Shown here one piece after another: positions 1-54,839 of a stretch of 54,839 nucleotides of DNA (within the stretch, counting starts at the first letter, position 1; each line of letters starts with the position of its first letter). Source of the stretch: Candidatus Nomurabacteria bacterium (GTDB lineage: Bacteria; Patescibacteriota; Minisyncoccia; Phycocordibacterales; Phycocordibacteraceae). Under the pieces are notes generated by a model. It had not been told where the DNA came from. It worked only from the letters and a program-made list of their open reading frames with translations, and searched no databases. A program made the translations under genes and the position numbers. The stretch lies in NCBI GenBank assembly GCA_943353835.1, contig CALRBA010000004.1:1-54839 (forward strand), in the 5' to 3' direction.

Positions 1-86
1 GCGGCGTCAACGACCGAGATGCCGTCGTTCTTGATGCGATTGATAATCTGCTCCTTCACGTCCTTGGCGATGCGGTGCTTCTTCAT
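1..86 (-). CDS. Transposase N-terminus (HTH-like), runs off the window
   Basis: The first 28 residues of a protein starting at the ATG at 86; the rest lies outside the window. The basic, helix-forming start (MKKHRIAKDVKEQIINRIK) followed by GISVVDAA resembles the helix-turn-helix of IS3-type OrfA transposases. It lies just inside what looks like an insertion-sequence end that cuts off the reverse transcriptase gene at 153-476, which supports the call. The family assignment rests on a very short fragment and is tentative. Confidence 0.5.
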   Translation of the reverse strand, partial: MKKHRIAKDVKEQIINRIKNDGISVVDA

Positions 87-152
87 ATGCTTGTATGTTA
101 GTGTGGCTAATCATACAAGGTTGGTATGCAAATTTTGGGGTCCAGGCCAGGA
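1..152 (-). mobile_element. Terminal part of an insertion sequence inserted in the RT gene
   Basis: Reverse transcriptase similarity stops abruptly at about position 153 (after the residues NARPH), and the frame continues with unrelated residues to a stop at 111. About 25 bases further, on the same strand, the transposase-like ORF begins. The junction holds a 7-bp inverted repeat (142-148 with 157-163, CCAGGCC/GGCCTGG) with an 8-nt loop, spanning the last RT codons and the first foreign bases. The exact element end and any target duplication cannot be fixed because the other end is outside the window. Confidence 0.45.
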
Positions 153-476
153 GTGAGGCCTGGCATTACTAAGAATATTTCGTGATTTCACAAACCCATG
201 AACTGACAATCGTGGTCGGTAAATCAGTGTAAGAATACGATTCAGTTTTCTCTGAATAATTTTGAGAGTTGACACTGGTGCGAATATTTCCCGAATTCCT
301 CCACTCTTCTTTTGTATTTCAAACTTTTTATATGCTTGTGGCTTGTCTGCTCTGTAAAGCAGATAAACAAACGTCGAATACTTAACTTCGAGCAGATCTG
401 CCAATTCCAGCTTTGAGGCTAGTCTTAAAAATCGACTTTTCAACTCTTCATCAGTTAGTGTCAGGTTCGTTTTCAT
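111..476 (-). pseudogene. Retron-type reverse transcriptase, truncated to its N-terminal fragment
   Basis: 121 residues. Residues 22-41 form the helical start typical of retron RTs; residues 52-61 (FEIQKKSGGI) with REIFAP and 93-108 (HGFVKSRNILSNARPH) match the RT0 to RT2 region of retron enzymes, which normally have about 300-350 residues. The palm with the YADD catalytic aspartates is absent, so this copy cannot polymerise DNA. The last 13 residues are read-through into the adjoining insertion sequence. Immediately upstream on the same strand lies a retron-like non-coding RNA (486-646), which is strong context for retron rather than group II intron or DGR origin. No downstream retron effector can be seen because the window ends. 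Confidence 0.7.
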
Positions 477-485
477 TATTCTGTT

Positions 486-646
486 CAGGAGAGAGGGTGG
501 AAAAATTCTTCATACTGCCCATACAGGTACATAGGAACCTGAAGATAGGAGGACATAAATACTTATATCCACTACAGCACGTATACCAGACCTTCTTAAC
601 ATCGCCGCGAATACACAGCGAAAAGCAATTCCCACCCTCTCTTCTG
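486..646 (-). ncRNA. Candidate retron msr-msd RNA
   Basis: Bounded by a near-perfect inverted repeat: 486-500 pairs with 632-646 (11 bp, one mismatch, 3 bp), as the a1/a2 arms of retron RNAs do. It ends 9 nt before the RT start codon. Reading the minus strand, a1 is followed by AATTGC, whose G (626) is a plausible branching guanosine. Next come an msr-like hairpin at 621-602 (7 bp, 6-nt loop) and an msd-like region with an 8-bp hairpin and tetraloop (570-551), a 5-bp hairpin (541-524) and an enclosing imperfect stem (589-581 with 524-515). The 161-nt length fits known retron RNAs. Folded by eye only. Confidence 0.6.
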
Positions 647-666
647 GATAGAAGTGACCTGGCCCT

Positions 667-672
667 ATTATA
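667..672 (-). promoter_or_regulatory. -10 box for the retron RNA
   Basis: A perfect TATAAT on the minus strand, about 20 nt upstream of the a1 arm, would start transcription near 660, just ahead of the candidate retron RNA. No good -35 is visible because the expected position falls inside the neighbouring terminator hairpin. Confidence 0.5.
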
Positions 673-680
673 CTCTTCAT

Positions 681-713
681 ACGCAAAAGCCGCCCTTCGG
701 GCGGCTTTTGCGT
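681..713. terminator. Bidirectional intrinsic terminator
   Basis: A perfect 15-bp stem with a 3-nt loop; the GCCGCCC/GGGCGGC core is flanked by AAAA and TTTT within the stem, so it works in either direction. It separates the tRNA side from the retron region and argues against co-transcription of the two. Confidence 0.8.
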
Positions 714-782
714 ACGTGATGCCGGGCGGTACTGTACTGGTCTTGATGGGGGACGGTACTGGTTCCTGGCGTCACAACCGTG

Positions 783-853
783 TTGCGGGGGCCAGAATCG
801 AACTGGCGTCTGGAGGTTATGAGCCTCCCGAGGTACCTCTCCTCTACCCCGCT
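783..853 (-). tRNA. tRNA-Met(CAU), initiator type
   Basis: A full cloverleaf reads on the minus strand: 7-bp acceptor arm, D arm GAGG/CCTC, anticodon loop CTCATAA in stem GGAGG/CCTCC, 4-nt variable loop, T arm GCCAG-TTCGATT-CTGGC. Positions 1 and 72 are A and A and cannot pair, the hallmark of bacterial initiator tRNA. The usual three G:C pairs at 29-31/39-41 are incomplete (A29:U41). CCA is not encoded; the gene is followed by ACA. Confidence 0.88.
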
Positions 854-884
854 AATTTAGTTTACTCTCCTCTAGCGAACTTGG

Positions 885-1460
885 CTAGATGGCTTTAAGC
901 TCGCGGAAGACGGCTGCGTAACGCGCGATGGTGCGATGTGCCAATTCCTCGGATAGATTGAAAGCGGAGCCCTCGTGCGCAATCTGGTTACGTACCTTGT
1001 GCGCCTCCCACGCGTCATTAAGCGTAGAGAGACTTTCAGACTCTACGGCTTTTAACTTCTCACCTACTCCGTCGCCGACATACCCATTGCGTGATAATAC
1101 GTCGTCAAGCATTATGTCCGCTTCAATAATCGCCTCGCGCCACTGGCTCGTGCCCGCGCCATCTGCGAGCGACTCAATGTGTTGCCAGCGTGGATTAATT
1201 CCGCCTTCAGCTTCAGGCGTGTGTACAAGCGTGTTGTAATAAACTTCTTCGCGCTTACGCAATTCAAATAGTTTTACCGTTGCATAAACTATAACGAACA
1301 GTCCTATAACCGACAGCATATATCCTATGACGATAATCCAGAGCCAGATATGAGCGATTGCGGATTCTAATCCGGCATAATTGAAAACTGCGTGCGGTCC
1401 GTAAATCCACTCGTATAAAAGGCGGAAAAAGTATTCTACGTTTGCCTGATTGCCTGACAT
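885..1460 (-). CDS. Membrane protein with a HEPN-like C-terminal motif
   Basis: 191 residues, not recognised as a named family. One long or two adjacent hydrophobic helices at about 36-66 are followed by a basic stop (ELRKREE), then a soluble helical C-terminal domain. That domain carries R157-N-x3-H162 (RNQIAH), which fits the R-N-x3-H pattern of HEPN nucleases; the match is short and could be coincidental. The gene follows gatA by 6 nt on the same strand and is followed by the initiator tRNA, so it is probably the last gene of the ligA-gatC-gatA unit. Possible role: membrane-linked RNA handling, as inference only. Confidence 0.6.
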   Translation of the reverse strand: MSGNQANVEYFFRLLYEWIYGPHAVFNYAGLESAIAHIWLWIIVIGYMLSVIGLFVIVYATVKLFELRKREEVYYNTLVHTPEAEGGINPRWQHIESLADGAGTSQWREAIIEADIMLDDVLSRNGYVGDGVGEKLKAVESESLSTLNDAWEAHKVRNQIAHEGSAFNLSEELAHRTIARYAAVFRELKAI

Positions 1461-1466
1461 ATAAAC

Positions 1467-2879
1467 TTAGTATACCGCTTCTCCAATGGCGAAAAGCGAG
1501 TTTTCAGATTGATGCGGGGCGGTGAAATGTATGCCGACCGGAAGATTCTTCCCTTCTCTCTCTACCATACCCATCGGGACGGATATAGCCGGCATACCAG
1601 TTAAGTTCGCAGTCACAGTGAAGATGTCTTCAAGATACATAGAGAGCGGGTCGCTCTTCTGCCCAAATTTGAAAGCCGGAGACGGAGTCGTCGGAAATGC
1701 GATAACATCACAGGACTCAAACGCTTTCTCATATTCACGACGCAATACGGCGCGCGCCGCATCCGCCTTTTTATAATACGCGTCAATATAACCTGAAGAG
1801 AGGACAAATGTACCGAGCAGGATGCGACGGCGAGTTTCTTCTCCAAAACCTTCAGTACGAGATTTTATGTAATCCTCAAGCAGAGTGTCGCCGCGCTCCG
1901 CGAGCCCGTAACGCATACCGTCCAGACGCGCGAGATTCGTGGAAACTTCGGCTGGCATGATGACATAATAAGCGGCGAGCGCGTGAGAGCTCATCGGCAA
2001 TTCTACATCCACTAGAGTGTGTCCTGTGTCTGTCAGATGTGCGAGTGTTGTATTAAAAGTCGTGAGTACGTCTGCATCAACGCCATTCTCTAGAAGACGC
2101 CACGGCACGCCTACACGAAGATGCTTCGGAGACGCAAGAACTCCATACAAACCGTCAGGAATAGTTGTTGAATCTAATATGTCTATTCCGCGAATTGTCT
2201 CGTAGAGAACGTGTGCATCTTCAATTGTTTTTGTTAGAGGACCAATCTGATCAAGTGAAGAGCCCATCGCTATGAGCCCCGAGCGCGAGACGGCGCCGTA
2301 AGTCGGCTTCAGTCCCACAAGACCGGTATAGGCCGCTGGTTGGCGGACAGAGCCGCCGGTGTCGGAGCCGAGCGCAGCGATACAGAGATGCGCGGCAACG
2401 GCCACAGCGGAGCCGCCGGAGGAGCCACCAGGCACTCGCGATATATCGTGCGAATTCTTCGTCGGGCCAAAAGCAGAATGCTCGGTAGAAGAGCCCATCG
2501 CGAACTCGTCCATGTTGGTACGCCCAATAAAAAGTGTTCCTGTATTTTTTAATTTCTTAATCACCGTCGCATCATAGGTCGCGCGATAATTCGCGAGCAT
2601 CTTACTCGCGGCGCTCGCGATCTTTCCTTCTATCAAAATATTGTCTTTTATTGCGATAGGAATTCCGCAGAGAAGTGGTGCGTCTCCATCGCCAATGCGT
2701 TTTTGCGCGGAGTTAATTGCCGTATCGTCTGCATCAAAAATTTCCAGATAGGCATTCAGCTCCGGATTCTTCGCACGCGCGGCCGCCGAGCACGCGTCCC
2801 AGAGCTCGCGCACGGTAAGCTCGCGGGCGCGAAGCGCCCGCACAGCCTCTACTATTGTCATCTCGTTCGCTTTAGTCAT
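1467..2879 (-). CDS. gatA: Aspartyl/glutamyl-tRNA amidotransferase subunit A
   Basis: 470 residues, normal length for GatA, the glutaminase of the GatCAB complex that converts mischarged Glu-tRNA(Gln) or Asp-tRNA(Asn). The amidase-signature triad is visible: K78 (in GIPIAIKDN), cis-Ser S153 (GGSSGGS) and nucleophile S177 (GSDTGGSVRQ). Its start overlaps the end of gatC by 8 nt, so the two are translationally coupled. GatB is not in the window. The presence of GatCA implies that the cell uses indirect charging for at least one of the two amide amino acids. Confidence 0.96.
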   Translation of the reverse strand: MTKANEMTIVEAVRALRARELTVRELWDACSAAARAKNPELNAYLEIFDADDTAINSAQKRIGDGDAPLLCGIPIAIKDNILIEGKIASAASKMLANYRATYDATVIKKLKNTGTLFIGRTNMDEFAMGSSTEHSAFGPTKNSHDISRVPGGSSGGSAVAVAAHLCIAALGSDTGGSVRQPAAYTGLVGLKPTYGAVSRSGLIAMGSSLDQIGPLTKTIEDAHVLYETIRGIDILDSTTIPDGLYGVLASPKHLRVGVPWRLLENGVDADVLTTFNTTLAHLTDTGHTLVDVELPMSSHALAAYYVIMPAEVSTNLARLDGMRYGLAERGDTLLEDYIKSRTEGFGEETRRRILLGTFVLSSGYIDAYYKKADAARAVLRREYEKAFESCDVIAFPTTPSPAFKFGQKSDPLSMYLEDIFTVTANLTGMPAISVPMGMVEREGKNLPVGIHFTAPHQSENSLFAIGEAVY

Positions 2880-3162
2880 GGGTGATGATCTGCTTCACGA
2901 CGAGCGCGTCGCCATCACGCGCAGGAAATTGTTCAGCAAGTTTTTCGGTATACTTGCCAGCCGCGTGCGGCTCACCGTCAACGCGCATGACATTACGCAA
3001 TGTGGGCTTCACTTTCTCTCCCTTTGGCAGTTCCAATTTCTCCAGCTGTCCAACGTAATCAAGAATAGCGTCAAACTCGCTCGTGAACTTCTCCAGTTCC
3101 GAATCCTCAACTCGTATACGCGCTAGCGCGGCTAACTTCTTCACGTCTTCGGTCGTCGCCAT
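2872..3162 (-). CDS. gatC: Aspartyl/glutamyl-tRNA amidotransferase subunit C
   Basis: 96 residues, the usual GatC size. The pattern VKKLAALARI near the start, LEKFTSEFDAILDYVGQLEKL and the C-terminal R-x-D region (RVDGEPHAA) match GatC, the belt subunit that stabilises GatA against GatB. It lies 12 nt downstream of ligA and overlaps gatA by 8 nt, giving a ligA-gatC-gatA order. Confidence 0.94.
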   Translation of the reverse strand: MATTEDVKKLAALARIRVEDSELEKFTSEFDAILDYVGQLEKLELPKGEKVKPTLRNVMRVDGEPHAAGKYTEKLAEQFPARDGDALVVKQIITHD

Positions 3163-3174
3163 TGTTAAACTCTA

Positions 3175-5184
3175 TCACGCCGACAGTTTTTTGAGGAATT
3201 CAGCTTCGGTAATGACTGAAACGCCAAGCTGTTTCGCCTTGTTGAACTTGCTACCGGGGTTTTCACCCGCGACAACAAAAGACGTCTTCGCCGATACTGT
3301 CCCCGTAGCTTTACCGCCCGCTCTCCGTACGCGCGTCTCCGCTTCTTCGCGCGAGAGTGTCGGCAGAGTACCTGTAATTACGACCGTCTGACCAGTTAAC
3401 GAGCCTTTTGAGGGTGCAACGACTTTTTGTATCTTCAAATGTTTCTGTAGACGCGAGAGAAGTACGCGGTTATTCGCATCCTTAAACCAATCAGCAACTG
3501 ATTTTCCGATGATCGGTCCAACGCCTTCTATTTTTGACAGAGACTCTTCAGTTGCTTTTCCAAGCGCGGCTAGCGTACCGAGGCGTGTTGCCAGAAGGAA
3601 CGCCATTTCTCCTCCAACATGCAGTATTCCGAGACCGATTAGCAACCTATCAAATGAAACTTTCTTTGCGACTTCAATCGCTGTAATAAGATTGTCTGCT
3701 TTCTTTTCTTCAAACCCTTCTAGCGCGAATAGTTCGTCTTTTGTCAGATCAAAGATGTCATCAAAATCTGAAATGAGATTTTGCTCCATGAGAAGCCGTA
3801 CCGTCTCCTTCCCCATGCCGGCGATATCCAGCGCGCTCTTGCTGGCGAAATGGATAAGTCGACGCGCCTGAATCTCAAAAGAGCCCGCGATTTTGCACCG
3901 GTGTGCGGCTTCTCCAGGAACTCTTTCAATCTTGCCGTCACCGCCACAAAGTGGCGAATGGGTCGGGAATTTCCAAACTTTTGCATTTTTTGGTCGCAAT
4001 TCTTTTATAACCATCACGATTTCTGGAATTACATCACCGGCCTTCTGGAGGATAACCGTGTCGCCGATACGAATATCCTTCTCTTTTATAAAATCTTCAT
4101 TGTGGAGCGTGGCGCGAGCGACGGTCGAGCCCGCAACCAGCACCGGCTTCAAGTGGGCGACGGGGGTGAGTTTACCGGTCCTGCCAACCTGTAGCGTAAT
4201 GTCCTCAACAATAGTTTGCACCTGCTCGGCCGGGAACTTGTATGCGAGCGCGAAGCGAGGTGCCTTACCGGTATAGCCGAGTTGCTCTTGCAGATCGCGA
4301 CTCTCAACCTTTATAACGATACCGTCCAGCTGATAATCAACTTTCTCTCTCCCGATGCGCCACTTCTCCCAGTAGGCGAACACGTCTTCAAGCGAGTCGG
4401 CGTGTTTATGTTCCGGATTGACCGGTAATCCAAGCTCCGCGAGATACGCGAGCTCTTCGCTCTGCGTCTGTGGCAACGATTCAGAGGTGCGAGCTACATC
4501 ATAGAGAAATGCCCCGAGCGGCCTACTCGCTGCAATCTTCGGGTCTAATTGGCGCACGGAGCCCGCGGCGGCATTGCGAGGATTCGCGAACAACGGCTCG
4601 CTATTTTTTTCACGAAGAGCATTTAATTTTAAAAATCCCGAGCGAGTTAGATACACCTCGCCCTCTGCAATTAAATCTATCGGTCTTGATAATCGTTCTG
4701 GTACGTGAGATATAGTGCGGACATTGTGTGTGACATCTTCGCCGATAACGCCGTCGCCGCGCGTCGCCGCACACACTAACCTTCCCTTTTCATACGTAAA
4801 AACTATTTTAAGCCCATCAATCTTTAACTCAATATCATATCCTGAATGTCGGGACGTACTACGTCCCGACATGAATTTATGTACACGTTCGTCAAAAGCA
4901 CGAATTTCCTCTTCAGAAAACGCATCATTGAATGACCATTGGGGTACTTCATGTTTAATTTTTTTTAAAAACTGCACCGCATCCCCTACGACTTTCTGTG
5001 TAACAGAATCAGCACGTGCAAGCTCTGGATATTTCTCCTCAATTTCTTTTAGTTCGCGATGAATGGCGTCGTACGCATCATCAGATATTTCCGGCGCATC
5101 TAGCGTGTAGTATTGGTTGGCGTGATGCACGAGAAACTCTTGAAGTTTCTTCGCGCGTTCTATAATCTCACTTGATACAGACAT
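3175..5184 (-). CDS. ligA: NAD-dependent DNA ligase with an incomplete zinc finger
   Basis: 669 residues from the ATG at 5184. A longer frame reaches 5253, but it runs into the upstream gene and lacks family similarity. LigA seals nicks in replication and repair. Visible in order: domain Ia; adenylation domain with active lysine K121 (ELKIDG); OB fold; zinc-finger region; HhH repeats; C-terminal BRCT domain from about residue 590. The finger normally has four cysteines (C-x2-C-x14-C-x5-C). Here the first and last are Ser and Phe (SPLCGG and HRCKIAGSF), so only two remain. A 27-bp palindrome (4846-4872) lies in frame in the loop just before the adenylation motif. Confidence 0.95.
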   Translation of the reverse strand: MSVSSEIIERAKKLQEFLVHHANQYYTLDAPEISDDAYDAIHRELKEIEEKYPELARADSVTQKVVGDAVQFLKKIKHEVPQWSFNDAFSEEEIRAFDERVHKFMSGRSTSRHSGYDIELKIDGLKIVFTYEKGRLVCAATRGDGVIGEDVTHNVRTISHVPERLSRPIDLIAEGEVYLTRSGFLKLNALREKNSEPLFANPRNAAAGSVRQLDPKIAASRPLGAFLYDVARTSESLPQTQSEELAYLAELGLPVNPEHKHADSLEDVFAYWEKWRIGREKVDYQLDGIVIKVESRDLQEQLGYTGKAPRFALAYKFPAEQVQTIVEDITLQVGRTGKLTPVAHLKPVLVAGSTVARATLHNEDFIKEKDIRIGDTVILQKAGDVIPEIVMVIKELRPKNAKVWKFPTHSPLCGGDGKIERVPGEAAHRCKIAGSFEIQARRLIHFASKSALDIAGMGKETVRLLMEQNLISDFDDIFDLTKDELFALEGFEEKKADNLITAIEVAKKVSFDRLLIGLGILHVGGEMAFLLATRLGTLAALGKATEESLSKIEGVGPIIGKSVADWFKDANNRVLLSRLQKHLKIQKVVAPSKGSLTGQTVVITGTLPTLSREEAETRVRRAGGKATGTVSAKTSFVVAGENPGSKFNKAKQLGVSVITEAEFLKKLSA
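4846..4872. repeat. 27-bp perfect palindrome inside ligA
   Basis: Two 13-base arms flank a single central base at 4859. It encodes MSGRSTSRH in the loop between domain Ia and the KxDG active site, where other LigA proteins have fewer residues. It therefore looks like an in-frame insertion of a palindromic element. Confidence 0.7.
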
Positions 5185-5186
5185 GA

Positions 5187-5666
5187 TTAATAGCGAACGT
5201 TTAGACCACGTGCTACAAAACGCGCTCCGCCTGGACTCTCTACCGTACTGCACGAAACATCGTATCCCTGCGAGAAAATATACGTCATACCGGCACCATT
5301 AGGCTTGTAAACGGTTATGTCCGCACATCGTTTATTTGAATCCAGAGAAATGCGGTTGAAAACGATGAATTGGCTTGCCGTATACGAGAATGTGGCGGAA
5401 ATCGAAGAATCACAGGTCATTGCAGGCGCAGATGAAGGTGCGCTTGACGGATACGCAAAACGATTCTCTTTCTGGTCGGCGTATAAAGCACATTCAAGTC
5501 CTGCGTCTGCCGCATAAAACGAATACTGTGATTGTATCGCCGATGACGCGATTACTTGTTGCTTGTACGAGAGCGAGCCGAGCGCCAGCCCAAAGGAGAG
5601 CATTACCGACATAAATATGACGGCGATAAGAAGTGCGAACCCGCGCTGTGTATTTTTTATTGCCAT
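5187..5666 (-). CDS. Minor prepilin, PilX-like
   Basis: 159 residues from ATG 5666. The start MAIKNTQRGFALLIAV is a class III prepilin leader with a G-F cleavage site and a long hydrophobic helix; it lacks the usual Glu5 (Leu at that place), as PilX-type and GspK-type minor pilins often do. The remainder (YFYAADAGLECALY, several Cys) resembles PilX N-terminal proteins. It overlaps the preceding prepilin by 10 nt and ends 2 nt before ligA. It probably forms part of the pilus-priming tip complex with the other three minor prepilins. Confidence 0.8.
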   Translation of the reverse strand: MAIKNTQRGFALLIAVIFMSVMLSFGLALGSLSYKQQVIASSAIQSQYSFYAADAGLECALYADQKENRFAYPSSAPSSAPAMTCDSSISATFSYTASQFIVFNRISLDSNKRCADITVYKPNGAGMTYIFSQGYDVSCSTVESPGGARFVARGLNVRY

Positions 5667-6085
5667 GGAGTTAAATGGTTGCTGATGGTTACCGAATACG
5701 GAGTGCCGTGATAGCTCCACGACACCGTTGAGACAACCTTCTCATCTTTATCAGTTACCATGGTTGCTTGAACCGTACGAGTGAACGGTGTAGAGCCAAG
5801 ATTCGGAGCGGGATAACTTACAGTCCCAGTACCAAGCTGGGAGAGAAAATTAGACCACGCGGAACCCTCGTTCGGAGTATTATATACGGCAAGATAATTG
5901 TCATCACGCATCGCGCGCACGTATTCAATACCCTCTTGTGCTAGATACGAGGCGGTGAGCTGGTCTCTGGATATTCTCGCAGCAACAATGGCGCTATTCG
6001 CGGTGACGAGAGGCCCAGCGATAGCGAGCGTAATAATAGTTATCGCAACCATTGTTTCAATAAGAGTAAATCCTTTCATATTCAT
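5657..6085 (-). CDS. Minor prepilin, PilV/GspI-like
   Basis: 142 residues. A very short leader (MNMKG) is followed by FTLIETMVAITIITLAIAGP, a canonical N-methylation and cleavage motif with Glu5, then AQEGIEYVRAMRDDNY, common in PilV-like proteins of this group. The start could also be the Met at 6079. It overlaps the genes on both sides by a few bases, showing tight translational coupling in the prepilin string. Likely role: minor pilin subunit incorporated in the priming complex. Confidence 0.82.
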   Translation of the reverse strand: MNMKGFTLIETMVAITIITLAIAGPLVTANSAIVAARISRDQLTASYLAQEGIEYVRAMRDDNYLAVYNTPNEGSAWSNFLSQLGTGTVSYPAPNLGSTPFTRTVQATMVTDKDEKVVSTVSWSYHGTPYSVTISNHLTPWQ

Positions 6086-6579
6086 ATATCAGAACCGCGC
6101 ATGGTCGCGCCGGTCTGTATTGTAAAGTTTTCATTCTTACCAGCCGCATACGGAACCGTACCGGACACTATAATGGTAACGCGAGCCTGTTGTCTATCGC
6201 CAGTAGCACGAAATGATCCAATACCGGACACAGAGAACACAAGCGAAGAAATCTCCACAGACGGGTCCGTGATAGCAATATTGTTTTGAACAATAGAGTT
6301 ATCGCGAAGCGCATAGGTTACGCTGGAACTTCCGTCTGCAGAAGTAAAGGTGAAAGATCCTCCTACTCCACTATAGTTGGTGCCCGTACGAATATCGCGT
6401 GTCATAGTCTCCAGAGCGAAAGAGAGATTATTTATTCCTGTCGCGATGCCCTGCGTCTGACGATTGATGCCTATCATCACCAAATACGCTCCAGAGGCGA
6501 GCGTCATAACGAGCGCGAAAAGTCCCACCGCGATTATGAGTTCTATGAGCGTGTATCCTCTGTTATTTTTCATGGACAT
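6082..6579 (-). CDS. Minor prepilin, PilW/GspJ-like
   Basis: 165 residues with leader MSMKNNRG and the motif YTLIELIIAVGLFALVM (Gly-Tyr cleavage, Glu5). The C-terminal part is Ser/Thr/Gly-rich beta structure typical of a minor pilin head (TRDIRTGTNYSG). It overlaps the upstream and downstream prepilin genes by 10 and 4 nt. Processed by PilD and placed near the pilus tip by family analogy. Confidence 0.82.
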   Translation of the reverse strand: MSMKNNRGYTLIELIIAVGLFALVMTLASGAYLVMIGINRQTQGIATGINNLSFALETMTRDIRTGTNYSGVGGSFTFTSADGSSSVTYALRDNSIVQNNIAITDPSVEISSLVFSVSGIGSFRATGDRQQARVTIIVSGTVPYAAGKNENFTIQTGATMRGSDI

Positions 6580-7193
6580 GAGACTGCATTCGCTATTATC
6601 TGTCCGGATTTAGAGACCGAAACATATTTCTCACCGCCCTGTGGCGAGGTGACTGTAATACATGCCTTCGCATTATTCACAGAATAATATCCATCTGCAC
6701 TTATAAATGCGTTTGGATTTGGGCGCTCGAATACAACGTCTAGCGACGACAGGTTGCATGTTGAATCAACGCATAATTTGCTTATGGTCATAACATTTCC
6801 GAGAGTGTACGTCTGTACAACCGAATCAGATCCATTTGTGTACGTATGATCTCCGGATTTGCAGTTAGGCTGACTACATGATGCAGTGGGCGATGTGTCG
6901 GCAAAGAATATAAAAGAGCTAGAAGGATTGCTCTGGAAACGTATACCATGCCCAGCGTTGACAGTCGTGCCGACCGCGCGACTGGCAATCCCATAAGTTT
7001 GAGCTGATCGTATTGAAAGAGCGATGTCGTACGCGGTATTCGCGAGTATGAGAGTCTTATTAAAAGAACTCTGACTGGTTATCACTACCATAGAAATGAT
7101 AACAATAATCGTGAGCACGACCATTAGTTCTACTAGAGTGAAGCCCTTCGACAGGCTCAGGATAAAACCGCGATTAGGACGAATATGTTCCAT
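6570..7193 (-). CDS. Prepilin, GspH/FimT-like, with a repeat in its leader
   Basis: 207 residues. The cleavage motif GFTLVELMVVLTIIVIISMV is preceded by an unusually long leader in which FILSLSKG repeats a Gly-Phe step; this segment is encoded by an inserted repeat (7144-7161). The head has four Cys (CSQPNC, CVDSTC) plus C179-like and a C-terminal Cys, so disulfides are likely. The start overlaps the end of pilD by 37 nt. Role by family: the first minor prepilin of the tip complex. Confidence 0.82.
   Translation of the reverse strand: MEHIRPNRGFILSLSKGFTLVELMVVLTIIVIISMVVITSQSSFNKTLILANTAYDIALSIRSAQTYGIASRAVGTTVNAGHGIRFQSNPSSSFIFFADTSPTASCSQPNCKSGDHTYTNGSDSVVQTYTLGNVMTISKLCVDSTCNLSSLDVVFERPNPNAFISADGYYSVNNAKACITVTSPQGGEKYVSVSKSGQIIANAVSCP
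7144..7161. repeat. Dispersed 18-bp repeat in a prepilin leader and at the pilD stop
   Basis: CCCTTCGACAGGCTCAGG, a sequence I recognise as a common small dispersed repeat in many bacterial genomes. Here it encodes LSLSKG in the prepilin leader on the minus strand, and the same bases also supply the TGA stop of pilD (7157-7159). Its copy number elsewhere in this genome is unknown. Confidence 0.6.
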
Positions 7194-7921
7194 TGGGTAA
7201 AATATGCGAGTAGAAATCCAGCCGCAAGATATGGCGCGAACGGCACCTCAACTCCCATTCTAGAGCCACGAGGCCTTCTATACAACATAGCCACTCCAAT
7301 AAGAGCGCCTATCCAGAATGAGAAAATGAATCCGGAGAGAGCGCTCTGGCCGACAAGAAGCGATAGACCGAAAGAGAGAGGAGCGTCAGCGAGGCCCATA
7401 GCGCGTCCGCGCGAGAAATAGTGAATTAAGACTAAACTAGTTCCAATGAGAACGGCGGTAACAAGCGAAGGGAAAAATTCGGAAATTGAAGGAGAGATAA
7501 GAAAACGTGTTAATCCACTCAATATAACGAATACAATAAGAAGCGATGATGGAAGTATCTGGTGGGAAATATCGTAGAGTACAAGCGCGAGAAGCACAGA
7601 GAGCGAAACAAGTAAGAACGGAAGTGCGATGGTGAGCCCGAGAGTGAGGTAGGAGAGTACGAAGAGTACGCCGAGTAGAACTTCAGTAATTGGAGAAAAC
7701 GGAGATATTCTGGCCCCGCAACAAAGAGACTTTCCGCTTGATGCGAAGAACGAAAAAACAGGAACGAGTGCGGACGGAGGAAGCGGAGAATTACACGCAT
7801 CACAATGAGAACGTCCAGTTAAAAAACCTTGACCGGTGTGTAGACGCACTGAAAGTACACCGACAAAGCTCGCGAGAATCATTCCGAGAATGAATAGCGC
7901 GACAGGAATGAGAAAAAGCAT
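7157..7921 (-). CDS. pilD: Prepilin peptidase / N-methyltransferase
   Basis: 254 residues from ATG 7921. A polytopic membrane aspartic protease that cuts prepilins before the Phe and methylates the new N-terminus. The catalytic aspartates are visible in LVLYDISHQILP and GLADAPLSFG. The N-terminal zinc loop has CDAC, but the second pair reads SLCCG instead of CxxCG, so one ligand is displaced or lost. It lies between the major pilins and the minor prepilins. The C-terminus ends within the inserted repeat at 7144-7161, so the last residues may not be ancestral. Confidence 0.92.
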   Translation of the reverse strand: MLFLIPVALFILGMILASFVGVLSVRLHTGQGFLTGRSHCDACNSPLPPSALVPVFSFFASSGKSLCCGARISPFSPITEVLLGVLFVLSYLTLGLTIALPFLLVSLSVLLALVLYDISHQILPSSLLIVFVILSGLTRFLISPSISEFFPSLVTAVLIGTSLVLIHYFSRGRAMGLADAPLSFGLSLLVGQSALSGFIFSFWIGALIGVAMLYRRPRGSRMGVEVPFAPYLAAGFLLAYFTQWNIFVLIAVLS

Positions 7922-7932
7922 ATGAGCATCAT

Positions 7933-7974
7933 AGCAGGATCCCACCCGTTCTTATGAACGGGCGGGATCCTGCT
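7933..7974. other. Strong hairpin between pilin and pilD, no U-tract
   Basis: A 19-bp stem with one non-Watson-Crick position and a TTAT loop, 25 nt after the pilin stop and 11 nt before pilD. No T-run follows on either strand, so it is not a classical terminator. It may stabilise the 3' end of the pilin mRNA or lower pilD expression. Confidence 0.6.
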
Positions 7975-7998
7975 TCGTTAGCCAACTTGAGAGAAGAA

Positions 7999-8490
7999 CT
8001 AGATACAAGCTGTAGCGCCAGCGACCATCGCGACAGCTTCTGACTTCGCATTACCAGTGCTGTCAACGCACCAATACATATTACCACTTACACCAGATAA
8101 CAAACCTGCTTGCACTGCATAGGTAGTCGCCGAGCTATTACAAGTAACCATACCAGCGCCATTGGCCGTATCTGCGGCGGCAATTGCCTTTGCAATCGTC
8201 GGTTCGGCAAAGATAGTGCCTGCAGTGGCTGCACAGCTATTGTTCACTACTGCAACACCGTATGTATTTGAATTGTCGCCGTAGAAGATGGCCGCCTGCG
8301 TCTTAATCGTTGATAAGTCAGCTTGAACCGCCGCATCATTACCCTTAGAGCGTGCCGTGTTCAAAGAAGCGAGCACGACTGCAGAAAGGATGCCTATGAT
8401 GGCGATGACGACGAGTAACTCAATGAGGGTGAACCCGCTTCGACTTGATGTCTTCAGCGAGGCGAGGCCTTGTGAACGATTTTTGTACAT
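7999..8490 (-). CDS. pilA: Major-type type IV pilin, intact Glu5
   Basis: 163 residues. The leader of 19 residues ends in SRSG, then FTLIELLVVIAIIGILSAVV with Glu24 of the precursor (mature E5), which neutralises the N-terminal amine of the neighbouring subunit during assembly. The head is small and Ser/Thr/Ala-rich with cysteines at CAAT, TCNS, WCVD and the C-terminus. It is downstream of a near-copy at 8532-9020 and shares its leader, hydrophobic helix and upstream region almost base for base. It is the better candidate for the main structural pilin. A -10 box sits only 5 nt before the ATG. Confidence 0.9.
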   Translation of the reverse strand: MYKNRSQGLASLKTSSRSGFTLIELLVVIAIIGILSAVVLASLNTARSKGNDAAVQADLSTIKTQAAIFYGDNSNTYGVAVVNNSCAATAGTIFAEPTIAKAIAAADTANGAGMVTCNSSATTYAVQAGLLSGVSGNMYWCVDSTGNAKSEAVAMVAGATACI

Positions 8491-8495
8491 AATTT

Positions 8496-8501
8496 ATTAT
8501 A
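8496..8501 (-). promoter_or_regulatory. -10 box of the intact pilin gene
   Basis: TATAAT, 5 nt upstream of the ATG at 8490; TTGATT lies 15 bp further upstream as a weak -35. Transcription from it would begin at or next to the start codon, giving a leaderless mRNA. Confidence 0.55.
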
Positions 8502-8531
8502 TTTAACTTTTAACTCAATCAAGAACTATGA

Positions 8532-9020
8532 TTATGGGCAGGCCGTAATACCGCTACCGAGCGCCGATGGGTGCGCTTTCGCATTACCAGTACTATCAAC
8601 ACACCAGAACATGTTAGTACCAATGCCCGCTAGTAGCGCAGACGAAACTGCATATGCTTGAGTGGTGCTGTTGCAAACAACATTACCGGCGCCATTCGTG
8701 ACATCGGTTGCTGTAACCGATCTTGCAATCGTAGTGTCAGCCCACAGAGTGCCTGCGTTCGCAGTGCAAGCACTCTGTGGGGTGCCGTAGGTATTATTGC
8801 CTGTGCTTCCGTAATAAATCTCGGCTTGTGTACGGATGGCTGACAAGTTGGATTGAATCGCCGCATCATTACCCTTAGAGCGTGCTGCGTTCAGAGAAGC
8901 GAGCACGACTGCAGAAAGGATGCCGATGATGGCAATGACGACGAGTAACACAATGAGGGTGAACCCGCTTCGACTTGATGTCTTCAGCGAGGCGAGGCCT
9001 TGTGAACGATTTTTGTACAT
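8532..9020 (-). CDS. Type IV pilin paralogue with Glu5 replaced by Val
   Basis: 162 residues and an almost identical leader and N-terminal helix to the pilin at 7999-8490, but the motif reads GFTLIVLLVV. The codon at 8949-8951 is GTG where the sister gene has GAG. Glu5 is needed for efficient assembly in most type IV pili, so this subunit may be assembly-deficient, a tip or regulatory pilin, or a recent defect. The head differs from its sister in many positions while the Cys pattern is kept (CTAN, VCNS, WCVD, ACP), which points to selection on the protein and against a fresh pseudogene. A sequencing error at one base is possible. Confidence 0.85.
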   Translation of the reverse strand: MYKNRSQGLASLKTSSRSGFTLIVLLVVIAIIGILSAVVLASLNAARSKGNDAAIQSNLSAIRTQAEIYYGSTGNNTYGTPQSACTANAGTLWADTTIARSVTATDVTNGAGNVVCNSTTQAYAVSSALLAGIGTNMFWCVDSTGNAKAHPSALGSGITACP

Positions 9021-9025
9021 AATTT

Positions 9026-9031
9026 ATTATA
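9026..9031 (-). promoter_or_regulatory. -10 box of the E5V pilin gene
   Basis: TATAAT 5 nt before the ATG at 9020, in the same sequence context as for the sister pilin. This suggests that both copies carry their own, probably leaderless, promoter. Confidence 0.5.
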
Positions 9032-9091
9032 TTCAGTTAATGCGTCTATTGTACGCCTTGTAAACATTAATAGAAAGTAGGCTGTGGATAT

Positions 9092-9120
9092 CCCCGCCCC
9101 TTCTCCAAGAAAGGGCGGGG
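9092..9120. other. GC-rich hairpin directly after pilC
   Basis: CCCCGCCC pairs with GGGCGGGG, abutting the pilC stop codon at 9121. A T-run is lacking. It may protect the pilC transcript end or weaken read-through into the pilin genes. Confidence 0.55.
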
Positions 9121-10326
9121 CTAGAGAGCGCCGGCGAGGTTGTAGATAGGCACTAAGACGGCGGCGAGAAGCGTTCCGACGCCGAGACCGAGCATAACTA
9201 TCATAATAGGCTCTATAAGGCCGACAAGCGTGTCAACGGCGTTCGTCACCTCGCGATTATAGAACTTCGCGAGAGTCGTAAGAATCTTACCCAGTTCTCC
9301 CGTCTCCTCACCGACCTTGGTCATCGCGACCATAATACTCGGAATTTCCGGGTGCTTTCCGAGCGCTCCTGAAATGGACGAACCTCCCTTTACGTCCTTA
9401 CCGACTTCTACAAGAACCGCCTCATATACGGCATTGTCGACGACAGAGCCCGTAATCTCTATCGCTTCAACAACCGAGACTCCTGATAGAAGCATTGTGG
9501 AGAAATTGTCCGCTATGCGCGATAGATACAGCTTCTTATAGAGGTCGCCGACATACGGAACGGATAGCTTAATGCTATCCAGAACGAGTTTACCTCTCTC
9601 GGTCTTACCTAATTGCCAAATATAGAAACCGCCTACCGCAAGCGCGATAAGCACGAAGATGCCGTAACTGACAAGGAAGTTAGAAAATCCTATGACTATC
9701 TTGGTATAAATCGGTATTTCTTGGCCGGAGTCTACCAATATCGCACTAATTTTTGGAATAACGAGGGTTAACATAAGTCCCATCACGCCGAAGAAGACCA
9801 CAATGACGAAAATAGGATAGATAAGAGCGTTCTCGGCTTTACTGACGATGTCGTAAGAACGGTCAAGATAATCGGCGAGGTATACGAATGTTTCAGACAA
9901 CTTACCGGACTCTTCTCCCGAACGGACCATATTCACATAAAACGAGGTAAAGACCTTCGGGTGACGAGCGAGTGCGGAACTAATCGGACTTCCGCCCTGC
10001 AAGTCGTCTCCGACCGCTGACAGAACCGTCGCGAGTTGTTTGTTGTAAACCTCTGCGGCGAGAAGTCGAAATACGCGAAGAGCTGATACCTGCGCTTCAA
10101 AGAGTGTCGCTATCTGGCGAGAGAGTATGACGACATCCTTGTTGGAAACACGACCGAAGAACGACAAGTCAATGTCCAGCAGAGAGCGCTTCTCTGCGGA
10201 TTCAATCACAGAAATTATCAGATTGCGTCTCTGAAGTGCCGAGACAGCAACCTCCTGCGACGGAGCTTCTATGGTCCCGTCCCTCTCATGCCCGTCTTGG
10301 TCAATCGCGTGGTATTTGAAAAGCAT
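9121..10326 (-). CDS. pilC: Type IV pilus inner-membrane platform protein
   Basis: 401 residues, the usual PilC/GspF size. Two homologous T2SSF domains, each followed by membrane helices: first domain about 65-190 (SRQIATLFEAQVSALRVFRLLA ends near it), second about 265-385 (ADNFSTMLLSGVSVVEAIEIT). Three main hydrophobic segments at about 165-190, 215-235 and 370-395. PilC couples the ATPases PilB and PilT to pilin polymerisation. It starts 4 nt after pilT ends, so it is in one transcript with pilB and pilT. Confidence 0.94.
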   Translation of the reverse strand: MLFKYHAIDQDGHERDGTIEAPSQEVAVSALQRRNLIISVIESAEKRSLLDIDLSFFGRVSNKDVVILSRQIATLFEAQVSALRVFRLLAAEVYNKQLATVLSAVGDDLQGGSPISSALARHPKVFTSFYVNMVRSGEESGKLSETFVYLADYLDRSYDIVSKAENALIYPIFVIVVFFGVMGLMLTLVIPKISAILVDSGQEIPIYTKIVIGFSNFLVSYGIFVLIALAVGGFYIWQLGKTERGKLVLDSIKLSVPYVGDLYKKLYLSRIADNFSTMLLSGVSVVEAIEITGSVVDNAVYEAVLVEVGKDVKGGSSISGALGKHPEIPSIMVAMTKVGEETGELGKILTTLAKFYNREVTNAVDTLVGLIEPIMIVMLGLGVGTLLAAVLVPIYNLAGAL

Positions 10327-10329
10327 ATT

Positions 10330-11391
10330 TTAAAGATACCGCTCAAAGGTCTTAGGGTCCATCGCGTGTTCATATGCATGCTCAACCGTCACTTCTCCTC
10401 TGTGCAACAGCTCTGAAAGTGAACGGTCCATATCAATCATTCCCTCTTGCGAAGAAGTCTGGATGACGACACTGATTTCGTGCGTGCGCGCATCGCGGAT
10501 GAGCGTACTGATGGCGTTATTGTTTATGAGAAGCTCATACGCAGGAATAAGTCCACCGGAGACGCGCGGAATAAGTCTTTGGGAGAAGATACCTATGAGT
10601 GAACCTGCGAGCTGAACGCGCACTTGAGATTGCTGTTCGGCTGGGAACATATCAATGATGCGGTCTATGGTCTGTGCGGCATTATTGGTATTGAGTGTGG
10701 AGAATACGAGGTGGCCGGTCTCGGCGGCAGTCACGGCAGAAGAAATAGTCTCATAATCGCGCATCTCGCCGACCATGATAACGTCCACATCTTCGCGGAA
10801 CGCGCTCTGTAAAGCGGTGTGGAAATCAGGCGTGTCAATATGAACTTCACGCTGATGGATAAGCGATCGCTTCGGTGTAAAGAGATATTCAACAGGGTCT
10901 TCAATAGTGAGAATGTGTTCTGCGCGCGACTCGTTAATGCGGTCAATCATCGCGGCGAGCGTTGTGGACTTACCCTGTCCAACTGGTCCGACACAGAGAA
11001 AGAACCCTTGTTCGCGCTGTGTAAAGACTTCAAGTACAGGGGGTAGATTCAACTCGGTGAAAGTGTGTATATCGCGCGGAACAAGTCGTATGGCGAGAGC
11101 GGTCGCGCCCTGCACGCGATAACCGTTGACGCGGAAACGAGCATCAACCTTGTGCGTATAAGAAAGGTCAATGGTCTGCTTATCCTGGAATGAATTCCAT
11201 CGCGCTTCAGGGACGATGCTTTTAAGCATTGATTCTGTTTCTTCGCTCGTGATGGACGGATATTTCGCGATCGGTACGAGAGCTCCGGCGACTCGGAGAA
11301 TAGGCGTACCGCCGACGAAGATGTGTAGGTCGGAACCACCCTCTTTAACGACGATATCCAGAAGTTCTCCTAGACGTTTATCAACAGCCAT
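10330..11391 (-). CDS. pilT: Pilus retraction ATPase
   Basis: 353 residues from ATG 11391; an earlier in-frame start at 11421 would overlap the receiver gene by 26 nt and adds residues not found in the family. Walker A reads GPVGQGKST, with Asp and His boxes (TIEDPVEYLF, FREDVDVIMVGEMRD) and Walker B in the latter. The C-terminal ISTLIRDARTHEI corresponds to the AIRNLIRE retraction motif. A hexameric cytoplasmic motor that depolymerises pili for twitching or DNA uptake. It lies 4 nt after the receiver gene. Confidence 0.93.
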   Translation of the reverse strand: MAVDKRLGELLDIVVKEGGSDLHIFVGGTPILRVAGALVPIAKYPSITSEETESMLKSIVPEARWNSFQDKQTIDLSYTHKVDARFRVNGYRVQGATALAIRLVPRDIHTFTELNLPPVLEVFTQREQGFFLCVGPVGQGKSTTLAAMIDRINESRAEHILTIEDPVEYLFTPKRSLIHQREVHIDTPDFHTALQSAFREDVDVIMVGEMRDYETISSAVTAAETGHLVFSTLNTNNAAQTIDRIIDMFPAEQQSQVRVQLAGSLIGIFSQRLIPRVSGGLIPAYELLINNNAISTLIRDARTHEISVVIQTSSQEGMIDMDRSLSELLHRGEVTVEHAYEHAMDPKTFERYL

Positions 11392-11395
11392 AACA

Positions 11396-11791
11396 TTAAC
11401 GAGGCTTGCCTGTCGCCTCAACGGTACGAAGAGTTTCTGCGAGAACTTCAGAAGGAATTGCCGACGCTTTTATTATATATCCGTCGGCTGATAACTGCTT
11501 GGCTCTTTCAATGTCGGAATCTTGACCCTGGTTGGAAAGAATAATTATTTTCGTACCCTTCGCGAGATTCTCCTTTCTTATCGTTACAAGAACTTCAAAA
11601 CCGCCTATGCCAGGCATAATAAGGTCCAACAGAATAACATCCGGAGAATCTGACCCGCTTTTTCTAAGTGCCAACAGAAGGTCATCACCGCTACCGAACA
11701 CGCTCACTTCGTGACCGGCACCGCGAAATTTTACCGCGTATAAGTCCAATAAAAATCTGTCATCATCAACTAGGTATACTTTGTAGGCCAT
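11396..11791 (-). CDS. Stand-alone response-regulator receiver in the pilus operon
   Basis: 131 residues, one CheY-like receiver and no output domain. Acidic pocket D9-D10-D11, phosphoacceptor D56 (VILLDLIMPG), Ser/Thr switch at ILSN, and conserved K108 (YIIKAS) are all present. It sits between pilB and pilT, so a direct protein-protein effect on one of the motors is more likely than DNA binding. No kinase is encoded next to it; the nearest is at 18016-18975, which has its own similar receiver. Function in pilus control is inference from position. Confidence 0.9.
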   Translation of the reverse strand: MAYKVYLVDDDRFLLDLYAVKFRGAGHEVSVFGSGDDLLLALRKSGSDSPDVILLDLIMPGIGGFEVLVTIRKENLAKGTKIIILSNQGQDSDIERAKQLSADGYIIKASAIPSEVLAETLRTVEATGKPR

Positions 11792-11818
11792 ATGTCAATC
11801 AGTATAGTACATAAATCG

Positions 11819-13483
11819 TCAATTAATGTCCCCTTCGTGGAAAAGTTCACCTCCGAGCGTATTTACTTCTTCAAACGGTATTTCGCCGGAGAGGGCTTTC
11901 ACGATGGCATCCTCCCTCATGGTGAACATACCGCCTGCACGCGCGACCTCATGAATTTTTTCATCAACTGGGTTCTTAAGAATAACCTCTTCCAATTTCT
12001 TGTTCATACGGAGTATTTCAAAGACGGCAGTACGACCGCGGGTACCGTTTGGACATTCCGACGTCGGGCTCGCGTGATAAAACTCCTTGAACGGCGGCAA
12101 CGTCTTCCGATACTCGTCAGGCAAATCGGCGAACTCTCTTTCAAGAAATAACTTGATGCTGTCTTTTATCGGGAAGGGCTTCCCTGCCCCGGGACAAAGC
12201 CTGCGTACGAGACGCTGGCCAATGACTGCTACAAGAGTAGGCGCGATAAGAAACGGGTCAACGCCCATGCTAATAAGGCGAGGGATAGCGCCGACTGCGG
12301 TGTTGGTGTGTATGGTTGAGAATACAAGGTGACCGGTGAGCGCAGCCTGCACCGCGAGCACGGCAGTCTCTTTATCACGAATTTCTCCGACCATAATTAC
12401 ATCGGGGTCCTGACGCAAGATTGAACGAAGGCCGTTGGCGAATGTGTATTCAATCTCCGGACGCACTTGACTCTGCGAGACACCTGGAATCTGATATTCA
12501 ATAGGGTCCTCAAGAGAAACAATGTTTAACGCCTCGCGGTCAAGCTCGGAGAGCATCGCAAATAGAGTTGTTGACTTACCGGAACCCGTAGGGCCGGCGA
12601 TAAGAACGATGCCGTACGGAATCTTCATTATTTCGCGTACAGAAGCGAGGTTGGCACCGGTAAATCCTACAGACTCCATAGTCGCAGTCGCGTCGGATTG
12701 GTCCAGGATACGCATCACTACCTTTTCTCCGTGTTCAGTCGGGAATGTGGAAACGCGGAAGTCTATCCTGCGCTTCTCAACCGTAGCGGAAAATCGCCCG
12801 TCCTGTGGCTTTCTCTTCTCGTCAAGTCGCAGTTTCGCGAGTATCTTTATGCGCGCAACGACGGCTTCATGAACCTTGTTCGGGAGTTCAAGCGACGTAT
12901 GCAGGTCGCCGTCCATGCGGAAACGGACACGACTCTTGGTCGGTGACGGCTCAATGTGTATATCGGATGAATGTCCTTCAATCGCATACCGGAGTATCGT
13001 GGAAACGATTTTTGTCACAGGAGCATCCTCCTTCAAAGTTTGGTGTGGGCCGGCTAGATTGAGTGATTCCTCGCCAGAAACTTCTTCGGCTTCTGCTGAA
13101 AATTGTGTCTCTGAAGATGGTGTGGCCGCAGTCTCATATTCGGACAACGCTCTTCCTACTTCGCCAGAGATATTCTGATATGCGTCAATTACGCGTTCAA
13201 AATCCTGTTTCGTAATAAGAAAAATTTTATATGGAATGCCGATTTTCCCGGAAATGAACTGGAGCGCATCCAATGCTTCAATGTTGTCAGGGTCGGTAAT
13301 GCCGACCTCAAGCGCTCCGTCAACTTCATCTAACGGTACAAACCCATAGTGTCGTGCCGAGTCAATCGGAATATACTTGAACACACTTTCGTCAGCTGGA
13401 GGATCGCCGAGAGCACGAACGGAAATGCCGTATTTTTTACCGGTTTCTTCAAGCGTACCAGTCTCGGACGGTTCTGTGCTCAT
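11819..13483 (-). CDS. pilB: Pilus extension ATPase
   Basis: 554 residues. N-terminal MshEN-like domain (about 30-110), a variable acidic linker (about 115-150), then the GspE ATPase core with Walker A GPTGSGKST near residue 300, Walker B and His box (RQDPDVIMVGEIRD, HLVFSTIHTN). The C-terminal zinc loop normally has CxxC twice; here it has one Cys in each pair (LCPGAGK and SECPNG), so zinc binding is doubtful. Powers pilin polymerisation with PilC and PilMNO. Its start overlaps the upstream 98-residue gene by 4 nt. Confidence 0.94.
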   Translation of the reverse strand: MSTEPSETGTLEETGKKYGISVRALGDPPADESVFKYIPIDSARHYGFVPLDEVDGALEVGITDPDNIEALDALQFISGKIGIPYKIFLITKQDFERVIDAYQNISGEVGRALSEYETAATPSSETQFSAEAEEVSGEESLNLAGPHQTLKEDAPVTKIVSTILRYAIEGHSSDIHIEPSPTKSRVRFRMDGDLHTSLELPNKVHEAVVARIKILAKLRLDEKRKPQDGRFSATVEKRRIDFRVSTFPTEHGEKVVMRILDQSDATATMESVGFTGANLASVREIMKIPYGIVLIAGPTGSGKSTTLFAMLSELDREALNIVSLEDPIEYQIPGVSQSQVRPEIEYTFANGLRSILRQDPDVIMVGEIRDKETAVLAVQAALTGHLVFSTIHTNTAVGAIPRLISMGVDPFLIAPTLVAVIGQRLVRRLCPGAGKPFPIKDSIKLFLEREFADLPDEYRKTLPPFKEFYHASPTSECPNGTRGRTAVFEILRMNKKLEEVILKNPVDEKIHEVARAGGMFTMREDAIVKALSGEIPFEEVNTLGGELFHEGDIN

Positions 13484-13776
13484 TTTTCACTTACTCCTGG
13501 AACTACCGCGAATGGGTCAAGTCGTCCTGCAGTTTCAGGAGTGATAGGGGTCGCGAGGTCTACAAGCGCCATAAAACGTGCATCCGAAAAAATGTTTGTA
13601 TTGAAGGATATTGACTGTAATCCGCTCACGAGCGTTTGAAAACGCGTTTGCGACTTATTCTCGGATGAGAGCACAGACAAAGGCGGTTCGTTCCCTGTTT
13701 TTGTTGAGTAATACCAGAAGACTCCGGCAACAACGATTACGCTGACGACAATCAAAATAATAGTGTTGGATTTCAT
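13480..13776 (-). CDS. Small membrane-anchored protein of the pilus operon
   Basis: 98 residues, no family recognised. A single N-terminal hydrophobic helix (about 4-23) is followed by a polar, presumably external, domain rich in Ser and Phe. It lies between pilO and pilB with a 4-nt overlap (ATGA) to pilB, a place where some systems have PilP. It lacks the lipobox of PilP, so a PilP-like bridging function is only a suggestion. Confidence 0.6.
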   Translation of the reverse strand: MKSNTIILIVVSVIVVAGVFWYYSTKTGNEPPLSVLSSENKSQTRFQTLVSGLQSISFNTNIFSDARFMALVDLATPITPETAGRLDPFAVVPGVSEK

Positions 13777-13787
13777 AGTTCAAATCG

Positions 13788-14330
13788 TTAACGAAGCCAA
13801 TAGAGGCGCATTATCATCTTGTAATTGTATACTCCAGTTTCCGAACCATTTACAGTTATATCCAGTACATCCAGAAGACGCGCGCTCTTTTCTATCCCGA
13901 CGAGAAATGCCTGTAATGCAGAGTATGTGCCAATAGCGGAGAGCGACAGGTCAACAGACCCGACGGGATTTGCCTTCCCGATACCGTCATTGCCGGTTGT
14001 TGAATCATTTATTACGACGTCAATGTTCGCGAGAGACAGACCTGAGCGCGCCGCTAAAGCGTTGATGTCAAGAATGAGGCTCACATTATCAACAGAGTCC
14101 GGCAGAAATACGGACAGCCTGTTTAGATTTTCTTGGTCTATCGCGTTACGCGCCGAAGTAAGTGCATTCTGTTTTTTCTTATATTCGTCCGCGGCGACGA
14201 GCGCCTGTTCGTAATTTACTATTGCGACTTTTGTCTCCTTCAATGGACCTGACCACGTCGGTTTAACGTAGACGAAGAATATACCTACGGAAAGTATGAG
14301 AGCGAGAGCTGGTAAGACGCGGCTATTCAT
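13788..14330 (-). CDS. pilO: Pilus assembly protein, PilO-like
   Basis: 180 residues. One membrane helix near the start (LPALALILSVGIFFVYV), a coiled-coil stretch (about 35-75, YEQALVAADEYKKKQNALTSA region) and a ferredoxin-like C-terminal domain (LSLSAIGTYSALQAFLVGIEKS, with RLLDVLDITV), the PilO layout. It pairs with PilN in the inner-membrane alignment complex. It overlaps pilN by 4 nt. Confidence 0.82.
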   Translation of the reverse strand: MNSRVLPALALILSVGIFFVYVKPTWSGPLKETKVAIVNYEQALVAADEYKKKQNALTSARNAIDQENLNRLSVFLPDSVDNVSLILDINALAARSGLSLANIDVVINDSTTGNDGIGKANPVGSVDLSLSAIGTYSALQAFLVGIEKSARLLDVLDITVNGSETGVYNYKMIMRLYWLR

Positions 14331-14902
14331 GGCGAAAAGACGATAATCTCGCGATCCAAAGTCGCGAAGAGCGAGAACGAGACTGAATTGTCTTTCTTGA
14401 TGTTTATTTTTGAGAAGATAGCGTCCTTTATCCGTCCGTCTCCGGCAAATGCGGTGGAAGCAGAGGCGAGAGCATTAAAGCTTTTTGCGACTCCTTCTCC
14501 TTCAACCTTTGACATTCCGTTCTTCCCTATGGAGATATGCAACGCTGTAAAACGAACAGTTGCCGGCAGAATCTTCTCCAAAGAAGAAAAGAAACCAGAA
14601 AATGCCACATGCCCTTCAAGAAGCGTCTCGCCTGAAGAGAGAAGGTTACGCAGGCGTACGAAACTCTCAACTGTCTTTGCATCTATTTCCGCTTCGGCTA
14701 CGGTAAGTTTTTTATACTTTGAAGCTTCGTCCGCCACAAGAATCCGTCCGTAGAAGAATACGCCGAGGGCCATAAGAAAAACGATTCCAAGAACCGCATA
14801 CGCGAAGAAGCCGAACGCGCCGGTGAAGTCGGAACTAAACTTACGCGGAGCCACGTTTGAATGAGGGACGAATGATGTTGGTATTGTCGGTGGAAGAGCC
14901 AT
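14327..14902 (-). CDS. pilN: Pilus assembly protein, PilN-like
   Basis: 191 residues. A cytoplasmic N-terminal tail (about 1-30), one membrane helix (about 33-53), then a helical and ferredoxin-like region (LPATVRFTALHISIGKNG). PilN binds PilM through its cytoplasmic tail and pairs with PilO. Sequence similarity is weak; the order pilM-pilN-pilO and the topology decide the call. A TATACT -10 box lies 11 nt before the start. Confidence 0.78.
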   Translation of the reverse strand: MALPPTIPTSFVPHSNVAPRKFSSDFTGAFGFFAYAVLGIVFLMALGVFFYGRILVADEASKYKKLTVAEAEIDAKTVESFVRLRNLLSSGETLLEGHVAFSGFFSSLEKILPATVRFTALHISIGKNGMSKVEGEGVAKSFNALASASTAFAGDGRIKDAIFSKINIKKDNSVSFSLFATLDREIIVFSP

Positions 14903-14913
14903 TTCAATATCTA

Positions 14914-14919
14914 GTATAC
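14914..14919 (-). promoter_or_regulatory. -10 box before pilN
   Basis: TATACT on the minus strand, 11 nt upstream of the pilN ATG, in the 63-nt gap after pilM; no clear -35. It suggests a second entry point for transcription of pilN-pilO-pilB with little or no leader. Confidence 0.35.
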
Positions 14920-14965
14920 GCTACTCACGCAAGGGGCGTGCATGTCATCTGTGCAAAACGTTGCT

Positions 14966-16051
14966 TTATATCTCTTCAAGCTTCCGTAGGGCGAGACCTA
15001 CCGCCACCGCGAACTCCGGGCCGATTCCTTCAAGAACAGGACGCATGAAAGCAGGTGCTTCAGTCTTTGTAAACGGGTCTGCTATGCGCACATCTATTGA
15101 GAATGTACTTTTCGCATACGCACCAAGCTCCTTGGTAACTCCGCCTCCGCCGGTAAATACGATGGAAGTGACGGACTTCTTATGTTCCGTTTCATATTGA
15201 ATCAGAACTCTGCGCACTTCGGAGAAAATGCGCGAAAAAACAAGCTCCGGACTTCCTAGCGTATCGCTCCCGCCAATTCCCTCTTCTTTCTTTAACGCTT
15301 CCGCTCTTGCGATAGACATGTTGCTGGATATGGCTATGGCGCGGGTTATGTCTTGACTGCCGGTACCTATTGAATGCGATAGCGCCACTACGCCGTGTTC
15401 AACAACGTACGTCTTGGTGGAAGCCGCTCCTACGTCAATAACCATGACCGGTTTTACATGTTCTTCAACTACGGCACGAATGGTACTGAAAATCTCAATC
15501 TCATAAAAGCTTGAGTACAATCCGGCGTCTGTCGTAACCTTCTGAAGCAAAGAGAGCTCATCGTTGTGAACGGCGACTAGAAGCACTTCAACCGTTCCTC
15601 CGGTCACAGGCTGTTCTGCGCTATTCTGCGAAGGACTCATTTTAGGCACGATAAACCAATCCAACTGCACTTCGCCAAGGGGAACCGGGATATACTTGCG
15701 AGCCTCCAGTTCTATAACCGTTTTCTGCTCCTCCGGACTCGCACGATACGGCAAATTAACTAATGTGAGAAAAGAACGCGCAAACGGTATTGAAACACCG
15801 CAATTATTCGTCGTTACCTTCGCCTCGCGCAATAAATCTTTCAGAGTTTCGGTAATCTGCTCCGCGGGGAGATTAGTCGCCTGACCCACTTCTCCTCCGC
15901 CGTATGGGCCGAGCGCGAGCTCTCCGTAGGTCTCTAGTACGGCCTTACCGTGTTCTTTACGCAACTGCACGACCTTCAATGACGAAGAACCGATATCAAC
16001 GCCAAGAACACTTTTTTCTTTCTTCGCGAATAAATTACTTAAAAAAGACAT
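14966..16051 (-). CDS. pilM: Pilus assembly actin-like ATPase
   Basis: 361 residues, FtsA/actin-fold. Phosphate-1 motif VLGVDIGSSSLKVVQL at the N-terminus, second phosphate motif VIDVGAASTKTYVV, adenosine motif IVFTGGGGVTKELG. PilM binds ATP and the PilN tail and forms the cytoplasmic ring of the machine. It is the first gene of the minus-strand pilus unit and is divergent from comF at 16072, with only 20 bases between the two start codons, so the two promoters overlap. Confidence 0.93.
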   Translation of the reverse strand: MSFLSNLFAKKEKSVLGVDIGSSSLKVVQLRKEHGKAVLETYGELALGPYGGGEVGQATNLPAEQITETLKDLLREAKVTTNNCGVSIPFARSFLTLVNLPYRASPEEQKTVIELEARKYIPVPLGEVQLDWFIVPKMSPSQNSAEQPVTGGTVEVLLVAVHNDELSLLQKVTTDAGLYSSFYEIEIFSTIRAVVEEHVKPVMVIDVGAASTKTYVVEHGVVALSHSIGTGSQDITRAIAISSNMSIARAEALKKEEGIGGSDTLGSPELVFSRIFSEVRRVLIQYETEHKKSVTSIVFTGGGGVTKELGAYAKSTFSIDVRIADPFTKTEAPAFMRPVLEGIGPEFAVAVGLALRKLEEI

Positions 16052-16059
16052 ATAAGATA

Positions 16060-16065
16060 TATACT
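16060..16065 (+). promoter_or_regulatory. -10 box of the comF-like gene
   Basis: TATACT 6 nt before the ATG at 16072, in the 20-base divergent gap with pilM. It implies a leaderless transcript. No convincing -35 is visible inside the pilM coding region. Confidence 0.4.
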
Positions 16066-16071
16066 ACCACG

Positions 16072-16689
16072 ATGAGTCTCTTTGACTTCCTTTTTCCTCC
16101 GCGTGTGGACGAGCTCGCACTTCGCGGTATTTCTGACGATGATTTCCTCGCATTAGTAAAGCCAAGAATCGTACCGGAGACACGGCCGAGTACAGTCGCT
16201 CTTTTATCATTTGGTGATGCTTCAGTAAGAGCGGCTATTCACGAAGCCAAGTATCACGGGAGCGAACGAGCCTTCCGACTTCTCGGCTACGCCCTCGCCG
16301 ACTACCTTCGCGATGCCGACGACATCAGCGCAACAAGGTTAAACCTTGTTTCGCTCGTACCTATACCGCTTGGTATAGAAAGGCAAAAAGAAAGAGGATT
16401 TAATCAAGTAGAAGAAGTGGCGAAGCGCGCTGTACAAGAATTAAAAATTAAAATAGAAACCTGCCTGCTTATCAGAACACGCGAAACAATCTCACAAATA
16501 TCTCTCGCGCGAGAGAAGCGTAAAGAAAACATGCGTGGCGCGTTCAAAGCAACGCGCCACGCTGACCCTGCATACACGTACATAGTCATAGATGATGTAA
16601 TCACTACCGGTGCTACGCTTCAATCTGCTGTTGACGCACTCAAAGATGCCGGTGCCGAGCACATTATTCCGCTCGCTCTCGCACACTAA
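16072..16689 (+). CDS. ComF-family phosphoribosyltransferase
   Basis: 205 residues from ATG 16072; the longer frame back to 15904 only runs antisense to pilM. The type I PRTase PRPP loop YIVIDDVITTGATLQSA is intact, and the upstream LVPIPLGIERQKERGFNQVE motif marks the ComF subfamily linked to DNA uptake. The N-terminal four-Cys zinc finger of typical ComF proteins is missing. Neighbouring pilus genes make a role in natural transformation plausible, though no ComEA or ComEC is in the window. Two palindromes (16333-16351 and 16533-16562) lie in frame inside the gene. Confidence 0.85.
   Translation: MSLFDFLFPPRVDELALRGISDDDFLALVKPRIVPETRPSTVALLSFGDASVRAAIHEAKYHGSERAFRLLGYALADYLRDADDISATRLNLVSLVPIPLGIERQKERGFNQVEEVAKRAVQELKIKIETCLLIRTRETISQISLAREKRKENMRGAFKATRHADPAYTYIVIDDVITTGATLQSAVDALKDAGAEHIIPLALAH
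16533..16562. repeat. Palindrome inside the comF-like gene
   Basis: Two 12-base arms (GCGTGGCGCGTT and its complement) with a 6-nt loop, encoding the segment from MRGAF to RHA between two PRTase motifs. A second 19-bp palindrome sits at 16333-16351. Both are in frame. Confidence 0.5.
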
Positions 16690-16711
16690 ATTTGATATGG
16701 TGACGAAATAC

Positions 16712-16803
16712 GGATGGGTCGCATAGAGGCCTAGTGCGGCGGGTTGCTAACTCGCTATACGAGTAAAATCGTATCGAGGGTTCGAATCCCTCCCCATCCG
16801 CCA
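16712..16803 (+). tRNA. tRNA-Ser(GCU)
   Basis: 92 nt including an encoded CCA (16801-16803). Acceptor GGATGGG/CCCATCC, anticodon loop with GCT (reads AGC/AGU), a long class II variable arm (ACGAG/TCGTA region) and T arm GAGGG-TTCGAAT-CCCTC. It marks the left border of the accessory region that runs to about 25 kb. Confidence 0.93.
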
Positions 16804-16858
16804 TGCTAGAATTGAAGTTGTAGAACAATCTTTATTTATCAAGTAAAGAATACACGCA

Positions 16859-18010
16859 ATGAAAATTGAACAAAAATTTTGGACAAAAGTCGACGGTTGG
16901 GTTGATGTACCAAAAGGAAAGTTGTCCGAAACTCCACAGTGGGTACTGGTATTCGGAGGACGAAAACTCCTAGAAGAAGGAGAAAGGTTCAAAGAGGTGA
17001 AAGCGATGTATCCAAAGTCGCGTATTCTCTCCTGCTCCACCGCCGGCGAGATTTTAGATACGCGAGTGCGCAACGATTCGATTGCGCTGTCGGCTGTATT
17101 TTTCGAGAAAACTACGCTTACGTTCTCTGAAGTTACAGTAGAAAAGGGAGAGGATAGCTATGAAGCTGGCCGAAAACTTGCGAATGACCTTAAAAAAGAT
17201 GGACTGACGCATGTTATGGTATTTTCCGACGGTCTGAGGGTGAACGGAACGAAACTGGTGAGGGGCTTCAACGATGTTCTCCCGAGCGACGTATCGGTTA
17301 CGGGGGGACTCGTCGGCGACGGCGCCGACTTCAAAAAAACGCTGGTCGGTCTCGACGAGAGTGGAAAGGAAGGCAAAATAGTGGCAGTTGGATTTTATGG
17401 CCATGCGCTAAAGATTGGGTACGGATCTCTCGGAGGATGGGATCCTTTTGGAATTGAGCGCACTATTACAAAGTCAAAAGATAATGTTCTCTATGAGCTC
17501 GACGGTCAGCCCGCGCTCAAACTCTACAAAGAATACCTTGGAGAGCAGGCAAATGGTCTGCCAGGCACTGGACTTCTTTTCCCATTGCGTCTGCGCCTTA
17601 AAAACGTGGGAAAAGAAGTAGAGGTCGTTCGAACCATTTTGGGAATCAGCGAAGCAGATCAAAGCATGACGTTTGCCGGAGATATGCCCGAGGGAACGCC
17701 CGCGATGCTCATGAAGGCGAATTTTGAACGACTCATTGATGGCGCCTCCGGAGCCGGCAGTATGAGTATAGAATCGCTTGGCTCCGGGAAGGCCGAGCTC
17801 GCGATTCTCATCAGTTGCGTCGGAAGAATAATGGTGCTTAAAGAACGCGTGGAGGAAGAGATAGAAGCGGTTCGGGCCAAAATAGGAAACGAAGCGGCGA
17901 TTGTGGGATTCTACTCGTACGGCGAACTTTGTCCGGTAGCACCGACGGAAAAGCAGTGCGAATTGCACAACCAAACGATGACAATCACCACCTTCCGAGA
18001 AGAGTCCTAA
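16859..18010 (+). CDS. FIST-domain sensory protein
   Basis: 383 residues with a FIST N domain (about 25-215; motifs SRILSCSTAGEI, HVMVFSDGL, VTGGLVGDGA) and a FIST C domain (about 220-365; ending GFYSYGELCP). FIST proteins are predicted small-ligand sensors in signal transduction. No membrane helix is seen, so it is probably cytosolic. The kinase gene begins 3-6 nt after its stop, followed by a receiver 12 nt later, so the three form one operon. The ligand is unknown. Confidence 0.9.
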   Translation: MKIEQKFWTKVDGWVDVPKGKLSETPQWVLVFGGRKLLEEGERFKEVKAMYPKSRILSCSTAGEILDTRVRNDSIALSAVFFEKTTLTFSEVTVEKGEDSYEAGRKLANDLKKDGLTHVMVFSDGLRVNGTKLVRGFNDVLPSDVSVTGGLVGDGADFKKTLVGLDESGKEGKIVAVGFYGHALKIGYGSLGGWDPFGIERTITKSKDNVLYELDGQPALKLYKEYLGEQANGLPGTGLLFPLRLRLKNVGKEVEVVRTILGISEADQSMTFAGDMPEGTPAMLMKANFERLIDGASGAGSMSIESLGSGKAELAILISCVGRIMVLKERVEEEIEAVRAKIGNEAAIVGFYSYGELCPVAPTEKQCELHNQTMTITTFREES

Positions 18011-18015
18011 CCGTG

Positions 18016-18975
18016 ATGCACCAAGTTCTAGAACGCCAGCTCAAACGTTTTCTTGGAACGTCGGAATTAGAGAAAATTCCGACGGAATTGAGGGCGTTTC
18101 TACAAGCTGTGAACGATACGTATTCTCACTCTGATGAAGACCGAGCATTAGTGTTGCGCTCACTGGAGTTAAGTTCTGGGGAGTTTGCAGAACTAAACAA
18201 AAGACTCCATTCGGAGAACGAGATCATTGAGAAGAAAGTGCGGGACCGAACAGAGGCACTCACGAAAGCAAATGAGGAGCTCCAGACACTTGATAAACGC
18301 AAGTCGGAATTCCTCTCGGTAGTGGCGCATCAGCTTCGCACGCCACTCACGGGGATTAAATGGGCCCTCTCTATGCTCGTGCAGAGTCAGTCGGAACCGC
18401 TTTCAGCAAAGCAGAAGAAACTCATCATATCCTGTGAGGATGGGAATGAGCGCATGATTACCATTGTGAACGAGATGTTGCACGCTGATAGAATAGGCAC
18501 TGGAACCTTTGAACTAGCGCTCGTGGCGACGGATATTGTAGCTCTTATTTCTGATGTTATTGAAGAAATGAGTCTCTTAACGACTGAGCGCGCTATCACT
18601 ATTACCTTTACCCACGACACGCCAATTCCTACACTGATGGTTGACCCTGAAATGATACGTTTTGCATTCCAAAATCTACTCGATAATGCCATAAAGTACA
18701 GCCAGCCACACGGCACCGTTGAGGTACGAACCGAGGTACGAAACGCACGGGTGACCTGTTCCATCACTGATCACGGTATCGGTATTCCTCTCGATCAGCA
18801 GCCCTATATTTTCTCGCGCTTCTTCCGCGCTCAAAACGCCATTTCCGCTGAACCAAATGGAAACGGGTTGGGATTATCTATCGTGAAGAGTATACTGGAG
18901 AAGCACGGAGGCACGATTCGGTTTACAAGCGAAGAAAAGAAAGAAACGACGTTTTACTGTGTCTTTACCGTATAA
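18016..18975 (+). CDS. Soluble histidine kinase linked to FIST sensor
   Basis: 319 residues from ATG 18016; a GTG three bases earlier is an equally possible start. Residues 1-60 form a helical region without membrane spans. A coiled coil (about 62-98) leads to the H-box SVVAHQLRTP with phosphorylated H105. The catalytic domain has N-box FQNLLDNAIKYS, G1 DHGIGIP, F-box FSRFF and G2 GNGLGLSI. It has no own sensor, so the FIST protein upstream probably supplies the input. Likely target is the receiver at 18987, and perhaps also the one inside the pilus operon. Confidence 0.93.
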   Translation: MHQVLERQLKRFLGTSELEKIPTELRAFLQAVNDTYSHSDEDRALVLRSLELSSGEFAELNKRLHSENEIIEKKVRDRTEALTKANEELQTLDKRKSEFLSVVAHQLRTPLTGIKWALSMLVQSQSEPLSAKQKKLIISCEDGNERMITIVNEMLHADRIGTGTFELALVATDIVALISDVIEEMSLLTTERAITITFTHDTPIPTLMVDPEMIRFAFQNLLDNAIKYSQPHGTVEVRTEVRNARVTCSITDHGIGIPLDQQPYIFSRFFRAQNAISAEPNGNGLGLSIVKSILEKHGGTIRFTSEEKKETTFYCVFTV

Positions 18976-18986
18976 CACTATTCATC

Positions 18987-19403
18987 ATGATTCCAAACAT
19001 TCCTGCACGTGAAGAAAATCATCCAGTTCCCGCCAAGAAAAAGATTCTGTGGGTGGAAGATGACTCTTTTCTTAACAACATCATCGCGCAAAAGTTATCA
19101 GAACAACATTGGGAACTTCTGTATGCACGCGAGGGGGTCAGTGCACTTCAGATGGCGCACAAAGAACAGCCAGACGCTATCGTGCTCGACATTCTCCTGC
19201 CGGGTATGGATGGCTTAGAGCTGCTTACACAATTGAAAGCAGATGAAAAAACGAAGCACATTCCAGTACTAATGTTCTCCAACCTCGACGATCAGGAAAA
19301 AATCGCGCAGAGTAAAACGCTCGGTGCGGAGGGCTTCTTTATAAAGGCAGTGACTACCTTGGAGACAATCATTGCAGAGATACAGAAGGTCATTTCTCGC
19401 TAG
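18987..19403 (+). CDS. Stand-alone response-regulator receiver
   Basis: 138 residues: a polar 17-residue tail and one receiver domain with E24-D25-D26, phosphoacceptor D68 (AIVLDILLPGMDG), switch MFSN and a conserved Lys (FFIKA). No output domain. It resembles the receiver at 11396-11791 in its second half (SN, then an AK/SK-LGA-G-IKA pattern), suggesting related partners. It is the last gene of the FIST-kinase-receiver operon and is followed by a terminator. Confidence 0.92.
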   Translation: MIPNIPAREENHPVPAKKKILWVEDDSFLNNIIAQKLSEQHWELLYAREGVSALQMAHKEQPDAIVLDILLPGMDGLELLTQLKADEKTKHIPVLMFSNLDDQEKIAQSKTLGAEGFFIKAVTTLETIIAEIQKVISR

Positions 19404-19445
19404 AAATCGGATTTTTCATATAATTGCCATAAGATATAGTCATTC

Positions 19446-19480
19446 AAAGAAATCGCCGCCCGAAGGGCGGCGATTTCTTT
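19446..19480. terminator. Bidirectional intrinsic terminator
   Basis: A 35-nt perfect palindrome with a 3-nt GAA loop, a GCCGCCC/GGGCGGC core and A- and T-tracts on either side. It ends the FIST operon on the plus strand and the DUF378 gene on the minus strand. It has the same design as the terminator at 681-713. Confidence 0.82.
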
Positions 19481-19501
19481 GCGTTTTGCGTAACGCAAAC
19501 T

Positions 19502-19729
19502 TTACATTCCAGAGCCGCAGGTTCTGCAGTCGTCCTTGTGTCCGACGAGAAGCACGATTGCTGATAGGCCGACAAGCAGGTAGACGAGATTCTCAACTCC
19601 CGACAACTTGCCGAGGAGGAGATTCACGACATTCCAGTTATTGCCCATATAGTTACCGAGTGCGACGAGACCCCAGTTGAGCGCACCGACGACTACGAGG
19701 ATTAACACGATACGGTGCAATGATTTCAT
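19502..19729 (-). CDS. DUF378 small membrane protein
   Basis: 75 residues, two membrane helices (about 6-26 and 45-63) and a short Cys-containing tail (CRTCG). The pattern ALNWGLVALG and the second helix match DUF378 (YuzA-like). Function unknown. It stands alone: convergent with the FIST operon terminator on one side, and 111 nt from the DUF3105 gene on the other, with a CATAAT -10-like box at 19779-19784. Confidence 0.88.
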   Translation of the reverse strand: MKSLHRIVLILVVVGALNWGLVALGNYMGNNWNVVNLLLGKLSGVENLVYLLVGLSAIVLLVGHKDDCRTCGSGM

Positions 19730-19840
19730 GCAGATGAATAAAGATGGTTAAAGCGGTGGCTGTGGTCCGCTACTCTCTATTATGCCTCTTTTTTAGACTG
19801 TCTAGAGGCAGCCTGTGCAAAACTTTTTTACGTCCTGAAC

Positions 19841-20335
19841 CTATCTGGCGGACGGTTCCGGTGATTTGTTTCGGTTAGCCTCAATGAATGCCCGTATCGC
19901 CTGCTCATCTAGCGTCTGGAATTTCTGCAATCTGCCCCACGACGCGAGAACAATCGGCGCATCATTTTTAAAACGAGGTGTAACAATTATTTTTGAGTTT
20001 GATTTTGCGATTTTTTCTAGAGCTGACTTTGTCGCGTCATCAATCCCTGTATACAAGATCCATATGCCGCCATGTTCAAGGTTATGTATCACTTGTTCGT
20101 CAGGTAACTCAGTTTGATATACTCCCCAATTCGCCGGTTGCGCATAATGTGAGCCTGATGTTGGAGGATTTGAGTTATATTCCGGATGACTCGCTCCGAC
20201 AGCGATATGCTCTTGACCTTGATTAGCAAAGGCTTCACCAAGCTGTGGCTTCTGATCCTTGTTCGCAAAAACTACTGCGCCATAAACAATAGCGATGCTC
20301 AATAATATAATTCTGATAATCAATTTCATAGTCAT
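19841..20335 (-). CDS. DUF3105 exported protein
   Basis: 164 residues. N-terminal hydrophobic anchor (about 4-22), then the DUF3105 signature: NPPTSGSHY, and HNLEHGGIWILY. The conserved His residues and Tyr could bind a metal, which fits its place downstream of the DUF305 and copper ATPase genes. Last gene of the copper cluster on this strand. Base composition of the cluster is visibly more AT-rich than the ribosomal and pilus genes. Confidence 0.85.
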   Translation of the reverse strand: MTMKLIIRIILLSIAIVYGAVVFANKDQKPQLGEAFANQGQEHIAVGASHPEYNSNPPTSGSHYAQPANWGVYQTELPDEQVIHNLEHGGIWILYTGIDDATKSALEKIAKSNSKIIVTPRFKNDAPIVLASWGRLQKFQTLDEQAIRAFIEANRNKSPEPSAR

Positions 20336-20356
20336 TCTACTTCTGTTAATGAATTT

Positions 20357-20950
20357 TTACTTATACCAACTCTTATACCACGATTGCATATCTTGTATTT
20401 CTTTAGATTGCGATTCAATAATGGCGTCGGCCAGAGACAGCATCTCCGGTCTGCTAGTACCAGACCTTAGCATTTGCGCCATCATAACAGCCAATTGATG
20501 GTGTGGAATCATCGCTTCTATAAATGCCTTGTCAAAGTCATTTGCATTTTCTAGTGTCCGAACCTCTTCCTGTCCTCCCATATGCATCCCACTTCCCGAC
20601 ATCATTCCTCCTTCCATCATAGAATGGTCTCCCTTTGGAACTTCTGTTTGGAACCAGTTTTTATACCAGTTTCTCATATCTCCTATTTCCTTGTTTTGGT
20701 CCTTAACAATAGTCGCCGCAAGAGTTTTAATTTCAGGACGAGTAGCTTTTGTAAGGGCTAATGTTGCCATTGCTACAGCCCCATCATGATGCTGGATCAT
20801 CTGTTCAATAAAGTGCCTATCTATATTGCCCATCATTCCGATATTCCCACTGCGAACTTCTGGAAACACCGCTCCAGCAAAGAGGAGCCCTAGAAGTAAC
20901 CCGCCGATAACTCCTCCTGTCACAAACAAAATTTTGTTGTTCATATGCAT
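20357..20950 (-). CDS. DUF305 exported protein with a Met-rich loop
   Basis: About 197 residues from ATG 20950 (another ATG in frame at 20944). One N-terminal anchor helix, then two DUF305 half-repeats, each with an H-H pair: FIEQMIQHHDGAVAM and FIEAMIPHHQLAVMM. Between them is a Met/His-rich linker (about 112-125, MMEGGMMSGSGMHMGG). Such Met clusters bind Cu(I) in periplasmic copper proteins. With CopA upstream, a copper-binding or -buffering role outside the membrane is likely. Confidence 0.88.
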   Translation of the reverse strand: MHMNNKILFVTGGVIGGLLLGLLFAGAVFPEVRSGNIGMMGNIDRHFIEQMIQHHDGAVAMATLALTKATRPEIKTLAATIVKDQNKEIGDMRNWYKNWFQTEVPKGDHSMMEGGMMSGSGMHMGGQEEVRTLENANDFDKAFIEAMIPHHQLAVMMAQMLRSGTSRPEMLSLADAIIESQSKEIQDMQSWYKSWYK

Positions 20951-20981
20951 TTTAAGTTGATGATAATAATTTAATCTAAAA

Positions 20982-21368
20982 CTATGCTCCGCAACTACCT
21001 CCATCACTTCCCTGCTGTTGCATCTTTCTGTTATGTGAGGTAAAAGGCGGAGAACTATATGAGACAGGAACAATGGGTCTGTATAAGAGCGAATGGAACA
21101 AAAATACGAAAACTACAGATACTAGAATAAGAAGAACGGTGATGAGATTTAATGCGGCGCTCATAAATGACTGATATGCAGAGAGATGATGAACGACACT
21201 TGGAAGAGCGGTTGACGGACACAGAGATGTTCCCGTCGTAGAAAACGGACAGTTGCCCTGCATATCTCCGTTCACTCCATACGTCATACTGGCGAAGCCG
21301 AAGAACGCCATCGCCAGAAATGACAGCAGTACGAATGTTGTGGTGATTTTTTTAGATACGAACAACAT
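20982..21368 (-). CDS. Small membrane protein of the copper cluster
   Basis: 128 residues, no named family. Two hydrophobic helices (about 8-28 and 72-95), an external loop between them with two cysteines (NCPFS, LCPS), and a polar tail ending GGSCGA. It lies between copA (10 nt) and the DUF305 gene (31 nt) on the same strand, so it is co-transcribed. The paired cysteines would suit metal handling; this is inference. Confidence 0.7.
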   Translation of the reverse strand: MLFVSKKITTTFVLLSFLAMAFFGFASMTYGVNGDMQGNCPFSTTGTSLCPSTALPSVVHHLSAYQSFMSAALNLITVLLILVSVVFVFLFHSLLYRPIVPVSYSSPPFTSHNRKMQQQGSDGGSCGA

Positions 21369-21378
21369 ACAATATATA

Positions 21379-23631
21379 TTACAACTTTTTTGTCTTAAGG
21401 CGAAGCGAATTGCCCACTACCGAGATGCTTGAAAATGCCATTGCAACCCCAGCGAAAATTGGGTTGAGGAGGACCCCGAAGAATGGATACAACGCCCCTG
21501 CCGCAACGGGGATAAATGCTATGTTGTAGAAGAACGCCCAGAAGAGATTCTGTTTGATTATCTTCATCGTGTGCCTTGAGAGTTTTATTACTTCCGGGAT
21601 AAGCGTGAGGTCTCCTCTCATAAGTGTGATGTTTGCTGACTCCATAGCTATGTCAGTGCCCTCTCCCATGGCGATGCCAATATCGGCCTGCGTTAGAGCA
21701 GGAGCATCGTTAATGCCGTCGCCGATCATTGCCACGATTTTCCCTTGCGCTTGAAGCTCCCGTACTTTTTCTGACTTCTTGTCCGGCAACACCTCGCTCA
21801 TAACATTTTCTATCCCAGCCTGTTTCGCAATAGCCCTGGCGGTTCGGTCATTGTCTCCGGTAAGCATCCAAACCTCAATATTATTTTCTCTAAGCGTGCG
21901 CACCACTTCAACTGATTCTTTCTTTAATACATCGGCAACGGCGATTAAACCGGCCATCTTTTTATCAACCGCTACTATTATTACAGTCTTGCCTTGATTT
22001 TCAAGATTCGTTATTTTTTCTTCCCATTCCTCGGTATTAATTTTATTATCAGCCATCAATTTTCTTGTACCAAGTAGAACTTTCCCATTATTTAATTCTG
22101 CTGAAACTCCATGCCCTGGAATGGCTTGAAAATTTTCAATCTGCAATATATTAACTTTTTCTTCTTTTGCCTTATTCACTATTGCCCAGGCGATGGAGTG
22201 TTCTGATTTGTTTTCTATACTCGCGCCGATTTGTAGCACATCACCAAAAATATCGGTAACAACCGGTTTTCCATAGGTGAGCGTGCCTGTTTTATCTAAA
22301 ATAATAGCGTTTATCTTATTTGCAATTTCAAGCGATGCGGCGTCCTTAATCAATATACCCTTACCCGCGGCGTTACCCGAAGCGACCATGATTGCCATCG
22401 GCGTAGCGAGACCGAGAGCACACGGGCACGCGATTATCAGGACAGCGACAAAATTGACAAGAGCGAACGTAAACGCTGGTGCAGGCCCGAAGAAGAACCA
22501 AACAATGAAAGTCAAAGCGGCAACGGCGAAAACCGATGGAACGAAATACGATGAAACCATATCGGCCAATCTCTGAATTGGCGCCTTAGAGCCCTGGGCA
22601 TCCTCAACCATTTTAATAATCTGCGAGAGCACAGTGTCTTTGCCGACTTTTGTCGCCTGAAATGTAAAGGTACCGAATTTATTTATGGTACTGCCGATAA
22701 CGACACTCTCGGCCTTCTTATGAACCGGCATTGACTCGCCAGTAATCATTGATTCGTCTATCTCTGATTCTCCTTCTATTATCTTTCCGTCCACAGGAAT
22801 TCTCTCTCCTGGGCGGACAATTATCATATCTCCTACCTGCACGTCTATAATAGATACTTCAATCTCTTTTCTCTCCCGCAAAATTTTTGCCGTCTTGGGC
22901 TGTAAGCCGATAAGTTTCTTAATCGCTTCTGACGCTCTACCTTTCATAAGGACTTCGAGATACTTCCCAAGAAGAACTAGCACTATGATAATCGCCGAGG
23001 TGTCAAAATAGATAGCCGGCGTTATCCCGCTACTTGAAAAATAAATAGGAAATACTGTAACTGCTACGCTGTAGAAATATGCCGCCAACGTTCCGATGGC
23101 GATGAGCGTATTCATATCGGCGGTACGATATTTCACGAGCAGTTTTATCCCGCTGTAGAATTGAGAGCCTACCCAGAACTGGACTGGAGTGGTCAAGATA
23201 AGCAACATCCAATTATTGTTGAGGATTTTCGGTATAAATGAGAACCACTCCGAGAAACTGCCGAAGAATATGAAAACGGATAGTATACCGCCGATAATAA
23301 GTTTGAGCTTCATATCTTTCATTTGGTCCTCGCGTTCCATATCCATATGATTATGCTGTGGGGCATTCATATCCATACCCATATCTGGCATTTTATTTGA
23401 CATTGCGATTTCCTTTTCTGGACTAATTTCAAGCTTGTAACCGACAGAATCAACAATCTTCGCGAGGTCCGCTACAGAGACAACATTTTCATCAAATTCA
23501 ACTAGCGCTGTTTCTGTGGCAAAATTGACAGTTGCCGAATAAACTCCTATTGTCTTTAAAAGCGCATTTTCAATAACTGCTACACAACTGGCGCAATGTA
23601 TGCCGTAAATTTTGTACGTTTCTTTTTTCAT
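21379..23631 (-). CDS. copA: Copper-exporting P1B-type ATPase
   Basis: 750 residues. N-terminal HMA domain with C13-A-S-C16. A Met/His-rich linker (about 78-105: MPDMGMDMNAPQHNHMDM) precedes the membrane domain. Motifs in order: CPC in IIACPCALGLATP, phosphorylation site DKTGTLT, HP locus (IPGHGV), GDGINDAP, and the final helices with the Cu(I) residues (NIAFIPVAAG, MAFSSISVVGNS). Pumps Cu(I) out of the cytoplasm. It heads a four-gene minus-strand cluster with a small membrane protein, DUF305 and DUF3105. No CsoR, CueR or CopY regulator is next to it. Composition suggests it may be acquired. Confidence 0.94.
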   Translation of the reverse strand: MKKETYKIYGIHCASCVAVIENALLKTIGVYSATVNFATETALVEFDENVVSVADLAKIVDSVGYKLEISPEKEIAMSNKMPDMGMDMNAPQHNHMDMEREDQMKDMKLKLIIGGILSVFIFFGSFSEWFSFIPKILNNNWMLLILTTPVQFWVGSQFYSGIKLLVKYRTADMNTLIAIGTLAAYFYSVAVTVFPIYFSSSGITPAIYFDTSAIIIVLVLLGKYLEVLMKGRASEAIKKLIGLQPKTAKILRERKEIEVSIIDVQVGDMIIVRPGERIPVDGKIIEGESEIDESMITGESMPVHKKAESVVIGSTINKFGTFTFQATKVGKDTVLSQIIKMVEDAQGSKAPIQRLADMVSSYFVPSVFAVAALTFIVWFFFGPAPAFTFALVNFVAVLIIACPCALGLATPMAIMVASGNAAGKGILIKDAASLEIANKINAIILDKTGTLTYGKPVVTDIFGDVLQIGASIENKSEHSIAWAIVNKAKEEKVNILQIENFQAIPGHGVSAELNNGKVLLGTRKLMADNKINTEEWEEKITNLENQGKTVIIVAVDKKMAGLIAVADVLKKESVEVVRTLRENNIEVWMLTGDNDRTARAIAKQAGIENVMSEVLPDKKSEKVRELQAQGKIVAMIGDGINDAPALTQADIGIAMGEGTDIAMESANITLMRGDLTLIPEVIKLSRHTMKIIKQNLFWAFFYNIAFIPVAAGALYPFFGVLLNPIFAGVAMAFSSISVVGNSLRLKTKKL

Positions 23632-23686
23632 TTTCTCTTCAATTTATAAACTTTCAGTTGCATCAATTCGTAGTCTACCACTCGGG

Positions 23687-23692
23687 TATAAT
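23687..23692 (+). promoter_or_regulatory. -10 box of the histidine phosphatase gene
   Basis: TATAAT ending 10 nt before the ATG at 23703, inside the 71-nt divergent gap with copA. It supports 23703 as the start over the in-frame ATG at 23691, which overlaps the box. Confidence 0.5.
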
Positions 23693-23702
23693 GAATGCCA
23701 CT

Positions 23703-24404
23703 ATGTCGCCGTTATTCTTCGGACTTACCATTCTCGCCGTTTTTGGGGTCGTTCTGCTTATGCGGCCGCGAAGGTTCTATTTTGTTCGTCATGGAGAGAC
23801 TGTCTTAAATCAACAACATATTCGTCAGGGCGACGACGGCGGACTTTCTGAGAACGGTAAGCATCAGGCCAAAACGGTCGGCACGTATCTAAAACGCTTT
23901 CCAATAGAACGGATCATTTCAAGCACGTATCCGCGCGCGAAAGAAACTTCAGAAATCATCAACAAACATCTGAACGTACCTATACTGTATTCTCCACTTC
24001 TCGCGGAGCGGAGGAATCCGAAAGAAATCATCGGGAAGAGCACCAATGACTCTGAAGTCGTGCGCATCGTAGACCAGATGGACAATGCATATCACGAAGA
24101 TGAGTACCGCTTCTCTGACGAAGAAAATTTCATTGACTTGAAGAAACGTGCGAGAAAATGTTTAAATCTGCTCGCTCTGCAGGGAGCGAACGAGACGGTC
24201 GTCATCACGCATCACGTATTTCTTAAAATGCTCGTCGCGTATCTGCTCTACCGCGAGCAACTTCGCTCCAAAGACTTCACAAAACTCTCGTTCTTTAACT
24301 ATTCTGACAACGCAGGCATCACCGTCTGCGAATTCAGTCCTTTAAATATTTTCTCTCCGACCCGTGGCTGGCGCGTAATCTCCTACAACGAACAACCTCA
24401 ATAA
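23703..24404 (+). CDS. Membrane-anchored histidine phosphatase
   Basis: 233 residues. One N-terminal membrane helix (about 3-20), then a phosphoglycerate-mutase-fold domain with nucleophile H30 in FVRHGET, a second Arg in the SSTYPRAKET motif, and the second catalytic His in VVITHH. The anchor is unusual for this superfamily, which is mostly soluble; the domain would face the cytoplasm if the short N-tail is out. Substrate cannot be told from sequence. Divergent from copA. Confidence 0.88.
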   Translation: MSPLFFGLTILAVFGVVLLMRPRRFYFVRHGETVLNQQHIRQGDDGGLSENGKHQAKTVGTYLKRFPIERIISSTYPRAKETSEIINKHLNVPILYSPLLAERRNPKEIIGKSTNDSEVVRIVDQMDNAYHEDEYRFSDEENFIDLKKRARKCLNLLALQGANETVVITHHVFLKMLVAYLLYREQLRSKDFTKLSFFNYSDNAGITVCEFSPLNIFSPTRGWRVISYNEQPQ

Positions 24405-24447
24405 ATTTAAATCTCACTATCTTTGACGACCGTCAATTATAGGGAGA

Positions 24448-24513
24448 TTGACATTTTGGTGAGAAAGAGGAATATGACTCTTGGAAGTGAGCGCGCCTGA
24501 TTTAGGCGTTTTG
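24448..24513 (+). promoter_or_regulatory. Possible promoter and attenuator-like hairpin
   Basis: Within the 161-nt gap before the next gene: TTGACA at 24448-24453, a poor -10 17 bp later (AATATG), an eight-codon ORF with a purine-rich site before it (24474-24500, MTLGSERA), then a small hairpin CGCCT/AGGCG followed by TTTT (24495-24513). The arrangement resembles leader-peptide attenuation but each part is weak. Confidence 0.25.
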
Positions 24514-24565
24514 TAGTACAACCGTAAGGCGATTCCTTCAATGGATAGCCGATAAGGAGATTGGA

Positions 24566-25177
24566 ATGACAATCAAACTGAAAGATCGGAAAGTTGGTTC
24601 ACCCGAGTGGTTTACCGCGTGGCAGAGAATTCTTGAGAATGATTTCATCATGCGGTGCATGCTGGAAACATCCCTTCATGAGTTGCGTTTTTGGATGGAG
24701 ATATTTCTGATGAGTGAATCGGGCGTAATATACCAAATTCGAATGGAAAGGTTCCTGGGCGAAACGATTAAGCTACCGAGAGTAACGCTTCGCGGATTTG
24801 ATGTTTCGCTCGAAAACCTCATTCGTGACCTTCAACACTTCTGGTTCGATGACAGGATGTCGAATTATCTGACAATCCCAAAACTTGAGCTTGCCGTGCC
24901 GCATCGAGGGTTCATCAGGCAGTACGGTAGCGCCGATGTCGTCCTCCTATCGACCAACAACGCCCTGCTAATGGATGGCTATGGTGCCGTGAGAGAATGG
25001 CTCTACCAAGCGAAAAGAGGTCGCGTCAAATCTGATACCGACAGCGGTGTGTCTACGGAGAATGAAAAGATCTTATGGAAGCTACTTGAGCAACGCTTCA
25101 GAGCATTTCTGTATCGGCAGAAGGTATCGCTGATAAAAGAAACGCTCGGAGTGGCTGTCGAAGCCATACACGGTTAG
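24566..25177 (+). CDS. Protein of unknown function, 203 residues
   Basis: No family recognised. Soluble and helical, Trp- and Arg-rich (SPEWFTAWQRILENDF, LHELRFWMEIF, LQHFWFDD, REWLYQAKRG), with a helical C-terminus (WKLLEQRFRAFLYRQKVSLIKET). It has a strong Shine-Dalgarno (AAGGAG, 8 nt before ATG 24566), uncommon in this window, and is bounded by a small hairpin upstream and an intrinsic terminator downstream, so it is a monocistronic unit. These traits and its position at the end of the accessory stretch suggest an acquired gene. Confidence 0.65.
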   Translation: MTIKLKDRKVGSPEWFTAWQRILENDFIMRCMLETSLHELRFWMEIFLMSESGVIYQIRMERFLGETIKLPRVTLRGFDVSLENLIRDLQHFWFDDRMSNYLTIPKLELAVPHRGFIRQYGSADVVLLSTNNALLMDGYGAVREWLYQAKRGRVKSDTDSGVSTENEKILWKLLEQRFRAFLYRQKVSLIKETLGVAVEAIHG

Positions 25178-25192
25178 TTGATCTTCCGTACG

Positions 25193-25221
25193 AAAAAGCC
25201 GGGCAACGCCCGGCTTTTTTT
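25193..25221. terminator. Bidirectional intrinsic terminator
   Basis: GCCGGGC/GCCCGGC stem with a short AAC-type loop, A5 before and T7 after. It serves the unknown gene on the plus strand and groEL on the minus strand. A second perfect 21-bp palindrome (25227-25247) lies directly against the groEL stop codon. Confidence 0.85.
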
Positions 25222-25248
25222 ATTTCTACCGAAGTTAAACTTCGGTAA

Positions 25249-26880
25249 TTAGTAGTCCATTCCCATTCCGCCGCCGGGGGCGGGAGGAACTTTCGGTTCG
25301 GGGATGTCGGCGATGGCGGCTTCTGTGGTGAGGAGAAGTGCAGCAGCGGAGACGGCGTTCTCGAGCGCCATCCTCGGCATCTTCACCGGGTCTACGATGC
25401 CAGCGGCGAGCATGTCTTCTACTATCTCGTCGGTGAGTGCGTTGTAGCCGGCATTCGCCTTACCAGACTGCACTTTTGAGACAATAAGTGACGCGTCATC
25501 TTTACCTGCATTAATCGCGATCTGCGCAAGAGGTGTCTCCAAGGCGCGCACGACAATGTCATAGCCGGCTTTTTCATCGGCAGACATCTTTCCGTCATGA
25601 TTCGCCAATTTCTTCGCGACTTTTGCGAGCGCTGTGCCTCCACCAGCTACTATTCCCTCTTCAATAGAAGCCTTCGTCGCCTTCACTGCGTCATCAATCT
25701 TATCTTTCAAATATTTCATCTCCGTTTCTGTAGCGGCTCCGACAGAAATAACCGCGACTCCGCCAGAAAGCTTCGCGATGCGCTCTTCAAACTTCTCTTT
25801 ATCAAACTTAGAGTCGCTGTTCTCCATCTGCGTCTTCAGCTGGGCGACGCGCGCAGAGATGTCCGCCTTCTTACCCCTTCCTCCCACAATCGTGGTTGAA
25901 TCTTTTGTAGAAACAACGCGATTTGCCTTACCGAGCATAGCGAGTGTCGCATTCTCAAACGTCATGCCAACCTCGCTCGTGATAACCGTACCTCCAACTA
26001 CAGTGGCGATGTCTGCAAGCATCTCTTTCTTCCTGTCGCCGTAGCCCGGAGCTTTGATTGCGAGCACTGAGAACGCTCCGCGGAGCTTGTTCACAATAAA
26101 AGTGGAGAGCGCGTCGCCTTCAACATCTTCGGCGATGATGACAAGCTCTTTCTTCCCCGACTGCACGACTTTTTCCAGAAGTGGGAGAATTTCTTGCACG
26201 TTCCCGATCTTCTTGTCAGTGAGAAGCACGAGAGCATCCTTCATCTCGGCCTCCATTCTCTCCGGATTCGTAACCATATAGGCCGACACATAGCCCTTTT
26301 CTATTTGGAGACCCTCCACAATGTCATACGAGAGTTCCATGCCCTGCGACTCTTCAACTGTAACGACACCAGAAGAGCCGACTTTTTCTACAGCTTCGGC
26401 AATAATAGTGCCCAACACTTCAGACTCCGCCGAGATAGAGGCGACCTGCTTAATCTCTGCCTTACCGTTTATCGGCTTACCCATCTTCTTGAGCTCCGCG
26501 AGCGCAGCGAGCTTTGCCTTCTCCATCCCGCTTCGGATACCCATCGCGTTGGCACCCTTCATCACGTGCGACATACCTTCTTCAACAAGCGCCTCAAACA
26601 GGACTACTGATGTAGTTGTTCCGTCGCCAGCCGTATCATTCGTTTTGTTCGCCACCTCCTTCACTATCTCGGCGCCCATATTTTCAAATCGGTCTTTGAG
26701 CGAAATCTCCTTGGCGATAGAGACGCCGTCGTTGGTTATACGCGGGCCACCATATGACTTTTCAATAATCACGTTCCTCCCTTTTGGACCGAGCGTCCCC
26801 TTCACAGCGCGAGCCGCGAGCGCGATACCCCTCGCTATCGCCTTCCTAGCATCTTCTGAAAATAGAATTTGTTTTGCCAT
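25249..26880 (-). CDS. groL: Chaperonin GroEL
   Basis: 543 residues, full length. Hallmarks: KGTLGPKGRNVIIEKSYGGPRITNDGVSIAKEI, the ATP site GDGTTT, and a Gly/Met-rich C-terminus (GGGMGMDY). Forms the double-ring folding chamber with GroES. It follows groES by 6 nt. The gene shows no divergence in the conserved nucleotide-binding motifs. Confidence 0.97.
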   Translation of the reverse strand: MAKQILFSEDARKAIARGIALAARAVKGTLGPKGRNVIIEKSYGGPRITNDGVSIAKEISLKDRFENMGAEIVKEVANKTNDTAGDGTTTSVVLFEALVEEGMSHVMKGANAMGIRSGMEKAKLAALAELKKMGKPINGKAEIKQVASISAESEVLGTIIAEAVEKVGSSGVVTVEESQGMELSYDIVEGLQIEKGYVSAYMVTNPERMEAEMKDALVLLTDKKIGNVQEILPLLEKVVQSGKKELVIIAEDVEGDALSTFIVNKLRGAFSVLAIKAPGYGDRKKEMLADIATVVGGTVITSEVGMTFENATLAMLGKANRVVSTKDSTTIVGGRGKKADISARVAQLKTQMENSDSKFDKEKFEERIAKLSGGVAVISVGAATETEMKYLKDKIDDAVKATKASIEEGIVAGGGTALAKVAKKLANHDGKMSADEKAGYDIVVRALETPLAQIAINAGKDDASLIVSKVQSGKANAGYNALTDEIVEDMLAAGIVDPVKMPRMALENAVSAAALLLTTEAAIADIPEPKVPPAPGGGMGMDY

Positions 26881-26886
26881 GATAAT

Positions 26887-27192
26887 TTATTTAACGATGC
26901 CCAAAATGTTTGATTCCGAGAGGATGTAGTACTCAACTCCCTCTATCTTCACTTCGTCGTAGCCGTACTTGCTAAACAAGACCGTATCACCGACTTTAAC
27001 TTGTAACGGCACGCGCTTTCCGTCTTCGTATTTGCCTGGACCAACTGCAATAACCTCGCCCTTCGCAGGTTTCTCCTTATCTACTGTTTCTGGAATGATA
27101 ATGCCGGATGCTAACTTTTTCTCGCCTTCCTTCTCGCTAGGTAACACCACTATCCGGTCGCCCAAGGGCACGAGTGAAAGCTTCTTAGCCAT
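26887..27192 (-). CDS. groS: Co-chaperonin GroES
   Basis: 101 residues from ATG 27192 (MAKKLSLVPLGDRIVV); a longer frame to 27264 would start inside the promoter. The mobile loop region (KKLASGIIIPETVDKEKP) and GEVIAVGPGKYEDGKRVP are typical. Caps GroEL. First gene of the groES-groEL unit. Confidence 0.96.
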   Translation of the reverse strand: MAKKLSLVPLGDRIVVLPSEKEGEKKLASGIIIPETVDKEKPAKGEVIAVGPGKYEDGKRVPLQVKVGDTVLFSKYGYDEVKIEGVEYYILSESNILGIVK

Positions 27193-27250
27193 AGTCTTTA
27201 TATATAAATTAATAATCGCTCTCCTTCTCTTTAGCTCCCTATGTGGGATG

Positions 27251-27278
27251 AGTATACCCAGCACTCAAAGTTTTGCAA
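27251..27278 (-). promoter_or_regulatory. Promoter of groES-groEL
   Basis: Minus strand: TTGCAA (27278-27273), 16-bp spacer, TATACT (27256-27251), 58 nt upstream of groES. I looked for a CIRCE operator (TTAGCACTC-N9-GAGTGCTAA) and found none; only an isolated half-like AGCACTC overlaps the spacer. Confidence 0.55.
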
Positions 27279-27319
27279 CTTGCGCGGATTAACCTGTCCG
27301 TGCTAGTGTAGGAGTACAG

Positions 27320-27559
27320 ATGGAGGCACTCGTATCGGCACTGCCGTACGCGATTATCATCCTCTCTATACTCCTCATCGTCGGCATCGTGCTACAACAG
27401 CGCGGAGCCAGCCTAGGTGGAGCATTCGGGGGCGACAACTTCGCGTCGACGTTTTATAAGCGCAGAGGCGCCGAGAAATTTCTATTCAATGCAACGATCG
27501 TTATCGCTATTCTCCTGGTGCTTTTGGCGATAATGAACTTCCTTCTGGAGAGATCATGA
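27320..27559 (+). CDS. secG: Preprotein translocase subunit SecG
   Basis: 79 residues with two membrane helices (about 8-25 and 55-75) and the conserved cytoplasmic loop VLQQRGASLGGAFGG. It assists the SecYE channel. Its stop overlaps the next start by 4 nt (ATGA), linking it to the solute-binding protein gene. Confidence 0.92.
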   Translation: MEALVSALPYAIIILSILLIVGIVLQQRGASLGGAFGGDNFASTFYKRRGAEKFLFNATIVIAILLVLLAIMNFLLERS

Positions 27560-29289
27560 ACGATGAGATGAGAGAGAGGCTGACGCGTCTGCGGAGCATA
27601 CCTGCTCTTGAGCGAGTGCGAGAACGCGTTAGCACATTCTCGTCCGGCGACAGAGTTATCTTCTATTTGTTCGCGATACTCTTCAGTGCCATTTCTCTTT
27701 TAGGATTCTACGCTCTTGAACAATCGCTTCTGGTAGAAGTGCCTGCTTATGGGGGAACTCTTGTAGAGGGTGTACTAGGGAGCCCGCGATTCATAAATCC
27801 GCTCATCGCTATCAGTGATGTGGACCGCGACCTGTCAGCACTCACTTATGCGGGGCTCATGGGCCTGTCGGGAACAGGAGGACTGATACTTGTGCTTGCG
27901 CAATATTACGATCTATCTGCAGACGGTAAAATATACACATTCACCCTAAGAGAAAACATAAAATTCTCAGACGGTTCGCCGGTTACTGCAGACGATGTAA
28001 TTTTCACAGTACAGAAGGCGCAGGACCCGGCACTTAAAAGCCCTAAATACGCAGACTGGTCCGGCGTGAGAGTTGTCGCTATTGACCAGAAGACGATACA
28101 ATTCACGCTCGCGAAGCCGTACGCGCCTTTCCTCGGACTAACTACTCTCGGTATTCTACCTTCTAGACTCTGGAATAAGATATCCGATGAAGAATTTCCA
28201 TTCTCAATTCTGCAGACAAATCCTATCGGAGCCGGACCGTTTAAAGTAACTGACGTTTCAAGAGGAGTATCAGGGCTCATAGAGAGCGTGTACCTGTCCG
28301 AGAACCAATATTATACAAATGGGCGTCCGTATCTTGACGGCATTCGCTTCAACTTCTACTCGCGTTCTGAAGACCTGACGAACGATCTGGAAAATGGTTC
28401 CATAGAAAGTGCATACGACCTGCCTGCCGGCAGACAGGTGTCCAGAATAATGACAGCGCCATATGCCAGAGTCTTCGGTGTATTCTGGAACCAGAGTGAG
28501 AAGCGAGTTTACGCTAGGATAGAAGTTAGAAAGGCACTCTCACTGGCTCTTGATCGTCAGTTAATCATAGACGAAGTTCTTGGCGGATATGCGACTGCGA
28601 TTATGGGTCCCGTCCCTTCCGGAGGTTCTGTTCAACAGTTTCCTATTCCACAGTTTGAAAATAGAACGGCGGCGGCTGCAAAAATGCTTGCATCTGCCGG
28701 ATGGGCGTATGACGGTTCAAGAAGAGTTTGGGAGAACAAGTCTGCAAAACAAACATTGGACGGTATAACACTGCGCACATCAAACGTACCCGAATTAAAG
28801 AGCGTGGCGAGCGCGGTGAAAGAGAATTGGGAAAAACTCGGCATTCCTGTAAACATAGAGCTATACGGACCTGGAGACCTCTCGCAGAATGTCATACGAC
28901 CGCGCAAGTATGAGGCACTTCTGTACGGTATGGTGATAGGACGTGACCAAGACCTCTACGCATTCTGGAGTTCACAGGAGAGAAACGACCCTGGTCTCAA
29001 CATCGCGCTATATGCTAATAAAACAGTGGACGCTCTGCTGGATAACGTGCGGGGCTCTACTGACCAAAAGGTGCGGGCAGACAATTTGCAAAAAATTGAA
29101 GACATTATTTCTGCAGATTATCCGGCCGCATTTATCTACTCGCCGAACTTCACTTATAACGTACCGAACAATTTGCGCGGAGTTGAACTACCACAAATCA
29201 TTGTGCCGGCAGACCGCTTTGCGACGGTAGCGTCTTGGTATCGTTCCACCGATGCTGTCTGGCCGATTTTCGTAAATCAAAGTCGTTAA
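27556..29289 (+). CDS. Membrane-anchored peptide/nickel-type solute-binding protein
   Basis: 577 residues, SBP family 5 (OppA/DppA-like). A basic cytoplasmic start (about 1-32), one uncleaved membrane helix (about 33-52), then the external domain: GGTLVEGVLGSPRFINPL, TFTLRENIKFSDGSPVTADDVIFT, IGAGPFKV, VRKALSLALDRQ. No lipobox. No ABC permease or ATPase genes are in the window, so the transporter partner is unknown or absent. A 22-bp palindromic repeat (28418-28439) is inserted in frame and encodes DLPAGRQV. Confidence 0.88.
   Translation: MNDEMRERLTRLRSIPALERVRERVSTFSSGDRVIFYLFAILFSAISLLGFYALEQSLLVEVPAYGGTLVEGVLGSPRFINPLIAISDVDRDLSALTYAGLMGLSGTGGLILVLAQYYDLSADGKIYTFTLRENIKFSDGSPVTADDVIFTVQKAQDPALKSPKYADWSGVRVVAIDQKTIQFTLAKPYAPFLGLTTLGILPSRLWNKISDEEFPFSILQTNPIGAGPFKVTDVSRGVSGLIESVYLSENQYYTNGRPYLDGIRFNFYSRSEDLTNDLENGSIESAYDLPAGRQVSRIMTAPYARVFGVFWNQSEKRVYARIEVRKALSLALDRQLIIDEVLGGYATAIMGPVPSGGSVQQFPIPQFENRTAAAAKMLASAGWAYDGSRRVWENKSAKQTLDGITLRTSNVPELKSVASAVKENWEKLGIPVNIELYGPGDLSQNVIRPRKYEALLYGMVIGRDQDLYAFWSSQERNDPGLNIALYANKTVDALLDNVRGSTDQKVRADNLQKIEDIISADYPAAFIYSPNFTYNVPNNLRGVELPQIIVPADRFATVASWYRSTDAVWPIFVNQSR
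28418..28439. repeat. 22-bp imperfect palindrome inside the solute-binding protein gene
   Basis: ACCTGCCTGCCGGCAGACAG plus two bases; one symmetric mismatch. It encodes LPAGRQ, a peptide I recognise as a recurrent in-frame insertion in Candidate Phyla Radiation proteins. It lies in a surface-type segment between two structured regions. Confidence 0.65.
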
Positions 29290-29349
29290 TTATTTTAGTA
29301 CGGGTTTCAGTTTATTTATTAACCACAAGCCCATTAACCAACCAAACTT

Positions 29350-31263
29350 ATGAATTCAGCCCCTGCGCCAGCACCAGCTCCGGCACCGGCAAATCCGCGT
29401 CCGACTCCTTCAAGAGAAGCACTACCAACAGGTCCAAGACGATATGAGCGCGGGAATCGTCCTCCAAGCAGAGGGGCGCTACGACCAGGCAGCGCATCTC
29501 GTCGCATACAACGCATACTCCGCAGACCGTCGTCCAATCCAACACGTATTAATCGCACTGTAGATTATTTCCCAGAACCTGTCGGGCCTACATCAGTTCG
29601 TATAATCCCGCTCGGTGGAGTGGAGGAGGTCGGACGCAATATGTGTGCAATTGAAGTTGGAGCGACCGGCGATATTCTCGTCTTTGACGCGGGATTCCAG
29701 TTCGTCTCTGAAGATACTTCTCCTGGCGTTGACTATATCCTCCCGAATACAAAATATTTAGAGAAGAACGCTTCTCGTGTGAAGGGCGTCATTATTACGC
29801 ACGGCCACTTGGACCACATCGGAGGTATTCCATTCACTCTCCCGCGATTCGGTACTCCGCCGATATATACGCAGAATCTAACATCCATCATGATTCAGCG
29901 CAGACAGGAAGAGTATCCGGATGTGCCAAAGTCCGAAATTGTGGTTGTTGAAGTCGGGCAATCCGTCACAATCGGGTCAACGAAAGTGAAGTTTTTTCCA
30001 GTCACTCACTCTATCCCCGACTCGATGGGCTGTTCGGTTGAAACTCCGCAGGGCAATGTCGTCATTACAGGCGACCTGAAGCTTGACCACGACGACGGTA
30101 CTCCGAGCGAGCGAGAGGTGAAGACATGGGGAGAGCTCGGTAAGGATAAAAATATATTCTTCATCTCTGATTCAACAAATGCAGAAAAAGACGGGTTCTC
30201 AATTCCTGAAAAACGCGTTATTCAGACACTGGAAGATATAATCAAGACTGTTTCTGGCCGTCTCATCATTGGTACCTTCGCTTCGCAGTTTGAACGCATG
30301 ATTCACATTATGGAAACCGCGGAGAAGCTCGGGAAGAAAATAGTTACTGAAGGCCGCTCTATCAAGAACAATCTGGAGATTGCGGAGAAGACAGGTCTGC
30401 TTACAATCAAAAAAGATACTATTATTCAGGCGCAGGATATCGGCAATTATCCGCCTGATAAAATTGTCATTCTTTCTACAGGTGCACAGGGCGAGGAGTT
30501 CGCCGCGCTGATGCGCATAGCGACAAAACAGCATAAAAACATCACTCTTACCGAGCGCGATACTATTGTGCTTTCCTCCTCTGTCATTCCGGGCAACGAG
30601 ATTGCCGTGCAGAAGTTGAAGGATAATCTCTATCGACACGGCGTTACGCTCATTCATTATCGTTCAAGCGACGTCCACTCTACCGGCCACGGCAACACAG
30701 GCGAGCTCGTCTGGATTAATAAGCAAGTCCATCCGAAATTCTTCATGCCGGCTTACGGTTATCACTCAATGCTCCGATGCCACGCGAAGGCCGTAGAACA
30801 GTCTGGATTCCCGAAGGAGAACATTATTGTTCCAGATAACGGCACCGTAATTGACATTGAAGATGGCGAGCGGATGAACGTACATAAGCAGAAAGTGCCA
30901 TCCGCTCCGATGGTCGTTGACGGCTTCACCATTGGCGACATACAGGAGGTCGTCATCCGCGATCGCCAGTCGCTCGCCAAGGACGGTATGTTCGTCATTA
31001 TCGCGAGTGTGAACCTGAAGACCGGTAAGTTGCGTAAGTCGCCGGACATCATCAGTCGCGGATTTGTCTACCTGCGCGAATCACAGAATCTCCTGAACGA
31101 GGGGCGCATACTAATTAAGAAAACTATTGAGGAAACAACGCGTAATATGAATCCGATTGATTTAGATTATGTTAAGAATAATCTGACCGATGTTATGGCT
31201 GGATTCCTCTTCCAGCGCACCAACAAAGCTCCGATGGTAATCCCTGTGCTGATTGGAATGTGA
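29350..31263 (+). CDS. rnj: Ribonuclease J
   Basis: 637 residues. A long low-complexity Pro/Arg-rich extension (about 1-80, starting with repeated Ala-Pro) precedes the metallo-beta-lactamase core with H151-G-H153-L-D155-H156, followed by the beta-CASP domain (STNAEKDGFS, TFASQFERM) and the C-terminal part. RNase J carries 5'-3' exo- and endonuclease activity in mRNA decay and rRNA maturation. The basic tail may bind RNA or membrane. The gene stands alone on the plus strand; its stop is TGA. The precise start is uncertain because of the tail. Confidence 0.93.
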   Translation: MNSAPAPAPAPAPANPRPTPSREALPTGPRRYERGNRPPSRGALRPGSASRRIQRILRRPSSNPTRINRTVDYFPEPVGPTSVRIIPLGGVEEVGRNMCAIEVGATGDILVFDAGFQFVSEDTSPGVDYILPNTKYLEKNASRVKGVIITHGHLDHIGGIPFTLPRFGTPPIYTQNLTSIMIQRRQEEYPDVPKSEIVVVEVGQSVTIGSTKVKFFPVTHSIPDSMGCSVETPQGNVVITGDLKLDHDDGTPSEREVKTWGELGKDKNIFFISDSTNAEKDGFSIPEKRVIQTLEDIIKTVSGRLIIGTFASQFERMIHIMETAEKLGKKIVTEGRSIKNNLEIAEKTGLLTIKKDTIIQAQDIGNYPPDKIVILSTGAQGEEFAALMRIATKQHKNITLTERDTIVLSSSVIPGNEIAVQKLKDNLYRHGVTLIHYRSSDVHSTGHGNTGELVWINKQVHPKFFMPAYGYHSMLRCHAKAVEQSGFPKENIIVPDNGTVIDIEDGERMNVHKQKVPSAPMVVDGFTIGDIQEVVIRDRQSLAKDGMFVIIASVNLKTGKLRKSPDIISRGFVYLRESQNLLNEGRILIKKTIEETTRNMNPIDLDYVKNNLTDVMAGFLFQRTNKAPMVIPVLIGM

Positions 31264-31299
31264 TTTCAGTATCACTGAAATCATGACGTTTATTCTAGC

Positions 31300-31959
31300 T
31301 TACTTAGTCTTTGGCCACTTATTTGCGGCTGGTGGATAGAGTTTAGTGAGCGGGTGGGTGATGCAATCGTGCGGGCGGGCTGGGCAGACGTAACGACCGT
31401 AGAGGACGAAACCGTTATTCACATATTTCCAATCTTTTTTCGGAATGAGCGCTTCCAAATCTTTTGAAATCTTCTTTAAGTCAGTGTTGCTGGTCAGGTC
31501 AAAGCGCTTTGCGAAGCGTTTTACATGCGTATCTGTCGCGATTCCCTCCCAAATACTGTAAAGGTCTCCGAGAATTACGTGCGCTGTTTTATAGCCAACG
31601 CCAGGTAACTCAACAAGTGTTGTTTCGGTTTTTGGCACAACTCCGTTAAATTTTTCTTGAACCATCTTTGCTGAGCCGATAATCGCCTTGGCCTTGTTGC
31701 GATAAAAAGTAACAGAAGATATTTCTTTCGTGAATGTTGCGGGTTTAGCTCGAGCGAAATCTCTTACTGTTTTATATTTCTTAAAAAGCGTCGTGGTGAG
31801 TTTATTTACTGCCTTATCGGTGCATTGCGCAGAGAGAATGACGGCGGCAACAAGCTGAAACGGCGTTGTGCGCGCGAGCTCGCTCTTCGGCTCCGGATAC
31901 GTTTTTTTCAAATACGCGATTATCTTTTCCGCGCGATCGATACGTTCTTTATGGCTCAT
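31300..31959 (-). CDS. nth: Endonuclease III-type DNA glycosylase lacking two Fe-S ligands
   Basis: 219 residues. HhH motif LPGVGYKTAHVIL with catalytic K124, and catalytic D143 in ATDTHVKRF. Removes oxidised pyrimidines and cuts the abasic strand. The C-terminal cluster motif C-x6-C-x2-C-x5-C is present in spacing but reads C192, C199, H202, Y208, so the third and fourth ligands are His and Tyr and a normal [4Fe-4S] cluster is unlikely. It overlaps the start of the next minus-strand unit by 4 nt (ATGA), being its second gene. Confidence 0.92.
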   Translation of the reverse strand: MSHKERIDRAEKIIAYLKKTYPEPKSELARTTPFQLVAAVILSAQCTDKAVNKLTTTLFKKYKTVRDFARAKPATFTKEISSVTFYRNKAKAIIGSAKMVQEKFNGVVPKTETTLVELPGVGYKTAHVILGDLYSIWEGIATDTHVKRFAKRFDLTSNTDLKKISKDLEALIPKKDWKYVNNGFVLYGRYVCPARPHDCITHPLTKLYPPAANKWPKTK

Positions 31960-33122
31960 AATAATTCTGGCGTATCACTTTCCTGCGGGAAGGAGAAATG
32001 AAAGAAAATAAGAAGAAGCGCGCCGGCAGTAAATGTGGTGAGCAAGAGAACTATAAAAATGCCGATGTACGGAACAAGAGCGATGAGAGAAAGAGCGAGC
32101 ATCCCGAGAACGCCATCGTGCCACAGAACCGTTTCCCGATTCATATAACGGCGCGAGAAGAGGCTTCCGAGAAGAATTCCAGCATACGCGAGAGACAGAA
32201 GCACAATAAAAGAGTAGGAGATGAAAAGAAGCAATGCGAGACCGATACCGACGAACGTAAGTGCGAGTATTAGGAATAATACAGGCGTTACTACAAACAC
32301 TGCGAAACCTAGCAGGATTATCAGCAGAATCTTGCTCGGACGCGCCGTATATGCACGTTTTGTAACTGCCTCTGCAAGTCTAGGGAAAAGGCCTGCGAGA
32401 AGACCTGCCAAGATTAGAGCGCCTAGTATACGCACGAAGAGGAAGAACCCTATACTCATAAACGAGAGTATGCGCGAAGTGCCAGCGTCCGGCAGATATG
32501 AGGCACTCGTATACTGAACGCCGCCGATTATCACGGCGGATTTATGAATTGTCGCCGGTTCAGGCGCCTGATAAGAAAATTTGCCGATAATCGTCGTACT
32601 TGCCGAGAGAGATACGCGCCCGCTCGCGACGACATCAACATTGCCTGCAAAATTTCCGGCAAGAGAGACATTGTTGCCGTATATCGTGACCGATCCTGAA
32701 GCACCGTTTGATATAGTTGCGTTAGCGGCAATGATAAAAACACTTCCTCCGACCTTGCCTGAGTCGTTAACTGAATATCCAAAGGCGACCAAATCGCCTT
32801 TAATCGGCTCCTCAACAGAAATACTCCCGCCGAACGCCCGGAAATCGCCACCGACCGGCGCGCGCGAATATACTGACCCTGCAAAAAGAAGTTCGTCGCC
32901 CTGCACCGGTCCCGCGGTGACGATAGAACCGCCGAACGCAGAGAAATCGCCAGCCACCGGCGCGGTTCGCACGACTGAAAGACCTGCAGCGTATGCGTTC
33001 CCCGGCGACGAACTCGCAGAAAGGACGGAACGCGCTATGGAGAAGGATGCAGGCGCGCGCGCTGCATAAGAGTTAGTTGGCAATAGGAGTGCAACGAGCA
33101 GTGCGGAAATAATGTAGCGCAT
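31956..33122 (-). CDS. Bactofilin-like beta-helical protein with C-terminal membrane domain
   Basis: 388 residues. Signal peptide (about 1-21, ending SYAARA), then about 170 residues of short repeating units typical of polymer-forming bactofilin-type beta helices (GDFSAFGGSI, GGDFRAFGGSI, GDLVAFGYSV, GNVDVVASGRV). Four or five membrane helices follow (about 218-375). The layout is exported beta helix plus polytopic anchor, so it may be an envelope scaffold. It overlaps nth by 4 nt and follows VKOR by 5 nt. Confidence 0.75.
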   Translation of the reverse strand: MRYIISALLVALLLPTNSYAARAPASFSIARSVLSASSSPGNAYAAGLSVVRTAPVAGDFSAFGGSIVTAGPVQGDELLFAGSVYSRAPVGGDFRAFGGSISVEEPIKGDLVAFGYSVNDSGKVGGSVFIIAANATISNGASGSVTIYGNNVSLAGNFAGNVDVVASGRVSLSASTTIIGKFSYQAPEPATIHKSAVIIGGVQYTSASYLPDAGTSRILSFMSIGFFLFVRILGALILAGLLAGLFPRLAEAVTKRAYTARPSKILLIILLGFAVFVVTPVLFLILALTFVGIGLALLLFISYSFIVLLSLAYAGILLGSLFSRRYMNRETVLWHDGVLGMLALSLIALVPYIGIFIVLLLTTFTAGALLLIFFHFSFPQESDTPELL

Positions 33123-33127
33123 ACAGT

Positions 33128-33628
33128 TCAGGAAATCGGCGGCATCATAAGATGCTTGGCAGGCTGAGATGGAGGAGGATTCACTGGTGGAGGACTGTGG
33201 AGTTCTTTAATTCTCACAGGCTCAATAAAACTTGCGAATACAAGTATTAGAAATGAAATTACAGCGGAAGTGAAACAGTAGATACAGAATGCGCCTATGA
33301 AGAAAACTTGAACAAATATGAAATAAATAGAAAAGATAACACCTATAAACGAAATCACCTGCAGGAAGCGACGTAGTAATCTGTCAAATATGACGAGCTC
33401 AAGAGCAGCCAAAACAAACAGAATGCCGTAGAAGAGAACTCCATATTCTGCCAGAGGTATGCCGAAGAGTTTTGAATACTCGCTGGCAGTAACAATATTG
33501 CACCCAAAGAAGCTTTGTATATTGCAGATAAGCGGTTCCCCGCTCGCCTTCTGCTGAGCCAGATAAGCCGAATTCGCTAGTCCGAAAAAGGCCAGAATAA
33601 GAATGCACACTACTCCTATTCGCTTCAT
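33128..33628 (-). CDS. Vitamin K epoxide reductase family protein
   Basis: 166 residues from ATG 33628. Four membrane helices; loop cysteines C35 and C43 (LICNIQSFFGC) and active-site C115-I-Y-C118 are conserved, as are SEYSKLFGIPLAEYG. VKOR homologues reoxidise periplasmic thiol-oxidases and drive disulfide bond formation. No thioredoxin-like domain is fused. Substrates in this locus could be the Cys-rich prepilins of the pilus system. A Pro-rich tail ends the protein. It is the first gene of the VKOR-bactofilin-nth unit. Confidence 0.9.
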   Translation of the reverse strand: MKRIGVVCILILAFFGLANSAYLAQQKASGEPLICNIQSFFGCNIVTASEYSKLFGIPLAEYGVLFYGILFVLAALELVIFDRLLRRFLQVISFIGVIFSIYFIFVQVFFIGAFCIYCFTSAVISFLILVFASFIEPVRIKELHSPPPVNPPPSQPAKHLMMPPIS

Positions 33629-33685
33629 AAAGACTAGAATACGCGCTGTCCAGCCCGTGCGCAAGCGAATAAATGATAGACTGGA

Positions 33686-34309
33686 ATGATTAATATGTTG
33701 TTAAATTTCTTATCTAATTTCACAGCTAGCACGGTTAGTAGCGAGATTCTGCTGTCTCTCGCGATAATAGTGTGTGCAATTTTTATTGAGGATATAACAA
33801 CCGTGGTTGTAGGCGTACTCGCGGCTGACGGGTTAATTGCGGTACCGATTGCGTTTATTTCAATATATATTGGTATAGCTATCGGAGATACCGTGCTTTA
33901 TTCTCTTGGAAGACTCGCTCGGACGTACCAACGTCTCGCGCATTACATAGACCACGATTTCACGGCGCCATTTCGTTCCTGGCTTGAAAATAACTATTCA
34001 TTTAAAGTTTTTTCAAGTCATTTCGTGCCTGGACTTCGCTTCACCACATTTGTAGCAAGCGGATTCTTCCGCTTTCCGCTTTCAAAATACATACCTATGG
34101 CTGTAGCTGGCGGTTTAGTTCTGGAGACTGTCCTCTTTTCCGTTTCCTATTGGTTCGGTAGTTTCTCTTCTAAATGGGCGGGGGAAGTTCGTTGGGGCAT
34201 CGCAGGAGTATTCCTCTTCGTACTTTTCCTTATTGCAAGACACAATGTTCTTACGTATCGCGCACAGAAAAATTCTCTAAAAGTAACAGATAGCAGCGAT
34301 GGTATATGA
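33686..34309 (+). CDS. DedA-family membrane protein
   Basis: 207 residues, DedA/SNARE-associated fold with several membrane helices and re-entrant loops. Signature elements: IEDITTVVVGVLAADG and SSHFVPGLRFTTFVASGFFRFPLSKY, which includes the G-x-R region of DedA proteins. These proteins are flippases for undecaprenyl phosphate or phospholipids. It overlaps the next gene by 4 nt (ATGA). Divergent from VKOR with a 57-nt gap. Confidence 0.88.
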   Translation: MINMLLNFLSNFTASTVSSEILLSLAIIVCAIFIEDITTVVVGVLAADGLIAVPIAFISIYIGIAIGDTVLYSLGRLARTYQRLAHYIDHDFTAPFRSWLENNYSFKVFSSHFVPGLRFTTFVASGFFRFPLSKYIPMAVAGGLVLETVLFSVSYWFGSFSSKWAGEVRWGIAGVFLFVLFLIARHNVLTYRAQKNSLKVTDSSDGI

Positions 34310-35220
34310 CCGCACGTCTCCCTCGTCTTATCGCAGCACTCGTCCTCACTCTCGCGGCAGGCGGAGCGGGATATATGGCGGGCGGGAGTGGAGCGCAGAC
34401 CGCGAGTGTGAGTATTCCCGCACAGACTGTCACGGCGCCGGCCGCCAATTCAGTGCGTGTAATCTATAGTCTGGATCAAAAGAAAAACGACCAAGAACTC
34501 ATAGCTCTCATCAACGAGGCAGAGGATTACATCTACTTCGCGATTTATACATTTACCCTTCCTAGCATCGCCGACGCTCTCGTCAATGCTAAAAAACGCG
34601 GAGTGGACGTGCGTGGCATAGTTGATTCAAAACAGAGTTCAAACAGTTATGGTGCGCCAATTATTAAGACGCTTCTTGACGGTGGTGTTTCGGTCGTGAC
34701 CGAGAAGCATGCGAGCGGCAACGGTATTATGCACCTCAAGACGCTTATTACTGAATCGGCATACGCAACCGGCAGTTATAATTGGACCAAATCTGCAACG
34801 ATCATCAACGATGAGGTTTTGGAAATTGGCACCGATCCTGCGCTCCGACAAGTATATGAAAATATTCTGAAGAGATTGCTTGAGGCCTACAAAGGCAACA
34901 GCGCGGCCGCGGGAGCGGCCGCGCTCATTTCTATCGGAACCATTGATTACACCGATTCTTTAGCGAGAGTCGGCTCGCTCGCCTCTGTGCGTGGAACGCT
35001 TGTAAAGACCTACACATCTAAAACCAGCACCGTCTTTCTCAACTTCTGCGAGAACTATAAAACCTGTCCCTTTTCTGGCGTCATCTTCGCCGACGATGTG
35101 AAGAAATTCGGCGACCTCTCCCGCTACGTTGGACAGACCATTACCCTCACCGGCAAGATATCTTCCTACCAAGGCAAAGCCGAAATCATTCTTTCTTCTC
35201 CCAGCCAGCTTTCCAATTAG
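34306..35220 (+). CDS. Exported phospholipase D-like nuclease with OB-fold
   Basis: 304 residues. N-terminal hydrophobic signal or anchor (about 8-27), one PLD domain (about 50-195) and a C-terminal OB-like domain (about 208-304, VRGTLVKTYTSKTSTVFLNF). The single HKD motif reads H143-L-K145-x4-E150, with Glu in place of Asp, then GSYNW. Single-HKD proteins act as dimers on DNA or lipids; the OB fold favours nucleic acid, for example nutrient DNA degradation outside the membrane. The two domains are joined by an Ala-rich linker encoded by a 26-bp palindrome (34900-34925). Confidence 0.85.
   Translation: MTARLPRLIAALVLTLAAGGAGYMAGGSGAQTASVSIPAQTVTAPAANSVRVIYSLDQKKNDQELIALINEAEDYIYFAIYTFTLPSIADALVNAKKRGVDVRGIVDSKQSSNSYGAPIIKTLLDGGVSVVTEKHASGNGIMHLKTLITESAYATGSYNWTKSATIINDEVLEIGTDPALRQVYENILKRLLEAYKGNSAAAGAAALISIGTIDYTDSLARVGSLASVRGTLVKTYTSKTSTVFLNFCENYKTCPFSGVIFADDVKKFGDLSRYVGQTITLTGKISSYQGKAEIILSSPSQLSN
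34900..34925. repeat. 26-bp palindrome in the PLD-OB linker
   Basis: Two 11-base arms (AGCGCGGCCGC and complement) around GGGA. Encodes SAAAGAAA exactly between two folded domains, so the insertion disturbs neither. Confidence 0.6.
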
Positions 35221-35250
35221 TTGCGTAGTTTAGTCTTTTTGTGCTATATT
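35221..35250 (+). promoter_or_regulatory. Promoter of infC-rpmI-rplT
   Basis: TTGCGT (35221-35226), 18-bp spacer, TATATT (35245-35250), 15 nt before the GTG start of infC. There is no room for the long structured leader that controls this operon in many Firmicutes and Proteobacteria. Confidence 0.5.
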
Positions 35251-35265
35251 GAGCAATAACTTCCA

Positions 35266-35826
35266 GTGGCTACAGACCGACTCCGCATCAATAATGAGAT
35301 ACGCGCGCTTGAGTTGCGTGTTATAAGCCATGATGGGAGTAACCTAGGTGTTCTTCCGCTTGCCTCCGCGCTTGCGGCGGCGAAGGCCGCTGGGCTGGAC
35401 CTCATAGAGATCTCGCCATCGGCCATCCCGCCCATTGCGAAGATCATAGATTATGGTAAATTTGAATACGAGCGAAGCAAGAAGGAAAAGGCCGTTAAGG
35501 CTAAAGTTAAGGTCTCTGAGACCAAGGAGGTTCAAATTAAGGTCGGCACAGGTGACCACGATATGGACTTGAAGGCCAGAAAGGCAGCTGAGTGGCTCTC
35601 TCAAGGCCACAGAGTTCGTGCCGAACTCTTCCTGAAGGGCCGCTATAAGGGAATGGAAGAGAAGTTTCTGAAGGACCGTCTTGAGAAGTTTCTCCTACGA
35701 ATCCCATATGCATACAAGATTGCTGAGCCTGTCGCGAGGAGTCCGAAGGGCTTTGCCGGCGTGATAGAGAGAGACCTTATAGCACAAGCGAAACGGGAGA
35801 AGGAATCAAAACATGAAAACAAATAA
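35266..35826 (+). CDS. infC: Translation initiation factor IF-3
   Basis: 186 residues starting at GTG 35266; a stop codon lies three codons upstream, so no other start is possible. N-terminal domain ([40 protein letters not shown]), Lys-rich linker, C-terminal domain ([18 protein letters not shown]). A rare start codon is common for infC and allows feedback by IF-3 itself. It overlaps rpmI by 14 nt. Confidence 0.95.
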
Positions 35827-36007
35827 ATCTTATACAAAGAGAATTCGCGTGACTCGTAATGGGAAGCTGATGGCGCGCCCGAAGGGTCAGAACCACTTCA
35901 ACGCGAAACAGAGCGGGAACAGCCGCCGCGACAAGCGCGGTTTCGTCGCTATAGCTCTCTCAATGAGAGTTCGCCGACGTTTCTTGCCTGGCAGTGGTGC
36001 GAAGTAA
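35813..36007 (+). CDS. rpmI: Ribosomal protein L35
   Basis: 64 residues, normal size; [19 protein letters not shown] and [16 protein letters not shown] are the L35 hallmarks. It starts inside the end of infC and is followed after 24 nt by rplT, the conserved infC-rpmI-rplT order. Confidence 0.93.
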
Positions 36008-36031
36008 TTAATTTTTAATACTCATTTCTGT

Positions 36032-36379
36032 ATGACAAGAATCAAAGGTGGAGTACTGGCGAACAAGCGCCGTAAGAATATTCTGGAACGAGCCAAGGGC
36101 TATCGCGGTATCCGTTCTAAGAAGCTTCACGCCGCACACGAGGCCTTGATGCGCGCTGGTCGTTACGCCTTCGCTCACCGTCGCGATAAAAAGACTGATT
36201 TCCGCCAGCTCTGGATAGTGCGCCTAAACGCGGCTCTACGCGACAATGGTCATAAGTCTTACTCCACCTTCATCAACAAATTAAAAAAGTCCGGCATCAA
36301 GCTTGATAGAAAAGTTCTCGCGCAGTTTGCCTCCGAACATCCCGCCATCTTCTCCCGCATCGCAAAGCAAGTAATATAA
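36032..36379 (+). CDS. rplT: Ribosomal protein L20
   Basis: 115 residues: MTRIKGGVLANKRRKNILERAKGYRG, SKKLHAAHEALMRAGRYAFAHRRDKK and RQLWIVRLNAA are diagnostic. An early assembly protein of the large subunit, and in several bacteria the repressor of its own operon. Confidence 0.96.
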   Translation: MTRIKGGVLANKRRKNILERAKGYRGIRSKKLHAAHEALMRAGRYAFAHRRDKKTDFRQLWIVRLNAALRDNGHKSYSTFINKLKKSGIKLDRKVLAQFASEHPAIFSRIAKQVI

Positions 36380-36409
36380 AACCAATGCTTCATACTTTTT
36401 GATAAGTAT

Positions 36410-36652
36410 CTATATCTTCATTTCTAGTGCCGTTGTGAGTTCGTGGTCTTTTGAAGTTACCTTATTGCCGTTATCATGTGTCGTGGTTGAGATGAATACA
36501 TTTTTATAATCCTTGATACATATGTCTGGATGATGTTGTAGACGCTCGGCAATTTCGCCTACCTTGTTCACAAACATAAGTGCTTCTTTAAAATCACGGA
36601 ATTGAAACGTCTTTTGTAGACTATTATCAAGTTCAGTCCAATTGGTTGTCAT
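36410..36652 (-). CDS. Pterin-4a-carbinolamine dehydratase
   Basis: 80 residues, slightly short for the family. FRDFKEALMFVNKVGEIAERLQHHPDI with the H-H-P motif and the downstream basic patch (THDNGNKVTSKDHELTTALE) identify PCD/DCoH. The enzyme recycles the pterin cofactor of aromatic amino-acid hydroxylases; no hydroxylase is nearby and such pathways are unexpected in this lineage, so a different role (pterin repair or moonlighting) is possible. Lies between rplT and the MBL gene on the minus strand. Confidence 0.87.
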   Translation of the reverse strand: MTTNWTELDNSLQKTFQFRDFKEALMFVNKVGEIAERLQHHPDICIKDYKNVFISTTTHDNGNKVTSKDHELTTALEMKI

Positions 36653-36668
36653 ATTATTATGATGACTT

Positions 36669-38066
36669 TTAAATCTTCTTCACCGAGTCTTTCGTTATCT
36701 CCCACGTCTGGCCTAGCTCGGGGACGATAGCGTTGCCACCTAAGTAGTCGTGGATGCGCTGGGCGAGGAAGCGCTCGGCAGATGGTTCACCAATTGCGGT
36801 AAAAATAGTCTTAGTACGACCACCAGCCTGCGGAAGCGAGGCTTCCGCAAATTTCAGGAGCTCGTCGCGGTCGGCGTGCGCCGACCAGCCATGAAGATTT
36901 TCAACTTTCGCCTTAATCTTTACTTCAATGCCATTGAGGCGAACGCTCGTCGCACCCTCCATCATTCGTCGTCCAGGACTGCCGGGCGCCTGATAACCGA
37001 CTATTATGAGCGTCGTAGTTGGGTCTGGTAGATACTTGACCTCCCACTTCCCTATCCTGCCGCCATGACTCATCCCCGCTCCGGCGATGATAATCTTCGG
37101 ACCCGGAACTTTATCTATCGCGAGCGACTCGTCACGCGAGAGAGTTTGCTTCAAGAATGGGAATTTAAAAATACTGCCCTCTCTTTTTATTTCATCTTCT
37201 ATACTTTTTTTAAAATACGTTGGGCCCCACTTCTCATACACTGCCGTCACATGTATCGCGAGTGGCGAATCTAAGAATATTGGAATTTCGGGCAATTCTT
37301 TTGCAGAGAAAAAGTTGGAGAGTTCATAGAGCATTAGCTGTGTGCGCTCCAGAGAGAAGGCTGGGATGAGGATAGTGCCACCGCGCGCTATCGCACGCTT
37401 TAGAGTATCGCGCAGTGTATTCACACGCTCTGCGTGCGGCGGGTGGAGGCGATCGCCATAGACGCTCTCCATAACAATCGCGTCTGAATCTGTAATTGGT
37501 TCCCAGTCTGGCAGAAGCGGCGACGGCGAGTTACCGATGTCCCCGGTGAGAGCGACCGCCACACCATCTTCGTCTTTTATCCGCACGCTCGCGGAACCGA
37601 GTATGTGGCCCGTGTTACGCAGATAGACTGAGAGTCCTGGTGCCACTTCTTTTTCAGTATGATAATCAAGAGTTTCAATGAGGGCGAAAGTTTTTTCAAC
37701 ATCCTGTTCTTCATAGAGTGGCGCGATACCTCTGCGTCGCGCTTCTTCTCCAAGAATACCAAGCGAATCACGCAAAATGAGCTCGGCGAGATCTCTCGTA
37801 GGTGGTGTCATATATATCTTCCCGCGGAATCCGTCTCTGACTAACTTTGGAATACGTCCGACGTGGTCAAGATGCGCGTGAGTGAGCACGAGCGCGTCAA
37901 CACTCTTAACGTCGTAATGAAAATCCCCATAGTTATGTTCTTCAACAAAGTCTGCCCCCTGTTCAATACCGCAATCTATTAAAATTTTTCCACGTACACC
38001 TTCTATTAAAAAATTGGAGCCGGTCACCTTACCTGCTCCGCCGTAGAAACTTAAGCGTAGTGCCAT
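36669..38066 (-). CDS. Metallo-beta-lactamase / beta-CASP RNase (CPSF-like)
   Basis: 465 residues from ATG 38066. Metal site H63-A-H65-L-D67-H68, further ligands in TGHILGSASV and ALTGDIG, then beta-CASP (IPAFSLERTQLMLYEL, GAGMSHGGRIG) and the C-terminal HGWSAHADRDELL motif. This subfamily (YsmA/CPSF-100-like) processes RNA. The second MBL RNase in the window besides RNase J. A palindrome at 36829-36849 encodes part of SLPQAGG near the C-terminus. The 5' region has a long hairpin right before the start. Confidence 0.92.
   Translation of the reverse strand: MALRLSFYGGAGKVTGSNFLIEGVRGKILIDCGIEQGADFVEEHNYGDFHYDVKSVDALVLTHAHLDHVGRIPKLVRDGFRGKIYMTPPTRDLAELILRDSLGILGEEARRRGIAPLYEEQDVEKTFALIETLDYHTEKEVAPGLSVYLRNTGHILGSASVRIKDEDGVAVALTGDIGNSPSPLLPDWEPITDSDAIVMESVYGDRLHPPHAERVNTLRDTLKRAIARGGTILIPAFSLERTQLMLYELSNFFSAKELPEIPIFLDSPLAIHVTAVYEKWGPTYFKKSIEDEIKREGSIFKFPFLKQTLSRDESLAIDKVPGPKIIIAGAGMSHGGRIGKWEVKYLPDPTTTLIIVGYQAPGSPGRRMMEGATSVRLNGIEVKIKAKVENLHGWSAHADRDELLKFAEASLPQAGGRTKTIFTAIGEPSAERFLAQRIHDYLGGNAIVPELGQTWEITKDSVKKI
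36829..36849. repeat. 21-bp palindrome inside the beta-CASP RNase gene
   Basis: TGCGGAAGC and its complement around GAG. In frame near the C-terminus, encoding AEASLPQ in the segment between the HxDRDEL motif and the last beta strand. Confidence 0.5.
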
Positions 38067-38079
38067 ACTCACATCATAA

Positions 38080-38119
38080 CGCCAATCGCCCTGTTTCCGA
38101 AGAAACAGGGCGATTGGCG
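38080..38119. other. 18-bp hairpin 13 nt before the beta-CASP RNase start
   Basis: A perfect 18-bp stem with a CGAA loop, no T-run. On the minus-strand transcript it lies between the promoter-like box at 38268-38273 and the start codon at 38066, where it could hide the ribosome site or be a cleavage site for the encoded RNase. It might equally be the 3' end of ndk mRNA. Confidence 0.6.
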
Positions 38120-38309
38120 GAGCCGTCCTCTTAAGCAACTTTATCTTGCCAGGTGGGATAAGCAACGATAGCTATCGGATCTCCTTGCGGAATTCACCAA
38201 GCACATCTTAATGCATAATTTCCCTAATGATGAGCAAGTTGCGTTTTTAAGAACAGCTCCTAGATTCATTATACTCCCGTTCCACAAACTGCAAGTGGAT
38301 AACTTAAAA
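38120..38309. other. Intergenic stretch between ndk and the RNase gene
   Basis: 190 bases without a supported gene. A minus-strand frame crosses it but is antisense to nothing conserved and has no family features. The only signal is TATAAT on the minus strand at 38273-38268, with a weak TTGCAG 15 bp upstream. Confidence 0.5.
38268..38273 (-). promoter_or_regulatory. -10 box upstream of the beta-CASP RNase gene
   Basis: TATAAT, with TTGCAG 15 bp upstream. It would yield an unusually long leader (about 195 nt) for this genome. Confidence 0.4.
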
Positions 38310-38915
38310 TTATCTAATAATACTGTGTATATCGTCGTCGTATAGCGTCGCCTCGTGAGGAACTTTATAGCTAATAACCTCCTTGGATCCAAACCAGTGA
38401 GGAATCTCCTTCTCTGCTTCAGAGACCGTACCGGAAGCGTGTATAAGATTACGAATCGCACGATCGGCTGTATCAGCCATCTGATATGAATCAAGAACGA
38501 AGTCACCACGGATTGTACCAATGCTGGCACTTCGCGGCTCTGTGCCGCCAGTTATCTTACGCACGAGTTCAACCGCATGCGCCCCCTCCCAAACCATTGC
38601 GATAACTGGACCGCTGGTCATGTATTTCTTCAAACGCTCTACAACTAGATTTCCCACTTCAATCGGGTCGTTTGACGGCGGTGTCTCACCCTTCTTCTCA
38701 TAACTAGAAATCGCTTTCTCGCCTACATTCTTCTTCCATTCTGAATCAAGCAGGTAATGTTCTTCTATCATCTTTTCTGTCGGGACGAACATCTTGAGTG
38801 CGACTAGTTTTAAGCCTATGCGTTCATATCGCTTCAAGATTTCACCGATGAGAGCGCGCTGGATACCGTCTGGCTTCACTATAACGAGCGTTCTTTCAGT
38901 TTTAGGATGTGGCAT
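38310..38915 (-). CDS. ndk: Nucleoside diphosphate kinase, long form
   Basis: 201 residues from ATG 38915, against about 140 for the usual enzyme. RTLVIVKPDGIQRALIG at the start and the catalytic H159 in RNLIHASGTVSEAEKEI. The extra length comes from an insertion at about 55-95 (LLDSEWKKNVGEKAISSYEKK region) and a longer C-terminus. Such inserts are seen in some archaeal and CPR enzymes. Balances NTP pools. Downstream of map by 29 nt. Confidence 0.92.
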   Translation of the reverse strand: MPHPKTERTLVIVKPDGIQRALIGEILKRYERIGLKLVALKMFVPTEKMIEEHYLLDSEWKKNVGEKAISSYEKKGETPPSNDPIEVGNLVVERLKKYMTSGPVIAMVWEGAHAVELVRKITGGTEPRSASIGTIRGDFVLDSYQMADTADRAIRNLIHASGTVSEAEKEIPHWFGSKEVISYKVPHEATLYDDDIHSIIR

Positions 38916-38944
38916 AGTTTTAAAAATAATCCGCACACAGCAGA

Positions 38945-39727
38945 TTATATGGTTATGATACGCGCTCCGGACTTTTCTATCAAGATGGTGTGTTCAAAGT
39001 GTGCCGAACGTGAGCCATCACGAGTGCGATACGTGTAGCCATCGGGAGATAGGACGACCGAGGCCTTGCCGATAGTTGATATCGGCTCAAGTGCTAATAC
39101 CATACCTTCTGTGAGCTCAGTCCCAGTGCCCGCGTGACCGAAGTTTGGAATAAATGGCTCTTCGTGCACGAGCTCTCCAACGCCGTGACCACCGAGCTCT
39201 CTCACAACCCTAAATCCCGCACTCTCAATCTCGTTTTGAATAGCAGAAGAAATGTCGCCGACATAATTCCCCGGTACTGCTTGTTCAATTCCAGCCGCTA
39301 GCGCGCGCTCTGTTGCTATGAGCAGTTTATTCGTCTGTTCATCAACGTCACCGACAGGTACGGTAATAGCAGCGTCAACAATAATTCCGTTGTGCGCGAG
39401 ACCCAAATCTAGCCCGACAATGTCGCCTTCTCGAAGCGTCTTCACGCCTTCGTTCGGTATGCCGTGCACGACTTCGTCATTAATAGAAACGCAGAGTGTC
39501 GCCGGATATGGCCTATTCGCGCCCTCCGGCGTATAGCCGAGGAACGCAGGCGTGTCAGCGCCTGCGAGCGAGCCACCGCCGGCGCGGATCATCCATTCCG
39601 CTAGATCATCAAGCTCTTGCGCCGTTACTCCAGGTGCGACCTTGGCGCGTAATGCTGTGAGTACTGTTGCAAGGCGTTTACCGCCTTCAATAAGATTCGC
39701 ACGCTCTGTATCGTTTTTAATAGTCAT
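38945..39727 (-). CDS. map: Methionine aminopeptidase, type I
   Basis: 260 residues. Metal ligands in the expected places: GLDLGLAHNGIIVDAAITV (two Asp), GGHGVGELVHEEP (His), LALEPI (Glu) and HFEHTILI (Glu). Removes the initiator Met. Its start shares a base with the adk stop (ATGA-type overlap at 39727). In most bacteria infA, rpmJ and rpsM follow; here ndk follows. Confidence 0.95.
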   Translation of the reverse strand: MTIKNDTERANLIEGGKRLATVLTALRAKVAPGVTAQELDDLAEWMIRAGGGSLAGADTPAFLGYTPEGANRPYPATLCVSINDEVVHGIPNEGVKTLREGDIVGLDLGLAHNGIIVDAAITVPVGDVDEQTNKLLIATERALAAGIEQAVPGNYVGDISSAIQNEIESAGFRVVRELGGHGVGELVHEEPFIPNFGHAGTGTELTEGMVLALEPISTIGKASVVLSPDGYTYRTRDGSRSAHFEHTILIEKSGARIITI

Positions 39728-40290
39728 CAGATATTGAGTACTGAACGGATATTCTCAGCAATTTTTTCCGGCGACGGCTCGCCGTCTATTTCTATTAGCA
39801 TTCCTTCTTTCCTGAAGAATTCTATCGCGGGCTCGGTATGTGCGTAATATTCTTTAAGACGCTCATCAACTACTCCGTCATCGGCGCGACCGGCTTTCTG
39901 CGAGCGTAGCACGAGTCGTCGTCGTACCGATTCATCAGAAACTGAAATGGAAATCACGCGGAACGAGCGTAGAAGCCACGTGAGCGACTTCAAAATAAGT
40001 TTTGCCTGTGAGAGTTCACGACTGAAGCCGTCAAAAATAACACCTTGTTCCTCCGACACACCAAAAATGGATTTCAAGTAGAGATGTAGAGCTATCCAAT
40101 CCGGCGCGAGCGCGCCCGAGTCAATTTCTTTTTTTATTTTTCGGCCTAAAACGCTTTCCTCCTCTGCAAGCGTACGGAACTGATCTCCTGCGGAGATGAC
40201 CGGCCAACCGGTCGTTCCTGACAGAAGTTCGGCCTGCGTATCCTTCCCGCACCCGGGCTTCCCGATAAAAAATATCGTACGTGTTTCCAT
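39727..40290 (-). CDS. adk: Adenylate kinase, short-LID form
   Basis: 187 residues. P-loop GKPGCGKDTQ (10-19), substrate site FDGFSRELSQAK, and a short LID (RSQKAGRADD) without the zinc-binding cysteines of Gram-positive enzymes. Converts AMP + ATP to 2 ADP. Sits in the classical secY-adk-map order, 19 nt after secY. The sequence is divergent; another NMP kinase is possible but context favours Adk. Confidence 0.88.
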   Translation of the reverse strand: METRTIFFIGKPGCGKDTQAELLSGTTGWPVISAGDQFRTLAEEESVLGRKIKKEIDSGALAPDWIALHLYLKSIFGVSEEQGVIFDGFSRELSQAKLILKSLTWLLRSFRVISISVSDESVRRRLVLRSQKAGRADDGVVDERLKEYYAHTEPAIEFFRKEGMLIEIDGEPSPEKIAENIRSVLNI

Positions 40291-40309
40291 TAAACTACTC
40301 TAACATCTT

Positions 40310-41584
40310 TTAATATTCGCGCAGAGAAACTTGGGCTTCAATTTTGCGGGCGAGGTCCAGAGCGACTTGGACCGCGATGAGTAGCGCCGTACCGCCTAGA
40401 ATAAGAGTTGTAACGCCAGTAAGACCCTGGATGATTGAGGGCGAGACAGCTATAAGGCCAAGAAAGCAGGCGCCGGGAAGCGTAACGCGGTTTACGACGT
40501 TACTGATGAACTCCTCAGTCTCACGGCCGGGGCGCACTCCAGGGACGAAGGCGCCGGACTTCTGTAGATTCTCCGCGACTCTATGCGGTTCAAAGGTGAC
40601 TGAAGTATAGAAATAGGTAAAGAGAATAACCAGAAGGAAGTAGACCGTGCCGTAATTCCACGTGTTTGACAAGAATCCCGTGTACCAGAGAGCGGCGCTT
40701 GAAGCAAAAGAAATTTTAAGTGCACCGAGCATAGACAGAACCATCTGTGGTACTAGGAGTAACGAGAGGGCGAAAATAATAGGAATAACACCGGCCTGCA
40801 GGAGACGAATCGGAAGATACGTTGCCGCATTCTGCGCCATAGCAGCACCACGCACTGCGCGCGCGTACGCGATTGGTATTGAACGTTCGGCATCAGATAC
40901 CACAACGACCGCATACATCATTGCAAGCGCGAGCACAATAAATCCTAGATAGCTCGGAATATTCGCGGCAGTCGCTGCAAAAAGAGTCTGCGAGATGCTG
41001 GAGGGCAGACCGGCGAGAATACCAGCGAGAATGATTAACGACACACCGTTGCCGATGCCGAATTCGGTCACCAACTCACCGAGCCACATAAGGAGAAGGG
41101 AGCCTGCGGTAATAAGTGCGATATTCGCAATGAGAGTAGTCGCGTCCAACTGCGGAATAACCCCCTGACTTTGAAGCAGGAATAGGAAGCCGACTCCCTG
41201 AAGAACAGCCATCGGAATTGTCAGAATTCTGCTCCACCCGATAAATTTAGCGCGGCCTGCTTCACCCTCCTCATGATACGCTTGTTTAATCTGCGGGAAA
41301 ATAATCGTACCCAATTGCATGATAATTGATGCGGTGATATAAGGACCGACTCCAAGCATCACTATTGAGAGTCGTTCCAGACCTCCGCCGGAAAATATGT
41401 TTAGGAGGCCTAGAAATTGGTTATTCGCGAAGAATGACGCGAGAGCTGTTTTATCAACACCAGGAATCGGTATCGCTGCGAGCACGCGGAAGAGAGCTAG
41501 GGCTCCTACAAGAAACAGTATGCGAAAGCGGATTTCAGGGTCGCTGAATGCGAGTTTTAGTTTGCGGATGAAAGTATTAATCAT
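40310..41584 (-). CDS. secY: Preprotein translocase subunit SecY
   Basis: 424 residues, ten membrane helices. FRVLAAIPIPGVD, the plug region (FSGGGLERLSIVMLGVGPYITASIIMQL) and the cytoplasmic loop VRGAAMAQNAATYLPIRLLQAGVIPIIFA are typical. Forms the protein-conducting channel with SecE and SecG (27320). Its start overlaps rplO by 8 nt. Confidence 0.97.
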   Translation of the reverse strand: MINTFIRKLKLAFSDPEIRFRILFLVGALALFRVLAAIPIPGVDKTALASFFANNQFLGLLNIFSGGGLERLSIVMLGVGPYITASIIMQLGTIIFPQIKQAYHEEGEAGRAKFIGWSRILTIPMAVLQGVGFLFLLQSQGVIPQLDATTLIANIALITAGSLLLMWLGELVTEFGIGNGVSLIILAGILAGLPSSISQTLFAATAANIPSYLGFIVLALAMMYAVVVVSDAERSIPIAYARAVRGAAMAQNAATYLPIRLLQAGVIPIIFALSLLLVPQMVLSMLGALKISFASSAALWYTGFLSNTWNYGTVYFLLVILFTYFYTSVTFEPHRVAENLQKSGAFVPGVRPGRETEEFISNVVNRVTLPGACFLGLIAVSPSIIQGLTGVTTLILGGTALLIAVQVALDLARKIEAQVSLREY

Positions 41585-42029
41585 GAATAGTTCCTCCTGC
41601 CTTTTGAATCGCGGTACGAGCGGATACGGAAAGAGTGCAACCTTTTACTATTAGCGCTTTCGTTAACTCTCCGGTACCGAGAATTTTCACAACAGGCGCA
41701 CGACCCTTCGCTCTACGCACCAAATCTCTGGCGAGAAGTGACGCCGGCGAAACGGTCTCGCCTGTCTTATACATCACCTCAAGTGCTGAAAGATTCACTG
41801 CCGAGACGGCTATGCGATTCGTTCTGACGGTGCGTGCGCGATTCTTGCCGTGTCCGCGGAGCTTTGGGAGCTTCTTGATTAGGTCGCGAACTTCCGGACG
41901 AATCTTGTGTCCGGCGCGCGCAGTCTGACCTTTTCCTCCTCTGCCGGATGTCTTACCACGCTTGCCTCCACGCCCTACCGGAGGGTTCTTCTTATTCTTA
42001 GTTCGCGGAGAAAATGAATGTAATTGCAT
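41577..42029 (-). CDS. rplO: Ribosomal protein L15
   Basis: 150 residues. The N-terminal Gly/Arg-rich arm (GRGGKRGKTSGRGGKGQTAR) and the C-terminal domain (VKILGTGELTKALIVKGCTLSVSA) are diagnostic. It directly follows rpsE; rpmD (L30), which normally lies between them, is missing, as in other CPR genomes. Confidence 0.95.
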   Translation of the reverse strand: MQLHSFSPRTKNKKNPPVGRGGKRGKTSGRGGKGQTARAGHKIRPEVRDLIKKLPKLRGHGKNRARTVRTNRIAVSAVNLSALEVMYKTGETVSPASLLARDLVRRAKGRAPVVKILGTGELTKALIVKGCTLSVSARTAIQKAGGTIHD

Positions 42030-42039
42030 GTTAAAAATA

Positions 42040-42708
42040 TTAAGATGCGCGAAGCTTCGCGAGCGCCTCTACTGTAGCTCTGGCGATTGTGAGTTTATTC
42101 TTGGAGCGTGTGTGAATCTTGGTTACGACGTCCGTTACGCCTGCGAGGTCAAGCACAGTGCGCACAGCTGAGCCGGCGACAAGACCACGTCCCTTTGAAG
42201 GAATAATTTCTACTGTGGAAGAGGCGTACTTAGTTGAAACCTGGTGTGGAATTGAGCCAGACTTGGTGCGGAGAACTGTGATAAGGTGACGTTTCGCATC
42301 GCGCACCGCTTTATCAATAGCGAGAGCGGTATCAATACCCTTCCCTAGACCTACGCCGACGCGACCCTTTTTGTCGCCGATAACGACGACGAGACTGAAG
42401 TTGAATCGCCGTCCGCCCGCCATGACACGTGCCACGCGTCGCGCGTCAATCGTGACCTGTTCAAACTCTCCGCGTTCGCGCGGAGCTCGACTACGATTAC
42501 CTCCTCTCGGCGAACGTCCGCGAATCGCTCCTCGGCCACCACCGCGTGCAATTACAGTCTTCGCCGCTGGTTCTGCGCCGACGCTTTCGGTCGGCGCTTC
42601 TATTTCTGACGTCGTAGCTGTTTCAACCTCCTCTTCCACGACAGATTCTGATGTCACGATCACATCTGCGACCTCTTGTATTATTTCTTTTTCCACTGGT
42701 GTAGTCAT
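42040..42708 (-). CDS. rpsE: Ribosomal protein S5 with acidic N-terminal extension
   Basis: 222 residues versus about 166. The core starts near residue 75 (FEQVTIDARRVARVMAGGRRFNFS) and has GRVGVGLGKGIDTALAIDKA and the RGLVAGSAVRTVLDLAGVTDV motif. The extra N-terminus is first acidic (Glu/Val/Thr-rich, about 1-45) then Arg/Gly-rich. A palindrome in the extension (about 42575-42597) encodes ESVGAE. Confidence 0.94.
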   Translation of the reverse strand: MTTPVEKEIIQEVADVIVTSESVVEEEVETATTSEIEAPTESVGAEPAAKTVIARGGGRGAIRGRSPRGGNRSRAPRERGEFEQVTIDARRVARVMAGGRRFNFSLVVVIGDKKGRVGVGLGKGIDTALAIDKAVRDAKRHLITVLRTKSGSIPHQVSTKYASSTVEIIPSKGRGLVAGSAVRTVLDLAGVTDVVTKIHTRSKNKLTIARATVEALAKLRAS

Positions 42709-42717
42709 ATTATGTAT

Positions 42718-43068
42718 TTAAAATGTGAGACCGCCTTCGCGAGCCGCATCGGCAAGAGATTTCACCTGGCCTCCGTAACGGTAGCCGCCACGATCAAAAA
42801 CGACTGCCTTGATTCCCGCCACCTTCGCCTTCTCTGCGATAGCAGAGCCGACAGAAGTTGCCTGCTTGGACTGCGCTCCGGGAAACTCTCGGCCATGTGC
42901 GGCGGCAAGCGTCTTACCGACGGTGTCGTCTATGAGCTGTGCAGAGACAAAGCGATTACTACGGAATACCGCGAGGCGCGGTCGCTCCAATGTTCCCTTA
43001 ATCGTCGCACGCACGCGTGCGTGCCTACGTTTTCGCAATTCGCTATTTGATTTTGGTTTGTGGTTCAT
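42718..43068 (-). CDS. rplR: Ribosomal protein L18
   Basis: 116 residues. [70 protein letters not shown] are hallmark. Binds 5S rRNA. Between rplF and rpsE in standard order, with 3 and 9 nt gaps. Confidence 0.95.
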
Positions 43069-43071
43069 ATA

Positions 43072-43602
43072 TTAAACGGCTTTCTTGCCCTGCTTACGGC
43101 GGATTACTTCACCATCGTAGTGAATCCCCTTGCCGAGATACGGTTCCGGTGGCTTCACTCTACGAACGTTCGCGGCGAACTGTCCGACCGACTCTTTGTT
43201 TGAACTCGTGATAGTCATATTATTTTTCTCAACCGTCACCGTAACATCCTCCGGTATCGCGAGTGGTACCGTGTGCGAGAACCCGACCGTGAGCACAAAG
43301 TCTTTACCTTTGACCTCCATTCTATATCCAACGCCATCAAGTATGAGTTTCTTCATATACGGCGTCTCTACTCCATGTACCATATTCTTCACGTGCGATG
43401 CGAATGTGCCGGTGAGAGCTTTGGCGAGGCGTGAACTATTCTTCGGTGTGACCATCACTCCATCCTCTACAACAGCGATATCAATAGAAGGGTGCACGCG
43501 TTTCGTGAGGGTACCCTTCGTACCTTTTACAGAAAGCACCCCACCATCTACTGAAACAGCAGTCTTTCCTATTGATATCGGTTTCTTTGCGAGACGGCTC
43601 AT
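43072..43602 (-). CDS. rplF: Ribosomal protein L6
   Basis: 176 residues from ATG 43602 (MSRLAKKPISI). Two L6 repeats, the second with the signature PEPYLGKGIHYDGEVIRRKQGKKA. Binds near the sarcin-ricin loop and the factor-binding site. Confidence 0.95.
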   Translation of the reverse strand: MSRLAKKPISIGKTAVSVDGGVLSVKGTKGTLTKRVHPSIDIAVVEDGVMVTPKNSSRLAKALTGTFASHVKNMVHGVETPYMKKLILDGVGYRMEVKGKDFVLTVGFSHTVPLAIPEDVTVTVEKNNMTITSSNKESVGQFAANVRRVKPPEPYLGKGIHYDGEVIRRKQGKKAV

Positions 43603-43604
43603 AA

Positions 43605-44009
43605 TTACCAAATTTCAAACAACTCTTCTCCGCCGACCCGCATCTTACGCGCTTCCGCGTCAGAAATTATTCCTGAGGGAGAGGATATAATACGCGCGCC
43701 AGTCCCTCCCTTTACCTTGTGTACAGAAGTATGTGGAGCGTAGAGCCGTCGACCCGGCTTACTGATGCGCTTCACACCGCGCAACTTTGCATTATCTCGC
43801 TCATCGTAGGCGAGAGTGACGACCAGTGTCTTCTTCACACTCTCTTCGTCCTTCACATCCGTTGTGACAGTCGCTATGAATCCTAGCTCCTTCAATTTTT
43901 TCGCGATAGCGAGCAGGTGACCCGAGTACGGTGCCGAGACATCGCGCTTACCGATCATAGCGGCATTCTGCAAACGAATTATGAAGTCTCCAACGCGGTC
44001 AGTTACCAT
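43605..44009 (-). CDS. rpsH: Ribosomal protein S8
   Basis: 134 residues from ATG 44009 (MVTDRVGDFIIRLQNA); the frame upstream overlaps rpsN and has no homology. C-terminal ISSPSGIISDAEARKMRVGGEELFEIW is the S8 signature. In E. coli S8 represses the spc operon by binding its mRNA. Confidence 0.95.
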   Translation of the reverse strand: MVTDRVGDFIIRLQNAAMIGKRDVSAPYSGHLLAIAKKLKELGFIATVTTDVKDEESVKKTLVVTLAYDERDNAKLRGVKRISKPGRRLYAPHTSVHKVKGGTGARIISSPSGIISDAEARKMRVGGEELFEIW

Positions 44010-44013
44010 ACAA

Positions 44014-44283
44014 TTACCAAGATGCTTTCTTAACCCCTGGGATCTTCCCCTCTCGGGCGAGCTCTCTGAACTGAATGCGAGACAGGCCGAAGGTACGCAT
44101 ATAGCCACGAGAGCGACCTGTTATCGCACAGCGGTTCTTAAGCCGTACCGGCGAGGAATTCCTCGGGAGCGCTTGCAGACCTTCAGAGTCACCAGCCAAT
44201 TTCAAAGCCGCACGCTTAACCGCGTACTTCTTAACGAGTTTCTGCTTCTTAGCAAGTCTCGCCAATTGGGATGCTTTTGCCAT
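44014..44283 (-). CDS. rpsN: Ribosomal protein S14, zinc-free type
   Basis: 89 residues from ATG 44283. It lacks the CxxC pairs of zinc S14 (one Cys only, [27 protein letters not shown]), and is of the longer zinc-independent type. [11 protein letters not shown] ends the protein as usual. Confidence 0.95.
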
Positions 44284-44328
44284 AGGATGAGTAAAAATAA
44301 AGCCCCTGAGGAGCGTCATTACAGACTA

Positions 44329-44880
44329 TCAGCGTTTTACGTCCAAGTCAACGATAAGCGGCATGCCGAGGTGGCGGAAGAACGCTTCGGCCTCTGGCTT
44401 GCTCTTGGCATTGGTCACGAGGGTGACCGCGAGGCCGAAGACATCCTTAAGGTCTTCGTCAGAGGTCTCGGGGAATATTGTGTTCTCCTTGAGTCCAATC
44501 GTCATGTTACCCATATAATCAATAGACGAGGCCTTGAGCCCGCGGAAGTCGCGCGTGCGCGGAAGGGCGATGTGGATTAGCTTATCTACAAAGTAGTACA
44601 TGCGAGCTCCACGGAGCGTAACCTGCATTCCAACAGTGTCACCTTCGCGAACTTTAAAAGATGCGATGGAAATGCGTGATGGTCGAAGAGATGGCTTCTG
44701 ACCAGTAATCTTAGCGAGGCGGTTTTCAATAATCTCTAATTGTTTCTTGTCGCGTTTCGAACCCACTCCAGAAGAAACGACGACTTTTACTATGCGCGGA
44801 CCCTGCATCGTGCTCGTGTAGCCGAATGTATCCGCGAGTGCCTGATATGCTTCTTGCTGTCTTTGTTTAGTGATAGACAT
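44329..44880 (-). CDS. rplE: Ribosomal protein L5
   Basis: 183 residues. RIVKVVVSSGVGSKRDKK, ITGQKPSLRPSRISIASFKVREGDTVGMQVTLRG and FLRHLGMPL-type C-terminus identify L5, which binds 5S rRNA and the P-site tRNA. 45 nt before rpsN and 3 nt after rplX. Confidence 0.95.
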   Translation of the reverse strand: MSITKQRQQEAYQALADTFGYTSTMQGPRIVKVVVSSGVGSKRDKKQLEIIENRLAKITGQKPSLRPSRISIASFKVREGDTVGMQVTLRGARMYYFVDKLIHIALPRTRDFRGLKASSIDYMGNMTIGLKENTIFPETSDEDLKDVFGLAVTLVTNAKSKPEAEAFFRHLGMPLIVDLDVKR

Positions 44881-44883
44881 AAA

Positions 44884-45102
44884 TTATTTATCTATTTTTG
44901 CGACATTCGAGACGTTGATTGGACGAGACTTTTCTATTATTCGACCAACCTTTCCAGCAGAACCCTTCATATGACGCTTGTATAGTGCAATGCCTTCTAC
45001 AATAATTGTATTTTTGCGAGGGAACGCGCGCAGAACAACACCAGACTTGTTCTTATCCTTTCCTGATATCACTCTCACCTTGTCTCCTTTTTTAATTTTC
45101 AT
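44884..45102 (-). CDS. rplX: Ribosomal protein L24, short form
   Basis: 72 residues compared with about 100 in most bacteria. The KOW motif [21 protein letters not shown] and the loop [14 protein letters not shown] are intact; the C-terminal part is missing. It initiates large-subunit assembly at the 5' end of 23S rRNA. Confidence 0.93.
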
Positions 45103-45128
45103 AGCTTTAATTTACCAGGGCTTCGCGG

Positions 45129-45506
45129 TTATACGACCTCAGGAGCGAGAGACACGATATTGTGCCACCCCATCAAGGAGAGCTCTCGAGGTACCGGACC
45201 GAAGATACGGTTTCCTTTTGGTCCCATCTCCTTACCCTGCTTCTCAATAAGCACGACCGCATTCTCATCAAAGCGGATGTATGAGCCATCCTTTCGTGCG
45301 AATGGCTTCGTCTGGCGTACTACAACAGCGCGGAAGATGTCTTTTTTCTTTACCGCCTTGCGCGGCTCGGCTGTCTGAATTGATAGAACGACCACATCTC
45401 CAATTCCCGAGTAGCGACGCTTGGACCCACCAAGCACTTTGAAGATGCGCCCGATTTTACCGCCGGAATTATCTGCTATCGCTACGATGGATCGGTCCTG
45501 CAACAT
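45129..45506 (-). CDS. rplN: Ribosomal protein L14
   Basis: 125 residues. MLQDRSIVAIADNSGGKIGRIFKVLGG and the C-terminal GNRIFGPVPREL are diagnostic. At the interface to the small subunit; binding site of RsfS. Standard position between rpsQ and rplX. Confidence 0.96.
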   Translation of the reverse strand: MLQDRSIVAIADNSGGKIGRIFKVLGGSKRRYSGIGDVVVLSIQTAEPRKAVKKKDIFRAVVVRQTKPFARKDGSYIRFDENAVVLIEKQGKEMGPKGNRIFGPVPRELSLMGWHNIVSLAPEVV

Positions 45507-45508
45507 AT

Positions 45509-45787
45509 TTAATTGTCGGTACCGGTTTCAACCGGTACGGTCTTCGTCGCATCAATCGCGAAGCTCTTCAGCTTGGAGATTGGCCGTGTCGCCACTATGG
45601 TAACGGTGTCGCCAACTTTTACAGAGTTCCCTGGGTCATGTGCGAGATACTTCTTGGAACGTACGAAATATTTCTTGTACTTCGCGTTCTTCACATATCG
45701 GTCCACGCGAACCGTGGCAGTATCCTTCATAGCCGTCTTCACGACGATTCCGACGAATGATTGGGGACGAGTAGTTTTTTGTTCCAT
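45509..45787 (-). CDS. rpsQ: Ribosomal protein S17
   Basis: 92 residues from ATG 45787. FVGIVVKTAMKDTATVRVDRYVKNAKYKKYFVRSKKYLAHD and VKVGDTVTIVATRPISKLKSF identify S17. Binds the 5' domain of 16S rRNA. Confidence 0.95.
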   Translation of the reverse strand: MEQKTTRPQSFVGIVVKTAMKDTATVRVDRYVKNAKYKKYFVRSKKYLAHDPGNSVKVGDTVTIVATRPISKLKSFAIDATKTVPVETGTDN

Positions 45788-45791
45788 AAAT

Positions 45792-45986
45792 TTATTTGGT
45801 CGCACGTGCGTGCTGTTCAGTAAGTACACGAGCTATCGCTATACGGTGATTGCGCTTCGCGTTCGGATTCTTGGCGCGCGCGCCAGCCGCAGAGAATCGT
45901 TCTGTGCGTAACGTCTCACGCGTATCAGCGAGAATTTTGATAAGCTCCGCGTCTGTTCTTGTTGTCATAGTATCTTTTTTTGTCAT
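45792..45986 (-). CDS. rpmC: Ribosomal protein L29
   Basis: 64 residues (58 if the ATG at 45968 is used). DAELIKILADTRETLRTERFSAA and NPNAKRNHRIAIARVLTEQ match L29, which lines the exit tunnel rim and helps bind trigger factor and SRP. Between rplP and rpsQ as usual. Confidence 0.9.
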   Translation of the reverse strand: MTKKDTMTTRTDAELIKILADTRETLRTERFSAAGARAKNPNAKRNHRIAIARVLTEQHARATK

Positions 45987-46007
45987 ACAAATGGAGAAAA
46001 AGCAAAT

Positions 46008-46427
46008 TTATCGTGCGATTATTGACGTTCTGACCGGCAGTTTCATCCCAGCCTGACGCAGATGTGCGCGAGCGATATCTTCTGGAACACCGTCAATTTC
46101 AAAGAGGACACGGCCAGGGCGCACCTCAAAGACGTAGTGCTTCGGGTCGCCCTTACCGCTACCCATTCCAACTTCTGCCGGTTTGGCTGTAACCGGACGG
46201 TCGGGGAAGATGCGTATCCAAAACTTACCAGTCTTCGCAGTCGCGCGCGTGATGACCTTGCGAGCAGATTCAATCTGGTTGCTGGTGATGCGTGCGCTCG
46301 TGAGCGCCTTAAGCCCGAAGGAGCCGAAGGCGACCGTGGTGCCGCGCGTCTCGGGACGACTGAGACGCTTAAGGCTCTTCCGCTGTGTCTGCCACTTTCT
46401 GTGCTTAACTTTTTTGGGAAATAACAT
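46008..46427 (-). CDS. rplP: Ribosomal protein L16
   Basis: 139 residues. MLFPKKVKHRKWQTQR, FGSFGLKALTSARITSNQIESARKVITR, and MGSGKGDPKHYVFEVRPGRVLFEIDGV are diagnostic. Near the A-site of the large subunit. Confidence 0.96.
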   Translation of the reverse strand: MLFPKKVKHRKWQTQRKSLKRLSRPETRGTTVAFGSFGLKALTSARITSNQIESARKVITRATAKTGKFWIRIFPDRPVTAKPAEVGMGSGKGDPKHYVFEVRPGRVLFEIDGVPEDIARAHLRQAGMKLPVRTSIIAR

Positions 46428-46437
46428 ACAAAAATAA

Positions 46438-47118
46438 TTAGCTCGCTACCTTTGCCTTCTTTTCTTCATACTTATCACCACGGTATATCCATACCTTGAT
46501 GCCAATGACACCATACGGAAGGTATGCCTGCTCATGTGCGAAATCTATGTCGGCGCGAAAGGTCTGGAGCGGGATTCTGCCCTTCTTCAATTCCTCCTTA
46601 CGACTCATCTCTGCACCGCCGAGACGGCCCGAGAGCGCGATTCGCACTCCCTCTACCTCGCGCGCAGCTATAACCTTCTCCACCGTCTGCTTAAGCACAC
46701 GGCGGAAGGGCATGCGCTTCTCCAACCCTTCAGCAATCATGTATGCAACTATGGCAGCATCAGTCTCTGGCTGGCGCACTTCAACAATATCAAACTTCAA
46801 TACGCGGCGATCAGTCGGTGCTATTTTACGCACCATATTGGAAAGCTCCTTGCGCAACTTCACCGCGTTCTCGCCAGAACGCCCGATAACGAGACCCGGA
46901 CGACCAGTAGCTAGAATAACGCGCAACTCGCTCGCAGAGCGCTCTATCTCAATACCGCTCGTGTAGGTACCACGCAATTTCTTCGTGAGGAAACGGCGAA
47001 GAAGTTCGTCCACCTTGATGTTCTCGCGATAACTCTTTTTGTCAGCGGCGAACCATCGGCTCTTCCAGTCTCGGATGATGCCGAGACGGTGCGCATACGG
47101 ATGTACAATGTGTGTCAT
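46438..47118 (-). CDS. rpsC: Ribosomal protein S3
   Basis: 226 residues. KH domain (VILATGRPGLVIGRSGENAVKLRKEL) and C-terminal domain (GVRIALSGRLGGAEMSRKEELKKGRIPLQTFRADIDFA). At the mRNA entry tunnel. Begins 1 nt after rplV ends. Confidence 0.96.
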   Translation of the reverse strand: MTHIVHPYAHRLGIIRDWKSRWFAADKKSYRENIKVDELLRRFLTKKLRGTYTSGIEIERSASELRVILATGRPGLVIGRSGENAVKLRKELSNMVRKIAPTDRRVLKFDIVEVRQPETDAAIVAYMIAEGLEKRMPFRRVLKQTVEKVIAAREVEGVRIALSGRLGGAEMSRKEELKKGRIPLQTFRADIDFAHEQAYLPYGVIGIKVWIYRGDKYEEKKAKVAS

Positions 47119-47119
47119 A

Positions 47120-47479
47120 TTATTTTTCGGATTTCGTGCTTCGTGCTTCGTGCTTTTGTGACGCGAGCGTCACAATCATACGGCTCTTACGACGACGAAT
47201 CATAGAGGCGCGACCAAATGCTCTCGGCATATACTTCTTCAACATTCCGGCACTTTCAACAGTAATTGCTTTCACAATCATGTCGTCAGGATTTTCTCCC
47301 TTCTCTTTTGCATTGGCTACTGCACTCTTGATGAGTTTCGCGATAGGTTCTGACGCGCGCTTCGGTAGAAACTGGAGAATCGCGAGCGCCGACTGAATCT
47401 TCTTACCCTTCACAAGCTCCGTCACTAGACGTACCTTGCGCGGTGGTTGATTATGACTCTTGAGAGTTGCCGTCGTCAT
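47120..47479 (-). CDS. rplV: Ribosomal protein L22
   Basis: 119 residues. PPRKVRLVTELVKGKKIQSALAILQFLPKRASEPIAKLIKSAVANA and the beta-hairpin MPRAFGRASMIRRRKSRMIV that lines the exit tunnel are present. Standard place between rpsS and rpsC. Confidence 0.96.
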   Translation of the reverse strand: MTTATLKSHNQPPRKVRLVTELVKGKKIQSALAILQFLPKRASEPIAKLIKSAVANAKEKGENPDDMIVKAITVESAGMLKKYMPRAFGRASMIRRRKSRMIVTLASQKHEARSTKSEK

Positions 47480-47482
47480 ATA

Positions 47483-47836
47483 TTATTTTTTCGCGACTGG
47501 TGCAACAGCTGCTGGAGTCTTCGCGGCATTTGCAGAAGCAATTTCAGCCTCCTGCTTCTTCATCTCCATCTCCTTCTGCATCTTACCGCCGTGACGTACG
47601 AACTTTTTGGTCGGCGAGAACTCGCCGAGGCGGTGCCCCACCATCTCTTCAGACACGAGTACCTCCAGGTGCGACTTACCGTTATGGACACCGAGCGTGA
47701 ACCCGATCATCTCGGGGCTTATCTGGCTCCGGCGCGCCCACGTCTTAATAACCCCTGCCGTGGCGGGCTTTAAATTTTTGACCTTCTTGAGGAGCTTGGC
47801 GTCCACAAAGGGCCCTTTCTTAAGTGAGCGACTCAT
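47483..47836 (-). CDS. rpsS: Ribosomal protein S19 with C-terminal tail
   Basis: 117 residues from ATG 47836, against about 92. [19 protein letters not shown] and [35 protein letters not shown] identify it. The extra C-terminus is Lys/Met/Glu then Ala-rich ([13 protein letters not shown]). It starts a new transcription unit: a good promoter lies 33 nt upstream, in the gap after rplB. Confidence 0.95.
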
Positions 47837-47868
47837 GTAATTAAAAACGCGCTGTGCGCGGTAGTTCA

Positions 47869-47897
47869 AAGATACAGGAAGTCATATCCAGAGTCAA
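47869..47897 (-). promoter_or_regulatory. Promoter of the rpsS-to-secY ribosomal unit
   Basis: Minus strand: TTGACT (47897-47892), 17-bp spacer, TATCTT (47874-47869), about 33 nt before rpsS. It lies in the 139-nt gap between rplB and rpsS, where E. coli has a 16-base gap and no promoter. Confidence 0.65.
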
Positions 47898-47975
47898 TGT
47901 ACCGTCACCAAACACCCTCATAATTCCTACTCAATTCCAGAACCTTGACAGATTGCGTAATGCATGTGAGTGGCG

Positions 47976-48824
47976 TTACGCCTTTCTATTCTTCCCCACT
48001 TTGCGGCGGGTGACGATGAAGACGTTACTGTACTTCTTCGGCGTTCGGGTCTTCTGACCTTTACCAGAGGGCTTACCCCACGCAGTTTTCGCGCGGCGGA
48101 GCCCGCGGCCCTGCTTGCCTTCACCACCGCCGTGCGGGTGGTCAACAGGGTTCATAGCCGTACCGCGCACGGTCGGGCGGATACCCATCCAGCGCGAGCG
48201 ACCGGCCTTGCCGATGACGACGAGATTATTCTCTTCGTTGCCGACCGTACCGATAGATGCATAGCAGAGATCAGAGACTTTACGAATTTCAGTTGAAGGC
48301 AGTTTTATTTGGGCATAACCGGCGTCGTGCGCGACGACCTCGGCGAAGTTACCCGCAGAACGGACGAGATTCGCGCCCGCGCCTGGAGAGAGTTCAATAT
48401 TGTATACAAAGGTGCCAACCGGTATCTTACCGAGCGGCATACGATTCCCCACCGTGAGTGGTACGTCTTCGCCAACTAGAAATGTAGAACCTACTTTCAC
48501 TTCCTTCGGCAAGATGACATAGCGTCGCTCACCATCGCGGTAGAGCGCGAGCCCAATGAAAGCCGAGCGAAACGGATCATATTCAACGGTCTCTATCTTC
48601 GCCGGAACGTTTTTCTTATTGTACTTAAAATCAACGTCGCGGAAACGCTTCTTGTGCCCGCCGCCCTGGTGACGCGTCGTTATACGGCCAAATGCGTTTC
48701 TACCGCCTTGGCTACTCTTCTTCTTCAATAACGGCTTATGTGGAGAATCGCCAGAGAGGAGTTCTCTGTACGGAAGAGTTGTCATGTGACGACGGCTTTT
48801 GGATGTTGGTTTGTATGTCTTCAT
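47976..48824 (-). CDS. rplB: Ribosomal protein L2
   Basis: 282 residues. GRNAFGRITTRHQGGGHKKRFR, the GxxxxVEYDPFRSAFIGL region and the peptidyl-transferase motif RGTAMNPVDHPHGGGEGK are intact. Primary 23S binder, needed for peptidyl transfer. Last gene of the rplC-rplD-rplW-rplB unit. Confidence 0.97.
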   Translation of the reverse strand: MKTYKPTSKSRRHMTTLPYRELLSGDSPHKPLLKKKSSQGGRNAFGRITTRHQGGGHKKRFRDVDFKYNKKNVPAKIETVEYDPFRSAFIGLALYRDGERRYVILPKEVKVGSTFLVGEDVPLTVGNRMPLGKIPVGTFVYNIELSPGAGANLVRSAGNFAEVVAHDAGYAQIKLPSTEIRKVSDLCYASIGTVGNEENNLVVIGKAGRSRWMGIRPTVRGTAMNPVDHPHGGGEGKQGRGLRRAKTAWGKPSGKGQKTRTPKKYSNVFIVTRRKVGKNRKA

Positions 48825-48830
48825 AAAATA

Positions 48831-49208
48831 TTAGGAAAATTTTATCGTCTCACCCTTGTTCAGATACACATATGCCTTACGGCGTGCGACGCGAGAGCCG
48901 ACACCGCGCTTGGTGCGCATCGCCTTCTTCTTCGCCGGCAGATTCACTATGCGAATCTTCTTTGGAGTTACCTTGTATATCTCCTTGATCGCACCAGCAA
49001 TTTCAGCCTTAGTCGCGCGAGTAGAGACGCCAAATGTATAGACGCCCTTCTCTGTTACGATAAGCGCCTTCTCCGAGAACCACGGGGCACGAATTATGTC
49101 ATGTGCTACTCCGTCAGCAGATATCTTCGCACGAGCAACATGCTTCTTCGCATCTGCTTTCGCAGATTTCTCTTTCTTACTACCTATTTTTTTACCGAAG
49201 AGTGCCAT
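48831..49208 (-). CDS. rplW: Ribosomal protein L23
   Basis: 125 residues; a Lys/Ala-rich N-terminal extension of about 30 precedes the core (IIRAPWFSEKALIVTEKGVYTFGV, EIAGAIKEIYKVTPKKIRIVNLP). Docking site for trigger factor at the tunnel exit. 6 nt gaps on each side. Confidence 0.94.
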   Translation of the reverse strand: MALFGKKIGSKKEKSAKADAKKHVARAKISADGVAHDIIRAPWFSEKALIVTEKGVYTFGVSTRATKAEIAGAIKEIYKVTPKKIRIVNLPAKKKAMRTKRGVGSRVARRKAYVYLNKGETIKFS

Positions 49209-49214
49209 ACAAAA

Positions 49215-49922
49215 TTATTTAGATGACTTTATGCGCGCAAGAAGTGTGGCGAACGCCACTTCCGGGTCCTCAATTATGAGATACTTGTGCGTGAGCACAT
49301 CAACTGGGTTGAGGCTGCGTGTCTCCTCCGTCATCACGTTGCCGAAATTGTGAAAGCTTTTTGTTACATTTGTGCTGTATGTGGAGAGTGCGATAAGTGC
49401 TGTATTTTTCTTCTTCGTGACGAGTGCTCCAGAATCTGAGCCCTTTGCGAGCTTCGCGAGCGTTACCTTGGCCACGCTCGTCTTCGGATTGTTCATCAAG
49501 AACTTATCAACGAGAATAATCTCGCCGTCCTTCGCTTTTCGCGACAGCACCGAGAGGAGAGCACCGATGCGCATCTTCTTGTTGATTTTCTCGCTGTAAT
49601 CGCGAGTTGAGCGCGGACCGAAGGTGATGCCGCCGTGGCGCCAAATAGGCGAGCGACTGGAGCCGTGACGCGCCTGGCCGGTACCCTTCTGCGCCCACGG
49701 CTTTTTACCACCACCCGAGACCTCGGCACGGTCCTTGGTGTGTGCGCGATTCTGGCGCAAGTTAGCTTGCATCGCGGTCGTAACCTGGTGCACTAGGTCA
49801 CTCCGCCACTGCACGCCAAAGATGCTTTCTGGGAGAGCAATACTACCGATCTTCTTGCCGTCCATAGAGAAGATAGGTGCCTCAATCGGTATGTATTCTT
49901 TTTTAATCTTTTTTGTGGCCAT
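49215..49922 (-). CDS. rplD: Ribosomal protein L4
   Basis: 235 residues. The long loop GGGKKPWAQKGTGQARHGSSRSPIWRHGGITFGP that lines the tunnel is conserved; the C-terminal domain ends DPEVAFATLLARIKSSK. In E. coli L4 represses the S10 operon through its leader; a structured leader also precedes this unit (50579-50653). Confidence 0.95.
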   Translation of the reverse strand: MATKKIKKEYIPIEAPIFSMDGKKIGSIALPESIFGVQWRSDLVHQVTTAMQANLRQNRAHTKDRAEVSGGGKKPWAQKGTGQARHGSSRSPIWRHGGITFGPRSTRDYSEKINKKMRIGALLSVLSRKAKDGEIILVDKFLMNNPKTSVAKVTLAKLAKGSDSGALVTKKKNTALIALSTYSTNVTKSFHNFGNVMTEETRSLNPVDVLTHKYLIIEDPEVAFATLLARIKSSK

Positions 49923-49932
49923 AGTATTTAAA

Positions 49933-50547
49933 TTACGTGGAGACTACTTCAAGCAACGTGCCACGGCGACCTGGCACCGCGCCGGAGACGATAATCTTCC
50001 CCTCCAAGGCATCCACAACGAGGATTTTCAGATTCGTGACGGTCACACGGTCAGTACCCAAACGACCAGCCATACGCATACCCTTCGCTACGCGACCGCC
50101 CGCGCGCCCTCCCGAGCCACCAATAGAGCCAGGGGAGCGTTCTGTGTGTTTCTGACCGTGTGTGCGCGGGCCACCATGGAAGCCGTGGCGCTTCACAACG
50201 CCCGAGAAACCTTTGCCTTTTGAAATCCCAGAAACTTGCACGGTGTCGCCGACAGCAAAGACTGAAGCGTCAATCGTATCGCCCACCGCGACGCCTTCGG
50301 CGTCGCGAAATTCGCGAATATCAGTGTATCCCTTACCTTTTGTATGTCCCAAAACTGCTTTACTTATATTCTTCGTCTTACGAATGCCGACACCGACCTG
50401 AATGGCTGAATATGCGTCCTTGCCATCTGCAGTCTTAACCTGTGTAACCGTGATTGGCTCGGCAAGAAGCACCGTGCCGGCATAGGCGCGACCATCATCC
50501 GCAAAGACACGGGTCATTCTTTCTTTCTTGGCGAGGATGAATTTCAT
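49933..50547 (-). CDS. rplC: Ribosomal protein L3
   Basis: 204 residues from ATG 50547 (MKFILAKKERMTRVF); the frame runs open upstream to 50727 but only through the leader. GISKGKGFSGVVKRHGFHGGPRTHGQKHTERSPGSIGG is the L3 signature. First gene of its unit, separated from rpsJ by the sugar-transferase cassette, which is unusual. Confidence 0.95.
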   Translation of the reverse strand: MKFILAKKERMTRVFADDGRAYAGTVLLAEPITVTQVKTADGKDAYSAIQVGVGIRKTKNISKAVLGHTKGKGYTDIREFRDAEGVAVGDTIDASVFAVGDTVQVSGISKGKGFSGVVKRHGFHGGPRTHGQKHTERSPGSIGGSGGRAGGRVAKGMRMAGRLGTDRVTVTNLKILVVDALEGKIIVSGAVPGRRGTLLEVVST

Positions 50548-50578
50548 GTGGTATTTATGGTGAGCACCGTCGAATCCA

Positions 50579-50653
50579 AAGCAAATCGCGCCACAGCAAT
50601 CGCTGTGCGCGATTTGCTGGAGGTCCCGCATCGGGACGTCCGAAGGGACGCCG
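50579..50653 (-). promoter_or_regulatory. Structured leader of the rplC unit
   Basis: Three adjacent stem-loops in the leader RNA: 50636-50653 (GGCGTCC/GGACGTC type), 50623-50637 (GTCCCG/CGGGAC), and 50580-50618, a 17-bp stem with one bulged base and a GATT-type loop. The longest lies 32 nt before rplC. Such a cluster could mediate autoregulation by L3 or L4, or it may simply be an inserted repeat; part of it (50624-50651) recurs in rpsJ. Confidence 0.5.
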
Positions 50654-50680
50654 ACCGAGGAGGTACGTAGCTTTAACAGC

Positions 50681-50709
50681 ACTCTACACGAGGGGCCAAA
50701 AAGATGCAA
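50681..50709 (-). promoter_or_regulatory. Promoter of the rplC unit
   Basis: Minus strand: TTGCAT (50709-50704), 17-bp spacer, TAGAGT (50686-50681). It lies directly after the terminator of the sugar-transferase gene, so the ribosomal unit is restarted here. Confidence 0.5.
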
Positions 50710-50710
50710 G

Positions 50711-50742
50711 AAAAACCGCGCACTCAAAAGAGCGCGCGGTTA
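50711..50742 (-). terminator. Terminator of the sugar-transferase gene
   Basis: An 8-bp AACCGCGC/GCGCGGTT stem followed on the minus strand by T5. The TAA stop codon of the gene is part of the stem. Confidence 0.75.
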
Positions 50743-51309
50743 GATTCCCTTGCATCGCAGAACCGTTGAAACGGTTCTGCAGAGAATGCGCAAATCAAGC
50801 CAGATGCAGTGGTGGCTGATATAGAAGATGTCAAGACGAAGACCGCATCGGATGCCACGCCTCAGTGACCACATGCGTCCTTGAATCTGCTCAAGCCCGG
50901 TAAGGCCAGGCCGAATATCAAGACGATGCGCATAAGCAGAAACTTCCTGAATACGCTTTTCAATTATTTCAGCCTGAAGAGGGCGCGGTCCGACCATGCT
51001 CATCTGCCCTAAAAGCACGTTGACGAGCTGTGGCAATTCATCCAGATGCGTCTTCCGCAGGAATCTCCCTGGTTCCGTCACACGATCGTCGCCTGATAAA
51101 ACAACATCAAACGGCTGCCATGTTTTATCCTCCATAGTTCGGAATTTGAACATAGTGAATGGTGCGCCGCGATAACCGAGACGTACCTGCCGAAAAATGA
51201 TCGGCCCCGAGGATGTTGCTTTGATCCAAACCGCGATGAAAGGAACGACCGGTACGATAATTACCAAGAAAGCCAATGCTGCGAGAAAATCAAAGATCCT
51301 TTTTTCCAT
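50740..51309 (-). CDS. Monotopic phosphoglycosyl transferase (bacterial sugar transferase)
   Basis: 189 residues, PglC/EpsL-size. One N-terminal hydrophobic re-entrant helix (about 7-28), then MFKFRTM, FLRKTHLDELPQLVNVLLGQMSMVGPRPL with the catalytic Asp-Glu of the LDELPQ motif. Transfers a sugar-phosphate to undecaprenyl phosphate to begin glycan or glycoprotein assembly. It has its own consensus promoter, a strong Shine-Dalgarno (AGAAGGAG) and its own terminator, and it splits rpsJ from rplC. No other glycan genes are nearby. An inserted cassette is likely. Confidence 0.9.
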   Translation of the reverse strand: MEKRIFDFLAALAFLVIIVPVVPFIAVWIKATSSGPIIFRQVRLGYRGAPFTMFKFRTMEDKTWQPFDVVLSGDDRVTEPGRFLRKTHLDELPQLVNVLLGQMSMVGPRPLQAEIIEKRIQEVSAYAHRLDIRPGLTGLEQIQGRMWSLRRGIRCGLRLDIFYISHHCIWLDLRILCRTVSTVLRCKGI

Positions 51310-51345
51310 CTCTTACTCCTTCTAAGTAGCGAGAGCGATAGGAGT

Positions 51346-51374
51346 TGTATACCATCGAATATCGAGTATGTCAA
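51346..51374 (-). promoter_or_regulatory. Consensus promoter of the sugar-transferase gene
   Basis: Minus strand: TTGACA (51374-51369), exactly 17 bp, TATACA (51351-51346), 36 nt before the ATG. The best sigma-70-type promoter seen in the window. Confidence 0.8.
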
Positions 51375-51376
51375 AA

Positions 51377-51408
51377 ACACACAACCGCCCTTGCGGGCGG
51401 TTGTGTGT
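51377..51408. terminator. Terminator after rpsJ
   Basis: A 14-bp perfect stem (CCGCCC/GGGCGG core, TTGC loop) followed by T5 on the minus strand. It closes the tuf-rpsJ side of the locus. Confidence 0.85.
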
Positions 51409-51436
51409 CTTGGCGATCCGAGCGGTTTCAAAAGCG

Positions 51437-51889
51437 CTACACCATTTTGACGTCGATTGTCACACCGGAAGGAAGATTGAGGTTCGTGAGGGCCTCTATC
51501 ACCTTCGGCGATGGGTTCATGATATCTATGAGGCGCTTGTGCACGCGCATCTCGAACTGCTCTCGTGCGTCCTTGTAGACGAAGGTGGAGCGGTTCACCG
51601 TCCAGCGCTTAATCTCAGTCGGGAGCGGGACCGGGCCCACGACGACTGCGTCAAAGCGCGCCGCGGTGTCCATAATCTGCTTCACCGATAAGTCCAGAAT
51701 CTTGTGTTCATACGCCTTCACGCGAATGCGGAGCTTGTGCTCGGTTATCGGAGCGGCGGGCGCCGTTTTCTTTCTGCTCCCCTTCGGGAGTCCCGATGCG
51801 GGAGGTGCGGCCTTAGTGCGCGGCGCTTTGGGCGCCGCGACTTTTTTAATTCTTGGCTTTGCTTTTGGCTTAATCGCCTTTGTGGGCAT
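51437..51889 (-). CDS. rpsJ: Ribosomal protein S10 with basic N-terminal extension
   Basis: 150 residues from ATG 51889, versus about 103. The core begins near residue 50 (HKLRIRVKAYEHKILDLSVKQIMDTA) and has VVGPVPLPTEIKRWTVNRSTFVYKDAREQFEMRVHKRLIDI. The extension is Lys/Pro/Ala-rich and contains in-frame palindromes (51776-51803 and about 51824-51842). S10 also serves as NusE in antitermination. It is followed by a terminator instead of rplC. Confidence 0.94.
   Translation of the reverse strand: MPTKAIKPKAKPRIKKVAAPKAPRTKAAPPASGLPKGSRKKTAPAAPITEHKLRIRVKAYEHKILDLSVKQIMDTAARFDAVVVGPVPLPTEIKRWTVNRSTFVYKDAREQFEMRVHKRLIDIMNPSPKVIEALTNLNLPSGVTIDVKMV
51776..51803. repeat. Double palindrome shared by rpsJ and the rplC leader
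   Basis: On the minus strand TCCCGCATCGGGA followed by C-T-CCCGAAGGGGAG. The rplC leader has the same arrangement on the plus strand at 50624-50651 (TCCCGCATCGGGA then CGTCCGAAGGGACG). Two copies of one small repeat family about 1.1 kb apart, in opposite orientation. Confidence 0.6.
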
Positions 51890-51929
51890 GTTGTTGTTAG
51901 TTGGAACTTGGTTGTTGGAAGTTCGAAAA

Positions 51930-53129
51930 TTACGCTGTAATCTTCGTGACGACTCCAGCACCGACAGTCTTGCCTCCTTCGCGAATAGCGAAACGTTGCT
52001 GCTCTTCTAGCGCGACAGGCGCGACAAGCTTCACGTTGAAGGTCACCGTATCGCCCGGCATCACCATCTCCTTACCCTCGGCGAGCATCACTTCTCCCGT
52101 GACGTCGGTGGTACGGATATAGAACTGCGGCTTGTAGCCCGAGAAGAACGGCGTGTGTCGTCCTCCCTCGTCCTTGGAGAGAATGTACACTTCCGCGATA
52201 AAGTCGGTGTGAGGCGTGACTGAACCGCTCTTCGCCAGGACTTGGCCGCGATGCACATCTTCTTTCTTAGTTCCACGAAGGAGAATACCAGCGTTGTCTC
52301 CAGCTTGGCCCTCCTGCAACTGCTTGTTGAACATTTCAATGCCGGTGACGGTGGACTTCACCGTCGGCTTAATACCGACGATTTCAACTTCCTCGCCGAC
52401 CTTCACCTGCCCGCGTTCAATACGACCGGTGACGACAGTCCCGCGACCTTCAATAGAGAATATGTCTTCAATCGGCATGAGGAACGGCTTCGTGAGCTCG
52501 CGCTCTGGCATATCAAAGTATGTGTCCAGCGTATCCGCAAGCTCTTTTACCTTAAGTGCCCATTCATCGTCCACTGTCTTGGCGTCAAGCGCCTTGAGGC
52601 CAGAACCGCGGATAATCGGTGTAGCTACACCATCGTAACCCTGCTTTGTGAGTAGCTCGCGGATCTCCTCTTCGACGAGGTCGATGAGGTCCTGCTCGTC
52701 CACCATATCTACCTTGTTCAAGAATACGATGAGCTTCTTGAGACCCACCTGCTTGGCGAGGAGGATGTGTTCACGAGTCTGAGGCATTACGCCGTCAGTG
52801 GCGGCTACCACTAGTACTGCTCCGTCCATTTGGGCGGCGCCGGTAATCATGTTTTTGATGTAGTCTGCGTGTCCCGGCGCGTCAATGTGCGCGTAGTGAC
52901 GATTCGGCGTCTCATACTCCGAGTGGTGGAGCGCAATAGTAATACCGCGCGCCTTCTCCTCTGGCGCACTGTCAATCTTATCAACGCCTTCAACGCGGGC
53001 GCTGTATCCCTTGTCCGTCAACATAGAGAGGACATGTAGGATGCCGGCGGTGAGGGTCGTCTTCCCGTGGTCAACGTGACCGATGGTGCCCACATTCATG
53101 TGCGGCTTCGCACGATTAAATTCTGCCAT
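51930..53129 (-). CDS. tuf: Elongation factor Tu
   Basis: 399 residues. G1 GHVDHGKT (17-24), G2 region [14 protein letters not shown] (differs from the usual INTAHVEYET), G3 DAPGH (Ala in place of the usual Cys), G4 NKVD, and domains 2 and 3 ([23 protein letters not shown]). Delivers aminoacyl-tRNA. It is separated from fusA by 591 nt that contain a small gene and two terminators, and it has its own promoter. Confidence 0.97.
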
Positions 53130-53247
53130 AGTGTTCGGTTAAATTAATAAATCACGAATTAATATCCGACACGAGTCGGAAAACACTCCGGCTCGCCACT
53201 AATAACAGCAGAAAGCCAAAGAGCGACGCCAAGATGCGTTACATATG

Positions 53248-53276
53248 AATGTACCCGACTCTATATAAAAGCGCAA
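53248..53276 (-). promoter_or_regulatory. Promoter of tuf
   Basis: Minus strand: TTGCGC (53276-53271), 17-bp spacer, TACATT (53253-53248), about 118 nt before the tuf ATG. The leader contains one short hairpin (CCGAC/GTCGG near 53170-53185). Confidence 0.5.
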
Positions 53277-53296
53277 GACGGTGTGCATAAAATAAA

Positions 53297-53334
53297 ACGG
53301 CCACCGATTCGCCTTGTGGGCGAAGGGCGGCCGT
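53297..53334 (-). terminator. Terminator after the 46-residue gene
   Basis: An ACGGCC/GGCCGT outer stem and TTCGCC/GGCGAA inner stem, then TTTTATTTTAT on the minus strand. It separates the small gene from tuf. Confidence 0.75.
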
Positions 53335-53371
53335 ACGAGCTGTGCGAGTGGTGTCACACAGCGCTCGTTCG

Positions 53372-53512
53372 TTAGGCGAGATACGGGTCGCGCTCCTGGT
53401 ACCACAGTTGGTTTACTTGCTCAACAGTGGGTGGAGGGGTCTTTTGCTCCTCGCTAGTCTTTGTGAGTGCCTGCAGCTCGGGCTCCGTACTTTCCTGTGC
53501 CGTACTCTCCAT
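53372..53512 (-). CDS. Small hydrophilic protein, 46 residues, between fusA and tuf
   Basis: Starts at ATG 53512 with the strongest Shine-Dalgarno in the window (AGGAGG, 5 nt spacing) and ends at TAA 53372. The protein is acidic and polar (MESTAQESTEPELQ at the start, a triple Pro, then EQVNQLWYQERDPYLA at the end). No membrane helix, no known family. It is flanked by a terminator downstream and preceded by a stem-loop with a U-rich tail (53544-53564). The ribosome site and bounded transcript favour a real gene. Confidence 0.6.
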   Translation of the reverse strand: MESTAQESTEPELQALTKTSEEQKTPPPTVEQVNQLWYQERDPYLA

Positions 53513-53543
53513 TTCATCCTCCTGTAAAAGATCAAAACGGACC

Positions 53544-53564
53544 GAGGCCTCCGGTGGAGACCTC
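53544..53564 (-). promoter_or_regulatory. Stem-loop with U-rich tail before the 46-residue gene
   Basis: A 9-bp stem (one G-U) with a 3-nt loop, then GGTCCGTTTTGATCTTTT on the minus strand, ending just before the Shine-Dalgarno. Possible attenuator for the small gene. Confidence 0.4.
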
Positions 53565-53671
53565 GTGTGTATCTGGTTTCGTTAGAATCTAGACACAAGC
53601 GAGGGCTCCACCATGGGTGGTAATGAGGAGTCCGAGAAGGTTCTGTCTGTGCGACATACGTGAATGATAAC

Positions 53672-53700
53672 ACACAAGCCACCCTTGGGGCGACCTGTGT
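53672..53700 (-). terminator. Hairpin after fusA
   Basis: A 13-bp stem when G-U pairs are allowed, with a 3-nt loop, 20 nt after the fusA stop; the following T-run is short (TTATC), so termination may be partial. Confidence 0.5.
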
Positions 53701-53720
53701 ATATAGCACTTTTCTATGGA

Positions 53721-54839
53721 TTATTTACGACTTGCAATGATGTCGTCGGCGATATTTTTAGGGACGGTGTCGTAGTGGTCAAACTCCATCGTCATAGAGC
53801 CACGGCCCTCGGTCATAGAGCGGAGCGTCGTGGTGTAGCCGAACATTTCAGAGAGCGGCACTTTCGCTTTCACGACTTTGTTCAATCCTCGTTCGTCCAT
53901 GCCATCTATCTGTCCGCGCTTGCCCGAGATGTTGCCGGTGATGTCGCCCATGAACTGCTCCGGCACTATAACTTCAATGCGCATAATCGGTTCAAGGATA
54001 ACGGCCTTCGCTCTGCCGGCCGCCTCTTGGAAGGCCATTGAAGCAGCGATTTTGTAGGCGATTTCTGAAGAGTCCACATCGTGGTAGGAGCCGTCGTATA
54101 GGTCGACAGAAATGTCTACCATCGGGAAGCCAGCGAGGAATCCTCTCGCCATCGCTTCGCGAAGACCCTTCTCAACAGGGTTAATAAATTCCTGTGGAAT
54201 GGCGCCACCCTTGATGTTGTTGATGAACTCGAAGTGGTCTTCACGTGTGACGTTCTTGGCCACCTTCTTCTCCGGATCCACAGGTTCCATCTTCTTCATG
54301 CGGATCTTCACGTGACCGTACTGACCTTTACCTCCTGTCTGCTTAATGTACTTCCCCTCTGCCTCGGCACTTCCGAGAATCGTTTCGCGATACGCCACCT
54401 GCGGCTTCCCTACATCCGCGACGACATTGAACTCACGCTTCATGCGGTCCACGAGAATTTCTAGATGCAGTTCACCCATGCCCGAGATAATAGTCTCACC
54501 GGTCTCTTCGTCAGTCTTAATGCGGAATGTCGGGTCCTCGTCTGAGAGCTTGTGGAGCGCGACGCCCATCTTCTCTTGGTCGGCCTTGGTCTTAGGCTCT
54601 ATGCGGAGAGATACCACCGGCTCCGGGAATTTAATTTCTTCTAGAATAATCGGATTATCTTCGTCACAGAGTGTGTGTGAGGTCCTCGTATCCTTCAACC
54701 CAACCGCGGCGGCGATTTCTCCTGTGAACACTTGTTCAACCTCTTCGCGCTTGTTCGCTTGGAGACGCACGATGCGACCAACACGTTCTTTAGATCCGGT
54801 AGTTGAATTGTAAACGTATGAACCGGATGCGAGCGTGCC
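53721..54839 (-). CDS. fusA: Elongation factor G, C-terminal part (gene runs off the window)
   Basis: 373 residues in frame to the window edge; the true start lies beyond. Covered: the end of domain II ([36 protein letters not shown]) and domains III-V ([65 protein letters not shown], and [25 protein letters not shown]). Translocates tRNA-mRNA on the ribosome. The frame opens at 54770 with a Val codon that is internal, not a start. Confidence 0.96.

Follow-up and report, generated by a model that had tools for sequence, protein, structure and literature searches.

The fusA–tuf locus and its probable attenuator–microprotein cassette

The 54,839-nt stretch of DNA analysed here (the window) is contig C4 of a Candidatus Nomurabacteria bacterium genome of 534 kb and 98.5% completeness, whose nearest named relatives, by comparison of EF-Tu, are Candidatus Kaiserbacteria, Adlerbacteria and other Patescibacteria. 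The minus-strand gene order at the locus is fusA (ending at 53721), a cassette composed of an attenuator and a microprotein gene, tuf (51930–53129) and rpsJ. In the direction of transcription, the features are:

53664–53669 (−): −10-like TATCAT, separated from the leader ATG by six bases; TAGTAT or TACTAT stands there in relatives
53589–53657 (−): leader ORF of 22 codons, MSHRQNLLGLLITTHGGALACV and a stop; homologous leaders in seven other genus genomes
53622–53639 (−): putative regulatory codons CTT CTC GGA CTC CTC ATT (Leu-Leu-Gly-Leu-Leu-Ile); Leu runs also in nine leuA-linked leaders
53616–53632 (−): segment 1, which pairs with segment 2 and overlaps the regulatory codons
53585–53612 (−): segment 2, which pairs with segment 1 or 3 and contains the leader stop codon
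53553–53580 (−): segment 3, which forms the antiterminator when paired with segment 2 and the terminator when paired with segment 4
53543–53552 (−): segment 4, 3′ arm of the intrinsic terminator
53533–53542 (−): U-rich tail of the attenuator terminator, GTCCGTTTTG
53518–53523 (−): Shine–Dalgarno sequence AGGAGG of the microprotein, 5 nt before its ATG
53372–53512 (−): microprotein ORF (target gene), 46 aa from ATG; frame conserved in the sister genome G007; C-terminal tail LWYQERDPYLA, a form of the tail found on other genus targets
53288–53340 (−): terminator behind the microprotein, GGCCGCC...GGTGGCC with a T-rich tail

The cassette lies between fusA and tuf in the window, in genomes G007, G014, G029 and G107, and in others, and this position had led the earlier note to propose a translation-related small protein. 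Such an inference is not supported. The gap varies in length among relatives from about 170 to more than 1400 nt and is filled by unrelated genes in other genomes; terminators of its own flank the cassette; tuf is preceded by a separate promoter-like −10 and a conserved leader, both behind the terminator; and the homologous cassette of G075 adjoins dnaJ rather than lying in the fusA–tuf gap. Moreover, the product family occurs in just 7 of the 93 genus genomes. We consider a translation-related role tied to the fusA–tuf region very improbable.

The gap is insertion-prone and holds species-specific small genes in relatives (loci L096, L097, L092, L012 and L015); some gap genes resemble, by eye, toxin–antitoxin or nucleotidyltransferase genes, and in L096 and L097 the fusA 3′ end is duplicated. 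In the tuf 5′ UTR (53205–53240, minus strand), a near-invariant block, TAACGCATCTTGGCGTCGCTCTTTGGCTTGTCTGC, follows directly after the tuf −10, with a GAGYCGG...CCGACTC hairpin on its 3′ side. The block is present in one copy per locus in 44 of 44 genus loci, found no match in an Rfam search, and is a possible tuf leader RNA. Within the ribosomal-protein operon, a sugar-transferase-like gene (50740–51309, minus strand) lies between rpsJ and rplC.

Coding status of the microprotein ORF

The earlier note had described an acidic, hydrophilic 46-residue gene with AGGAGG at an ideal distance and a terminator downstream. Our analysis bears out each of these points: the ORF, its start codon, its composition and the 5-nt spacing are as claimed, and a hairpin at about 53297–53334 is followed by TTTTATTTT. 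A similar hairpin follows the products at loci L122, L123 and L131. The ribosome-binding site had also been called the strongest; it is one of the best in the window without being unique, as AGGAGG occurs there 32 times, in several further cases at a suitable distance from the start codon of a longer ORF.

Conservation of the frame in relatives, on which the earlier note had staked its proposal, is seen in the one genome pair that could inform on it. G007 has an uninterrupted ORF at the corresponding position, with 34 of 46 residues (74%) identical. The substitutions between the two are distributed 8/6/18 over the codon positions, and the two alternative frames, both with stops, retain 26/46 and 22/46 identities. 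The dN/dS ratio is about 0.14 (NG86) or 0.33 (YN00), a measure of purifying selection taken from the single window–G007 pair. Together with a C-terminal motif common to more distant genomes, this pair makes up the evidence for coding, and it suggests that the ORF is conserved as a protein to an extent more than expected by chance.

A probable leader-peptide attenuator upstream of the microprotein

The U-tailed stem–loop that had been noticed upstream of the microprotein is present at 53565–53543 and is formed by segments 3 and 4. It is part of a Leu-codon leader-peptide attenuator, and not a plain fusA terminator. The marks of an amino-acid attenuator are found here: a putative leader ORF carries a run of sensed codons (LLGLLI, with Leu, Ile or Phe runs in homologues), and a mutually exclusive antiterminator and intrinsic terminator lie downstream of the leader. 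Segment 1 contains the Leu codons and ACCACC, and its pairing with segment 2 amounts to −9.6 kcal/mol in the window and −12 to −17 in most relatives; the S1:S2, S2:S3 (antiterminator) and S3:S4 (terminator) helices exclude one another. Folding of the 125-nt leader gives −47.6 kcal/mol (z = −5.0), and the whole stretch contains four terminator-like sites against 0.5 expected from shuffles. The position of the −10-like sequence suggests that the transcript may start, leaderless, at the leader ATG.

At least five Leu, Ile or Phe within seven residues are found in 0.2%, 0 and 0, respectively, of the 22-mers from the window's translated frames. The window's own leader, with four Leu and one Ile, is slightly weaker than those of relatives with five Leu, and the G075 leader has lost most of the Leu run.

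The leader ORF and the three mutually exclusive helices were found in ten divergent copies. Among ten sequences, changes on both sides occur in six antiterminator and five terminator pairs, and slid versions show far less pairing. Among sixteen sequences, 26 of 41 pairs have changed on both sides and none of 500 shuffles reaches the observed score, counts that lean towards the structure because this alignment was fitted to it. An Rfam search with the window element and the leuA-linked copies returned no match.

Relatives of the leader and their products within the genus

Searching the 93 genus genomes with blastn and a covariance model, R1, detected the attenuator element in eight. The leaders read MSHKQNLLGLLLTTSGGGFACV in G068, MAHTQNLLGLLLTTSGGGFSCV in G065, MARRQQNLLGLLLTTPGGGFSCV in G014, MARKQQNLLGLLLTTSGGGFSCV in G029, MQRRQNLLGLLLTTNGGGFGRV in G107 and MAQTHQHCFLTKLIPTTGGGFVRV in G075; that of G001, MHTRTAKLLDLLLTPTQGGGPARV, directly precedes leuA, and that of G007 is masked by a run of N. 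No match to the leader was found in 80 tuf-bearing loci of named genomes, or in phage, plasmid and viral-contig sequences.

The genus products range from 46 to 111 aa, and their sole common feature is a C-terminal tail of roughly WYxxRDxYxA, which reads LWYQERDPYLA in the window, LWYEERDPYLA in G007, WWYLRRDPYCA in G065, WWYPRRDCYCA in G107, NWYSLVRFDPCLA in G014 and G029, and NWYRDRDPYCCHLQ in G075. In G068 (L120) the attenuator is intact, no tail-bearing ORF lies behind it, and the product gene appears to have been deleted. A product profile run over the 93 genomes found nothing convincing away from the leader, and the microprotein and its 101-aa relatives gave nothing significant against Pfam, NCBIfam, PHROGs and PDB sequences. 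AlphaFold2 yielded a modest model for a 101-aa relative, with a beta-alpha-beta-beta-alpha arrangement (mean pLDDT 71), a disordered conserved tail and no PDB neighbour below E 0.001; the model of the 46-aa microprotein is of low confidence except for a C-terminal helix.

Elsewhere in the order, two orphan targets each consist of a LeuA/CimA regulatory domain standing alone, one behind a Leu leader (L139) and one behind an Ile leader (L177), at 80 bits each. The 46-aa product matched neither the LeuA_dimer profile (PF08502) nor any other Pfam or NCBIfam entry. A LeuA-domain ancestry of the genus products was tried with hhalign against a LeuA-domain set and was not supported (E = 0.23). Other orphan microproteins behind the switch have a Trp near a basic C-terminal tail (QWVSR, RWLLRQL, AWTTRQL and NWWSEKMTRK; L136, L142, L147 and L151), which is possibly a common functional tail.

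LeuA status of the carrier genomes

A LeuA-like protein was searched for in the window's genome and was not detected. The HMGL-like catalytic domain was likewise not found in 14 other orphan-carrying genomes, several of which are incomplete (69–83%); G065 has one remote HMGL-like match, and the domain is present in G001 and G041, where the switch is linked to an enzyme. In a cell without LeuA, a Leu sensor would exert no feedback control over Leu synthesis, which leaves two live readings, a starvation response or a relic. As a relic, the cassette would be the decaying remnant of a leuA attenuator whose enzyme has been lost, and the 46-aa ORF a functionless leftover. The missing LeuA, the regulatory domains standing alone among the orphan targets and the lost product of G068 are all consistent with such decay. 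However, the dN/dS of the ORF (about 0.14 to 0.33), its strong ribosome-binding site and the compensated RNA pairs speak against it, and the genus products have no sequence link to the LeuA domain. We regard the relic as unlikely and, on the apparent purifying selection on the ORF and the compensated pairings, favour a starvation response.

Codon runs and pathways in the wider family

A second covariance model, R2, was trained on Leu-type leaders and used together with R1 across the order, class and phylum. R2 matched in 41 of 397 order genomes, representing 27 genera (E up to 1e-4); the carrier counts are lower bounds, because strict filters were used in the large searches. G775 (L146) and some of the weakest matches were excluded for want of a recognisable leader ORF, and several opposite-strand matches mirror the same element through its palindromic structure.

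Leu runs precede leuA at nine loci (G001, G150, G1052, G767, G524, G040, G588, G721 and G534). Ile runs precede the citramalate synthase gene cimA at two (G041, whose CimA scores 601 bits against TIGR00977 with a cut-off of 450, and G792) and the threonine dehydratase gene ilvA at two (G495, and G524 behind a ridA-like gene), and Phe runs precede prephenate dehydratase at two (G704, FFFFF; G741, FFF). In every case where a known enzyme is encoded next, the leader run agrees with its pathway. In these 15 relatives, the downstream gene serves the metabolism of the sensed amino acid. Since R2 was built from Leu-type leaders, the Ile and Phe leaders before matching enzymes approximate an independent test of the sensing logic, which at the level of sequence appears well supported. 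Some genomes contain both a Leu-run and an Ile-run switch, such as G552 (L172 and L195, about 550 nt apart), G792 (L187 and L188) and G541 (L175 and L185).

Sequence conservation across genera is unusually high in the 3′ half of the leader, a pattern that could reflect nascent-chain or RNA constraints beyond the Leu codons. This conservation raises the alternative of an arrest peptide, in which the conserved end TTxGGGFxCV would stall the ribosome in response to a metabolite or drug, the Leu run being incidental; many known leader-peptide attenuators do sense antibiotics (PMC8274638, PMC4335068). Against this, the run consists of Leu, Ile or Phe according to the pathway that the downstream gene serves, and a search for a resistance gene downstream found none. 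The conserved stretch also coincides with segment 2, so that RNA pairing explains its conservation. An arrest peptide is, in our judgement, distinctly unlikely.

A model for leucine-responsive control of the microprotein

The window gene is probably the target of a ribosome-mediated, Leu-responsive transcription attenuator. The transcript would begin just upstream of the 22-codon leader ORF. With ample leucyl-tRNA, the ribosome would reach the leader stop codon inside segment 2, leaving segments 3 and 4 to form the intrinsic terminator and end transcription. When leucyl-tRNA is scarce, the ribosome would stall at Leu-Leu-Gly-Leu-Leu over segment 1, so that segment 2 pairs with segment 3 and the terminator is blocked. 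The 46-aa microprotein would then be transcribed and translated from AGGAGG, with the second terminator setting it apart from tuf. This reading draws on genome comparison for the anatomy, the covariation, the codon–pathway match, the absence of LeuA and the coding conservation; the order of ribosome events is modelled on established trp/leu attenuation, and the microprotein itself is presumably made.

Elsewhere in Patescibacteria, members of this putative switch family precede leuA, cimA, ilvA and prephenate dehydratase. In the window's genome the attenuator has become separated from biosynthesis and would instead control a small orphan protein. Given this detachment and the lack of a detectable LeuA, its likely role is in the leucine-starvation response of an auxotroph. 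More broadly, we tentatively raise the possibility that auxotrophic Patescibacteria kept attenuators after pathway loss to induce small dedicated proteins, either stand-alone effector-binding domains or microproteins with WYxxRDxYxA-like tails, when a partner or the environment supplies too little leucine or isoleucine. Orphaned biosynthetic switches would in this way have been built into a starvation response.

Patescibacteria are known mostly from their genomes, and they gain here a probable sensor for amino acids, the specificity of which is legible in the codons of the leader. The work also yields a covariance model of an RNA family absent from Rfam, together with a list of unannotated small genes, probably induced by starvation, and it raises the question of why a Leu attenuator is kept without LeuA and attached to a microprotein.

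Comparison with known systems

Our literature search turned up no description of attenuators of this kind from Patescibacteria or the candidate phyla radiation, an absence that is not proof. The stand-alone domains of L139 and L177 are copies of the LeuA allosteric (dimerisation) domain PF08502; in contrast, neither the 46-aa protein of the window nor its 101-aa relatives in the genus match it significantly. Compared with the leader attenuator of the Escherichia coli leu operon (Rfam RF00512, Leu_leader), the window element differs in sequence and conserved core, and the RF00512 covariance model gave no match to it even at E up to 1; its target, in a genome that lacks LeuA, is a microprotein.

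In Staphylococcus aureus, a leucine-rich, Leu-sensing attenuator peptide of the ilv-leu operon is reported to control branched-chain amino-acid genes (PMC5794164). It resembles our Leu-sensing leader peptide as described, and, unlike the window switch, it controls a biosynthetic operon in a prototroph-capable organism. The LEU element of Actinobacteria likewise encodes a Leu-codon leader peptide upstream of leuA, and it is described as a pseudoknot that pairs the Leu codons with the leuA Shine–Dalgarno sequence, with no classical terminator (PMC1262725). The Patescibacteria switch shares the Leu-codon leader peptide upstream of leuA but, unlike the LEU element, has an intrinsic terminator and an antiterminator.
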